Shown: piece after piece, positions 1 to 64,000 of the stretch
Layout of the letters: the number at the start of each line of letters is the position of its first letter
Position numbering within the stretch: the first letter of the stretch is position 1
Source: Stramonita haemastoma
Lineage: Eukaryota; Mollusca; Gastropoda; Neogastropoda; Muricidae
DNA: 64,000 nt
Reading direction: 5' to 3'
Assembly (NCBI GenBank): GCA_030674155.1
Contig: CM060334.1
Coordinates: forward strand, 32,869,231-32,933,230
Position numbers and translations under genes: made by a program
The notes under the pieces: model-generated
Seen by the model: only the letters and a program-made list of their open reading frames with translations
The model's database searches: none
Told to the model about the DNA's origin: nothing

Positions 1-890
1 CAACATGACCTTGCTTGGGTGGCATAGAGGCTGTGCGTATTCTGGCACTGCTGAAGATTTTCTGTCTTGTTTGGAGAGGGTGATGATGAGTGACTGTGTC
101 CATGGTGTTGGCCATTTTCCTGTCTGCCGATCTGGTCGCAGATTTTTAGCAGAGCGGTGATCATGGCTTCCCATCCAGTTTGAACCAACTCAGCTGGAAT
201 GTTGTCAGCCCTGCTGACTTCCCCTTTTTCAGTGATCTGACTGCTGTTTCCACCTTATCGGAGGATAGGGTAACTGTATCTGTGCTTGTGGGGACATTGA
301 GGACTTCTGGATCTCCTGTGGTTTTGTAGTTATACAGTTAAAGTTTAAGTTTCCCGAGCCTAAGGCTCATCAGGCCGGTGCTTATCCCGGTTTCTGTGGC
401 GTTAAGCGACTGAGAGTCATAGACTCCCCCCTGGATAGGACGCCAGTCTATCGCAGGGTTAACCCCCAACACAAGGTTGGTACCCCTTTTACACCTGGGT
501 GGGGTGAGAAAATAGCCGTAAAGTGCCTTTTCCAAGGGCACAACGCCATAGCCGAAAGCTGGGATCGAACCCGCAACCTTTAGATTACGAGTCCAACGCC
601 CTAAATACAGGTTGGAGCAGTATTCTGTCCATCTGTTCAGAATATCCTGGTATCAGTGAGGCACTTCCATTTTTGTCTTGTATTGTTGAGCTTCTTTCCT
701 GTTTTTTGCCGGTCAGGTCTTTCACCAGTTGATATGCTTTCTTGCTGTTCTTTTTCTTGATGTTTTCTTCAGTGTCCTGGTACTGTTCACCAATCCATTT
801 CTCTTTTGCTTCTGTCAAAGACTCCGATTCTTTTGCTGATTGCCCTATATTATTCTGCACTTCCTTCTGTTTTTTTTTTTCTCAACTCTA
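1..890 (-). mobile_element. LINE (non-LTR retrotransposon) reverse transcriptase fragment, split by a SINE
   Basis: Read on the minus strand, 603-860 and then 1-332 encode the linker and N-terminal part of a non-LTR reverse transcriptase. Recognisable stretches include KAYQLVKDLTGKKQ, RWTEYCSNLYNYKTTGDPEV and ADNIPAELVQTGWEAM, which are typical of the 'RWTEY...DNIPAEL' LINEs common in molluscs and corals. The two halves join exactly across a SINE at about 333-602. The frame is broken in places and the element runs off the left edge, so it is a dead partial copy. The exact LINE clade cannot be fixed by eye. Confidence 0.8.
333..607 (-). mobile_element. tRNA-derived SINE inserted in the LINE
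   Basis: On the minus strand a B-box-like GGGTTCGATCCCAGC lies near 556-571. The body contains the palindrome-like gagcctaaggctc near 356-368. A short direct repeat (atacag) occurs on both sides, at about 332-337 and 604-609, and looks like a target-site duplication. Removing the insert restores a readable LINE reverse-transcriptase sequence. Confidence 0.65.
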
Positions 891-1222
891 CGTTGTAAGA
901 TGCTAGGTGTGACCTAAGGTTTTTCCAAGGTGGATGTTTTGGTTGGGTTTACTCCCCACATGTGGCAGGTAGTACTGGGTTACATGGTTACCAGTAGCAG
1001 AGGAAGCCTCTGACCTGACCCCCCACCCCCATCCACATTTTATCTCACAGTTTGTCAACTGCAGCAGCCCACAAAATAACATGAAACTCAGGAAATATAG
1101 GAAATCTGTCTTAATTCTTAGCGTAAATTATTTATTTACAAACTGCATTTCTGGCCGGTGACACTGAATTTTGGGTTTTGGATACCAGTTTGAAATTGTC
1201 CATGGAACTGCATAATGATATG
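891..1222. other. Non-coding stretch, nothing recognised
   Basis: No convincing ORF, splice-bounded exon or repeat copy was recognised between the LINE fragment and the (GA)n tract. Confidence 0.4.
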
Positions 1223-1223
1223 T

Positions 1224-1338
<115 letters not shown>

Positions 1339-1457
1339 ATTGCTAAAGCTTTTTGCTTATCACAATGGGGAAAGGGTGTTTTCCTATAACATGGGTTCAA
1401 ATGACATTACGCCAGCAAAATGCATGGTCAGAAACAAGTAGACCTAATCAGGGGTGG

Positions 1458-1700
1458 ATAGGTAGCCTAGAGGTTAGAGAGTTGGACCCCGACCTGACTG
1501 ACAGGACAGGTTCAAGCCTCACTGGGATGGGGTGGGGGTCCCATGGAATTAATACTGTACCCACTCCGCTCCTTCCTAAGTACAGACGAGTCTATGATCT
1601 GAGATCTTGTGTACGTGTTAAATAAAACCCGTTCTGCCTTTCGGATCAGTTAGCCATTGAATTTCAGAAGGAAACGGACGACAATTAAAAAAAAAAAAAA
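1458..1700 (+). mobile_element. tRNA-headed SINE
   Basis: The A-box-like tagcctagaggttagag (1471-1487) and a B-box-like ggttcaagcctc head a body ending with ccgttctgcctttcgg and a poly-A tail. The body wording matches the family seen complete at 60061-60411. Confidence 0.65.
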
Positions 1701-1740
1701 AAAGCAACAACAAGAACAACAATAACAAACTTTTCCACAG

Positions 1741-2000
1741 TGGTGTCATGTTTAGACATCAGCGCTGACTCCACTCTCCCCAAAAGTCCTTCGGATGAGA
1801 CTTTAAACCGAGGCCTCGTGTGCGAACGCATGCAGAACATCTTGCGCACATGTTAAATCCTGTTCCGCTTTTCGTAAGAGTAGGCCATTGCGTGACGGTG
1901 GCAACAGATGACAAGATTTTCAAAACTGCATATACACGGGGACTGGATGTAAAAAAGCACATGAGTGCTTATTCCATTATCCTTGATATAAAAGAATTTA
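1741..2000 (+). mobile_element. SINE family A copy (body and tail)
   Basis: Shares the family-A body (ccactctccccaaaagtcct, gcagaacatcttgcgcacatg, taagagtaggccatt, cacatgagtgcttattccat) with 60120-60411. It lacks the tRNA head and ends in an AT-rich tail followed by a T tract. Confidence 0.8.
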
Positions 2001-2053
2001 TTATATTAATTATATATATTATATTATTTTTTTTTTTTTTTTTTTTTTTTAAT

Positions 2054-2300
2054 GAAAATAGACATTGTCCCCAGAGCTGGAATGCGGTTATTTTAATGGT
2101 GTGCAAACAGTCGCATACGCAAAATCTCACTTTTTCATCTCATACTTATAGTTCCACTGATCCCAGAGGCCATATCAGGGCTGTCATCCTATTCAGTTTT
2201 AGAGATCCCTGAAGTAGGAATGTAGCTAACTTAATGGTTGGTAAAAACAGTTGCATACGCGCGCAACATCTCACCGTTGGTGAACAAATTCAGCAACTCC
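2054..2300 (+). mobile_element. SINE module B, two tandem partial copies
   Basis: The phrase 'cccagagctggaatgcggtt ... gtcgcatacgcaaaatctcac' and its partner near 2216-2285 match module B seen at 36770-36865 and 59105-59215. Two degenerate copies lie in direct orientation. Confidence 0.6.
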
Positions 2301-3424
2301 AATTAAATTCCCTGTAATTTCAAAATCAACACCATCTAATCCTTCAAACATCCAACACAGTCATTCTGAAGAAAAAACAACAACAAAACATTAAATGACA
2401 AAGTACCTAAATTTATTTCCTTCCATAAGGCCAATAAAACCAGGCTGTATATCGGACGCCAGTCATTTCGCTTAATTCATCATCCCCAGGTTACAAACAA
2501 GCGTAAAAAAGCATAATGACCACTTCAATATTAAAAAAAAGAGAAAAAGGCCATTTGAGCAAATAATACTGCAAAATAGACATCCTGCACCCACCTCTGT
2601 GATAACGATTATCGTTACCTGGTCGCCAGAGCAACAACAAAAAAAAAAAAACAGGCAAAACATCTTAGAATGTATGGAAAGAAAACATTTGTAAGATTTT
2701 TCTTAGAAAAGGGCGAGATAACTGACTTTTTTGGTTTGGGGTTTGTTTGGTTGGTTGGTTGGTTGGGGTTTTTGTTTTTGTTTTTGTTTTTTTGCTGCCT
2801 CATCTTCTGTAATGTCCCAGTCCTGCTGTTCCCACCCCACTCATTTCAATCTCCCCGCCACAGTCATACCCAGATTCGTTATGTCTCATCCTAGGGGTTG
2901 GAAGTTCACAGGGAGCCCATCAATATCAGGCTGCCATGGGGCCACCAGCCAGAGGGGCTCTGCATTTGCTACTGGGTCACTTTTGTGGTGTTCAGTGGCG
3001 CCTGTTCTGAACTAACATACGCACGACGCTACCTATTAATCCCCTATTAACGACAGTATTAACTCAGTCGAGGAGCCAGACTGGGTGAGACGCCCACAAC
3101 GTCCTTCCACGACCGTCCCTGTGAACCTCCAACCCCAGGCATAGAGGTGTATGGGGAAACCGAATCTGAGGTCACTAGAGACCAGAGAAACTGTGACCCC
3201 CGAATCAGATGCTTAAAAAAATACAACACAATGATCAATGATAATGAGGACAATGTAATGGTGCTACTGTAGAAGTGCACATGCTTTGAGACTACTTGAC
3301 AGGGTTGTACTCTACGCTTACTACCATGATAATATTATATTCCAGCGTCAACCAGGCCCGAGAGATACAGACACCGGCAGTGCTGGTTAGGTAATTTGAG
3401 CAACACTATCAAACTCGCATCTGT
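2301..3424. other. Non-coding stretch without recognised genes
   Basis: Contains a GGTT/GTTTTT-rich simple tract at about 2735-2800. No splice-bounded or family-like coding sequence was seen on either strand. Confidence 0.4.
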
Positions 3425-3610
3425 AAAGTGGATGAAGCTCGACTGTGTGGTTCTAGTCTTCTCAATGAGCCCACATCACACTCGCTCTGGGTAGGAGCCG
3501 GCCAGAGGCCGAAAAATCCACATGACTATTATGGGATTCGAAACCGAGACCTTCCAGTCCAAACCCAAGGCGCTAACCACTGCGCCATGACGGCTGGTAT
3601 AAGCGAGAGA
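3425..3610 (-). mobile_element. tRNA-derived SINE head (minus)
   Basis: On the minus strand GGCGCAGTGGTTAGCGCC (about 3571-3588) is a good A box and GGTTTCGAATCCC (about 3535-3547) is a B box, with spacing like a tRNA gene. A tRNA cloverleaf is not maintained, so this is a SINE promoter and not a tRNA gene. Confidence 0.7.
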
Positions 3611-4310
3611 GTTGATAGAAAGGTAAGGAGAAAGAAACAAACCTATGATTAAAAAAAAAAGAGATAGGTATACATTCAACAAATGCATAATTCCTACTGG
3701 ATACATTGATAATTATTTCAGCAATGAATGAATGAATGAATTATCTGTATTTTTTCAAGGGTAACAGAGTAAGTATTTACATACTTTTTTTTCATCTGGC
3801 CCTTGCCCTGATTAGGGAATAAAAAAAACAACACCAAAACAAAACAAAACCCCAAAAGCAAAGATAAAAACATAAAGCAAAAACAAAACCCAAAAAGAAT
3901 AAAAGAAGAGAAAAACAAAATCACCATCACCAAGAACAGAAGTTGAAAGAGAAGAAAGAAAGAAAGAATGAATAATCTTTATTTTCCAATGGTAACAGAA
4001 TAAGCATTTACATACTTTTTTTCCATCCGGTCCTTGCCCTGATTAGGGAATAGCAACCTCCCCCCCCCCCCCCCATCGAAGACCCCCCCCAAACAAACAA
4101 CAACAACAACAACAACAACAAACCAAACCAACAACAAAAACCAAAACCAAAATCCAAACCAACAACAAAAAAAGAAAAAACCCAAAAAACCACCATCACC
4201 AACAATAAAAGTCCAACCTATGATTTAAAAAAGGGAAAGATCTACATATTCAACAAACACATAATCACCACTAAATACATGGACAGTCATTCAAACAAAA
4301 GAAACAGATA
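3600..4310 (-). repeat. Duplicated repeat segment
   Basis: 'taacagagtaag.atttacatactttttttcat' followed by 'ccttgccctgattagggaata' occurs at 3760-3830 and again at 3990-4062. 'cctatgatt...attcaacaaa.gcataat' occurs near 3640-3690 and 4215-4265. The arrangement indicates two copies of the same SINE-like element in tandem, with (CAA)n and poly-C tracts between them. Confidence 0.6.
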
Positions 4311-5380
4311 TATATTCATCAAACACTTAATCTCTAACTGACCCGAACATTATAGTAAGTGAATCAAATAGATTAAAAATGAGAGAAGACAGCAGAAAAG
4401 AGAGCAACCCAAACATAATGAAATACAAACATATCAAACATTTTAACATATTTTTCTTACTTTGAAACAATATCATGAAGAAAAGAAACTAACAAAAAAA
4501 GAAACTAACAGCAAACAAACATTTAAAAAATCAGTAACAATGTCATGTAACACCCTAAACATAGTATTTTAAGTGCGGGGGCGGGGGGTAGGCTAACAGA
4601 CACTAGCCTAACAAAGATCCTAAAAAGTCAAAACAAAATTTTACTCAGTTATGGATTGTCTCCCTTTACGTTACTCTCCTCTGCATGGAAAACCTAAAAG
4701 CTGCGGATTACATGGTAAGGACAGTGGAATGAATATTTGTCGTTTTCGATTAAAGACATCTGTATTACTCTAGTATTACCACAAACAAAATGTAATGCTG
4801 ACAGATCTTGCTTTTTAATGTCTTTGAATTGTCTCTGGGGTATACTGTAGATGCACAAACAGAACTGTCTGTGTGTATGTAATAAATTTGATAAGCGGCA
4901 GAATGTCGCAAAACTGAAGGCAATCCACATTTTTATCAACGTAGAAATGCTGGATTTGCACACAAATTGAAGTCGGGATTTGGAATTGTTAACAAAGCAG
5001 TGTCTAAACTCTAATGGATAAGCAGTTAATTAAACTACCATGTTATATCGATGTATGCTCGTAGGCATTTAGTCAGCGGTTTATATTTGGGGTTGTAAAT
5101 GTAAAGAAAAAAAAATTAGTTTTATGAGAGGGACACCCCCCCCCCCCCCCTCAAATTCCCTGTTTTTTTGTTTGTTTTTTTAATCCCCCCCCCCCCTCTT
5201 TATAATTCCCAGTCTGTCTTAATCTCTTTATTAATGATCAGTAACGACAACAATTGTAAGCACATACTTGAATACATTTCCATTAAAGTATCAATATAAA
5301 CTGGGGTATAATATCCCCAAACTACAAAAGCACAAGTGTTATTGAAAAGTTTAACAATATCTCCATCACCCCACCAGAAA
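4311..5380. other. Non-coding stretch, nothing recognised
   Basis: AT-rich sequence with poly-C tracts at about 5136-5150 and 5185-5197. No gene or known repeat is supported. Confidence 0.4.
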
Positions 5381-5385
5381 TGTAG

Positions 5386-5401
5386 TGGTGTGTGTGTGTG
5401 T

Positions 5402-5446
<45 letters not shown>

Positions 5447-5498
5447 AAATCCTCCATGCCTGAAAAGTGGTCAAAGTCAATAAGTCTTGAATCTCTGT

Positions 5499-5552
<54 letters not shown>
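5386..5552. repeat. Two (GT)n microsatellites
   Basis: GT runs at about 5388-5444 and 5501-5550 are separated by about 56 bp of unique sequence. Confidence 0.95.
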
Positions 5553-5553
<1 letters not shown>

Positions 5554-5647
5554 TGAGTGAGGGGTGTAGTGCATGTGTGAAAGTGTATAAATCTGGGTAT
5601 TGGTCTCATGTGTGAGCTCACTGCGACACAGTATCACCATATATACA

Positions 5648-5930
5648 GGTGATGGCTCAGTGGTCAGAGAACTCACTTTCCCAAGCTAAGGTTAAGCAGC
5701 ATCAAGCGTGGTTATCAATTAGATCGATGACCATTAATTTTGTGCACCTTGGCATCAGTACAGTCCCCCCAGCTGTAAATGGATACCTGCCCTCTTTAGG
5801 GTCAGGGAAGGTAAAGCAGCGAAGGAGAGGAGTGGGCGCCGCCCTCAATATACTGGCTCTAGAGAAGCTAAGGTCTCTGATGCCTGTTCCCCTATGACCA
5901 CATAGGTTATGGGAAAACCTTTACCTTTTT
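5648..5930 (+). mobile_element. tRNA-derived SINE, second family
   Basis: Begins with gatggctcagtggtcagaga (A-box-like). It continues with aaatggatacctgccctctt, agggtcagggaaggtaaagc and gggcgccgccctc, and ends with gcctgttcccc. This is unlike family A. The body layout is typical of marine invertebrate SINEs. Confidence 0.6.
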
Positions 5931-6074
5931 TACACCTAGGCCTATATATTGGCAGCTAGCTCTGGGGAAGACTGGAACTACAGAACTACAGAGTCAAATA
6001 TCATCTGGTACATATACTGATATGATAATTATTATGTAAACATGTCTGAATATTATTTTTTTTGTACAGAAGTA

Positions 6075-6430
6075 TTGAATCTCATTATCCCCTTCGGGGG
6101 ATAATTTTTTTAATATGATTTTTACTATAAATAACAGCCTCACCCTCTGAAAATTCTGTACAAGGAATAACCTTTTCTATCCCTCTGTTATTGTCTCGTT
6201 CCTTTTCTTCTTGTCTCCTCTTTTTTGTCTCTTTCTTTTTTGGTTGCCTTCGTGGTCCATTCTCTTGCCTTTTTTTTTTCAAGTAAGACTTAAAAATAAC
6301 TAAAAGAATATTCTTTCTTCTGCTGAAGTCAATGGGCTGGGCCTGACTTGTCAGGTGCGTAATGGCAGCACAACGTACTTTTGCACTCATAGGACAGACA
6401 ATAATTGCTGTCTGAGCGTTCAACGAAGAA
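6075..6430 (+). repeat. Dispersed repeat copy (paired with 61480-61850)
   Basis: Shares an ordered set of phrases with 61480-61850: tatccctct, ttccttttcttc, cttggtccattctc (ttcgtggtccattctc here), gggcctgac, and a terminal ttgctgtctgagcgttcaa. A reverse-oriented partial copy lies at 18040-18260. No coding capacity is visible. Confidence 0.6.
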
Positions 6431-6597
6431 GAATCTTATTAAATTTTTACTAGGTATTGATTTACAAATTTTTATGAAAAAACAACTTCTTGTGGTTTTT
6501 TTTCTAGATTGTAAAGTCACAACTGTTGACTTCTACATGAAAAAAATTATGTAGGCTTTTGCATGAATTTTTCACTTTTTATTTTTGTTTTGTACAG

Positions 6598-6800
6598 ACA
6601 TGACATACTCACAGTGGCCAGTTCTGAAGTGAATACTTGAACCTGAGATGGCCACGGGTAATGAACAGGGCCAGCCATCACTTGGTGGGGAAGCTGCTGA
6701 CAGCGTGGGGGCATCAGGGAGCAAGTTTGCCGTTTTGCCTGTGTACGAAAGCAGAAGGGCGGCCATCCTCCTGTATTGTCATTACTGGACAATGGTTCAG
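6598..6800 (+). CDS. Zinc-finger gene, candidate first coding exon
   Basis: The exon follows a pyrimidine-rich acceptor (tttgttttgtacag, ending at 6597) and ends at a good donor, CAG|gtaatt, at 6800. An ATG at 6648 (gagATGG context) opens MATGNEQGQPSLGGEAADSV. The frame used from this ATG stays open to the donor but runs into an immediate stop in the next exon. The neighbouring frame, open from 6701, joins exon 2 without a stop. A one-base length error in the G run at 6707-6711 would reconcile them. It may instead be a 5'-UTR exon. The assignment to this gene rests on position and splice sites, not on homology. Confidence 0.45.
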
Positions 6801-7483
6801 GTAATTTGTGTTGTGTGTGTGTGTGATATGTTTTGTGTGTATGATGTGAAAAGAGAAATGAAGAAACAAAGAGAGGAAGGAGAGAGGTATTTATTATTTT
6901 TTTTTATTTCTTTTATATCGAGGATAATGGGACAAGCACTCTTATGCTTTTTTTACATCCAGTCCCCGTGTGTATGCAGTTTTGTAAGTGTCATCTGTTC
7001 CCACCGGCACATGATGGCCTACTCTTATAAGAAAGCGGAACAGGATTTAACGTGTGTGCAAGATGTTCTGCATGCGTTCATACACGGGACTTCGGTTTAT
7101 AGTCTCATCCGAAGGACTTTGGGGGAGAGTGGAGTCAGCACTGATGCTAAGATGGTTTCAAAATGAATTTCAAGACACTGTTGATATATATGTGCAACTG
7201 GCATTATTATTACATCTATGTATATTTTCTGACAATGTCTAAAACTTTAGTAGAACAAACTATAAGTGCACATAGAATGATGTAAATTGATTCCTTGTCT
7301 TAGCTCATACATATCGTTCCTTTCTTCTGGCCTTATTAAAACAAAGTGACTGAAAACTTTCATAATTTTAAACGATAATAACTCATAAAATGTTTGTAAT
7401 GACCATTTATAGTCATAGAATTAACACTCAAAAATCTTGTGCTTTGTCAGACTAAAAGGATAACATCTTTTAACTTTCTACAG

Positions 7484-7681
7484 ATGGACTAACTGAAAAC
7501 AGTGAGATGTCTGGGAATATGCCGCCAAGGCGCAGCAGAAGTAGCCAAGGATCAAAATGAAGTGCCCATATATGTGGAGACTGCCGTGGAAGTGTGTGTC
7601 AAGATGGTTGTCTGTCGGAAGTACGTCACCAACACTATTGATTCTAAAACGGGCAAAATCCTCAGCACAAAAGTCAAAACG
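7484..7681 (+). CDS. Zinc-finger gene, exon 2 (N-terminal region)
   Basis: Acceptor aactttctacag ends at 7483 and donor ACG|gtgagt is at 7681. From an in-exon ATG at 7507 the protein starts MSGNMPPRRSRSSQGS and hits TGA at 7558. One base over, the frame continues as NEVPIYVETAVEVCVKMVVC and onward to a phase-0 donor. Removing one A from the AAAA run at 7554-7557 would join the two. The first half looks like a genuine basic/Ser-rich N terminus and the second like conserved coding, so an assembly indel is likely. The true start may be 7507 or in the upstream exon. Confidence 0.65.
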
Positions 7682-8397
7682 GTGAGTAGCCTGCCGCAAA
7701 CACAGGTTTGATGCCAAGTAGTGGTAGGTGGTCGTTCAAGTGCTTCATTTAGTGGTTGTGGTGGTGGTGATTAAATGGTAGAGCTTGAGGTGGTTGGATG
7801 GGTAGTTGACATGTATGTGTATTATGTCTGATGTATTTTATGTGGTATGTGTGTATTTATTTTTTATTTTTTTCATTCCTCAGGTAGAGCTCCGAAGTTC
7901 ACCAATGGTGAGAGTTTTGCCTATGGGCTGTTTTTGCCAACCATTAAAGTAACAGCATAGTGACTTTGGGAATGATGTCTAAATATGACAACAGTGGGCA
8001 TGCATTTTTAAAAATACATTTTTGACATCCATTCTTACTAGCAGGAATAGCACACTCTTCCGAAAGGTAGAACAGGTTTTAACCCTTATCCCCTGCTGCG
8101 CCCATTAGCGCCCCTTTATAACGTAACCCTTGTAGCGCCCATTAGTGCCCTCAGTTTTTTGTGTATTAACTATTGAAAGATGTAAAAATTACTTCCCTTT
8201 GACACAAGTTTCACAGTGAATAAACTGTGTGACCCCAGGGGTATAAGGGTTAACATATGTGCAAGCTGTTCTGCAAATGTTTGCACACATGGACTCGGCC
8301 ACCACAACACTCTAACCACTAGGCAATCCCGTCCTTTGCGTTTGCGTGTGTTTATATGTGATATGTGACTCTGTTCACTGTGTATATTTTCTGGCAG

Positions 8398-9187
8398 GAG
8401 GAGGACCCACCCACGATCCTGAGTGTCCACACATACAAAACCTCCTCCGATGCTGCCCAGTCTGCAGTAGGCATCCAGCCCTCTGCCACCAGCTCTGTGT
8501 CTGCTCCAACACCCTCTATCAAGAGAAGACCAGGCCGACCCAAAAAACAGTCTCCCTTTGTTCCTCCTTCCTCTATGAAAACGCTTGTGAAACAGTCTGA
8601 CTCTGTCCATGAAGATGCCAACCCTGTACATAGAGAAGCCGAAGTGGCAGGATATTTTGTCATAGAGACGGAAATCAATCCAGAAACAGAAGCAGATACG
8701 TCTAGGGATGCAGCAAATACCAACATGAAAGTTGAATACAAGTCCAACAAACTGACTCATCAGCAAACTTCCAAAGATGCTCCCCCCAGCAAAGAGAGGC
8801 AGAATCAAGTTCTCACCTCTCTGCCTGTAAGGCAAAGAGAGGTCGACCTTCCAGAGTGATAAAAAGACCCAGAAAGTATCTCGACAGCTATGATGAGGAA
8901 TTCCTCAAGCGTGAGTCATTAGGGGTACCTGAAAATGACATTAACAAGTCTGATGAAGAAAAAGAGAGTATGGAAGTGGAGGAAAATGAAGAAGAGGAAA
9001 ATGAAGAAGAGAATAAAGTGAAGAAGATGAAAGCAGAAGGGGAGGAGGAGGAGAGTGGGGGAGAGCAGAGGACGGAATGCCTGAAGTGTGGGAAGAAGTT
9101 CAGCAATGTGTCTAACTGTCAGCGGCACATCAACAAGGACCAGTGCAGTCGTCAGCTTCGCTGTCCTTTCTGTGACAAGATCTTTGA
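8398..9187 (+). CDS. Zinc-finger gene, exon 3: AT-hooks, acidic region, fingers 1-2
   Basis: Acceptor tattttctggcag ends at 8397 and joins exon 2 in phase 0. The first part carries an AT-hook, KRRPGRPKK (about 8521-8547). Near the C6 run at 8791-8796 the open frame changes, and downstream a second AT-hook, KRGRPSR (about 8835-8855), continues in the new frame. A one-base deletion in the C run explains this. A Glu-rich block follows (8960-9070), then finger 1, CLKCGKKFSNVSNCQRHINKDQC (CCHC type, shown here for 9079-9147). Finger 2 begins CPFCDKIF. The donor GA|gtacgt at 9187 (phase 2) gives exactly 12 residues between the second Cys and first His of finger 2 once joined to exon 4. Confidence 0.85.
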
Positions 9188-9966
9188 GTACGTAGGCATG
9201 TATGTCATGATGTGTGTGTCTTTTCTTTTTTTTTTTTTTGGCTTGTGGTATTCTGTCACTAGATGAAGAAAGAAGTGCCTGGTCTCCCGAAATCAGAGCA
9301 CATGTATGAAACTTGTTTGAATGGATATGTATGATGTGTCTACGTGTGTATGCATTCATGTGTTGCTTTAGTGTCACTGTTGTTGTGTGTCAGTCAGAAA
9401 AAAAAGAGATGAAAACAACTAAGGAAAATAGTGCAAAGAGGACTTTTCTATATATGTTCCTGTTTTTCAAATTTTATGTTTTTCATATTTTAAAATATTA
9501 TATGCACAATAAAGCCTGTACTAATAAATGAATACTGGTTTTATGAGGATCCAAAGTAAAGCTTACCTGTGGATCATATTTGTGCAACAAAACATGCATA
9601 AAACATTTCTGTAAATGAAAAAAACCCAATCCTGTTGGGATTTTTTTTGTTTGTGTGTATCATTACACTAATTCTTGCCAAAAAAAACCCAAAACAAAAC
9701 AGAAAGCAAAACAAAACTGAACAAACCCAAAAACTAATTGAGACAGAGTAAACAGCTGATGACCAGGAATGAGAGTTTGGAACTCATGAAAATTCCCACG
9801 AAATGGCAGGAAATCTTTTTCCCCTCTTAGTTCAATTTTCCTTAAATTTTTTTTTTAAAACACTTAAAAAATATTAGGAATAATTTTAATGTCTTTAATA
9901 CTTTGTAGAATTGACTTTTTTTCATTATATACTATTATTTTTTTTCTTTCAACTGGACATTTCTAG
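9188..9966 (+). other. Intron 3 of the zinc-finger gene
   Basis: GT-AG intron (gtacgt...catttctag). It contains AATAAA-like motifs at about 9509 and 9523, which could support an intronic polyadenylation isoform, but nothing proves it. Confidence 0.7.
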
Positions 9967-10210
9967 CACCCGGGCTCTACTGGACAGTCACATGGAAAGC
10001 CATCGCGACCAACAAAACCAGAACAGCTTTCGCTGCAGCGACTGTAGCCGTGTCTACGCCACACGCAACGGCTACCTGAAGCATAAGCGGCAGGGGACCT
10101 GCTACAAGCGAGATGTTTTTCATGAAGATGGCACCCAAGGAGAGTTTGAGTGCTCTACGTGTCGTGTGAGGTTCACCACAGAGAAACTGCTTGAGTTACA
10201 TAAAGAGAAA
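9967..10210 (+). CDS. Zinc-finger gene, exon 4: fingers 2-4
   Basis: Starts in phase 2 after ttctag. It completes finger 2 (TRALLDSHMESH), contains finger 3 (C-x2-C...H-x5-C: CSDCSRVYATRNGYLKHKRQ then GTC), and starts finger 4 (CSTCRVRFTTEKLLELHKEK). The donor AAA|gtgagt at 10210 is phase 0. Length 244 nt agrees with one nt completing the preceding codon. Confidence 0.92.
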
Positions 10211-10396
10211 GTGAGTGTTGACTATATGTTGAATGCTTGGCTAGTCAGTTTTTCAAACCTGCAAGGCTCCTACAGGGAGATAAAAACAAATGATAATGTC
10301 AGTGTGAAAACTACAACTTCAATTCATGCTGTGCAAAGTTCACCTAAGTATTTTTTTCTCTTCTTTGTAAAACTTGTAGCTGTAACAAAAGAGTTA

Positions 10397-11100
10397 TAAT
10401 AATAATAATAATACATGGAATTTATATAGCGCTATATCTTGTAAAAACAAATCAAAGCGCTTGCACGCAACCATCACAACAAACAGGCAACCAATGACAA
10501 TGAATAATTCTAGCAAATTCGAAAGCACACTCACACGCACACACACTTATAGAAGCTATAAATTTAGGCAAGGTGAAGGGAATTTCAAATGTTGAAAGCA
10601 GGGACAAATAGGAAATGAAAACAGAGGGCAAAAATCTTAGGTTTGAAACAAGTCTGTCTTGAGGTTGGATTTAAAAGTGTCATATGTAGGCTTTTGCCGA
10701 AGGGAGAGAGGGAGGTCATTCCAGATTGATGGACCAGAAATAGAGAAAGAGCGGCGGCCAACAGTTGATAGGTTCAATCTAGGTATTTTTAAGGATAAGG
10801 TATCTGCAGCCGAGCGGAGGGAACAAGAAGGTGTGTACACGTGAAGACATTCACAGAGGTAAGAGGGTGCTGTTTTGTGGAGACATTTATAACAGAGAGT
10901 ACTGATCTTATAGTTTACTCTCTGTGGCACAGGCAGCCAGTGGAGAGATTGCAAGAGAGGAGTAATGTGCTCAGATTTTTTCTTTCTGAGGACCAGTCGA
11001 GCTGCAGAGTTTTGTATGCGTTGGAGGGAGTGGATAGATGATGCTGGCAGACCAGCCAAAAGAGAATTGCAATAGTCCAGACGTGAAAGAATAAGAGAAG
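10397..11100 (-). mobile_element. 5'-truncated LINE 3' end in intron 4
   Basis: The minus-strand ORF 10637-11059 encodes the C-terminal tail of a non-LTR retrotransposon protein. Signature phrases are [32 protein letters not shown] and [17 protein letters not shown]. The element's 3' end lies at 10397-10460 with gcgctatataaattccatg-like sequence and a (TTA)n tail. The same tail motif occurs at 32950-33000 (+) and 35358-35400 (-). Confidence 0.85.
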
Positions 11101-11593
11101 TGACTAGTTATGTGATACTATTAGCATAAGCTTTTTCCCCACTGAACAAATATGGCTGAAAAAAGGCAGTATTCTCACAAAACTGAATTAGAACCAGAAA
11201 TTGTCAAAATTGAAATGGAAAGCCATTGGTTACACAAGTGTGATAATCAAAATACTGATCTTGCAAGTCAACAATATGAAAAATATTCCCTGCTGAAGTG
11301 GACCATAAAAGGATAACCATTTTTGTTGCCTAGGAGAGACCTTATAAATATCTTGATCTAACGTTTGGGGTGGTGGGGGGATCTTGGTTTTTGGAATAAG
11401 TAAGCTAAAAAAAAAATCTGAGTATATGCTAGGGAAAAAAGAAAACTGATTTGCAGTTACATTTTGTATTGAGAGCTCTTCTTCTGTTTTATTTGTATGT
11501 GGATAACAAATACAAAGTTGTGTATAAGTGCATTAAAGTTGCTGCTATCTTATGACTCTGACTTGATGAAAGTTCACTCTGTGGGTTTGACAG
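11101..11593 (+). other. Intron 4 remainder, no feature recognised
   Basis: AT-rich intronic sequence ending in the acceptor gtgggtttgacag. Confidence 0.6.
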
Positions 11594-11769
11594 GTGCATG
11601 AGAACCCCAATAACGAGTACAAGTGCCCAGACTGCAGCCGTGTCTTCTACAGCAAGCTGGGCTTCAACAAGCATGTGGCGAAGAAGTCCTGCACTCAGCC
11701 CCACATCTGCAAAGTGTGTGGCAAAAAGTACTCCAACAAGGCCAAGGAGAGCTTCAAGTCCCACATGAG
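11594..11769 (+). CDS. Zinc-finger gene, exon 5: fingers 4-6
   Basis: Phase-0 start after tttgacag. VH completes finger 4. Finger 5 is CPDCSRVFYSKLGFNKHVAK with terminal C after KS (CCHC type). Finger 6 starts CKVCGKKYSNKAKESFKSHM. The donor ATGAG|gtgcgc at 11769 is phase 2. If the intron is read through, translation stops almost at once at an in-frame TAG near 11780. Confidence 0.92.
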
Positions 11770-12150
11770 GTGCGCAGGATAGTGGACGTTATTTTCTGAT
11801 GAGGAACATTGCCATCAATGCAAGATTTCTACAGCAGAATTTTTTTTACCGTCTTTTGGTGGAAGCTGCCAAGGACATTTCTGGTCTTTGTCTTCATTTT
11901 CAAAAGTTCTCTTTTTCATATTCTTGTGAAAAACAAAAGTGGTGAGAGTATTCTTTCATAGGCTGTTGAATAAATTTGGTGTTTGTATTCCTTTATTGTT
12001 CGGAAGTATTTCTCAGTAATTTATCCTTTGATGATCTCATGATCTCAGACAAAAAAACACTCAATGTTAAAATTGACAGTTGGTAAGAGTGTCCACTAGA
12101 CTCTGCTGTAAAGTGGGGGTTTTTGTGTCAAATTTATATTGGCTGACTTG

Positions 12151-13017
12151 TCATTATTCAGTCAGATTTATTTAGCTTGATTGTGCAATGCTGCAGGTAC
12201 CACTTAGATCATTATTCATTCAAATTCATTTAGCTGGATTGTGCAATGCTGCAGGTACCACTTAGATCATTATTCATTCAAGTTCATTTAGCTGGATTGT
12301 GCAATGCTGCAGGTACCACTTAGATCATTATTCATTCAAGTTCATTTAGCTGGATTGTGCAATGCTGCAGGTACCACTTAGATCATTATTCATTCAAATT
12401 CATTTAGCTGGATTGTGCAATGCTGCAGGTACCACATAGATCATTATTCATTCAAATTCATTTAGCTGGATTGTGCAATGCTGCAGGTACCACATAGATC
12501 ATTATTCATTCAAATTCATTTAGCTGGATTGTGCAATGCTGCAGGTACCACTTAGATCATTATTCATTCAAGTTCATTTAGCTGGATTGTGCAATGCTGC
12601 AGGTACCACTTAGATCATTATTCATTCAAGTTCATTTAGCTGGATTGTGCAATGCTGCAGGTACCACTTAGATCATTATTCATTCAAATTCATTTAGCTG
12701 GATTGTGCAATGCTGCAGGTACCACTTAGATCATTATTCATTCAAGTTCATTTAGCTGGATTGTGCAATGCTGCAGGTACCACTTAGATCATTATTCATT
12801 CAAGTTCATTTAGCTGGATTGTGCAATGCTGCAGGTACCACTTAGATCATTATTCATTCAAGTTCATTTAGCTGGATTGTGCAATGCTGCAGGTACCACT
12901 TAGATCATTATTCATTCAAGTTCATTTAGCTGGATTGTGCAATGCTGCAGGTACCACTTAGATCATTATTCATTCAAGTTCATTTAGCTGGATTGTGCAA
13001 TGCTGCAGGTACCACTT
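12151..13017 (+). repeat. 58-bp minisatellite, ~15 copies, containing the splice acceptor of exon 6
   Basis: Unit length is 58 bp. The phrase ttgtgcaatgctgcag starts at 12181 and recurs every 58 bp to 12993, giving 15 copies. The array's last unit is the genuine 3' splice site, and its next nine bases (gtaccactt) are the first bases of exon 6. Copies differ by only a few substitutions (aaattc/aagttc, cttag/catag). Confidence 0.97.
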
Positions 13018-13199
13018 GGCGGAGACCTCAGGTGTTCATTTCCAGTGCGAGGACTGTGGCCGGGTGTACATGACTGAAATGGCACTGCGCAAACATCGCC
13101 TCACCTCCCACTCCAACCTGCGGCCCTACAAGTGCGGCACGTGTTCCAAAACCTTTCCCATGCGGTACATGGTGCGTGACCACGAGAGGTCCCACACAG
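13009..13199 (+). CDS. Zinc-finger gene, exon 6: fingers 6-8
   Basis: Begins with G completing an Arg codon, then YH completes finger 6 (two extra residues in its Cys-His loop). Finger 7 is CEDCGRVYMTEMALRKHRLT ending SH (H-x4-H). Finger 8 is CGTCSKTFPMRYMVRDHERS ending H. The exon ends HTG at donor G|gtaagt (13199, phase 1), inside the TGEKP linker that exon 7 completes. The exon's first nine bases belong to the 58-bp array. Confidence 0.93.
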
Positions 13200-13394
13200 G
13201 TAAGTGTTTTGGACGGAGATTGTGTGTATGACCTGTTCTGATGTATAACTTTGAACTCCACTCCCCTCTCAGTCGTAGAAGTGCATGAACAACATTGTTA
13301 ACCTAACCTTCCATACACTATAGAGAGATATCCGAGTTATCCAGCTTTACCTATAAACAAACAATTTGTGTCGTGTTATAACAATCTTTCTTAA

Positions 13395-14450
13395 CCCTTT
13401 GCTGGGCACAGCAAAATCATTTGTCACCTTCCTGCCGGGCAGAGAAAATGGAGGTGGATGGCTTGTGAGTGGGTGTATGTATTTAACATGCAATAACTCT
13501 ACAATGGTCAGATGGATTTTGATGAAATAAAAACAGCAAGATGCAGAAATGAATAAAGAAATTGCTAATACCCAATTTTTGTCATTATTTTTATTTTCTT
13601 TTAGAATTATAATGCATAAACACACAAAGTCATTGATTGGTTTGTGTGTGTTACAGTTAGCGTTGCAATAACTTTAGAATGCGTGCATGGATTTTGATTA
13701 AATAAAAACTAAAACATTAAGAAACAATTATAGAAAAGATATTTTCAACCTACTGTTGGTTTTTTAGTTTTTTTGATAAATGGTGCACAAACACATCGAA
13801 CATTCCGACGATCGCCATTTTTGTTTACCGATGATCGCGATCAGCTTAACGTTTAAGTTTGAGCCGCTACCGTATCAAAATCCCAAATAGCAACCAAATA
13901 ACAAAATATATCAAGTTCTGAACCATTGCCGAACTTGAAATCCACGATAATTTCCCCAAATCTAAGAGTAGAATTCAAAACGCGTATCGGCCGTGTTAGA
14001 TTTGACGATCGATTTTCGTCTCGAACTTCGCCGTAGTCAAAGTCGTCTCTCTCACTTCAGTCAACAAACTCAGAAGTGCACACACTACTAGGATCGATTA
14101 CATCGATATTTGAGCCTAGATACACATCTCACAGCGTCATATTTTCGGCATGGAAGCTGTAAAAACGATCGTAAATGTCGGGTTCGAAGATAGCATCCAT
14201 CTTGGAAAAATTTGCGATTTTTTCCTCCAAAACTTGCAACAAACTCACTCCAATCGCCGCCATTTGTAATAAACATGCGGAAGTCTCGCGGGCAGTCTCG
14301 TGGCTTCTATATTCACGAGATTTGAAGCGAGATTGGTGGGAATTTCGACTGTATGATCGCTCTGAAGTGACGGTCGTGTCGCCGGGCGCTTTGGGGCGTT
14401 TTGCCCAAGGACAGGGTCGGGCGCTTTGGGGCGTTGTGCCCAGCAAAGGG
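13395..14450. mobile_element. Non-autonomous piggyBac-like MITE, 1056 bp, TTAA target
   Basis: TTAACCCTTTGCTGGGCACA at 13391-13410 is the exact reverse complement of 14435-14454. This gives TTAA target duplications and perfect 16-bp terminal inverted repeats starting CCC, the hallmark of piggyBac-type elements. A subterminal direct repeat (gggcgctttggggcgtt) lies near 14385 and 14419. There is no transposase ORF. It sits in intron 6 of the zinc-finger gene. Confidence 0.9.
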
Positions 14451-14578
14451 TTAATGTATATAAATTTGCTCACATTGTCATGCCATTTTTTCCCCCTCTT
14501 TATTCTCAAAATTTATGTTCTCTTTTTGTATGTTTTATGGAATGAGTAGGTGACAATTTTTTTTTTTTTTTTTTTTTA

Positions 14579-15385
14579 AAGATGTTAAGGATTCTCTCCC
14601 AAGTTGTGGCAGTAGATATTCTTATTGAGAACATCTTGAGAGTGTTGTTATGCTGGCTGTAGCTGATGGCTTGGTTAAAGATGTTAAAGATTTTCTTCCA
14701 AGTTGTGGCAGTAGATACTCTAATCCAGAACATCTGGAGAGTGTTGTTACGCTGGCTGCTGCTGACGGCTTGGTTTAAAGATATTAAGGATTCTCTTCCA
14801 AGTTGTGGCAGTAGATACTCTACTTCAGAACATCCTGAGAGTTTTGTTATGCTGGCTGCTGCTGAGGGCTTGGTTTAACGATATTAAGGATTCTCTTCCA
14901 AGTTTGTTTTTTTTAAGATGTTAAGGATTTTCTTCCAAGTTGTGGCAGTAGATATTCTAAATCAGAACATCTTGAGAGTGTTGTTACACTGGCTGTTGCT
15001 GACAGCTTGGTTTAAAGATATTAAGGATTCTCCTCCAAGTTTTTTTTAAAGATGTTAAGGATTTTCTTCCAAGTTGTGACAGTAGATATTCTAATTCAGA
15101 ACATGTTGAGAGTGTTGTTATGCTGGCTGTAGCTGATGGCTTGGTTAAAGATGTTGAAGATTCTCTCCCAAGTTGTGGCAGTAGATACTCTAATCCAGAA
15201 CATCTGGAGAGTGTTGTTACGCTGGCTGCTGCTGACGGCTTGGTTGAAAGATATTAAGGATTCTCCTCCAAGTTTTTTTTGGTTAAAGATGTTAAGGATT
15301 CTCTTCCAAGTTGTGGCAGTAGATATTGTAAATCAGAACATCTGGAGAGTGTTGTTACACTGGCTGTTGCTGACCGGTTGGCGCG
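14579..15385 (+). repeat. ~99-bp tandem array next to the last exon's acceptor
   Basis: Units begin 'gatgttaaggattctc' and contain 'aagttgtggcagtagatatt' and 'gagagtgttgttacgctggctg'. Full ~99-bp units alternate with truncated ones (near 14880, 15020 and 15250), so the array has a higher-order pattern. The last unit runs to within about 20 bp of the acceptor at 15395. Confidence 0.95.
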
Positions 15386-15395
15386 TGTTGTGCAG

Positions 15396-16183
15396 GAGAG
15401 AAGCCGTTCCTGTGCAGCCTGTGTGGCACCTCCTTCAGCAACCGCGGGCACCTGTACCGCCACATGCGCTCCCACACCCTGGGCACCCTCCACAAGCGCG
15501 GCCGCCCTCGCAAGTACCCCTCTGTCTCTAGACCCGTCCTCCTCAAGCTGAAGGACACAGGGGAGGAGGCTCAGGAGGGCTTTGAGGAGCTGGCGGGCGG
15601 GAAGGAGGAGGAGGAGGCGCAGGCGGCGGCAGTGGCAGCGGCGGCGGAGGAGCTGGGGGTGGTGGAGATCAAGACGGACGCCCTGCAGCAGGCGGTGGTG
15701 CAGGAGGACCTGGGGGCTCTGGGGGCGGGGCCCACCTACATCACCGTGCACACCATCGACGGCCAGATGGGGGAGGCCACGGCCACGCAGAGCCTCATCG
15801 GGGAGGGGCAGCTGCAGCACGTCGTCATGGAGACCCCGGACGGCATGTCCGACAACATGGTGCTGCAGGTCATCCGGGACCTGACGGGCGCCACCACTGT
15901 GTACCAGCACATCACCGAGCAGCCTGGGGTGTCTTCCACTGCCGCCTCCCTGGAGACTGTGCCCGCCCCCCCTCCTCCCCCCCAGCAGATCATCATGTCG
16001 GCAGCGGTGCCGCAGCCAGGGGCCGGCGGTCAGCCCACGCTGGTGGTGGAGCCCGGCAGCCTGGAGCAGCCAGCGGTGGTGACGGCGCAGCAGCTGATGC
16101 ACAGCCAGGGGCAGCAGCAGCAGCAGCTGATTGTGGCTCCTTCACACACTGCCGCCGCTGTCACTCACACTTTGTCCACCTAG
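15396..16183 (+). CDS. Zinc-finger gene, last exon: finger 9, AT-hook, C-terminal region
   Basis: Acceptor gcgtgttgtgcag ends at 15395. GA completes the Gly codon and the linker continues EKPF. Finger 9 is CSLCGTSFSNRGHLYRHMRS ending H. Next comes an AT-hook, HKRGRPRKY (about 15493-15519), then a long region without fingers. That region has Glu/Ala runs, an ITVHTIDGQ-like segment, a Pro run and a Gln run, and a TAG stop at 16181-16183. GC content is much higher than in the introns. The C-terminal region resembles transactivation domains of nuclear zinc-finger regulators. DNA-binding transcription factor is the likely role; the orthologue is not recognised. Confidence 0.92.
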
Positions 16184-16770
16184 TCTAGGATTCTTAGGGT
16201 TTATCGTGTGTGTGTGTGTGTGTGTGTGTGTTGTGTGTGTGTGTGTGTGTGTGTTTGGCAGGGAGAAACCAACTGGTGCCAGTGTCTCTCTCTAAAACGG
16301 TGAAACTGGTGACTCGGAATTAGATGGTTTTGAATGAGTTACAACTGAATGCATGATTTTTTTTTTTTTTAAACAATGTTGCATGCTGAGTCTCTAGAAT
16401 TCGCTAAAAGATAGATATGTTAACCTAATTTTTTTTTTTTAAAGAAAAAAAAGGATATCCTTTCAGCATTGTGTCCATACACTTGTGCTTCCGTAAGCCT
16501 GTGTACTGGCTTAATTCGCATCAAAGTAGATCTTGTTCTCACATATAATCAGTTTTCAGGGCTCACATTTTCCTTTGAATTGGTAGATTTCTTTTAGAAA
16601 AAGAAGAAGAAAACTACAAAAGAAAATCCACATGCAGGTGATGGTCACATGGAAAAAAGTTAGAGTTTGTGATGCTCCACCACATACATAATGAGTTGCA
16701 TTGCAGCGGAGGTCAATTTTTAGTTAATATATTATTAATCTGCAATAAAAAAGGCTATTCAATACAAAAA
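16184..16770 (+). other. Probable 3' UTR of the zinc-finger gene
   Basis: Contains a (GT)n tract at 16208-16252 and an AATAAA at 16744-16749 as a candidate polyadenylation signal. Assignment is by position only. Confidence 0.45.
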
Positions 16771-18030
16771 CCAGACCGAATATCAGACAATTCTATAAGT
16801 TATTACAAATTGAATTGATAGACTGCAAGAAGTGACAAAATGAGAAATTGACCACTTTTGTATTGAAGTAGGTGGTCTGAATGAAGGCTTGGTGTTTTTA
16901 AATGCATTTTTAAAGCGAAAGGAAACGAAATCATGTCATGATTCTTCAGAACAAGGTAGAAGGATGGCTATAGTTTTATATTCAATCAAAATCTCTAATT
17001 CGATAACCTGACCCCCACCTACCTAAAATGGCTCCTAGCAGAAAAGTGAGTCAGGTGCAAGGGTACTAGACAACACTGATGTGCTGAGGTCTAAAGATTT
17101 TCTCTGCAAGTGTGGGCAGTTGCTATTTTGTTTGACAGGTAAGAACACATTGAACAAAAATGTCATATTCCAGCTTCATCAAAAGCAAGATGCTACAGAA
17201 ATAAAAGAGGTTGACAATTAAACCATTCTGGCCATTGACTGACCAATATGTGGATGAAACATCACTCAGTACTTGCTTGTTGGAGGGAGAAGGGAAGGCA
17301 TGCTTTTTGTTTATCATGTGAAACTACAGTATAGTATTAGGTACAATCAGAGATATCGCAGATTGAAGGTGAGGGGTGCCGAGTAATTAGACTTCTTGAA
17401 ATAAAAACAAATTCTGGGAACAACTTCAGTGTTACTGAATTTTGATTATCTGACTTTTTAATTTTTTTTTTTTTTTTGGGGGGGGGGGGGAGAAGACACT
17501 GGTATACTGATTTTTTATAAAGTCCAGAAATTTATTGATGCTCACGTTTGCATGTATGGATGGAATGATTTACCAATGAACTGCTGCTATACGCCTTGTT
17601 ATTGTGTTTTGAACAGATGAAATTGAGATGGGTTTTCTCCTTGGTCTCTTCAGTGTCAAATTTGTTTTGATCGTTTACTCCCTTGTGCACTATCGTTCCT
17701 TTTTACTGCCTGCTTTTTCTTTCATGTATTTTTATATTTTCCCCTACATTTTTTCTTACCTTTCCATTATAAAATTTTTAAGTGCAAAGACTGTTGAAGG
17801 CATAATTTAAACTAATACCTGTTGTCAAAGACGTTTCCAAAATATTCACTTTTTCAGTTGAACAAACTGATGTGTACCGACTGCCAGATGTAAAGACTGA
17901 ACCTTTTATGGCTGTTGAGCACATTATAAGCTTTTAGCTTGTTGTGGCTCTAGTGTTAGTGGGCATATGGTATATGTATGATTTTCTAAATAACATTTTG
18001 TTGAAACCAAGAGGAGAGTTGAAGGGATGA
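16771..18030. other. Intergenic stretch, nothing recognised
   Basis: AT-rich, with poly-T/poly-G at 17463-17490. No supported coding sequence on either strand. Confidence 0.45.
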
Positions 18031-18039
18031 AGACAGTAC

Positions 18040-18260
18040 TTCTCCATTGAACGCTCAGACAGCAACTATTTTGGTTATCTGAGTGAAAATGCATTGCACT
18101 GCCACTAAGCACCTGAGAAGTCAGGCCTAGCACATCCGACTAGCATGGGAGAGAATTGTTTGCTGGTTGGTTTTTTTTTTGTCTTTCTGGGAAAAAAGGC
18201 AGCAGAATGGACTAAGAAGAAGAAGGTGATAAGGGGAAAAAGAACAGAGTAAAAACAGAG
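18040..18260 (-). repeat. Partial dispersed repeat, same family as 6075-6430
   Basis: The minus strand carries the family's end (ttgctgtctgagcgttcaa, here gaacgctcagacagcaac) and its interior (cagcagaatggactaagaag). Reverse orientation relative to 6075 and 61480. Confidence 0.5.
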
Positions 18261-18654
18261 AGAGGGAAAGAAAAGAGTGAATCCTTAGTGCAGAATTTCC
18301 AGATGGTAGGGATGCTATTTATACTGACAGGCCCCAAGAAAGTGCAGACTGAAGGTTTGGGTAAATGGCAGGACAGCATTATATACAAATTTTGAATTTT
18401 ACTTTTTTTTTTTCTGGAGCATGTTTCTACGACCCCCCCCCCCCCCCCCCAATCTGAAGAATTTCAAGGAATGTTGCTTTTCCTCAGTGGGTGCTCTTTC
18501 TGTGGCGTGCTTGCGCACACACACACTCACGAAATGTTTTTCTTTCTGAACCCATGTATTTTGTGATAAAAAATTAATGCTAAATATTCATGAATTAAAA
18601 AAGTGCTTATGACTTGGTTGGTGGTGATTCTTGTACTTGCCTGCCTGGAAAGTG

Positions 18655-18965
18655 TACACCATTTTACCTTCTATTTTTCCTTCCTCAGCTAGAGCTCCAA
18701 GGTTCACCAATGGTAAGATTTTTGCATATGCGACCATTTGATTGGTTTTTTGCTCATCATTTAGGTAGCAGCACACTGTCCAAACACCACACCAGTGCAC
18801 CTGCAGTTTTTAAAATATATTTTTTTGCCATCCTTTCTTACCAGCAAGAATGGTCTACTCTTCAAGAAGGCAGAACAGGTGTTGTGTGCACACATGATGT
18901 TCTGCATATGTTTGCACACGGAGCCTCAGTTTATAGTTCCATCTGAGGGACAATGCCATTGATCT
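18655..18965 (-). mobile_element. SINE with modules A and B (minus)
   Basis: cagctagagctccaaggttcaccaatgg (18686-18713) is module B in reverse. It is followed by atggtctactcttcaagaag...aacaggtgttgtgtgc, module A in reverse. Both occur together in the same order as at 7885-8336. Confidence 0.75.
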
Positions 18966-19444
18966 AATTTTTATCGTACTGTATACCACTTTTCAGCCAT
19001 GGCAAATAATTCTGCCTGAAATTTGGGCTGCTCTCCCTGGGAGAGCATGTCACTACTAAAACAAGTGCTACCTTTTTTTTTTTTATCTTCAGTGCTTTTT
19101 TTTTTTCTTGTTTGCAAGTATATTTTGTCTCTATCAGAGTGGGATTTTTACCTCCAGAATTTTTTCCAGGACAATTATCTTGTTGCCATTGGTTCTTTTA
19201 CATGTGTCAGACGTGAATTGCACATGGGACCTCAGTCTGAAAGACTAACATCCAGACTGCCACTTGCAGTGTAATGGATGGGGTAAAAGTTGGGGCTGAC
19301 ATGGGGATTGAAAACTCGTGACTTCTCACTTTATAGGCAGGTATATTACCTCTAGATGTTTTGAAGCTTTACTCCTTCTGCTAACACTACCCATTAACAT
19401 CATCATCATTGTAAACAGTGCAGTTGATCACATTGAGTGTTTAA

Positions 19445-19753
19445 CCCTCTTGCGTTCGGATTCTCTGAACACAAACTACCCCTAGATTTCACATTCCATC
19501 ACGAAATCAGGTCAGGCACACATGCTTGCTGGCCTTTTCCTCCATCTAAGTACATACCAGCAGCTATAATTACCTCCAGACTCTCAACAGGATTTCTACC
19601 TCTAGCCTGATACAGCTTTGACATGTGGTAGCAATTAGGGATGGTCACAGTATGATGGAAATCTACTGTGTGTAAATCCCGGCAAATCCTGGTTCGGGAC
19701 TTAGAGGGGGTAATTATTCAATCCCGGCAAATCCTGTTTCTTGACTAAGAGGG
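19445..19753. mobile_element. Small TTAA MITE, ~309 bp
   Basis: Flanked by TTAA at 19441-19444 and 19754-19757. The ends are CCCTCTT...AAGAGGG. Two direct copies of aatcccggcaaatcctg lie near the right end. No coding capacity. Confidence 0.6.
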
Positions 19754-19757
19754 TTAA

Positions 19758-20060
19758 GACTGACTTCAATCTTGTTGGTCAATGAAGTCCTGGGTTCGAA
19801 TCTTGGCAACTGGTAAACTGGAGGATGGGGATTTTTACTTTCTCCCAGGTCAAGTGCAGACCTGCCAGTGTCTGAAATCCTTTTGTGTGCATGCACATGC
19901 AGAAGATCAAACAGGCACATTAAAGGACTCGTAATTCATGTCAGCATTCGGAGGGTTAGGGAAACCATACCCAGCATGCAACATGTACAATGAAATGAGC
20001 TGCTCCTAAGTTGGAATGTGCCAGCTGAGGCCAGACCTTCTGCAAAGTTACAAGCACAGA
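19758..20060 (+). mobile_element. SINE-like element
   Basis: A B-box-like gggttcgaatcttgg (19792-19806) is followed by a body containing gtcagcattcggagggttaggg and catacccagcatgc, a wording common to tRNA-derived SINEs of molluscs. Confidence 0.5.
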
Positions 20061-20084
20061 GAACCAGGCACTATACACCCTTGT

Positions 20085-20190
20085 CTTTGGCTAAAGCTCC
20101 AAGGTTACCGATAAGCAACTGTTTTGGACCACCATGAAGGTAACACTGCATTTTGACTACGGAGATAATGTTCCTTGGTTGAAAACCTCA
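20085..20190 (-). mobile_element. SINE module B fragment
   Basis: aaagctccaaggttaccgataagcaactg...accatgaaggtaacactgcattttgac matches module B in reverse. Confidence 0.5.
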
Positions 20191-20579
20191 AAATAACAAA
20201 TTAAAGCAGAACAACATTTTAAAGTAGGACTTGGCATTTAGTTTACATCAATCTGACATACTCACCATCATATTTGAGTAAGTACGGAAAGTAAGCCGCC
20301 TGGAGTAGGTAGAAGCTCTTTCAATCAGCAGCTAAAAATATTGTCCTCAGCTTTTTTTTTTTCTCTCTCTCTCTGTGGGTTAGGTTAAGTCTCGGGGCAC
20401 ACCATTGGCAACTGTGATTTCTGTTCCAGCCGTGTTTGAGCTTGCTTGAATTTGGAGACCCTTATTCACAGTCTTGAATCCCTTTGAAAATAACAATAAC
20501 AACCTATGACAGCAATATCTGAAAGCTTTGCAAATCAATGCTAGTCTATCAACAGTATTATCAAATCTGTCTCTCTTCT

Positions 20580-20765
20580 CCCTTAACACCTGGGGAGTTG
20601 CTGGGGCTCTGCACTGAAGTTTTCAGGCCGTGTCTCTTGGGCAAGTTGAATCGGGGTGGAGCCCATCCCTCTCCAGGTACAGGGTGCATGCTGGGCATGT
20701 TTGTGGTGGCTTAAATCCAAGCCCTCAAATCATGAGCTGTAAGCACTAGGCTATGCTGCTTCCCA
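20580..20765 (-). mobile_element. tRNA-like SINE fragment (minus)
   Basis: The right end, aatcatgagctgtaagcactaggctatgctgcttc, reads in reverse as a degenerate tRNA head. The body is GC-richer than its surroundings. Confidence 0.35.
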
Positions 20766-21099
20766 AACATTGACATGAATGACAAAGAGATATACTTTGG
20801 TAAAGAAACAAGTCCTAATGTATTCGCTTTGATCATGAAGTCAACACGTGCGTGCGCACACACACACACACACACATGCATCACACACAACACACACAAT
20901 TGGGGCAGAAAGGGAGGCCTGTTGTTCATCTTTTGATGTGGGAATTCCTGGATCAGCCAGGACAGACACCATGACTCTCAGTGTCGCCCGAGTAAGCAAC
21001 ACATAGCGCATTGTTACACTGTTTTGATTTTTTTTTTTAACATATTGTGCTTTACATGGGAAGATTTTCAGGGCAGGCATATCTACTTTTTTTTTTTCA

Positions 21100-21235
21100 T
21101 TTCTCGGCTAAAGGTCTGAGGTTCACCAATGGTGAGATTTTTGTGTATGCAACCATTTTTTCTTTCCACCATTAAAGTGGTTGTATTGTGACTGTGGGGA
21201 TAAGTTGGGAATTGAACCTACTAATTTTGCCAGGA
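21100..21235 (-). mobile_element. SINE module B fragment
   Basis: ggctaaaggtctgaggttcaccaatggtgagatttttgtgtatgcaacc matches module B in reverse. Confidence 0.6.
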
Positions 21236-21879
21236 CAGTCAGGAGGTACCGGGGCAGTCAGAAGCACCTCCCTGCTCATTCTATTTTCATGTTGTGTGTT
21301 TTTTGATGTGCTCAAGTTGTAAGCACACAGGTCACACTGGTTTAAAGACTCCTCCAAAACATCAATTGATTTTCCATCATCAAATGAGAAGTGAGGGCAA
21401 TATCTACCTTTACAATGACAGTCTCCATCAACACTGTGATTTACCTGTGAGGACAAATACTTCCTCCACCATTGCTGCATCACATCATCATGTTTTCTTT
21501 CCCGTGGCTGTGTCACACTGACTGTGTACCATTTATTTTTGAGGGGCATAGTCATTCACCATGCCCTTTCCAAGCTGTTTCCTGTCAAGAAGGCCAGCAC
21601 TCTTGAGCCTGGGTCCATTTCCCTTCACAGACAAGCCAAACACACACACACACATGCGCGCGCACAATGGGCAGTTTACTTGTCAGACTTGGCCCAGGCC
21701 AAAAAGCTTTTTGAGTATGCCAAGTATTGTGGCCTAATTTTTTTTTTTTAAATGTTGAGATTTTCTTCAGCAATGACAAGGACTTAGCTTAACCTGGACT
21801 CTCCCTTAAAAGAAGAAAAAATCCTCTGAAGTCGGAGTATGGCTAACAATGTGGTAGGGACTTGAAAGAGCCATACATG

Positions 21880-22115
21880 CAAACTTTTCATCCAGTGTGT
21901 ATTTTAAAAATGTTTTAAATTCTTTATTTCATGGATAATGGAATAAGCACTGTGCTTTTTTTCTTTACAGCCAGTCCTTGTGTGCATGGGATTTTGTAAA
22001 TTTTGTCATGTTCCCATTAGTACAAATGGCCTACTCTTCCAAAAGGCAGAACAGGTTTTAATGTGTGCGCAAGATGTTGTATGCACATCTGCAGACAGGA
22101 CCTCGTTTATAGTCT
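21880..22115 (-). mobile_element. SINE family A copy (minus)
   Basis: Contains catggataatggaataagcac, aatggcctactcttccaaaa and gtgtgcgcaagatgtt, the reverse of the family-A body. It retains the intact aggttttaatgtg TTAA site used by the MITE at 8083. Confidence 0.75.
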
Positions 22116-22426
22116 TTATTCTTTCAGTATTGCAGTGATTCCCAGGTGGGATGAGTTAATCAGTGCACGATCTGTGTGCTCCCCAGTGTGTTCAGCTGGG
22201 GAAGGTGCAGCAATAACAGCAAAAACTTGCCACCCACTTTCCAACATATGGACAGAGAAATTTTAAAATCCCTCTGTCTATATAGTGTCTTTTGCATCTG
22301 CTACTTACCTGCTGCACTTCCATCAAACTGGTCAGCAACGTATTATTTTCACATCTGTAAATATACAACAACAACTCTTTTTTCCTGTTACATGCTCAGT
22401 TTAATGAATAAAAATGCATAATGGTG

Positions 22427-22466
<40 letters not shown>

Positions 22467-22564
22467 TGTGTTTGCAATACTGATAACCCTAAAGAAGTTG
22501 GTTTGTTTGTGCACAGCACCACACTGGCAGTCTGTCTTTGTCACAATTCTTGTCATTTCCACAG

Positions 22565-22680
22565 TATTAGCCTCGGCTAGAGCTCCTGAGGTTCACCAAA
22601 AGTGAGATGTTTGCGTATGTGACCGTTTTTACCCATAATCAAGGTGGCTGCATTCCGACTTTGGGGCCACAGCACAAATA
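22565..22680 (-). mobile_element. SINE module B fragment
   Basis: ctcggctagagctcctgaggttcaccaaaag, followed by gcgtatgtgaccgtttttaccc, matches module B in reverse. A (GT)n tract lies just to its left at 22426-22470. Confidence 0.65.
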
Positions 22681-25521
22681 TTTATTGTGTTTTGTTTGTC
22701 TCTTAGTGCAATATGCACATGTACACACCCACTCTTCTTTCTCACACAGACATTAAAAAATACAACAACAAAAAAGAAAGAAAAAAAAAGAACCACAAGT
22801 GAAGAGTCACAAATATTAGTTGTGTTGTTTTATTTTGATTGTAGGCTATGGAGCTACAGTACAAAGAGAAAAAGCCGACTGCATGAAGACTAAAAACCAT
22901 CAGAACAGTTCTCAGTACAAAAGACACTGGACGCTTCTCGCCACTCCCAGACACAACAAACACAAACGGATGATTGAATGCAGAAACAAAACATTCTTAC
23001 AGACACGGACAAAATGAACTCTTGTGGATGAAGGTGGACTTAGAAATGAAAAACAAATGAAAAGTGGGGCAGAGAGAGAGAGAGACATTAGTTCCAGTCT
23101 GAGACGGATAAAATCAATGAATGGGTGAAAGAATGCACATGGAGCATACCATATCGCTCACACTTTATTTAGTTGGGTTTTTTTTTTTACTATTATTGTA
23201 TCCTGCTCTTTCATAACTCACAAAGCATTTGGTTGATATCTATCATGATTTTGTTTTTCACAGTGATAGGAATATAGTTTGACATACACCGTTATTGACA
23301 CTTATAATACCACCAATGTAAAATATCAGCAATGTTGACAGTGGTCTCATGGAAATGGTAAACATGATATATTCGTTCACCCATTCTAATTACAAAAGTC
23401 ATAGGCATTAGCAATAATAAGATAACCAACAATAAACCATGACTCCTTCCCCCAAAATCCATACATTTATTGCCAACACCCCCCCTATCAATTTCTTAAT
23501 GTCCTGTTAGAAATATTTCCAAACTGACATACCTGTCTTTGGCACTTGTGTTTTCTTAAACTGCAGCATTGTTTACCTCCTCATTTTGGAATTTTTCCTA
23601 CAGACAGTCATGGTTGTGAGTCAGCAGTTGAAGAATAAATAACCTGAAAGATGTATTTTGAGATGACCAAAAGCTATCAGTAAACAACAGTAACTTTGCT
23701 CTCACAGTTAACAAAAGCTGTGCAACCCCCCCCCCCCCCCAAAAAAAAAAAAAAGACAAAAAAACCCCAACAAATTCTCCCCCTCCCCCCAAATGTTGGT
23801 TTCATAGGAGATAAAATCTAATGTCAAGTGACATAATTGTATACCTATTTTACTTGGAGTGCTTTTGACTTGTATCCAAATGAAAGTTACCATTTTTGTT
23901 CATTACGACATAATCCATAACTTTCTAAAAATCCTGTTGATTATGATAGGATCACATCTATGTAGAAATACCGTTACAGATTAAAATATCCACTTTACTT
24001 GAATATTTGCTAAGACCACTTGCTACTGTCTGTTTTTCCATGAAAAATGAGTGACATACTTTTGTTTATTCAGGAGTTAAGGGTTGAGGAACAAAAAAAA
24101 ACCAAACCCCAAATAGTAATGGATTTGCTCTTTACAAATAAATGGACACATGATTGTTTGTTTTCCACTGAAAACTCAATGATTGCAATACAAGTTCTCT
24201 TGCCTTTTTTTTTTTTTTTTTATTTTTTTCTTTTTTTTTGCACACACAGGATGATTCAGATGACAGAGTTGATGAAGCTGGTTTCATATGTAATGTTCGA
24301 TTAATGTTGATTGATTAATGGCATGATCAACACAGTGTTTTTTTTTTTCTTCCCCCAACATTCAAATGATGACATGACATATACGTTTTGTGCCAGTTTT
24401 TGCACAGAGAGGCATCAACATAAAAACAACGAACATTTTGCGCAAGGTAGAAATGGTTCTCTTTCATGTGCTCTAGAACAAGGTAACAGGTACGCACGTC
24501 CACATTTTGCATGGCTCTCTTTCTCCCTGTAACAATCCACTACCACACAGACATCAAACAAATTCAGGATGGAAGGGGAGGGAGAGAGGGGTGGGTGTTA
24601 TAACGTTAAAGCTTGGCAGGTAAAGTCTGTAGTTCATGTACTTTTCAGAGGCAGAGCATTTTGCATGCACAAGAAACTGTCTTTACCACATGCTTAGGTA
24701 CGATTCTTTAAGGTGTTGTTAAATCTTTACGATTTCTGCGCATAAATGAGGTCTTATACGTCTTCTATTTAATAAAAAAAAAAACAACAAAACAAAAAAA
24801 GTAAACAACAACTAACCAACATTTAAAAAACTCAACAACAAAAGCAACCATCCAAAACAGAGAAAAGCCAAAATACATAGCAAAGAAAACCAGGCAGTAA
24901 AAATAATTGTGAAAACCAGTATCACCTGAAATACCCACCTGCGTAGCACCAGCAGCACACTCACATTATCTCCGCAAATGCCGTGACCATATCTATTATG
25001 CAACATTTCTCTATTCCATTTATTTCTTAAAGCTAGTTTTTTTTTATAATGTGGATCAATGGTGCATGTGCATGCAGCTCATTAAAATTCCATTCTAAAA
25101 CAAGACTGCAATGAGATATTTCTCTAGCAGTGGAATAAATTAAAGAAAAAAAGGGGGAGAGGGGGCTGATTTCAAACACAGTGACCATTCCTAATTTGGT
25201 CATGCCCATAGAATTAAAACAGGAGACAAATTTTTAGAAGTACACTTTGCCACTTTTTATTCATTTTGTTATTAGCACAAAATCCATTGTGACCAGTTTT
25301 TCAATTTGCAAACTCATCTTTACCCTGAAGCAGGTTAGCTGATAGACTTAACTTAGAATGATGAGAATCTTTTTCACAGAGAAGGATAATTTTTTTTTGA
25401 GCTATGTTACATGGGTCGTTCTTTTTCTCTACCACTGATGCTCAAGTCTATACACATATGTTTCCTTTTTTTTATTCATTTAACATGCACAAATTGAAGC
25501 ATCAAGGCAAAAATATAGATA

Positions 25522-25522
<1 letters not shown>

Positions 25523-25588
<66 letters not shown>
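25523..25588. repeat. (GT)n microsatellite
   Basis: Uninterrupted GT run. Confidence 0.95.
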
Positions 25589-25589
<1 letters not shown>

Positions 25590-28578
25590 GAGTACATGCA
25601 AATGAGTATATGTGAGTTTGTTCGACAGTACGCTTTAAAAGCATTGTTATCCAATCTTGATAACTTCTCTAATCTTCAAAAGCTGATAAATAAATCATAA
25701 AAGAGAAAAAAAAGAGAGAGCAGGCAAAAGAAAGGGAAGGTGTTACACCAATGAGAACATAATGACTACACCTCTTACTGTGATCCCGAAGTTAGCAAAG
25801 CCTTGTGCTCAACAATCTGTGCGTAACATTCATCAAGTGACTTCGTATTTATAACAGCACATAGTACACTATCAACATCCATGGACACACGAAGGAAGGT
25901 ACAGCAATCCAGACGCACAACATAGGCCATAACCGTCCCTGAATATCTTCATTTCTTCTTTACAACATCTGCAAAAAACATGGTACAAATAACACAACAC
26001 AAACTGCGCTTGAACTGGACACTCACGTCTGCGTATCTGTCGTTCTAATGCAAAAGAAAAATTTGCTGAATAAAAATTGCACGATAGTTTAGAAAAAGAT
26101 GCTTACACTAAACAAAGTAAATTAGTTAGATTGAACAACTATTGGCCTTGAATGCTTGACCTTAAATTAAGAAACAGAAACTTATTTATATTTTAAAAAA
26201 ATCAACATGGCTTCTGAACAGAAAAAAATAGCCAAAACAAAATTTTGAACCATTCAAATACAAAGTAAAGAGTCAACACAACTACTCTGATCTAACGTCA
26301 GAGTCAACGCCAAAGAAAAAAAAAAGGAATACATTCAGTAAGTAGCAGTTGGAACTATTGCCTTGAAAACCCTCTGATCTGTCAGCACAAGACACAGGAT
26401 GATTTGTGCAGTAAAATGAGTGAGCATGTCCAGTCCTTGGTACAACACTGATGAAACAACACAGAAACAAACAAACTACTACCCAAAGGCAAATAAGAAC
26501 ATCTTGAAAAGTACAAAAGTGTTAAATGCATACTTGAACTGACTGGTTATGAAAATAAATATCATACAAAATAAGTGAATATATACATCTGGAAAGAGGT
26601 GATTCTCAGTACTTCACGTTGGATTTCGGTGAAAACAGTGCAGTGTACAACAGGGTAATAAAATCCCCATAACAATCATCTGCCCTATAATCAACGAGGT
26701 ACCAGTTTTACGCACGTGACTCTCTCAACTTTGTAATATTACTACGCCCTAGATACCCTTTTAAATTCATTATTGATTTTTCATTACTGCTTAAAAGCAT
26801 AAACCTTGGATTCCTAAGTGTAATGGGAATTGGAAGTGCAGAGGTGGGCAGAGTAAAAACAGCAGTTGAAGAAAACTCCTTGAATAAACTACAGAAAACT
26901 GAAAGAAAACATTTTGGCAGAAGTCTGGTCACCCTGTATAAAATAATCTGACAAACCTTTTCCGCTATGTTGAAGACAACCATGTCAATGAAAGAAGTTG
27001 ATCTGGCAACAGCTACAAAAGATCATATTTTCCACATTTGCTCTGAAAGTGAAACTACCACGAACATAACTATCAGGTGGTGCACACAGTTCTCCATTCT
27101 CCTGTTAACGAAACAGAGTGACTGGAATCCTAGGAGACCAAGTAGTAAACAAGTACTAATTGCGGATATCAATTAAGTAACACTTAATCACCACTGAAAC
27201 ATTGTCGAACTAACAAAATACAATCTTCAAACAGGGCAATCATCAAAATCAGTCATCAAATTGGACTAAAAAATAAATCCAATCGAAAATAATTTGCATA
27301 GATAATCATTTAAGTACATACATATCGCTGTAAAATAAAGATAACAAATCAGTTTGCACACAATTCACTGTTTAAAAAAAAAAAAAGTGACAAATCAGTT
27401 TCAAACATACAGGTTATTTGCGATGATCGGTCAGACTCTCTGTAAGTACTTTCTAGTCCCCTGCATGGTGGATGCTCCACAACAGTTCCCCAATGTAATG
27501 ATGACACATTCACATTGTATGTGTGTGTGTGTGCTTTCTTGAATGTCACATTGTTTTTAAAAAAAAAAAGGAAATAAAAAAAAGAATAGATTCACAGATA
27601 TCTGTACACAAAACTGCATGCGACATAAATACTGACCATATCAAAGAAATGTTCATACAACAATGAATGGACAGCAGAACCGAGGTACCACCAACACTGC
27701 AACTCCCGAGCTCTCCATGAAAATGCAGCACAATGTCTCCCAATGATCGGATGAAAACATGGACCGTGTACAGATGGCATGTGACTGAAATGCTGTTTGA
27801 TCTGGTTTAAAATGCCTCGGAGAAGCACATTGATCTTGCATGAAGACCTGAAATGGAAGCACTGAACAACCTGGCCCACACCGATCTTGAGAAACCAACT
27901 GAGGAAAAGTATGTTTCATAAAATCAAAATCAATCATTACTTGAAAAAAAATCAGTGTTTAAACATACTTCAAAGGACGCATTCATCATCTAAATGCTTT
28001 TGAAATTAAAACCAACCACTACTTGAAGAAAAATTATCAGTGTTTTAAAAGACTTCAAGGGAAGCATTCATCATCTAAATGCCTCTAAAATTAAAATCAA
28101 TGACCATTTGGAAGAAAAAACATCAGTGTTTAAACAGATTCCAAGGCAAGGAATCAGCATCTAAAGGCCTTTAAAATAAAAATCAATGACTTTTGTAGGG
28201 TAGAATGGCTTGATAGCTATCACTTAAGATGAGGGAAACTGTTTGCTTTAATTGGCTGGTTTTTTGTCAAATGGCAAAATATAAATTTTGTTAAAATGTA
28301 CAATCCTTCAATTTTGTATAGTTTATGAGGTGTATAAGAGAATTTACTTTAAAAAAAAAAAAGAATATTCCAAAAAACTTTCATTTTGATGTTGTAACAT
28401 TCTGAAGAAAAACAGCTTGCAGGCCCCCAAATGATGCTGGACCAACAACAGATGAATGCTTCACTTGACTTTCAGAGAGATGATCCTGAACATTCAAAAG
28501 AGGTCACAGGACAGCCCCACACATGGATGGCTAAGCAGGCAGAAAGCAAGTCACATCAGTTGGAAAGGAATACTGATG

Positions 28579-28678
<100 letters not shown>

Positions 28679-31078
28679 AAATCCTGAGGTAATGAGGTCT
28701 GGTAAGATCTGTGATTTTTTTTTTGTCTGCTATACCCCTTTACACTTCTGTATGTATCTAATGACAAGCAGCTTTCACAAACCGTTGACTGTGGTGAAAA
28801 AAAAAACCCAACCCAAAAAACTGACAATAGCGTAGTCCATACAGTGTCATCAAGACTGTAAAAGTATTACAGTATTTCAACAGATGCCAGCAATTCATCT
28901 ACAATTTAAACATAATGATTGTAGCTCAAAAAAAAAATCACTGTTCCACTTGCACAACATGATGATGATGTGTGTCTGTGTGTGTTCTGGCTGTCACATA
29001 CTGATGAATTTTTGAATACACACAAGATCTCAACAGATGACTGACTGAAGGCAATGATCTTTGGGCCAATGAAACCAAGAACAACAACAACAACCCACCC
29101 CCCTGCTACATTGCCTGAGATTCAAATCAAGTAAAGCCCCCCCCCCCCCCCTCCTCCCCAACTCCTTCCCCATGATGCAGACTGAAATAAATACATCGAA
29201 GGCAACTCCATGTGTTGTGGAGGTAAAGCCACCACTAGCTGGTGGCGTGGCCATGGTTCCTCAACATCTCATCAACAGTTCATATAATTATGAGCAAGAC
29301 CCATGACAATCACATCACAGTTCCAGGCACCCTACCACACCCTCTTCACAGTACACCGACTCATGTCAGAGATCCACACCATCCGCCTTTGTCAGCAGTT
29401 CTTCAGCTTTTACTTCATGCTCCCTCACTGGACCGCAACTCAAGAATAGGATCTACTCTCACAAGTCTACACAGACCTAACTTGCCAAACAAGGACACTT
29501 AGCTTCGACAAAGACAGGAGATTGATTCACTTTCCAAGGTTTGAATTAAACAGCTCTAAGGTCATACGGTGACCAGGTTCAGAAACGAGAAAAATTAAAA
29601 CACACACACATAAAAAAAAAAGAAAGTAGGTACAAGTTCAACAAAGTGAGGATGACCAAAACCTGTCTCAAAGATGGACTGGGTTTGTTTTTCTTTGGCA
29701 TGTTTGCTCTGAGCACAGAATGAAGACACTGGGTTGAAAACTGGCAGGACACGTCTGTTAAAAAAAAAAAAAAGAAAAAAGGGCAAGGATTTAAAATGAA
29801 GTGGGGAAGGACGATCGTAAATAAAGAGGACACGAGGGATGTGGAAGGAAGACAAAAGGATAAACAATATCAGAGGTAATGTGTGTGACAGATGAAGACC
29901 ATAGACATACAGAAAGGTTACCAGGTCTAAGGGGAAGGTTCTAACAGAAGGGCAGTGACAGCAGAACGAGCACTGGAAGCAAGACACCTGGACTGAAGGT
30001 TAGGGTAAAGATGACTACGTCTGCCATCAGTGAACTAGCAGTGTGCTGTCTCATCCACCTCTCCACACTGTCTACCTACCACTGCAGCTGAAGAGCAAAG
30101 ACAGAGGCTATGACTTGTACCACTATGGACCACCATGCACTGATTTCTACAACACTAGGCAAGGGATTGAACAGCTACAGGCAAGTCCTCTTTTTGCCAG
30201 TTCAGAGTTAGAAATAACTAGCTTCCTATCTTTCGCTTTTTCTTTCTCGCCAGTCAAGTAAGTTTAAAAAAACAACCCCAAAACCTCTATCCTCCAATTC
30301 ACAACAACTTAACGTTGGCAAGTAGGAACCACAGGGATTTTCTTTCTCCTCTCCAGGCCTGGCTGTACACGGTTGTAAGTAAAACAGGGTCTGAGTCAAC
30401 AGTGAGAGAGTCTGTTTGAAATAAACTTGATATCAGAGGGTGACTGCGTTAGTGTGTACTACCAGGTTGGGAGGTAAGAGGCAGGGATGGAAGGAGTAAT
30501 GCTGTAGTAGGGAGGGTGGGAGGGAGGGAGGGACTGGGGATGTGACATCACCATTAGGACCATCCTCCTCCTCTTCCTCGTGCTGCTGCTGTTGCTCTGT
30601 GTTACTAGGCCACATCCTGCAGTGCAGTATTCCACATTCCACCAACAACACTTCTCTCGCTGTACTGCATGCACTCTCATAGAAGCTCAGACTACCACAT
30701 CTGCTTCTCCTCTCTCTCCATTCATCCCTCTGCGGTTCTGTGGCCAGCCCACAGTTGACATGGAATGTTCCCAGATAGAACACGCGACTGTGTGCCTGTG
30801 GAGACCAATATCCCTGTTCGCTATCATTACTACCTTGCCTCTGTTAACTGTTTCTTTCCCCCCCAGCCGCTCAGAGGCAACAAAGGAAGGCGATGGGGCT
30901 CTGTCCAAGGCCAGAGCGCCTCTCCACTTCTGGCAATGCTCATGCACAGTCTCACTCGCACGCTCTTCCGGCACACATTTTGTCGCATCATCTCAGCACA
31001 CTGAAGCACTTAAGGTTTGCAAATGTTCAAAAAAGGTAAGGTGCAGTCTTCGGAGAAGGCTGGACACGGGACCTTTCG

Positions 31079-31609
31079 TTAAACGGCCGGGTCGAGGGAA
31101 GGGTAGCCCATATTCTTGCTGAACCCGTTTAGGCGGTACTCCGCCCAAAGGGAGGGACGGGGTGGGGGGAGGGGAGCTGGTTTTGAAGAGGGAGTGGGAG
31201 CAAAAGTCTGGGTCGTGCTGGGCCGCCATCCTGTCCCGGGCCGAGGCGGAGGCAGAGGCAGTGTTGGAGCGCGCGTCGGCTCGTCTAGCGTGGAGGAGAC
31301 CCCGTTGTAGGCGCCCTTGGTCCAGTCGGGCACGTAGCTGTGCTTGGTGGCCCAGCACAGGCGGCGGCGGTGCCGGGCCTGCAGGATGGCGAAGAGCAGG
31401 GAGAAGAGGATGATGGCGCCGATGCACAGGATCAGGCCCCAGGCCAGGTGCTTCATCACCGCCGGGTCCAGCAGGTCCCACAGCAGCGTCTTGTGGCACA
31501 CCACCCCGCTGTCCCCCTGGCGCTCGTACCCTGACGCGCACTGGAAACAGTCGCTGGGGGAGGCGCCCCGACACGTCAGGCAGGACGGGTGGCAGGGCTT
31601 GCACACACC
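31079..31609 (-). CDS. FURIN: Furin-like convertase, last exon: Cys-rich end, TM helix, cytoplasmic tail
   Basis: The acceptor (minus strand gtgtgtttcag) gives a phase-0 start at 31609, and TAA at 31079-31081 ends the protein (176 residues from this exon). It opens GVCKPCHPSCLTCRGASPSD, a furin-type Cys-rich repeat (C-x2-C-x3-C-x2-C). A hydrophobic helix HLAWGLILCIGAIILFSLLF with IL lies at about exon residues 56-77 and is followed by basic QARHRRR, giving a type I orientation with a cytosolic tail of about 95 residues. The tail is Pro-rich with tyrosine motifs YNGV and YPSL that could be trafficking signals. No acidic casein-kinase cluster like that of vertebrate furin is seen. Confidence 0.93.
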   Translation of the reverse strand, partial: GVCKPCHPSCLTCRGASPSDCFQCASGYERQGDSGVVCHKTLLWDLLDPAVMKHLAWGLILCIGAIILFSLLFAILQARHRRRLCWATKHSYVPDWTKGAYNGVSSTLDEPTRAPTLPLPPPRPGTGWRPSTTQTFAPTPSSKPAPLPPPRPSLWAEYRLNGFSKNMGYPSLDPAV

Positions 31610-31649
31610 CTGAAACACACACTACACATGTTAGCTGGTTAGTTCATAG

Positions 31650-32130
31650 GCAATCCTGGGAAGAAAGGTGACGAGATGGTTTAGACTTTCACTTGCCTAA
31701 TAAGTAAACCGTGAGGTTCTGGGCAATCCTAGGAAGAAAGGTGACAAGATGGTCAAGACTTTCACTTGCCTAACAAGTGAACCGTGAGGTTCTGGGCAAT
31801 CCTAGGAAGAAAGGTGACAAGATGGTCAAGACTTTCACTTGCCTAACAAGTGAACCGTGAGGTTCTGGGCAATCCTAGGAAGAAAGGTGACAAGATGGTC
31901 AAGACTTTCACTTGCCTAACAAGTGAACCGTGAGGTTCTGGGCAATCCTAGGAAGAAAGGTGACAAGATGGTCAAGACTTTCACTTGCCTAACAAGTGAA
32001 CCGTGAGGTTCTGGGCTTGATTCCCAGTCTAGCCCTTCCTCCCCAATTTGACAAGAAAATCGAACTGAATGTCAAAGTCCTTTGGATAAGATTGTAAACT
32101 GAGGACCTGTGTGTGATCCACCTTAGACCA
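31650..32130 (+). repeat. 73-bp tandem array (5 units) within a SINE head
   Basis: The unit caatcctaggaagaaaggtg...ccgtgaggttctggg recurs with 'ttctggg' at 31717, 31790, 31863, 31936 and 32009. The last unit continues into cttgattcccagtctagc, a B-box-like tRNA segment, and then a SINE family-A-like body (aaagtcctttggataagatt). The array is an expansion of the head of a SINE. Confidence 0.9.
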
Positions 32131-32199
32131 CTGATCCTGATTTTTAGTAGACTGGTGAATCCTTTAGGATATGCTCTAGAATTTGACTTGCTATGTAAA

Positions 32200-32868
32200 T
32201 GTAACAGAGCGCAGATATTTGATCTGCCGCGACTCTGTACAACTTCTCGGAACGACAGCACGGTCAGACAGTGGGAATGTGGCCTCTAAAAAGAGGCTGC
32301 ATAAATACTACATTTTACCGCTACGGGCCAAGTGCATGCAGAGGACGGCTTTCGACCACCCCCCAACGATACAGAACGTCGCACAATTCACAGGTGTGGA
32401 TCCAAACGTTACACCCACGACGCTGCGATTGGCAGTTCCGATCGCAAGGGAAGTAATCTAATTACCGCCCTGCCACATCCACCACCGCTGACTTTGTGCC
32501 GCGTCCCGAGGCACAGTGGGTACTGACCAGTGTATTTGACGCTCAGATCAGTAGTCCCAAGTTCTTTCCATCCTGCTCGCAGCGCCACTTTGTAACAGAG
32601 CGCAGATATTTGATCTGCTGCGACTCTGTACAACTTCTCGGAACGACAGCACGGTCAGACAGTGGGAATGTGGCCTCTAAAAAGAGGCTGCATAAATACT
32701 ACATTTTACCGCTACGGGCAAAGTGCATGCAGAGGACGGCTTTTGACCACCCCCCAACGATACAGAACGTCGCACAATTCACAGGTGTGGATCCAAACGT
32801 TACACCCACGACGCTGCGATTGGCAGTTCCGATCGCAAGGGAAGTAATCTAATTACCGCCCTGCCACA
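32200..32868 (-). mobile_element. TRIM: miniature LTR retrotransposon, 669 bp
   Basis: Two 278-bp direct repeats (32200-32477 and 32591-32868) differ at only three positions. Each starts TGTAACAG and ends CTGCCACA, the TG...CA ends of LTRs. The 113-bp interior, read on the minus strand, has TGGCGCTGCGAGCAGGAT (32570-32587) three bases from the LTR. This is a good primer-binding site: its complement looks like a tRNA 3' acceptor stem ending CCA. Flanking TAAA (32196-32199 and 32869-32872) is a candidate 4-bp target duplication. No gag or pol sequence is present. Each LTR contains a perfect GCCTCT/AGAGGC hairpin. Confidence 0.85.
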
Positions 32869-33040
32869 TAAAAAAACAGACACTCAGTGTGTGATAGGTT
32901 TAAAATATACAAGTGTAGTAGAAGGCTCTGAATCTGCACACTTTGCCTTTCAAGATTCAGTGCTATATAAATTCCATGCATTATTAACTATTATTACTAT
33001 TACTTCTTGCACAAAGAAACGGGTCCCTATTTCTTAGAAA

Positions 33041-33325
33041 CCTGTTGGCATTCTTCTGTCATCTGCTTCAAGACAGTCACAATCGGTTGGCAATAAGAGA
33101 AGTGCTTGTTGTGGCAGCAGCACAGGCAAGACATAGACATAGACATGACACCAATGAAACAAGACAAAAAAAAGAAAGCAAGCAGAAACCTGTTGGCATT
33201 CTTCTGTCATCTGCTTCAAGATAGTCACAATCAGTTGGCAATAGAGAAGAGCTTGTTGTGGCAGCAGCACAGGCAAGACATAGACATAGACATGACACCA
33301 ATGAAACAAGACAAAGAAAAAGAAA
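33041..33325. repeat. 148-bp tandem duplication
   Basis: cctgttggcattcttctgtc starts at 33041 and 33189. The copies continue through gcagcagcacaggcaagaca and acatgacaccaatgaaacaag with few differences. They lie just beyond the convertase exon's 3' splice donor. Confidence 0.93.
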
Positions 33326-33353
33326 GTAAGTCAGGAGGCATGGCAGTGCTGAC

Positions 33354-33490
33354 CTGTGTGTGAAGGAGGGGTTTGGTGGAGTTGGGCTGGATGGGGGAGG
33401 CCAGGTGCACGGCCTGTACACTGCCGAAGTAATGCTCCGGGCAGTGCGCCACACAGTGCTGGTCCATCTTGAAGAAGCCCGGCTTGCACT
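33354..33490 (-). CDS. FURIN: Furin-like convertase, Cys-rich exon
   Basis: Minus-strand acceptor gtgtgtgagtgcag and donor CAG|gtcagc. The 137 nt encode ECKPGFFKMDQHCVAHCPEH YFGSVQ (first residue shared with the upstream exon) and then a Ser/Pro stretch with an NST glycosylation sequon. This is the centre of a furin Cys-rich repeat. It ends in phase 0 and joins the last exon (GVCKPC). It begins in the middle of a repeat, so an upstream Cys-containing segment is expected. Confidence 0.9.
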
Positions 33491-33554
33491 CTGCACTCAC
33501 ACACCAACACACCCTCCTCAACATCATGTTCGCTTTGTAGCTTCACTTCTTCAA

Positions 33555-33795
33555 CACTTCATTACTTTGATCACTTCTCCCACACTTCATTACTTTGATC
33601 ACTTCTCCCACACTTCATTACTTTGATCACTTCTCCCACACTTCATTACTTTGATCACTTCTCCCACACTTCATTACTTTGATTACTTCCCCCACACTTC
33701 ATTACTTTGATTACTTCCCAACACTTCATTACTTTGATTACTTCTCCCACACTTCATTACTTTGATCACTTCTCCCACACTTCATTACTTCGATT
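33555..33795. repeat. 28-bp tandem array, ~9 copies
   Basis: Unit cacttcattactttgatcac plus ttctccca, repeated from 33555. It lies about 65 bp upstream (gene sense) of the convertase Cys-rich exon's acceptor. Confidence 0.95.
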
Positions 33796-34720
33796 CCCCA
33801 CCAGTCACTAAGGTCATTACAATTGCAATCCATCCTTAAGTGGGTCTATCATCTAACACTTCAGTTTCCTTAATGTGAACACTTAAAGATCAATCTACCT
33901 CACAGACATGATAAAATAAGCAGGGTCCTAATTTGAAAGCTCATCATCTCCATCTGAATACAACCAAATGAGGTAGCAAAGAATCAACACAGAATCTGTC
34001 ACTGATATGATCATGAATATTGACATGATAGGTAGCACTGTGGTTTTATGACTAATGTGTTGCAGGGTTGTGATGGTTCAGACTCTTGAACTTCTTTTGG
34101 TCCTTTTCTTCTATATTTCTTATTAATTTTATGGAGCTGAGAATGTAAGAAATTCAACACAAACAAATCACAGATGCAGAGATATTTGAACAATAATTGG
34201 TATGAAAGCGGTAGAAAAAATATTGAAATGATGGCTGTCTACCAAACTGTTTTTGATATGTAACTTAAACAAAGTTAGATTAATATGAAACATAAAGATT
34301 TGCTTATTAAGAATATCTCTATCATCTTTCAACTCTCTAAGATCATATCAACATTCTCCCCTGTCATTCAGGCATACAGCTGCTTCACCATTACCAGACA
34401 GATATATTGGTATCCCACCCACACAAAGTGAGAGATGAACCATGCTCTGCCAAGTTTGACTGCAAGTACAATCAGCAGTGCGGGCTGACATGACATCCAG
34501 AGCTACCACTTCTGTCAGAGGTACCATCTGTACTCAGACCTCAACAATTATTTTCCAATGGAAAAACTTGATGGTAGGTCTAGGTTATGTATTTTACAAA
34601 GTAACAATCATTAGACAATACACCGAGAAGGTGGATTCAACAATCTTACATGAAGTCATCATGATGAAAGCAACATTTGTTTGTTTGACAAAAAGAGCAC
34701 AGTTAATACTATAGTACATC
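33796..34720. other. Convertase intron, nothing recognised
   Basis: AT-rich intronic DNA with no supported exon or repeat. Confidence 0.45.
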
Positions 34721-34723
34721 TTG

Positions 34724-34905
<182 letters not shown>

Positions 34906-35354
34906 GACAGGGAGAGGCTGGTCTGGGCTTTCTGTCCAACTGCAGAATGACACCAGTACTGAGTAGGAAAGCATGATCCAGATTAAGATTTCAGATAGTA
35001 GCTAATCTCATTATCTATCATTTTATCTAACAACAACACCACAATCTGTATGCATACCTTGTGCACAGTATAATGTTCACTTCAACAATATAGACATTTC
35101 ATTCAAATTTCCTAAAAAAGCAAATGACTTACCCATGTATCATTGACACAAATGTTGCAATATTAGCATTAAACTAGTGTGTGAATTGTAAGTTTTACAA
35201 CTTAGAGAGAAAGGTAGCATCAGACCTGTTGAAAGAGAAAGATAAAGAGGGGGGGGGGGGGGTGAGATACATAAACAGTCTCAGATTTCTACAAAAGGCA
35301 TGCATGGTTCAATTTCCAGAAATATTGCAACTTCACAAGCAGAGAATAAGATCA

Positions 35355-35420
35355 TTACAATGATAATAATATATGGAATTTCTATAGTGCTGAATCTTGT
35401 AAAGCAAGCAAATCAAAGTC
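35355..35420 (-). mobile_element. LINE 3' tail fragment
   Basis: ataataatatatggaatttctatagtgctgaatcttgtaaa is the same LINE 3' end seen at 10397-10460. The sequence to 35780 may be a decayed extension. Confidence 0.5.
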
Positions 35421-36574
35421 AAACCCAAGAAGAAATGTCTTTGTTACAACTTGATAACTGGTTACACTTTGCTCATAAAACCAGCATGCACAGGCTAACA
35501 CATCATAACAACCTTCAACATTCACAAAATTCAACGCATGTCTATTTGTCAGCATTCGCAAATTCAAAACTGTACATAGCTAGAGCATCATCATCTTTAG
35601 ACATCACAGAGGATCATTTCAAGCTTCCCCACAAGGCATGTAGAAACAGAATACTCAGAGAAAACCATGATGAATTTCATGTGTTCTCCTGGTACTAGGA
35701 GAAAGAAATCAGTTTTGAGGATGCAGGTAGGTTGACAAAACAAAGGCGAGGAACAGAAGGATCAAGAGACAAGGCAGGTTTGTGTACACAGGACGTTGAT
35801 TGTTCCCAAGACTTCTCACAGATATTCCATGGTATCACACTTCACAAGACACACACTTGCAGTGGTTTTCTGCTTAAGAACTTAAGAAAAAAAAGAATTC
35901 CTTCCCTCATCTTAGTCCTATCCTAGAACAGAGCAGACATAAAAAACAATAATCAATATCTGACAGACATTACTTGGATCAATTTAGGCAGGAGACAGAC
36001 CTGAAAGACATAGGTTCACATGTAAGCAGCTCCCACCACTGCACTTGAACAACAAAAACTGGGGATACTGAAGGGTGACCTTTTGTTATCCCCAAGTCAG
36101 AATGAGGAAAGATAAACTTTTCTCTTCATAAACAACAAACAACAGACCTTCAGCAGGCCATGGTCTTTTTCTCTCATCCTCTAGGCCATGAAAGGTGGTC
36201 TGGGTGCTAGTTTTACAGATGAGATGATAAATCAATGCCCCATGGACAACATGCCTACGACATACTAAAAGTACATACAGGAACAACAGATAGAAAATTG
36301 TCCCAAATTTTGAAGAAAAATATCTCTCTGTTGGGTAAACAACTATACACAGTGATGGAAGGAGGGAAAAGAAAGGTGGTGTACTTTGGCAACATGCTAT
36401 CCTGAGGACAGCAGACCAAACTTCATGCTGAGAAATCTGCCATAACTATACATATCATACAACAGAAAGGGGGTGGGATTACTTTATGGCTAAGAGCTTT
36501 GTGCTTGTGATATGACAACCCCACATTGAGCCACCACCAAGATGCCAATTCAAGGGGATTTATGTAAGTACTGA

Positions 36575-36865
36575 CTCCATTCACAATAAGTCTTTTGGAT
36601 GAGACTACAAACCATGGCCCTGTGTGCGAGTGCATGCAGAACATCTTGTGCACACATAAAAACTCACTCTGCCTTTCCAAAAAGTAGAGCATTTGTACCA
36701 GTAAGAGCGGATGATAATAAATTTTTTTTTCCAAAAAACGCATGCTCACTTGTGTTTTGTTAAGTCATCATCTCTAAAGTCTGAATGCCACTGCCTTCAC
36801 GGTGGGCAAAAACAGCCGCAAACACACAAAACTCTCACCATTGCTAAACTCAGGAGCTTCAGGTA
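36575..36865 (+). mobile_element. SINE with modules A and B
   Basis: Contains tcttttggatgagactacaaacc, gcagaacatcttgtgcacac, ttccaaaaagtagagcattt (A), then aaagtctgaatgccactgcc, ggtgggcaaaaacagccgc and ctcaccattgctaaactcagg (B). Confidence 0.7.
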
Positions 36866-36869
36866 AGGA

Positions 36870-39320
36870 ACAAAAAAGGAGAAAAAAAAACCCAACAGGA
36901 AAAATGGGTGTTTGGCGCTGCACTGAGATCAGATGGTCTTCCGATAGACAACAGCCAAAAGTCTACACAGAGAAATCTGCTGTGATGAAGAAATTTCAAC
37001 ACAATCTATATCCGATAACGACGTCCTCCTCCTCATCATCACAAGTACAAAGATCCAGCACGTTACTGGCTCTAAGGAAGACCTCTACTGTGTCTGTCAA
37101 GTTCTAACATTTCTAAAAGCATTATCTGATTAACACATTGTTATGTCTAGGGAGTCATCTTCTCAATCAGTACGACAATACTTCTGAAATTTGGGATTTC
37201 AACCATTCACTATACATCTGAAGCAACGATGTGAAGACCTAGAGATGGTACAGGTATCTGTTTTCTTTACTATTGTACAAGAACATGAACAGATCCATGC
37301 GTAAACAGGCTGGAACAAGCCATTTGCAGTCACTTATGAAAATTCATGCTACACCTGGTTTGACCATCCCACGATCTGTATCCACTGAAAATTCAACAAT
37401 AAAACCAAGGGTATCTTCATTGCTGATTTGTACAATGTGGAACATCAAACTTTTTGAGAAAAGAAAAAAATGATGGATCTTTAAAGGCAATCAGATGATG
37501 TATTTTTTTCCTTCTAAGCAACAATTTTTCATTTATACACTTTAAAAAACAAAACTAAACATTCAAAGAACACTCCTCATGTTTTTTCCACAAGCGTTTA
37601 AGAATGGACAGCAATGACACACTCACAAAGCAGATTCCTTTCCATATGAAACAATGGTGATAATAAAAAGCCATAGATGTGTTTATACAAATTGCAAAAC
37701 AGTTCAAACATCAACTGATTCTGAACACAACAGTAAAAGTAATGGCAAAATCAACAACAAAAGTCATCTGATGCTCAAACTCTCAAAGAAGACTTGGTGG
37801 AGAGGAATCTTCCTTTTTTTGGTACTGTTTCTTCTTTTTTTGCATTGCTTTTTCCAAAACAGTCATTGAAAAAAAAAAGTGGCAACCTTAATCCACCCCT
37901 TCTTACAAGGCGTAGGGGCCACAGACACTGAGGGATGAAGTCAAGCCAGGTGCGAAATGAGGGTTAGTACATGGTCAGATCATGATGCTGATGAAACAAG
38001 GTCACTTACCTACTGCACAGGAAAAAAGCCCCAGCCTGGTATGAGGGGGGGGATGATTGATTGCTGCTGGCCACAACTGTGTTAATGAGGCATTCTGTCA
38101 CTCATGAGATGGTCTTTTTTTCTCTATTTTCTTGTCCCTAGAAACTTATCCACATCCCGTTTAAAAGCAGTCTTCTCTGAGAAATGGGCAGAACCAAGGA
38201 GGGCGAGTTCATCATTCCTCGACCCGAGTTTCATCCCACTCCTGTTAAGTTTTCTTCAATGTCTGTTCTCCTACTAACATGAATGTTTGTTCTTTGTGTA
38301 TGTCAATGGATCAGGTTACACTATTGAACTCTGAACACGCAGACACCACTACCACTATGGTAGTTTTCACAAGCTTTCATCCCCATTTCTGAGACTTTTC
38401 ATCCGCTTAAATTAAAACAACCGACAAAAGAGACAGTTTTGCTTACTAGCTTCTGAATAGCTTTCATAATCTCAATTTCAGTTAAAATAACTGAAAAACA
38501 CACACAACCTACTCTAGATACCCCAAAAGACTGAGAGAAATGATTGCTAGTGACAGTGGTGTAAATTTTACAGGAGGCTAGCTATTTTTGTAGGGTGGGT
38601 GGAAGGCTTGCTTGGTTGTAATTCAAACTGGCTGATTGATGTCATATCATTTCAATGATTTATGAACAAAATGCCAGTCACTGTGAGTGGTTAGTGGCCC
38701 ACATACGGAGTGATTGAGATAATTTTGTTCTCTCATAATCCATTTTTATGTACTGGTGTCACCTGCAATGAAATACGCCCTCTTTGCAGCCAGCATATGT
38801 GCAGACTCCAGTTTTCGTCCAGTCCTCTAGGTGAGACTTTAAGCTGGGGCTCTATGCATGAACAACCTTGCATGTGCCTTATGTCCTCTTCTTCCTTGTG
38901 TTTCAGTACGAATGGATGAAATGAAATAAAAAGAAAACATGTGCAATGGTGTTGTCTTTGAACATGATACTCACAGATGGAATGCAACTATCTTAAGGAT
39001 GGAGTCAAAAATGTTGTGATGTAAAAAAACATTATCAATAGTGAGCTTCAAAGCTCAAGTTCAGAATCCAAAGACAAAGAAGAAGAAAGGAAAGTCATAT
39101 TCACATTGTATTTAGCATAAGAAAACAGTAGGTCAACAAATCTGACATAAAAACCCCAGGTTACAGAAAACAGATGTTTATTGCCACGTGTGCATGAGTC
39201 ACAAGGAATAATACACAATGGTTTATATTATCAAACATAACACACACTCTGGTCAACACATTTGTGTGAGAAACTGAGGAAATTCTTCTAACAAGATAGC
39301 ATCACTCCAGTTTCAGCTTC
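36870..39320. other. Convertase intron, nothing recognised
   Basis: AT-rich. A decayed module-B-like phrase occurs near 38960-39060. No exon with splice signals and a family match was found. Confidence 0.4.
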
Positions 39321-39324
39321 AAAA

Positions 39325-39626
39325 CCCTTCAATGCATATAAGTCATCAGCTGACGTCCCATATGAAGTGCTTCCCCAGTGCCACAGGGTTGTCCCATTGA
39401 TGTCCTACTCTTTTCCCAATTTTGAATGCCAGAATAGGTTCTTTGCAATCAAACTAAAATTGAAAAAGCAGTCCAAATTCTGAGTCCTTGCTCATTTTCA
39501 TTTAAAAAATCAGAATCTTTCTAGGCTAAATCTCTTATAGTTTTCAAGCAGAGTTAAAAAAAATATTGTGGTGCTAAAATCAATGGCACTGGGGAAACGC
39601 TGCACATTTCTCTAGCACTGAAAGGG
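39325..39626. mobile_element. Decayed TTAA MITE (possible)
   Basis: The right end is GCACTGAAAGGG|TTAA and the left end is CCCTTCAATGC, an imperfect inverted match. A second inverted pair, cttccccagtgcca / tggcactggggaaa, lies inside. The left TTAA is not intact. Confidence 0.4.
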
Positions 39627-40633
39627 TTAAATAACTTGATGAAACACTGCAGTCTGTGTGGTGACCAGCAGATTAAGGACAAGCATAAGTTCTCTCCTTT
39701 GCAACCTCCCAAATACAAATTATGAGCACACCTTCAAGTTCTTAAAATCTGCTTGCATATATGTGCATGCTGAAAAAGAAGTACTCACATTAAAGATCCA
39801 GTAATTTTGATGACACTGTTTAGTGACCTACAAAAACACTACTGCCCAGAATGCATCTTGGCTTCACTAGTGCACTGGGATTAACACTTGGTGGATCATT
39901 AACAGGATGATTTATTTTGCAGACAGGTGGTAATGTACATACAACTTTTTAAAAATTAAATTAAACATTGGTTGAAGCTCCCTTGAGACAAAAATGCACT
40001 ATACTGAACCAGAACATGTCAGCACATATGGAATATTCATTCTGTATGTTCGTTTCATTTCATGTTGTTTATAGCTCTCAGATCTGTATGTTACGACACA
40101 TAAGATCAATCATTGGTTACAGAAACAGTTTTGGAGGTAAAGATGACAGTGAAGAATGTCTGAAATTAGTTTAGAAGATGCTTGTCTGCAACGCAACCCA
40201 GTGTGATGGTCAAGCTGTGGGTTCCTGTCATTACAGAGAGATACACAAGCGTGCATACAGTGTACAAAAAATTCATGTTGCTTTTGTTTGATCCCCACCC
40301 CCCTTAAAAAAAAAAAAGAACTTTCTTGTTCCTTACAAACTAATGTCAAAACACACACACACGCACACACACACTGAATTTTTCTAACAAATGATATAAA
40401 AGAATAATGTTACATGTTTATGCTTCAATTAAACAATGCCAAAGATAAAAAAAGTAATAAATATAGCCCTGTACAGAGGTATGACAATGAGGTATTTCTT
40501 AAACCATAACAAACATTTAACACAAAAAATATTTGGGTATATATATATTATGTAATCAGTATAATCAACTACAACATAACAACTAGTGAACATAACAGTC
40601 AACAGTGTTATAGCTGCCTAAATGGCTCAGTTG

Positions 40634-40672
<39 letters not shown>
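40634..40672. repeat. Poly-A tract (~39 bp)
   Basis: Uninterrupted A run. It may be a decayed retroposon tail, but no body was recognised. Confidence 0.9.
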
Positions 40673-40674
<2 letters not shown>

Positions 40675-41309
40675 ACCCAACCAACTAATGAAAAACACCA
40701 AATAAACACTAAAAATAACCTGTCATAAGGTCACTTAATTAAGTAGCAGTGTGCAGGAAAGTGAACCAAGGTGGGCAGGACAAAATCATATTTCAGCACA
40801 AGATAAACATTTAACAAAATTAATGTGACAAAATTGCCATTGTCAACATTTTGGCAAAAAATTGTTGGCACATGTGACGAAACAGTCAATATAAAGAACA
40901 ACCACCAGCGGTTAAAATACACCAGGATTACAGTTAACATACATCGCAAAAGATCAAACGGGATTTCTATCATATATACATAAAAAAAGTTTTGATACAA
41001 TTGAAGAATACTGTTTACAAAGGGAGCATCTCTATTGACTTATATTTACATTTTACTGACTGTGGTTGAGTTGGCACAATGCTAAACTGCATCGTATTGT
41101 ATTGTGTTACATTGTCTTGTATCACTGCTTTCTCTTTGCATGCATTGTCACTGAAAAGAGACTATGTCATGTTAAACTACCCATCTTCTTTTCTGCTTGC
41201 AAGTCGCAATGAGTTTTGGTACAAACTTTGACAAAGGGCATCATCCTTCTTGCTGCCATTTCATAGAATTTTTTTTTTTTTTTTTAGAGTACTTTTAACA
41301 GGTCTTGCA

Positions 41310-43925
41310 CCTTATAAGCCAGTGTACACTGAGACACCCCAAAAAGCCAATTTACTATGAGACACCTTAACAAGCCAATTTATAGTGATACATCTAAAAA
41401 GCCAATTTACAGTAAAACACCTAACAAGCCAATTTACAGTGAGATACCTAAAAAGCCAATGTACACCAAGACACCCCAAAAGACAGTGTAGCATTAGACA
41501 GCCTGTCAGTCAGCAAATATATACTGAAACACCCTACAAGCTAAAATACACTATGACACCCTACAAGCTAAAATACACTATGACACCCTACCAGCTAAAA
41601 TACACAAAGACACCCTCCATCTAAAATACACTATGACACCCTACCAGCTAAAATACACTATAACACCCTACCAGCTAAAATACACTATAACACCCTACCA
41701 GCTAAAATACACTATAACACCCTACCAGCTAAAATACACTATAACACCCTACCAGCTAAAATACACTATGACACCCTACCAGCTAAAATACACTATAACA
41801 CCCTACCAGCTAAAATACACTATGACACCCTACCAGCTAAAATACACAAAGACACCCTCCATCTAAAATACACTATAACACCCTACCAGCTAAAATACAC
41901 TATAACACCCTACCAGCTAAAATACACTATAACACCCTACCAGCAAAAATACACTATAACACCCTACCAGCTAAAATACACTATGACACCCTACCAGCTA
42001 AAATACACTATGACACCCTCCATCTAAAATACACAGAGACACCCTACCAGCTAAAATACACTATAACACCCTACCATCTAAAATACACTATAACACCCTA
42101 CCAGCAAAAATACACTATAACACCCTACCAGCTAAAATACACTATGACACCCTACCAGCTAAAATACACAAAGACACCCTCCATCTAAAATACACTATAA
42201 CACCCTACCAGCTAAAATACACTATAACACCCTACCAGCTAAAATACACTATAACACCCTACCAGCTAAAATACACTATAACACCCTACCAGCTAAAATA
42301 CACTAAGACACCCTACCAGTTAAAATACACTATGACACCCTGCAAACTAAAATACACTATGACACCCTGCAAACTAAAATACACTGAGATACCCGATAAG
42401 CCAATGGATACTGAGATACTTGAAAAACCAATGTACATTGAAACACCCTTATAACCCAATGAAACCTGAAACACCCTATCAGCCAATGTACACTGAAACC
42501 TGAAACACCCTATAGCCAATGTACACTAAAACCTGAAACACCCTATCAGCCAATGTACACTGAAACCTGAAACACCCTATAGCCAATGTACACTGAAACA
42601 ATGAAACCTGAAACACCCAATGTACACTAAACCTGAAACACCCAATCAGCCAATGTACACTGAAACCTGAAACACCCTATCAGCCAATGTTTACTGAAAC
42701 AATGAAACCTGAAACACCCTATCAGCCAATGTACACTGAAACAATGAAACCTGAAACACCCAATCAGCCAATGTACATTGAAACAATGAAACCTGAAACA
42801 CCCTATCAGCCAACGTACACTGAAACCTGAAAACACCCTATTAGCCAATGTTTACTGAAACAATGAAACCTGAAACACCCTATCAGCCAATGTTTACTGA
42901 AACAATGAAACCTGAAACACCCAATGTACACTGAAACCAAAACACCCTATTAGCCAATGAACACTGAAACAATGAAACCTGAAACACCCAATCAGCCAAT
43001 GCACACTGAAGCAATGAAACCTGATAAACCCTATTAGCCTATGTACACTGAAAAACACCCTATCAGCCAATGTATACTGAAACTGAAACACCCTATCAGC
43101 CAATATATACTGAAACCTGAAACACCCTATCAGCCAATGTACACTGAAACACCCTAAAAGCCAATGGTGCACTGACACACCCTAAAAGCCAATGGTGCAC
43201 TGACACAACCTAAAAGCCAATGGTGCATTGACACACCCTAAAAGCCAATGGTGCACTGACACAACCTAAAAGCCAATGGTGCATTGACACAACCTAAAAG
43301 CCAATGGTGCATTGACACACCCTAAAAGCCAATGGTGCACTGACACACCCTAAAAGCCAATGGTGCACTGACACAACCTAAAAGCCAATGGTGCATGACA
43401 CACCCTAAAAGCCAATGGTGCATTGACACACCCTAAAAGCCAATGGTGCATTGACACACCCTAAAAGCCAATGGTGCACTGACACACCCTAAAAGCCAAT
43501 GGTGCATTGACACACCCTAAAAGCCAATGGTACATTGACACAACCTAAAAGCCAATGGTGCACGACACACCCTAAAAGCCAATGGTGCATTGACACACCC
43601 TAAAAGCCAATGGTGCATTGACACAACCCTAAAAGCCAATGGTGCACCGACACACCCTAAAAGCCAATGGTGCATTGACACACCCTAAAAGCCAATGGTG
43701 CATTGACACAACCTAAAAGCCAATGGTGCATTGACACAAAAACCATACCCTAAAAGCCAATGGTGCATTGACACAACCTAAAAGCCAATGGTGCATTGAC
43801 ACACCCTAAAAGCCAATGGTGCATTGACACAACCTAAAAGCCAATGGTGCATTGACACACCCTAAAAGCCAATGGTGCACTGACACACCCTAAAAGCCAA
43901 TGGTGCACTGCACACACCCTAAAAA
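41310..43925. repeat. 2.6-kb complex satellite with three homogenised sub-blocks
   Basis: Monomers of about 27-28 bp share a core like acaccctaNNagccaatgtacactga. Block 1 (about 41515-42390) is 27-bp 'ctaccagctaaaatacactataacacc' units. Block 2 (about 42390-43150) mixes 'cctatcagccaatgtacact' with inserted 'gaaacctgaaac'. Block 3 (about 43150-43925) is 28-bp 'cctaaaagccaatggtgcattgacacac' units. More divergent monomers at 41310-41515 link to block 1. The 27-bp period keeps frames open, so long repetitive ORFs here are artefacts. Confidence 0.97.
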
Positions 43926-44455
43926 GCACCAAGCCAATCCCACTGCTTATTACCAAATGCACAAGAATTGAAAACTTATCTGCAATAAACACAGGGTCAC
44001 CATACATCTCATTCTTCTATTCTTAACAAGTGCACGCACTTTCGTGGTATTTCCTAAAATCAAATGTGGAAACACTTCCAAAGCTCCTAGCAAATATCTC
44101 TGGCACATCACAATACAGCTATTGGAAACTTGGCAATTTCCCATTACTTCAACAACTAGAAAATGACCTCTTCAGATTTTTAAGATATTAGAACAGAACT
44201 TTTTTGTTTTGGTTGAAACATCCTAATGAAGGTTTGGCTGCTGAATGGTTTCAATCATAATTTGTTTTGAATCATTTTTGTACAAGACTTTTGATTTTTT
44301 TGGCAGTTGAAAAGTGGCAAGAGAGCTTTTGATCTAACTTAATCATTAGAGGCTTTTTTGTGTGTTTTTTAAATCGTTTTTTTAATCATTAGAGTTTATA
44401 TCTTGTGTGCTACCCATAAGAAGTGGCAGAGATATTAGCCCAGAACATAAAATTG
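43926..44455. other. Convertase intron, nothing recognised
   Basis: No supported feature between the satellite and the (CT)n tract at 44455-44520. Confidence 0.45.
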
Positions 44456-44483
44456 CTCTCTCTCTCTCTCGCCTCTCTCTCTC

Positions 44484-44522
<39 letters not shown>

Positions 44523-44660
44523 CCCCACTCCTCTACCCAAACATTCTGGTTCTGTTAAAAAAAAAATCCACAAAAAACCCACTTGAGACTGATGGTCACA
44601 CAGTTGACATCTTGTGTTCAAATGTACAGTGCTATCTACCACTTGTGCAAAGTAAATATT

Positions 44661-44721
<61 letters not shown>

Positions 44722-44725
44722 CATG
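44455..44725. repeat. (CT)n and (CA)n microsatellites
   Basis: Interrupted CT run at 44455-44520 and CA run at about 44665-44720. Confidence 0.93.
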
Positions 44726-45224
44726 CATGCATGTGCACACATACACACATTATTACTATAGCAGGGATGCAAGCAACATCAATAACCCACATTGTTTCAG
44801 TCCATCTGGGAAAGTTTGACAATATAACTTTTCAATTAAAAATCAACACAACAGTAATAGCATTAATTATCATGAAAAAAGTGGATAACAAACAAAACTT
44901 AATATGAAAAATAAAATCCACAAAAATTACTGGCTTCGAATAAGATTTTCCCTGAATATTTCTTTTGCTTGAGGTCTAACAATATGGGAGATCATGAAAT
45001 ATGAAACAAGTCATAAAATAACAACAATAAGATCAACAAGAAAGAAACAAACACACAGAGACACAAACAACTGTCTCCCTCTTCATACAGGCAAACAATG
45101 AAAATGAAATTATTTAAAAGGTGTATAACACAATCTGTGTGTGCATATATTTGATTATCTCATTCAAATGGCTTTAAAAAAAAATAATGATAACATCGAA
45201 TCCTTGTGACCGCCTGCAAGTTGT

Positions 45225-45500
45225 CTTGTAAATGTTATCCATTCCCACAGGCACGCAATGGCCTACTCTTCCAAAAGGTGGAATAGGTTTTAATGTGTGT
45301 GCAAGACTTTTCTGCGGGACCTAAGTTTATAGTCATAGCCACAGTGACAACAGGACTTCTGGGGGAGCGGAGTTGGCACTGATGTCAATTCCAAGGGAAC
45401 AAAACAATCCCCTTGGACGGGTGTCTTACAATAGACTTGAACCTGGACTGGCAGATTGCGAGGTCCATGCTCTCGCCATAAGGTTATCCTGTCCCCATGT
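45225..45500 (-). mobile_element. SINE family A copy (minus)
   Basis: cacgcaatggcctactcttccaaaaggtgg and gttttaatgtgtgtgcaagac, followed by gggggagcggagttggcactgatg, match the reversed family-A body. The tRNA head in reverse is degenerate. Confidence 0.7.
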
Positions 45501-46714
45501 GTATGGACATGCGCATGTACATTTATGTATGTGTGCATATATATGTCTGATACCTTTTTTCTGAATTTCATGAAAGCATCAATGACTCACACAGGCAATG
45601 CTCTTTTAACAAAATAATTGCAAACTCCTGTCTCATTTCCATCAAAACAACTCAACCATCAACATGCCATCTTAACAAAAAAAAATCACATGTTAACAGT
45701 GCCCAAAGGAAAGAGGTTATATAGCACAAGAACATATACACACTTTCGTTCATAGCACAGACAGAGAGGACAGAGGGAGACATGTTTTAATATCATATGA
45801 ACATGTATTAAAATACAGTTTAAAAGAGACTTTGTTCAGATGTGTTAATTTTGTTTTTAACATGAGTTTGTTATGGTTCCACTGTTACTGGTGGTATCTT
45901 CCTTTTAAGTATGTATAGATCTGCCTTCCACAATATATTAAAAGAAAGTCAGCATACACATTGATTTTATCATATGGTATTTTTGAACATTTTCTCCAAA
46001 CTTGGAGATATTACGTGTCCTTTTTCCCCCCATGCCGTATCAAGCCATTGAGCTCTTTTTTTCCCCAGAGAAAAAGAGAGACAGACTGACACCCCCCACC
46101 CCCGAAACATGCATGGTGTATTATGCAGTCTTTACATTCATTTTGTTACATATTCAGAAAGATGTATAGTATTTTCATGACGTAATTTAGATGGGTTAAA
46201 TGCTAAGGTTCTGAAGGAAGAATCAGTAGTCCCTTTTTCCTTCTCATTTCATACTTTACTTCCATGTCAGTCAAATGTTCAGAGTTGAAGACAGTGTTAC
46301 ACTGGATTAGCTTTTAGTGCAGAATGGGTGCAAAGGGTCAGTGGTTTGAACACAACCAGAACATTATGTGGTCATCAGGATAAAGACAGACTCAGAATGA
46401 CCGCAGTCAATGACATAATACCTGAATGAACAGGGAAACCGCCTTTGAAACCTGTGTGACCGATACATCTTTTTACCATTAACAAAATTCCTTTTCTTTT
46501 ACCCAAAAAAAAACCTCACAGAAAGTTTTTTTTTTTTTTTTTTACAGATATTAAAACAACTGTCACTTTCTTTAAAATATATGTATCAATTACATTATAC
46601 ATGTAAAGAAAACAATTTTCACTATTTTTTTGTGTGGAAAAAATATCATTAACAAAAAAAATATATTTCTAGACCCATTGTGTCAGTTTTGTTTTTAATT
46701 TCCCTTCAAACAGC

Positions 46715-46890
46715 AAGTGTCCCCGTGGCTTAGTGGTTAAATCAACGGACTGAAAAAAGACAGTTTAGCTGCAGCAGCTGAAGTCCCAAGAGAATGGGTT
46801 TCAGATCTGGGTCTAGTCAAATAAAGGAACATGTAGAAAGGCATCCAGAAGTCACAATCCAGATCAGCAGATAAACCTGGTTTCCTTTTT
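46715..46890 (+). mobile_element. tRNA-headed SINE fragment
   Basis: gtggcttagtggttaaatcaacggac (A-box region) and gggtttcagatctgggtc (weak B-box region) at tRNA-like spacing. The rest is not recognised. Confidence 0.45.
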
Positions 46891-46894
46891 TTTT

Positions 46895-48915
46895 CTTTGG
46901 AGGGGGGGGTCCTCAGCTAGAAACAACAATTTTTGTGGGGAGGGAAGAATGTCACAGATGAAAGATGTTACAAGGGGACTCCTAAGAAAAACTATCGAAC
47001 TCTTAGACGAGTGTCTTTCTTCTCCAAGGATCAGGGTTTTTGATGCTTAAAAGAAACTCCTGAAACATCTCAAACTCTTCCACCCCTTCATCCTCACCCA
47101 TCACCTAACAACAGTCTGTATTTCTGCATCCTACACACATACACAGCAGATAGATTATCTTTCTGACTGTGTCATTCATAGACGTCTTCACAAATTGCAA
47201 GAAATGATGGATTTTCCAGGATGCACACAGTGTACCCCTTTCATACAGCTAACAGAAATGAAGTCTTCACTAATAAAACAAACCAACCAAAAACCAAACA
47301 TAAAAAAGGTTATGAATCCACATTAAACCTAAACATAAACTGACATGACTGTCAATTAATAAGATAATACAAAATGAGCACAGATCGTACTCATGACAGC
47401 TAAAAGTATCTCATGAAGACTCAAACAAACAAGGAAAGGAAAAAACAAAACAAAAAAAATGATGTAAAAAAGTGACACCCTTTTCAAGAGGAAGAAACAA
47501 GACATCCTTCATTCAACATTATGCTCTCTTTTACATTTCTAAAACTATTTACTTCATACTGTATTATAAAGCTTTTTTTCTTTAAGAATTATTCAATTTC
47601 TTAAATGGTAACTTCACACAAACACACACACACACACACACACAAAACACACCTGCATAAATATACTGCATTAGCACTAATACACTTACATATACTTACA
47701 CTATACAGAGTATAAGCAACACCAATTTGCTACAACTAAGTCTAAAAACAGCATCAGTTTCAGACTCTCACTGCTAAACCCTTTTTATCCCTCTGCTTGA
47801 AAAACAACGACAAACACACAAACCCCATTCTCCAGTCCATACTACACATCAGGATCAAAACATGCATTAAAACGTAACAACGAAAACACACAGTTTAGTC
47901 TGCTAGTCACTGTTCAAAGTTCACTGAACAACTCTATGATGCAGAGAAAATATAAAAACAAAAACATCCCAGGTAAATACAGAAAAAAAATCTGGGTCCT
48001 GATCTGTGCAACATATAGCTCACTAAATTCTACAATGCTAGTGTTCAAAGTTCCCTCACACAGAAACTTCAAAAATAAAATTCTTCAATAATGCAAATGA
48101 TGAAGAAAAAAAGACGAAAACAAAAGCATTCTACACTTAACGGAAGCCCTTTCCAGCACTTCAAAATATTTCTGATGACTGTTTTGAAACATCCTGTCCA
48201 AAAGTACATTCATAATGGTAATTTACAAATATTTATGAGAACCCTAACAGTACAACACTTTTTAAGCTTCCTTCACATCATTTTATACACATTCTCTATA
48301 GAACCTTAAAAAACTTTTTTTTTATTGAGGCTATACACTGCTGCTGTTATAATGGTTATTTGGTCCCTTGGAAGCAGAATGAGAGAGCTGCTAAGTTCAT
48401 AAAAAGACTGCACTCTTATTAACCCAGTACCCTAACATAATTATGTGATGATCTTTTGGAAACATCTTTCTAGATCCCTAAAATACATCAGCAGTCCATA
48501 CAGCCTTCAGAGCGCTGCCTACAAGTGTATATTTTCTATCTTGTTTATGCAGTGGTGATGAAATGATGACTGTGCCCATCTAGTTTTGAGGACTGATCAG
48601 ATAGTAAACAAGCCATCAGAGCAGTGATATAAGCATTGTGATAAAGCAGTTTGAATATATAAACAAAAAATGACTAAGTTGAACAACTGTATAAGTCTGA
48701 CTCAAGTCTTCTTTTTTTAACCAATATCCACTAATTTAGACCAAAGAAAAAATTTTTTAAAGTCAAATGCACTAACAAAAACTACTCTGCATCAATAAAA
48801 ATTCAATTATTTTCTGAAAATTCACAGAACATGCAACAATGCTGAACACACAATTAAAAAGCACTGGTCATGATAATAATAATAATAATAATAAAAGCAG
48901 CACTGGTTATAATAA
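46895..48915. other. Convertase intron, nothing recognised
   Basis: AT-rich intron DNA with a short (CA)n near 47624 and no supported exon. Confidence 0.4.
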
Positions 48916-49385
48916 AGGCTCAGCTAATCCTCATAACACAGGGACACCCATCATATTGACATATATGAACCACTACAAGCACCAGCAGAGCAACGAGAGC
49001 GTGGAATGTGGAGAGAGAGAAGAGGGAGGGCAGGATACAAGACAGGAGCAACAGACCTATACAGATGCCATTGGAGGTCACGCCAGCACAGGTGAATGTG
49101 TGACCCGCTGGGGACGTTGTTGTTGAGACGTTCTGCTTCAGCGGATGTTTTTCCGTCCTGCTACAACCAGCGTCCATTCCTTCAGTTCACCTGTACAGGG
49201 AAATACAAGAAGAATGGTGAACAGTGGGTAAGAAAGTTAAAGGCATAAAGGAAGTCTCACAATTGAGTCATCTCTTTTTCAAACAGAATTTTGTTTACGA
49301 TATTCATTCTTTATAGGTTGTTCTGTTCATGTTGCTGTCATAGAGAAATGACATTTTGAACATAAAAACTCAGACACACAAAGTG

Positions 49386-49387
<2 letters not shown>

Positions 49388-49460
<73 letters not shown>
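49388..49460. repeat. (GT)n microsatellite
   Basis: GT run of about 73 bp. Confidence 0.95.
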
Positions 49461-49464
<4 letters not shown>

Positions 49465-49468
<4 letters not shown>

Positions 49469-51067
49469 CAACGTCCATGTATGCTTAAGAGATTATGTCC
49501 ATTCAGAGCATTAACTCTGACACTTTTTACAGAAGATAATTAATCACCTTTTTAATTCTCTTGGTTTCAAGACTTTAAGAAGGATCCTCTGATACCCTTT
49601 AACTGTCTCTATGTAATTCTTTTTTCATTCATTCCATTTTTATAAAATCTTAGACATTATATGGTTTCAGTTCTCATTTTCCAGGCTTGATAATGGCAGG
49701 GGAAAGAAGGGGGGAGATTTTACTTTTTATACTTTTCAAAAATGGTTTACAGATATGGCCACATCACTATAAGTTGGTTAATCCCATTCTTTTTGTTAAT
49801 ATTCAAATTGCCCTCTTACAACTTTGTTCTTCAAACTGTGTATGCTCTTCATAACTGCACAAATCTCATGAACAAAAGCGTTTCTGAAACAAAAATAAAA
49901 ACTGGAATATTGATGACCTTAGTCTCTACTTATGCCAACACAAAGTTACCCAATTGTACTGATGTTATAAACCATTAACAAATGTATTCAAAACTTTTCA
50001 TGAAAAAAGAAAACTAAAACAGTATTTTTTAAAAAAGGGGAAGAAAAAGAAAATATGGCTTGCTCTCATGAATACCTATAATTCCTTTAAAACTACAAGT
50101 ATGAAAAACATCATTAATCAGTACTAAGTTCTTGCACACTTACACGCATGTTGAGAGCACTCTTAAAATTAGAAAGACTTACAAACTGTTTGTATTCATT
50201 TCACTCACTCACTCACTCACGCACACACCACACACACACACACACATTGAGGACATTCTTTAAAACCAAAAACAACAACAAAACCTTACAAACTGTTTGT
50301 AACCCAGCTAAAATCTTAATGTTTAGAAACAAGGCAATCTCCATTCAAGAAATGTGATTTATCTTTTTAATTTACTCACCTCAACACAACTCTTTTGTGG
50401 ATTGTGTTACTATGTACATAAATGTAGTGTGCGGCCTGGACAATCAAAAGTCATGTGAAAGGTGGGATGTGAACACCTGAATCTTGTAGGTGACACAGAA
50501 TAGCAGGACAGCAGAATAGATGGCTCTTTGTTGGAGGCCACAACACAGGTGTGTGCAGCACACTAGTTGTACAGGCTCAGGCTTTTAGAACTGCCAACCA
50601 TATTCCTGTGGTCTTCATAAGATTATCCGCTTCTTTGTATAGCACACGTGCCACATTAACTGAGGCAGATCCATGTAGTCCTTTCTCCTAACTGTAAAAT
50701 CATACCAAGTCCTTTTCAATATGTACAAAGCATTTTTCAAGCGTTTTCCCAAGCCAATGGGGAATTCTTACTCCAGCCTGTCATTTCTCACACAAGATTA
50801 TTCTTCCAACAGTTCCAGATTCATGATATAGTCAAGGAAGTTGTTTACAACAGAAGATTCCAACAGAGCCAGAATAAGGAGATGCCCTCAGAGATGAAAA
50901 GTTCAGTGAGGGAGATGCTCTGACAGGACGTGGTCTAGTCTGCTTAGCCCCCATCCCCAATGTTTGTTCTACAATTCTCTCTGAGGTAGCCTGCTGAGCT
51001 TCCCTGCCCGCCCCAGGCTGCACTGGGCATTTGGGCACCAGTAGCAGGTGAGGGATTTTCTGTAGAT

Positions 51068-51070
<3 letters not shown>
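49465..51070. other. Convertase intron, nothing recognised
   Basis: No recognisable repeat or exon. The GC-richer stretch at 50930-51050 has an open minus frame but no splice-supported or family-like product. Confidence 0.4.

Positions 51071-51142
<72 letters not shown>
51071..51142. repeat. (GT)n microsatellite
   Basis: GT run of about 70 bp. Confidence 0.95.
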
Positions 51143-51149
51143 TGTGTTT

Positions 51150-54100
51150 GAAAAGTATATTCATTAGATGTGTAAAAGTTGCATGTTATCTTGCTTGAAA
51201 TTTCAAACACAGAAACTTGTATATAGCTTCTATGAGAGCACATCTAGGACATATTTGACTCTACCTTTAAGATTCTGAGACGGGCTTAAAAGCACAAAAA
51301 AAAAAAAAAAAAGGTCATTTATTTTATTTCGTAGGAAGATATTTTGTTTTTATACTTTTTGTCCCCCCCCCCTTTTTTTAACTCCTCTTTGACTTGTGTA
51401 AATGCCTCCTTCCTAACTCTTTGTTCTTTCTCTCTTCTTTAAGACAGAGAGGATCCAAATCATCTGGGGCTAACTGTTCCACATTCCTCCATCTTGTTAC
51501 AGTAGCATTATTTCTAGATAGGTTTCCCATAGTCAATATGTAACAAGTAAAAAAAAAAAAATCACGTACAGACAACAGATTTACTTCATACAACGAAAAA
51601 AAAAAAGTTTGAAGCCCACACACATGTGAAAGCCAACAACAGGTGGTCGCACATCACTCAGCAAAAGGTGGACACCCATGTACATATAGCAAAAAACTCA
51701 AACCTTGTTTTATTGACATCTTTTGGCAAACCAATCATTCCAACTCCAACCAAACACAGCAGCAGTTCAAATTGAAAGACAACATGGAATATTTTGAAGC
51801 ATGTGAACAAACAAAGCTGATTTAAAAAAGAAAAAAAAAAAAGAAAAAAGAAAGTCAGTAAGAAAGACACTACCAACAACTGACAAAGAATAATGAATAA
51901 CAAGTCAGTCAATCATAACAACAAAGATTGTTCATTTCTTCAGGAATGATCACTGTCAGGAGGGTTGCTTGTGAGAAAATGTACCTTGTTCCCCTTTTAT
52001 TAAACTTTAATCCAGAGATTTGTCCTTATTGTTCACATGTCCCAGCAGTTTTATTGGGGGCATCCCCTCAATGAAAATTAAAGCTCAGATTCAAGCCTGA
52101 GGCTGAAAGTCTTCAAGACAGTAATGCAAAGTTAAATAAGTCATGTTCTTCATTAATACCATAGACAATTTCTAAATCCTGTACTTTCCAACAGTGACTT
52201 ACCCACTCTCTTCTACTATGCTTTGTGATGTACATTTGCAGTTGAGAAGATTCTTTTTTGTGTGTACCATGACAAGTCAACCCCTACTTATATGAATTTT
52301 TATGAGAAGAAACACATTGTCCTTTCATAATAAAATACTTATATTGTATAATATTAGAATTTTTTTTTTAATAGGACATACTGTTCCATGAAATGTTTAT
52401 AAGCAGCATATGACTTCAGAAAACAGTAACACCCCACACCCCCCCAAACTCTAACAGTGGCTACTTGGCAGCAAAAGTGTTACAAAGCTTTTCGAAAATC
52501 ACACTAACAAGTTATTCTCAGCATGGAATAAAATCTTCAAAGGTTAGGATTCCAACCCAATCTAATGAAGCAGTTAGCTGCTGCACCTTTAAAACCTCCC
52601 TTTCCAGCACCCCCTACAGCTAAGACAAGCAGAGTAAAGCATGGATGACCTCAGGTTTTTCTTGTTTGCATGGCGTTTTCTTAGGCACCCTGAAAAGTCT
52701 AAGCTTTTCTACATGATAAACACTTTGCATAGTTTATCAGACAGAGGCAGCACATGTAACCGTAAGAAAAAAAAACCAACAAGCACACACATCTTTCCAA
52801 AATGCAAAGCCCTACTCAGATGCACGATCGTCCAGTTAATTATTAAAGCATGCTAGAAGTACCAGGTCATCACAGACAAAGGACACATCCCCAAATCTCA
52901 AGATGCGGAAAGTGTGTATGCAGTTAACAGCAGTCCACAGGTAGATGCATGTCCTGTGGACACAAGCACATATCTCATCATTCAAGGCAGGTGCAAAAAG
53001 GAGTGTGTGGCTGGCCTTGGAGGTGAACGAGAATGGCAGGCAGGTTCACCAGAGATGCAGGGACACCGGACTGCAGGCCTTGACAGTCAGCCTCCCACAC
53101 AGCATGCAGCCAGGGTGGGCCAGGAGGAGGGGAGGGAGGCAAGCACTGTGGCTGGGTTGGTCAGTGAACTGCAGCAGCAGCAGCAGCAGCAGCATCAGCA
53201 AGCGGTGGGTGGGTGGGTTACAGGGCATGCTGACATCAACAGCTACACACGTACATCTGCTTCATGGGGAGGAGGAGAAGGCCAGGAAGGGGGTGGGGGT
53301 GGCAGGGAAAGGAAGGAAAAAGTACAGGGGATCAAAGTGATAGGTATCTACTTCAGAACCCTACCTGGACAGAAGTGCATCCCAAAAATACTAGTTTTTC
53401 TCTACAGGAACTGGAAAAGGATATGCTAAGGGCTTCTTCAAAGGGCTGGAATGTTGATGCCATGGTATAATTATAGGTCCAGAAATGGTCAAAACTGTTC
53501 ACTATGCCATGGAAAGGGAAGAAAAGACACAAAATAACCATAATTAAAACAAAACAAACAAAACAATTTTGCACAAACAACAAACCACACAAAACATGCA
53601 AAATCATCTGCAAAGCCAGAAAAGCAGCTAAAATATGAAAGCAAAGAGATAAAAGAAACATCACAAGAACAATTGTGTAAAATTACAAAAACTATGACCA
53701 CCAGACATATCACTTACACTTGTTTCTTTAAAAAAAACATAACAGCTTGTTCTTTTTCACAAACAGAAATTACACAACACGAACATCACACACATTTAAA
53801 CAATTTAACAAAACAATCACAAACCATAAAAGAAAGCTATCACACAAAAATTGAACCTGAAGAGTCAAAACAACAAACAAAGAGAGAAAAAGATGTGCAT
53901 TCACTACTTTATGATCAGTATGAATCTAAATGATGTTCAACAAATGTAAAGCTTTTCTGATGGGATGAAGTAGAAAACTTTTTCGGACACTGAGAAATAA
54001 GTCTGGAAGGATAACTCCAAGCCCTCAGCAAACAGTTAAGTCACATGCATTCTACACATGCAAAGCCAGCTGCTGGTTACTGCGAGTGAGGAAACCAAGA

Positions 54101-55194
54101 ATCTCAGAATGACCCAAACTGACAGACACTGAAAGGCATGGACTCCAGGTAGAACTGGTGATCCGAATGTACACATGAGGTGATATCATTACAGGGGCTT
54201 GTATCTCCATGATATGTTTTGAATTATTGAAATGCAAAGCAAACATCATGGTACTGCATGGTGAATTGCAGCTGTGTAAGGGAGATCCACGTAACTTGAA
54301 AACTTTACGTCAAGAATCTGGCCTGGAAATATGGGAAAAGGAGCTTGACAAAATCCCTTCGGACAAACGCGCGCAAAAAAAAAAAAAAAAAGGAGTTACT
54401 TCCTCTAAATTCAAAAGCACTGAGTTGGAAAATGTTATTTTTTTCATTTTTTGTAAAACATTTTTCTTTTATTTTTTTTAAAGCTAAAATTCCATTTAAA
54501 GAAATCTGTCAACCCCCCCCCCCCTCCTCCTCCAACTCAACTCTGAACTCAAAGAAACACTATCCACCCATTATGTGCCTGTGTATCTACAATGTATCAG
54601 TGACATTTTCAATGAAATATATTCAAACTAAATAATAGACCTCATACACAGGAAACAAAGGGGAAAAAAAACACCAACAAATACTGACACAAAAATTCTT
54701 CTCTTTTTTTGGCACTGTTTGAACATAACAACATGCATAGACAGTGACATGCTGAACACTGTGGCACAAAGGACAAGTAACAGATCTTTTGATTTTGATT
54801 CTATAACAACAGATCTTTTGATTCTATGTGCTCCCAATGCAAAGGTAACAATCTCCACTACAACAATCAAGGCAATCAGGAAGGAAACAAGGTGACATCA
54901 CCTGAGTCATCAACAAAGACAGACCAGCGTCTAATCATCACATAACAAACTCAAACAAGATCCACCAGCCTTTTTGCACTAGGGGGGTGGGGACAGGGTG
55001 GGGTGGGTAGGGGAGAGAGGGTGGGGTGGGGTAGGTAGGGGAGAGGGGGAGGCAAAGGCCCACAGAAAGCAAATCCATTAGACGACAACACCAAATAAGG
55101 CAGTGAGCAAGGACAGGAGGGCAGGAAAAAAAGGGAAAGAGAGAGAGAAAGGAGACACCCAACACTTCTAGAATGAGAGATTAAGGAAGCTTGC
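51150..55194. other. Convertase intron, nothing recognised
   Basis: Contains a (CAG)7-like tract at 53172-53199, G-rich direct repeats at about 54979-55050 (gtggggtgggtaggggagag) and poly-A/poly-C runs. No exon is supported. Confidence 0.4.
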
Positions 55195-55770
55195 CTGCGG
55201 TTAGTTTGGGCCTCGCATTTCTTGGGTACTGGGCGCCTGAGGAGTAGGAGGAGGAAGAGGATGAGGAGGAGGAAGAGGAAGAGGATGAGGACGATAAGTT
55301 GGACTTTTTGGCTAGCGTTTCGTACACACACGTGTGAGCAGCAGGATCGGCGTGCTTATGCTTGGGGCGTGCATAAGGCAAGAACTCCCAATACTCGCGA
55401 GCGAGCGCGGAGTCCCAACCAGTCTTACTGGAGCTGCCGCCGTAATTGTTGCGCCCGCTCCCCTTGCTCCCCCACTTCCACCTGTCGGCAGGCTGCTGCT
55501 GGTGATGGAAGTTGTTGCTGTAGAAGTCCCGCGTGGTGGTGGTGGTAGTGGTGGTGGTGGTGGTGGTGGTCGTTGGGAACAGCGTGGTGTTGACGTTCTT
55601 GAAGAAGGGGTTGTAGTGGGGGTAGGGGTAGTGCTGGCGGGGCCTCTCCGGGTAGTAGTGCTGGCCCCAGTTGTCCACCTTGGGGCTGCGCACGCTGGTG
55701 GGGCTCTTGCGGGGATGGCTGTCCGTGCCGTACAGCACGAGCACCCAGTCGCGCAGTCGCCCTGCCCGCA
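55195..55770 (-). CDS. FURIN: Furin-like convertase, P-domain end and Thr/Ser-rich linker exon
   Basis: Acceptor tttgtctgttcag gives a start at 55770 (two nt complete a codon), then RAGRLRDWVLVLYGTD, the conserved last strand of the P domain (W-x-LVLYGT). A long linker follows with an NTT sequon, a run of 14 Thr (near 55533-55574), aromatic/His/Gln-rich sequence and a run of 16 Ser (near 55240-55290). Two donors fit the phase-1 requirement of the next known exon: a GC donor CGCAG|GCAAGC at 55195, or a canonical TCCA|gtaaga at 55429 that would remove the Ser-rich half. The frame stops at 55181 if unspliced. The 3' boundary is therefore uncertain. Confidence 0.8.
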
Positions 55771-57084
55771 CTGAACAGACAAACAGTTGGAGGCTCTCCT
55801 TTAAAGACAGTTGGATAACCACAGAAACACAGATCAAAGCAGTAAAAAAAAGTTTACATATTATCAAGATCTCAGAAATTTCCTCCCTCCCCCCCAAAAA
55901 AGAATAAAACAATGTGATGTGAACAACCATTTGATTTTCCAGTAATGTTTTCATAAATAACTTACTTTCAAACCATCCCAACCCAACCCAACAAAAAAAA
56001 CCCTCAAAAACCTAGCCAAAAGACCACAAAAGGAAGGGGGGGGGAAGGAAAGCAAGTTCACAAGTCTACATGGTCATAATCATTCCAATTTAGCAGAAAA
56101 CCCCCACTCCTCTGATCACAATTATCTTATGTAGCAGTGTAAAGATGATGAGTGTTGGAGACTGTGGCCTAACTCAAAGGATGACTGGAACACAGCAAGG
56201 TAAACAAACAAGGTAGGTAAACTCAGATAAACTATAAACTTCAGACAGGTAGTTAGAGAGGCAGTCTGGGCATTTTCAAATGAATTAACAAACATGCACA
56301 CCTAAACTAAAGGCTCATACAGGCAACAACAGCAACACTAATTCAACAGAATTTAACTAGCATGTGTATGTAACATTAAAAAACCATCTGACAATTCTTG
56401 TCACTATACAGGTCGGATATAAAACTATTTCATGCTGCTCTTTTTTTTTTTTAATCATGCAAATTGGGCTCAGTATACATGTTTCATGCCACTTTCAGAT
56501 ATTTTACAACATGCTACATTCCAATTTCAACATGTTCATCAATACATGCCCCATGCTGCATAACACCTCTCTCTATACTGATGCATGACATTGGTATCTA
56601 CAGTAGTAAAACATCAGTGAACAAGGATAAAGTCAGATTACCACCATTGTTGCTAAAGAAACCAATATTTTGATTTTAAACTTCAATAAAAAAAAGCCCT
56701 AACGTGCAAAACTTCAATGAGGGAAGCTTTTTCTTATGAGCACCATTTTGTGCTACACAGTCTTGATATAAAAAAAAGGATTTTTTTGGTAACTTTTTTT
56801 TTTAACAGTTTAATAATCATTTTTACTGCTTATTCTGTAGGGGGGATGGATAAGGGGGTGGGGTGAGTGGAGGTGGGGTATGGGGGTAGGAGGTGTCTGA
56901 ATACTGAGTAGTTGACACTGCTGAGAATGTCCTGCTCAGAGGCAAAGTTTTGATGTTTCACAAAACCAAGATTCAGGGTAGAAGATGTCAATGCGTTTCC
57001 ACAAAAGACTGTTTTTGCTTGTGCAAGAAGAAAAGAAGACAACATAAATGCACTTAGAGTTCATCCAATCCAACTCATCTTATT
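55771..57084. other. Convertase intron, nothing recognised
   Basis: AT-rich intron DNA. No exon or clear repeat. Confidence 0.5.
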
Positions 57085-57400
57085 GTTTATAGCCACACTG
57101 ACCACAGAGGCCATATCAGGGTTGTCACCTAGTAAAACTTTAGATAACAGATTAAAACTGCAACGGCTAAGTGATGTAGTTGTCAGTCACTTTAAAAAAA
57201 AAAACAACTATATCCATCTATCTACATATACCTATCTTGCGCACACATTAAAACCCGTTCCACTATTCGAAGAGTAGGCCATTGTGTGCCAGTGGGAATG
57301 AATGACAAAACTTACAAAACTGCATACACATGGGGACAGGATATAAAAAAGCACACGAGTGCTTCTTCCATTATTCTCACAATAAAAGAACAAAAAAGAA
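57085..57400 (+). mobile_element. SINE family A copy with a module-B-like prefix
   Basis: accacagaggccatatcagggttgtcacct matches the prefix near 2160. It is followed after about 130 bp by ttgcgcacacattaaaacccgttcc, agagtaggccattgtgtgcc and catggggacaggatataaaa. Confidence 0.7.
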
Positions 57401-57794
57401 AATGAAAAAATAATGAGATCATAGCAAAACTTGAACAACATTTCCAAGACTCATATGCACATAATGAAACATCACTAAAATTTGTAAAACTCAAAAACAA
57501 CATAAACAAGACTCCTCTCATGCCATATGCCAATCAAAGTCAAAAAAACAACGTGCAGAAAAATATATTTTTTAAAAAAGGTACACTTACCACAGTGGTG
57601 AAAGGTGAACTCAAACTCAGAAAAGAAAAGTGGGCGGTGAAGTGTCCTAAGGTCACGGGGGAAACAACAAGGCAAAAGGACGAGGGTAGGCTACAGACAA
57701 CAACCATGATGATGAAGGCCACCAAGTGGTGGAATAGTTCAGTTTCACTCACAACATCACAACAGCAGCTGGCTCATGCAAGTGCTCTACTCTT

Positions 57795-58035
57795 TCAGTT
57801 TTTGTTGTTAGTGTTATTGCTTGTATTATCTATAGGCATATTGTATTTTTGAGGCTGTTGAAATCATGTTGGTTAATTAATGTTGGTGAAATGTTTTCCT
57901 CTGCTTTGTTTTGTTGTTGTTGTTTTTATTTTTTGTTTTTTTCCCCTTAGATAGATGGCTTGATGAAAAAAAGCAAACCAATGCTTACTCAATGTACCAT
58001 CTGAAAATAAAATTTTGACTTGACTTGACTTGACC
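57795..58035 (+). mobile_element. Retroposon copy 1 with (TTGAC)n-type tail
   Basis: ctataggcatattgtatttttgaggctgttgaaatcatgt...agatagatggcttgatgaaaaa...tgaaaataaaattttgac plus a short (ttgact)n tail. The second copy is at 60975-61210. It has an AATAAA-like motif immediately before the tail. Confidence 0.75.
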
Positions 58036-58039
58036 TGGA

Positions 58040-58920
58040 GGACCTGCTTCATGTCATTCTTACTGGTATTGTGGTTAAATTTTTTTATTTTTATTATAAA
58101 TTTTTATTTATTGTAAATGAATTTGTGTAGAATGATTTTTGCAGAACAGCCCATCAAGAATTAGTTGTATGAATTACATAGGTTATATGAATAAAAATCC
58201 AAACTGTGTTGGCCCAAACATGTAAAACCCAAACTGAAAAAAACAGAGTAAATGTAAAGATCAGTGCTTTTGTGTTGGAATTTCAGAAACACAAATTATT
58301 GCTGAATTTTCTCTGTTGTTTGTTTACAGGAGTTTAATCCATCTCACAGTACTTATTTCCATTTCAATCTAGATTTTGTAATCCTCGTTTTTTTTTTAAA
58401 TCAAAGTCCTGTATACACTGTTTCATATCATTTTTAGTTTAGATGTTGATTATCCAATTTTATTTATAAACACACACACACATGCATTTTAATCATGCTG
58501 CTTCTCTTGCTTTGTAGCTATAGTCAATCAAAACTTTCACCCACATAAAACACACACACACACACAATCACAACAACACACCATACAGCACATACATTCA
58601 TACCAGCGCATACAGATGTGCACAGACACATACATGTATGCACAGATTCATGCAGCATGGAATCCTAACACACCTACTACAGAAATTTGAGACTTAACAA
58701 CTCATTTAGTTTTACACAAAGTACTTGCAAAAAAAAAAATATATATCAGAAGAATCTTGGTGCTTGTGTTTATCTCTCTCCTCTTCTTCCCCTTTTAAGT
58801 CAACAATGATGTTGTTGAGCATTCAAAAGATGAAGCACACAAGGCATCATCCAGAATACACATTATATGTCTTACTCATCACACTAGGATATCACTGTGA
58901 GATTTTAAGTGCACACTAAA
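58040..58920. other. Convertase intron, nothing recognised
   Basis: AT-rich DNA with short (CA)n tracts. No supported feature. Confidence 0.45.
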
Positions 58921-58939
58921 TGAGAACTTGCATTTCACC

Positions 58940-59215
58940 ATACAGGCAGGCACATTCTGCAGAGTGTCTTGCCCAAAAGTTATAACACATTCTACCTTTC
59001 ACAAGAATAGGCCAATAAATGCCAGTAAGAAAAGATGATAAAATCTTTTTTTTAAAAATAAATCTTTAAAAAAAAAAATGCATGCGTGCTGGTGTCATGT
59101 TTAGACAACATCCCCAAAGTTGGAATGCAGCTACCTTCATTGTGGGCAACAATGGTTGCATACACAAAATCTCACCATTAGTGAACTTAAGACTAGCTGA
59201 GAAACGAAAAAGAAC
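58940..59215 (+). mobile_element. SINE with modules A and B
   Basis: Degenerate module A (acattctacctttcacaagaataggcc) followed by a clean module B (atccccaaagttggaatgcagctacc, atgg..gcatacacaaaatctcaccattagtg, agactagctgag). Confidence 0.75.
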
Positions 59216-60060
59216 CCACCAAAAAAACACAAATGAACAACCCCTGACAAAAAAACAAACGCAGTAAATTTACTATGCAAATATGTTTGCTCAATCTGAA
59301 GTATCAGGGCATACACACACACACATACACATACTGACTACACTAAGAAAACTGCATCCACACCGCTGGAAGGGGAAGAAGGAAAATGCACAGGGACAAA
59401 GCATGCTTGTAAAGAGCTACATCTAAAAACAATAACACAACAGTGGGACACGCATTCTTCATTATCAAATCACAAAAGGGTGGAGGGAGGGTAGAGGGAA
59501 TGAGGATGACTGAAGACAAGTTTGGGGAAGTGGGTAGGGTGGGAAACATGAATAACTGTACTACACATGTAACTTGATACTAGACTTGACAATCACAGAA
59601 CAATGCAGACATAGTTTGATACATTTTGTTTGTTTATACTGAGCATGAAATAGCGAAGGAAAACACATGCTGGGTTTTTTATGTTTTACAAGTTGTCTCT
59701 GCCTCTCACCCATGTCAGTCACAACACACACACACACACACGCACACACCACAGGCCCAAAACATACATACATTCACATTTGTATGCTCAAGTCCATACT
59801 TAAAAAAATAAATTGTATCAAAACAGCTCTGCAGTAGATCTGTTCTTTCACTTATCTTTTTCCATAGCCCTCCCCCCCCCCCCCCCCCACAATCACCTCC
59901 CCACCCTGAAAAGGCCTTCCACACCCACTCTCACCCTCCCACCCAGACCCACACTCTCTACCCCTTCCTATCACGAAACCCCCTAACTCCCACATGCACC
60001 TCATTCACTCCCCCCCCCCCCCCCCCCCCAACTACCCACCCACATCACTCTCATCTCTAC

Positions 60061-60411
60061 TAGGGACGGAAGCCTAGTGGTCAGAACACTGCGCTTGCAA
60101 TTTGACGACCCGGGTTTGATTCCTGATCAACGGGATTTTTCACCTGGAGTTAACATCAGTGCTGACTCCACTCTCCCCAAAAGTCCTTCAGATGAGAGTA
60201 TAAACCAAAGCCCCGTGTGTAAACGCACGCAGAACATCTTGCGTACATGTTAAATCCTGTTCCCCTTTTCGTAAGAGTAGGCCATCGTGTGCCGGTGGGA
60301 ACAGATGACAAGATTTACAAAACTGCATACACATGGGGACTGTATGTAAAAAAAGTACATGAGTGCTTATTCCATTATCCTTAATATAAAAGAATAAATA
60401 TATAAATAAAT
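60061..60411 (+). mobile_element. Full-length tRNA-derived SINE, family A
   Basis: The head ggaagcctagtggtcagaac (A box) and cccgggtttgattcctg (B box) sit at tRNA-like spacing. The family-A body runs to cttattccattatcctta and ends in a TAAA-rich tail. It is the most complete family-A copy here, with the poly-C runs at 59870-60030 just before it. Confidence 0.88.
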
Positions 60412-60514
60412 CTCCTCCTTAACAGAACCCCACCCCCCTAACCACCCAGACCCATTACTCCCCCCCCCCCCCCAAACCATCCTCCCCCCCCACACCCCCC
60501 TCCTTTCAACTTAC

Positions 60515-60819
60515 AAGAACTGGGGCCGTTCTCAATCTCCAGCATCCACTGCCCCTTGGCGGGCTCGCCCCAGTTGTGGGTGGTCATGAAGGCCCAGTTG
60601 TTGAAGCCCTCCCGCGAGGTGTCACGTGCCCGCTTGGCCAGCAGGATGGAGCGGGTGAGGGAGGGGGAGGTGAGGATGATCTGGATCTCCCCGCGGCGCG
60701 ACGACGACATGGTGATGCGGGCCTGCACGTGCTCCAGGTACTTGACGTGGTTGACCGTGCCATCACAGCCGTCCGTGTACAGGGGCACCATGATCTTGCC
60801 GTTCATGGGCACGATTCTG
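60515..60819 (-). CDS. FURIN: Furin-like convertase, P-domain exon
   Basis: Acceptor cctccctccccag with a NAGNAG context (CAGCAG). The 305 nt start in phase 2 and end in phase 1 (TTCTT|gtaagt). The product contains VKYLEHVQARITMSSSRRGE, a hydrophobic IQIILTSPSLTRSILL, and DTSREGFNNWAFMTTHNWGE, which is the canonical P-domain series (EHV..., L.SP..T.S.L, NW.F....WGE). The P domain folds against the catalytic domain and is needed for convertase activity and stability in this family. Confidence 0.96.
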
Positions 60820-60882
60820 CTGGGGAGGGAGGAAGGAGAGACCCACGTCAGCGTTTTACAGGGGGAGGGGGGTGGGGGTGGG

Positions 60883-60886
<4 letters not shown>

Positions 60887-60938
<52 letters not shown>
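60887..60938. repeat. (GT)n microsatellite in a convertase intron
   Basis: GT run of about 50 bp, about 65 bp from the P-domain exon's acceptor. Confidence 0.93.
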
Positions 60939-60974
60939 GTGTGTGACTTTTGAGTTTCTTTTTCTCTCTGTTTT

Positions 60975-61210
60975 TGTTGTTAGTGTTGTTGCTTATATTT
61001 TCTATAGGCATATTGTATTTTTAAGGCTGTTGAAATCATGTTAGTTAATTAATGTTGGTGAAATGTTTTTTCCTGTGGGGTTTTTTTGTTGGTTTTTTTT
61101 GTTTTGTTTTTTTCTTTAGATAGATGGCTTGATGAAAAAAAAGCAAATCAAAGTTTATTCAATGTACCGTCTGAAAATAAAATTTTGATTTGATTTGATT
61201 TGATTTGACA
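60975..61210 (+). mobile_element. Retroposon copy 2 with (TTGAT)n tail
   Basis: Same body as 57795-58035 with a tail ttttgatttgatttgatttgattt. Copy 1 has a related tail with C in place of T at the unit end. Confidence 0.75.
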
Positions 61211-61479
61211 GGGGGGTGTGTACATATTAGAGAACTTTTCCGTTTCTGGGCACCATGATCTTGCTTTTCATGGGCTCGATTCTGTTGGGGAGGGAGGAGA
61301 GACCCACATCAGCATTTTCAAGGGAGGGGGAGGGGGTAGTGTACATATTAGAGAACTTTTTCCATTTTGTTGACCATGTCTGGGTACAGACTAAAGCACA
61401 ACTAAAGACTAGAGCGCAACTCCATGGTCTTCCGAGACTGATGGGTGCCTACTACTACTGGGTACAGAACAAAATTTCC

Positions 61480-61855
61480 CTCTTTGTGGGGATTCTGGGG
61501 TGCCTGTCTGTATACATGGTATCCCCACCTCCTTGAAATTCTGTGCTAGGAATTCCCTCTTGACTGAAGAAGGCCAGATAACCAACAAGGGGAAGTTTTG
61601 TTTTTATCCCTCTCTTTGTTTCTGCCATGTTCCTTTTCTTCCTGCCAACTCCTCTTTGTCTATTTTTTGCCTTCTTGGTCCATTCTCCTGTGGGTTTTTT
61701 CCAGAAAGGCTTAAATAACAATTTTCTCCCACGCCAAGTTGGATGCGCTGAGCCTGACGGCTTAACAACAGCGCAATACATTTTCATTCATATAACTGAC
61801 AACAATAGTTGCTGCCTGAACGTTTGACAATAAAGAACATTAAAATTTGTTTTCA
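61480..61855 (+). repeat. Dispersed repeat copy (pair of 6075-6430)
   Basis: Ordered matches to 6075-6430, ending ttgctgcctgaacgtttgac with a following AATAAAG. See also 18040-18260. Confidence 0.6.
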
Positions 61856-62252
61856 AGATCTGAGCATTTCTTTTTAACCTACTGCATTCTGCTAAGTCAG
61901 AGGTTTCCGGTTGTTGTATTTTTCATTCTTTCACACAATCTTTCAGATCATGAATTTAAAGATAACTTGGATCAAACTTGTGAGTATCATATCCCTTTTC
62001 TTTGTTTGAAAAAAAGTGGTCACAGATCTAAATTAAAAAAAAAATTATGAGCATTTCAAACAGTCTATAAACAGACACATACATCAAGCTTTCCAACAGA
62101 TGAATGCTAAAAAGGATCTGACAGATCATCACTAAGAGACATATCTGGCTCCAAAGATGTAAATTTCTTTGAAGATAGAATGTGTATTACATGCACCAAG
62201 CATCCAGATCCTCTCTATGCCCAGTTCTGTCTGCCTGCAGACAATGCCCTAC

Positions 62253-62370
62253 CTGTTGTGGTCCAGGGAGCGGATCTCACAGATGTGCTGGTCAGGGACG
62301 GTGGTCCAGTTGCGGGCCATGGACACCATGGCTGAAGCGTCCATCAGGCCAAAGCCAAAGGAATGACTCA
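62253..62370 (-). CDS. FURIN: Furin-like convertase, catalytic-domain C-terminal exon
   Basis: Acceptor tgtccttttcag and donor AACAG|gtaggg. The 118 nt encode SHSFGFGLMDASAMVSMARN followed by WTTVPDQHICEIRSLDHN. SH.FGFG..DA is the signature at the end of the S8B (kexin/furin) catalytic domain and the start of the P domain. An NWT sequon is present. Phases (1 in, 2 out) match both neighbours exactly. Confidence 0.97.
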
Positions 62371-63017
62371 CTGAAAAGGACACAGGTCAGTAGGGTACTC
62401 TTTAGGTCACACTTCAGATGTTCATGGTTACAGATCTTTGATCACAGGTCCCAATATCACGGCTATAGATAAACATCTGACTATAGAAAAGCAGAACACA
62501 CACACACCCTTCAATTCTAGAGTGGTTAATCAGTTCGATTAAAAAAAATTACATCCTCTGTTTTACAAATTATGGACTGTCAAGCAAAAATATTTGTGGA
62601 TATGACTAGTCAAAGCACAGAATATAAAAAATTTTTTAAAAGAAATACGAGGAACAACAGTTCTGAGTGATGATTGCTTCAACAAAGTCCTATATCATGA
62701 TTTAAGTGGCAACTTCGTGTCCTTTCAATTCATAAGATCAATCTTCAGATGTGATTTTGAAACAAGCTGAAATGGATCCTTTGACCAGCTATAACAATTT
62801 TCAAAGGAAAGCCCCAAAAAAGGAAAAAAAATTTTCATGTAACCTAACATTTTAAATGATGGATATAACAACAGAACTCTATAAAAGTAAAGATAGATTA
62901 TATCATATAATACCATACAAGAATTGTATTCTCAACACATTTTTGGAAATAAAACTACTATGAACTAGCGAGCACGGAATGGGGAGGGAACAAAGATAGC
63001 AGAACAGAAAATCTTAC
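62371..63017 (-). other. Convertase intron
   Basis: 647-bp GT-AG intron between two confirmed exons. No repeat recognised. Confidence 0.9.
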
Positions 63018-63121
63018 CTTTCTTGCCCACGCCATTGATGACCCAGTCAGGAGCATTGAGATTGTCAGGCTTGGCAGTCTCCACCACGATGTGTTGCATA
63101 TCTCGCCATGTGATGGAAGGA
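63018..63121 (-). CDS. FURIN: Furin-like convertase, catalytic-domain exon (first in window)
   Basis: Acceptor ggctttgtgcag and donor AAAG|gtaaga. The 104 nt encode PSITWRDMQHIVVETAKPDN and then LNAPDWVINGVGKK, the segment that follows the catalytic serine in furin/kexin proteases (LTWRD.QH...). The catalytic Asp, His and Ser exons, the prodomain and the signal peptide must lie beyond 64000, so the gene is partial here. Confidence 0.96.
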
Positions 63122-63754
63122 CTGCACAAAGCCAATGGGCACAACTGTCATGTAATGTCATGTCCATGGAAAATTGCATAGCAAATCATCTTCAAGTGGC
63201 TCAGAATGGTCAGAAAACAAAGCAAAAAAAAAAGCTACCAGCCTTTACTTGTCCAGCAGGGTCTACAGTGATCATCCTCATCAGGTTTCTCAACCAGTTT
63301 AGATAAGGAGGTGGTGAAATCAAAAGAATTATTTCTGGCCCAGACCAAAAAGCTTTCTTGATTATTGATGTAAAGCTAAGTGCCAAGACCTACACTGAAA
63401 TGTTTTGCTTTAAAATGTTGTTAAGATTGTCTTCAGCCATGACAAGCTCTCAGTGTAACATCCTGCACTAAAATTCTCTTGAAAATAGTCATGCATGCAA
63501 GCTGCTCATCCAGTATGTAGGATGGTCTTACAATGATTCCCAGGAAAGGTGACTGAGATAGAGTCTAAATATACTGGGTGACCCCCAAAAGGGTTAAGCT
63601 GGGGTAAGTACAACGAAAAAAGCAAAGATTTGTTTCAATCCCTGGTTCAAGCTGACTACACAGATTCAGAGATAAAGTTGACAATAACTGGAAATGACCA
63701 CAGTAAAATTTGCTACTTTCTTTCTGATCCTATACATACATGGTCTCACTCATT

Positions 63755-63820
<66 letters not shown>

Positions 63821-64000
63821 CACACACACACACACACTGTATAAAACAACCCACAGGAATGTGTGGAAGTACACAAAGTCAAGCCAAACCCAGGGAGATG
63901 CAGACAGTCCATTTTTTTTGTCTGTTTTGTTCACAAGGCAGAGGAAGAAGAAAATTTCATCCCAAACAATTAAGTATAATTTTTCACTACACTTGATTCA
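63122..64000 (-). other. Convertase intron (partial)
   Basis: No exon is seen to the right edge. It contains a (CA)n microsatellite at 63761-63832. Confidence 0.7.

Follow-up and report, generated by a model that had tools for sequence, protein, structure and literature searches.

The 64,000-nucleotide stretch of Stramonita haemastoma DNA analysed here (the window) contains a C2H2 zinc-finger gene and, as its minus-strand neighbour, a furin-like protease gene (Table 1). Exons were fixed by tblastn of orthologue proteins. The zinc-finger gene has a further upstream coding exon, ending at 7681, and its joined exons encode nine C2H2 fingers together with AT-hook-like stretches, the fingers having been counted and the stretches named by eye. 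A Pfam search on eight pieces returned zinc fingers and a proprotein convertase P domain, among weaker matches, and Rfam gave no match on the window at the gathering score. Among the 120 proteins listed as matches, the closest were those of Babylonia areolata (72% identity), Nucella lapillus (71%) and Littorina saxatilis (60%), all three genera being caenogastropods. The best match of the furin-like gene was the Babylonia furin-like protease kpc-1, and the Babylonia matches to both genes lie on a 47491366-nt contig, in line with a conserved neighbourhood. In exon 3 (8398-9187), the orthologue alignment shifts frame near 8820-8832, reflecting either an assembly error or a real change, and a furin-like exon at 49194-49058 (minus strand) likewise appears to change frame, at about 49156. 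An alternative furin-like exon at 55290-55780 (minus strand), which has a poly-Thr run, matches pulmonate relatives (LRDWVLVLYGTDS).

Table 1. Features of the two genes and of the tandem repeats and duplications at their splice junctions (positions in the window; / marks a splice junction).
Feature	Position	Strand	Details or basis
C2H2 zinc-finger gene	8398..16183	+	Exons 8398-9187, 9967-10210, 11594-11769, 13009-13199, 15396-16183
Exon 5	11594..11769	+	Ends CCCACATGAG/GTGCGC, phase 2
58-bp minisatellite, 15 units in register	12151..13017	+	TRF and motif listing
Unit 1, edge unit	12151..12208	+	Four private differences, first half (unit positions 11, 15, 19, 28)
Span of the first base following each of the 14 upstream decoys	12197..12951	+	AG ends 12196 to 12950, step 58
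Junction after TTTAG of last unit, candidate second frame-keeping acceptor	12987..12988	+	+21 nt
Exon 6, 191 nt (not a multiple of 3)	13009..13199	+	Acceptor AG ends 13008, donor CAG/GTAAGT
Second zinc-finger-gene minisatellite, unit ~100 bp	14575..15381	+	Ends 14 bp before exon 7 acceptor (AG ends 15395)
73-bp minisatellite, 5 copies	31649..32016	-	39 bp upstream of furin-like acceptor (exon starts 31609); TRF
147-bp two-copy tandem repeat	33036..33330	-	23 bp downstream of donor of exon 33354-33490; TRF
28-bp minisatellite, 9 copies	33543..33794	-	52 bp upstream of furin-like acceptor (exon starts 33490); TRF
Furin-like boundary, 58 intron + 37 exon nt around acceptor (exon starts 60819)	60783..60877	-	Blast
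Upstream copy of furin-like boundary, 84% identical, same intron	61248..61336	-	Blast

Intron 5 of the zinc-finger gene ends in a tandem array, for which TRF gave a period of 58, 14.9 copies, 98% matches and a score of 1650. Each unit consists of 46 intron nucleotides ending TGCTGCAG, nine exon nucleotides GTACCACTT and AGA; in the last unit, AGA is replaced by the GGC of the true exon. All 15 units carry ttgtgcaatgctgcag followed across the splice point by gtaccac, and the 23-base motif TTGTGCAATGCTGCAGGTACCAC recurs with its AG ending at 12196 + 58n (n = 0-14), from 12196 and 12254 to 13008. The AG in the last unit is the real acceptor of exon 6, which begins GTACCACTTGGCG. These results confirm the preliminary description of the array as a 58-bp minisatellite that repeats a 3′ splice site at this spacing. 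The same description had the site copied 15 times, which is right for the number of units, the count being 14 copies plus the original. It also gave every unit nine exon bases, as most units have, the exceptions being two of the 14 copies (units 5 and 6), where a T/A change at unit position 54 yields CACAT. Beyond the array, the 23-base motif had no match at up to 6 substitutions on either strand of the 64-kb window, and viral contigs held no exact match to it, a result of little weight for animal DNA.

Variation among the units is limited. Apart from its private differences, unit 1 has an A at position 16, in common with five other units. In units 2-15, leaving aside the exon end of unit 15, the only variable sites are positions 16 (A/G) and 54. 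An A-G-G pattern at position 16 recurs in units 2-4, 7-9 and 10-12, which suggests that blocks of units were duplicated together. The combination of a diverged edge unit with near-invariant units 2-15 is as seen in homogenised arrays. Around the splice point, all 15 units are identical across 18 bases before and 7 bases after the junction, and units 2-15 are identical across 30 bases before it, so that local sequence hardly separates the true site from the decoys.

We compared the coding sequence at the exon 5/6 join with that of the orthologues to establish the direction of copying. The Babylonia (P0001), Nucella (P0002) and Littorina (P0003) proteins all read HMRYHLAE(T/A)SG across this join (HMR/YHLAE). 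Because the three orthologues keep the coding sequence there, the nine exon bases of the unit are old coding sequence that was copied from the gene into the array; on this comparison, we take the array to stem from the acceptor of this gene together with the exon bases that follow it. With the copied codons, R-Y-H is completed, including the last His of finger 6. Both outer edges of the array read ACTTG (12146-12150 and 13014-13018), which would fit a first duplication primed by microhomology. The inner unit joins read ACTT-AGA-TCATT and do not keep this homology; the microhomology route therefore needs at least one further change.

The true acceptor at 13008 has 8 pyrimidines in 16 positions, at the low end among the 11 acceptors of the window (range 7-16), and such a poor site could make site choice leaky. 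Since the acceptors are alike and the true one is poor, the choice of 13008 would rest on context or position. GC content is 0.581 in exon 6 versus 0.372 in the array, and 0.55 in the 40 nt after the true AG versus 0.325 after the one decoy measured (unit 2). The exon 6 donor matches CAGGTAAGT at 9/9 positions. A leave-one-out acceptor matrix built on the window's own acceptors ranked 18 of the 74 AGs in the intron 5 tail higher than the true site, with which the 14 decoys tied; with 10 sites it had little power, and we rejected it for ranking AGs because the sites were too few.

Splicing to the upstream sites was then examined by translation. Twelve of the 14 upstream AGs give RYHLDHYSFKFI and then a stop, corresponding to the tail YHLDHYSFKFI of the preliminary description, and the other two (units 5 and 6) give RYHIDHYSFKFI and a stop, with the tail YHIDHYSFKFI. 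That finger 6 would be kept and fingers 7-9 lost through these sites is correct as a translation. The phase of exon 5 and the orthologue join bear out 13008 as frame-keeping, although the candidate acceptor at 12987 would also keep the frame and yield HMSWIVQCCRYHL in place of HMRYHL. A decoy-extended exon 6 would measure 249-1003 nt versus 191 nt for the true exon, and the 14 upstream stops all fall 212-966 nt short of the exon 6/7 join. A stop more than 50-55 nt before an exon join is expected to lead to decay of the mRNA (NMD). By this textbook rule, the upstream-spliced mRNAs are expected NMD targets, and they are more likely to be decayed than translated into a truncated protein. These distances leave the proposal of a useful truncated isoform unsupported, and we do not favour a truncated protein as the main product.

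The anatomy of the array resembles that of the amphioxus “mirages”, described as minisatellite-like duplications spanning an intron/exon boundary in Adh3 and in the globins BflGb6 and BflGb9 (PMC3087553); a later report describes a further mirage in PGBD5, with citations for Adh and troponin C (PMC3902484). As in those arrays, the units in the snail gene span the boundary and carry AG/GT splice signals (in 15/15 units), and a homogenised core is accompanied by a boundary unit that is diverged rather than homogenised. Many of the amphioxus repeats are likewise stated to bear AG/GT signals, for which the authors allow a cryptic-site role (PMC3087553). The snail array has 15 units, compared with 6 and 3 in the described BflGb6 haplotypes, and its 58-bp unit is shorter than the ~150-160 bp of the amphioxus globins, though inside the Adh3 range of 10-72 bp. 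It differs in copying only nine exon bases and in its host, a snail rather than a cephalochordate. It is most likely a mirage-type minisatellite, here in a mollusc. Amphioxus is where boundary-spanning minisatellites were met in the literature searched; their absence from molluscs does not follow, as most subscription papers lay outside the search.

Other repeats offer partial parallels. In the potato RdRp gene, intron gain by tandem duplication (the Rogers model) is described together with a copied intron/exon piece (PMC4974935). Both that case and the snail array involve tandem duplication bearing splice signals; unlike a Rogers-type gain, in which duplication of an exonic AGGT segment creates a new intron, the snail unit is mostly intron and the gene reads without a new intron or exon, the orthologue proteins aligning across the exon 5/6 join with nothing inserted. 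The abalone TSSK1-like gene likewise has a minisatellite in a gastropod intron (intron 3), with 27-bp units, versus 58 bp here, whose number differs between individuals; the portion of that report consulted mentions no splice site or exon distance (PMC6905558). By analogy, length variation of the snail array, read here in one assembly, is plausible; instability in length between alleles or cells is also a trait of mirages as described in amphioxus. A Conus intron study describes microsatellites in introns and, in the text consulted, places none at an exon edge.

We consider it probable that the array is a tolerated mirage-type minisatellite, with splicing directed mostly to 13008 and decoy-spliced mRNAs probably lost through NMD. 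To judge from the anatomy, a tandem duplication would once have captured the 3′ end of intron 5 together with the nine bases that open exon 6, and slippage or unequal exchange would then have raised the number of units to 15 and homogenised them. The site at 13008 would be preferred as the only copy with the GC-richer real exon behind it and a consensus donor 191 nt on, whereas behind each decoy only nine bases are exon-like before AT-rich intron resumes, and the decoys would have to define exons of 249-1003 nt. Occasional splicing to a decoy would produce a stop-bearing mRNA, probably cleared by NMD, and the array would mostly be a tolerated by-product rather than a regulated switch. In constructs with duplicated beta-globin 3′ splice sites, where the upstream copy was followed by 14, 55 or 205 exon nucleotides, splicing is described as very inefficient, with all splicing at the downstream copy (PMC5389562); the same paper mentions an exon-length effect reported by others (Reed and Maniatis 1986, cited there).

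The array might instead act as a dial, in which use of upstream acceptors rises with the number of units and yields less full-length product through NMD, or a six-finger protein. The likeness of the sites over 18 + 7 bases, the weakness of the true site and the similar tail and stop behind every upstream site would all suit such a device, and a human repeat offers some precedent. In intron 18 of ABCA7, each 25-bp unit of a VNTR starts with a donor, and inclusion of one unit leads to a premature stop (PMC5954066). Skipping of the following exon, exon 19, is reported to grow with VNTR length (PMC5954066), so repeat length can matter for splicing. Against the dial, the frame-breaking retention of one ABCA7 unit is given as ~2% and independent of VNTR length (PMC5954066). 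The amphioxus arrays, moreover, are reported without disturbance of regular splicing (PMC3087553, PMC3902484), the Adh3 and RT-PCR data being said to suggest no interference (PMC3087553), and in the snail gene the far copies would require exons of up to 1003 nt, so that any effect should saturate. We therefore regard the dial as unlikely. The ABCA7 VNTR and the snail array are alike as intronic tandem repeats with a splice site in each unit whose inclusion leads, or in the snail would lead, to a premature stop, but the described ABCA7 units supply donors and the snail units acceptors. The minisatellite of IFI6/G1P3 (6-16) similarly provides multiple splice donors from its repeat units (Turri 1995, cited in PMC4526556); there too, the units offer alternative splice sites of a gene, though on the donor side, and alternative units are reportedly used, generating isoforms. 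The snail array falls outside this donor-site class, as it lies against the exon downstream and the splice site it repeats is that exon's acceptor, and the GT within its unit is a weak donor match. From the ABCA7 analogy, skipping of exon 6, whose length would shift the frame, is worth attention.

Recursive splicing through zero-length exons would have each decoy join regenerate GAG/GTACCA and be respliced onward until 13008 is reached. A recursive splice site has AG followed directly by a consensus donor, together with a long pyrimidine tract. An AG followed by GT is present in every unit, but the regenerated donor agrees with the consensus at 5/9 positions, the unit itself (GTACCA) agrees with CAGGTAAGT at 6/9 and there is no G at +5; the real donors of exons 3 and 5 likewise score only 5/9. 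The pyrimidine tract is poor, and adjacent copies are merely 58 nt apart. Recursive use of the array is thus very unlikely. Even less credible is a dispersed satellite or transposon-borne minisatellite that landed by chance at the exon edge, for although the window is rich in tandem repeats, the exon bases of the unit are conserved coding sequence and the searches in the window and, with little weight, in viral contigs found no copy elsewhere. Comparably improbable is an assembly artefact that inflated or scrambled a real two- or three-copy duplication: the apparent frame changes in two nearby coding exons suggest residual base errors, and the copy number may be mis-assembled, but the ordered internal variants and the diverged edge unit argue against it, as would, if long reads were used, the 867 bp of the array, well inside the span of such a read.

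We also asked how the other tandem arrays in the window are placed relative to the exons. Splice sites (20) were fixed by orthologue alignment and GT/AG, and probabilities were obtained by exact placement with exons barred and arrays treated as independent; to allow placement of its array, the start of exon 6 was set to 13018. Of the seven longer arrays, five are no more than 60 bp from a splice site, against 0.14 expected at random (P 3.5e-8), the limit having been set after the distances were seen, with TRF rows merged by hand and a two-copy repeat as one of the five. Without the exon 6 array, the count is 4/6 (P 1.5e-6), and at 25 bp it is 3/7 (P 1.7e-5), or 2/6 without that array (P 9.5e-4). 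With 21 sites, arrays of period 20 or more and about 100 bp or longer gave 5/9 within 60 bp (P 3.5e-7), and a period of 10 or more gave 5/16 non-exonic rows (P 1.4e-5; 2/18 rows were exonic and dropped). As a control, a weak one, repeats of period 7 or less gave 0/21 non-exonic rows within 60 bp (0.46 expected) and 1/21 within 100 bp (0.76 expected), 1/22 being exonic and dropped. The scope of these figures is one window with two genes and 20-21 known sites.

Besides the exon 6 array, the four near arrays adjoin splice sites, at 14, 39, 23 and 52 bp, without containing them; thus the second zinc-finger-gene minisatellite does not include the exon 7 acceptor, and the furin-like exon 33354-33490 is flanked on both sides, by the 28-bp minisatellite and the two-copy 147-bp repeat. 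The 73-bp array contains the acceptor-like CACCTTTCTTCC(T/C)AG five times; this sequence looks pyrimidine-richer than the true acceptor 39 bp downstream, and its copies are possible decoys. Two arrays are far from known sites, at 27919-28191 (3418 bp away) and 41308-43924 (5132 bp away). The latter is a complex array, mostly of 27-42 bp units, that fills 2.6 kb of a furin-like intron. In a furin-like intron, two stretches within 32180-32852 contain ORFs whose translations are nearly identical over a long run (RYLIC..PIAREVI), which points to a direct duplication a few hundred bp in size.

A second duplicated boundary was found in the furin-like gene. With 24-mers taken at 20 splice sites and compared within 4 kb, the best copies were those of the exon 6 acceptor (0 mismatches) and of one furin-like acceptor (3), the next best having 7. 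The boundary of this furin-like acceptor has an upstream copy (E 5.6e-24 locally, 2.8e-20 against the whole window), in which the AG at the join reads AA (CCCCAACAG), with another AG 3 nt on. At an E value of 1e-4, none of the other 19 sites (21 in total, exon 6 set aside) had a duplication across it. A direct repeat GGAAAA(A)GTTCTCTAATATGTACAC stands on either side of the decayed boundary copy (61225-61375, minus strand), as though the copy were what remains of a tandem unit. It is possible, and we offer it as a tentative reading, that minisatellites in the snail lineage arise preferentially at splice junctions, through a process tied to the exon edge that seeds tandem duplications.

The array amounts to a natural experiment in splice-site choice, in which one true acceptor is set against 14 upstream copies, and the true site and the decoys differ mainly in position and downstream sequence. 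Counts of reads at each AG would gauge the share of exon context and distance alone. The clustering of arrays at junctions is the part most deserving of follow-up. If minisatellites are indeed seeded at splice junctions, mirages, rather than being an amphioxus oddity, would be the visible cases of a general process that supplies duplicated splice sites, and genes in this decoy-rich state could give rise to new exons and introns. Should the clustering hold genome-wide, the origin of duplicated splice sites, and hence of new introns and exons, would become directly testable in snails.
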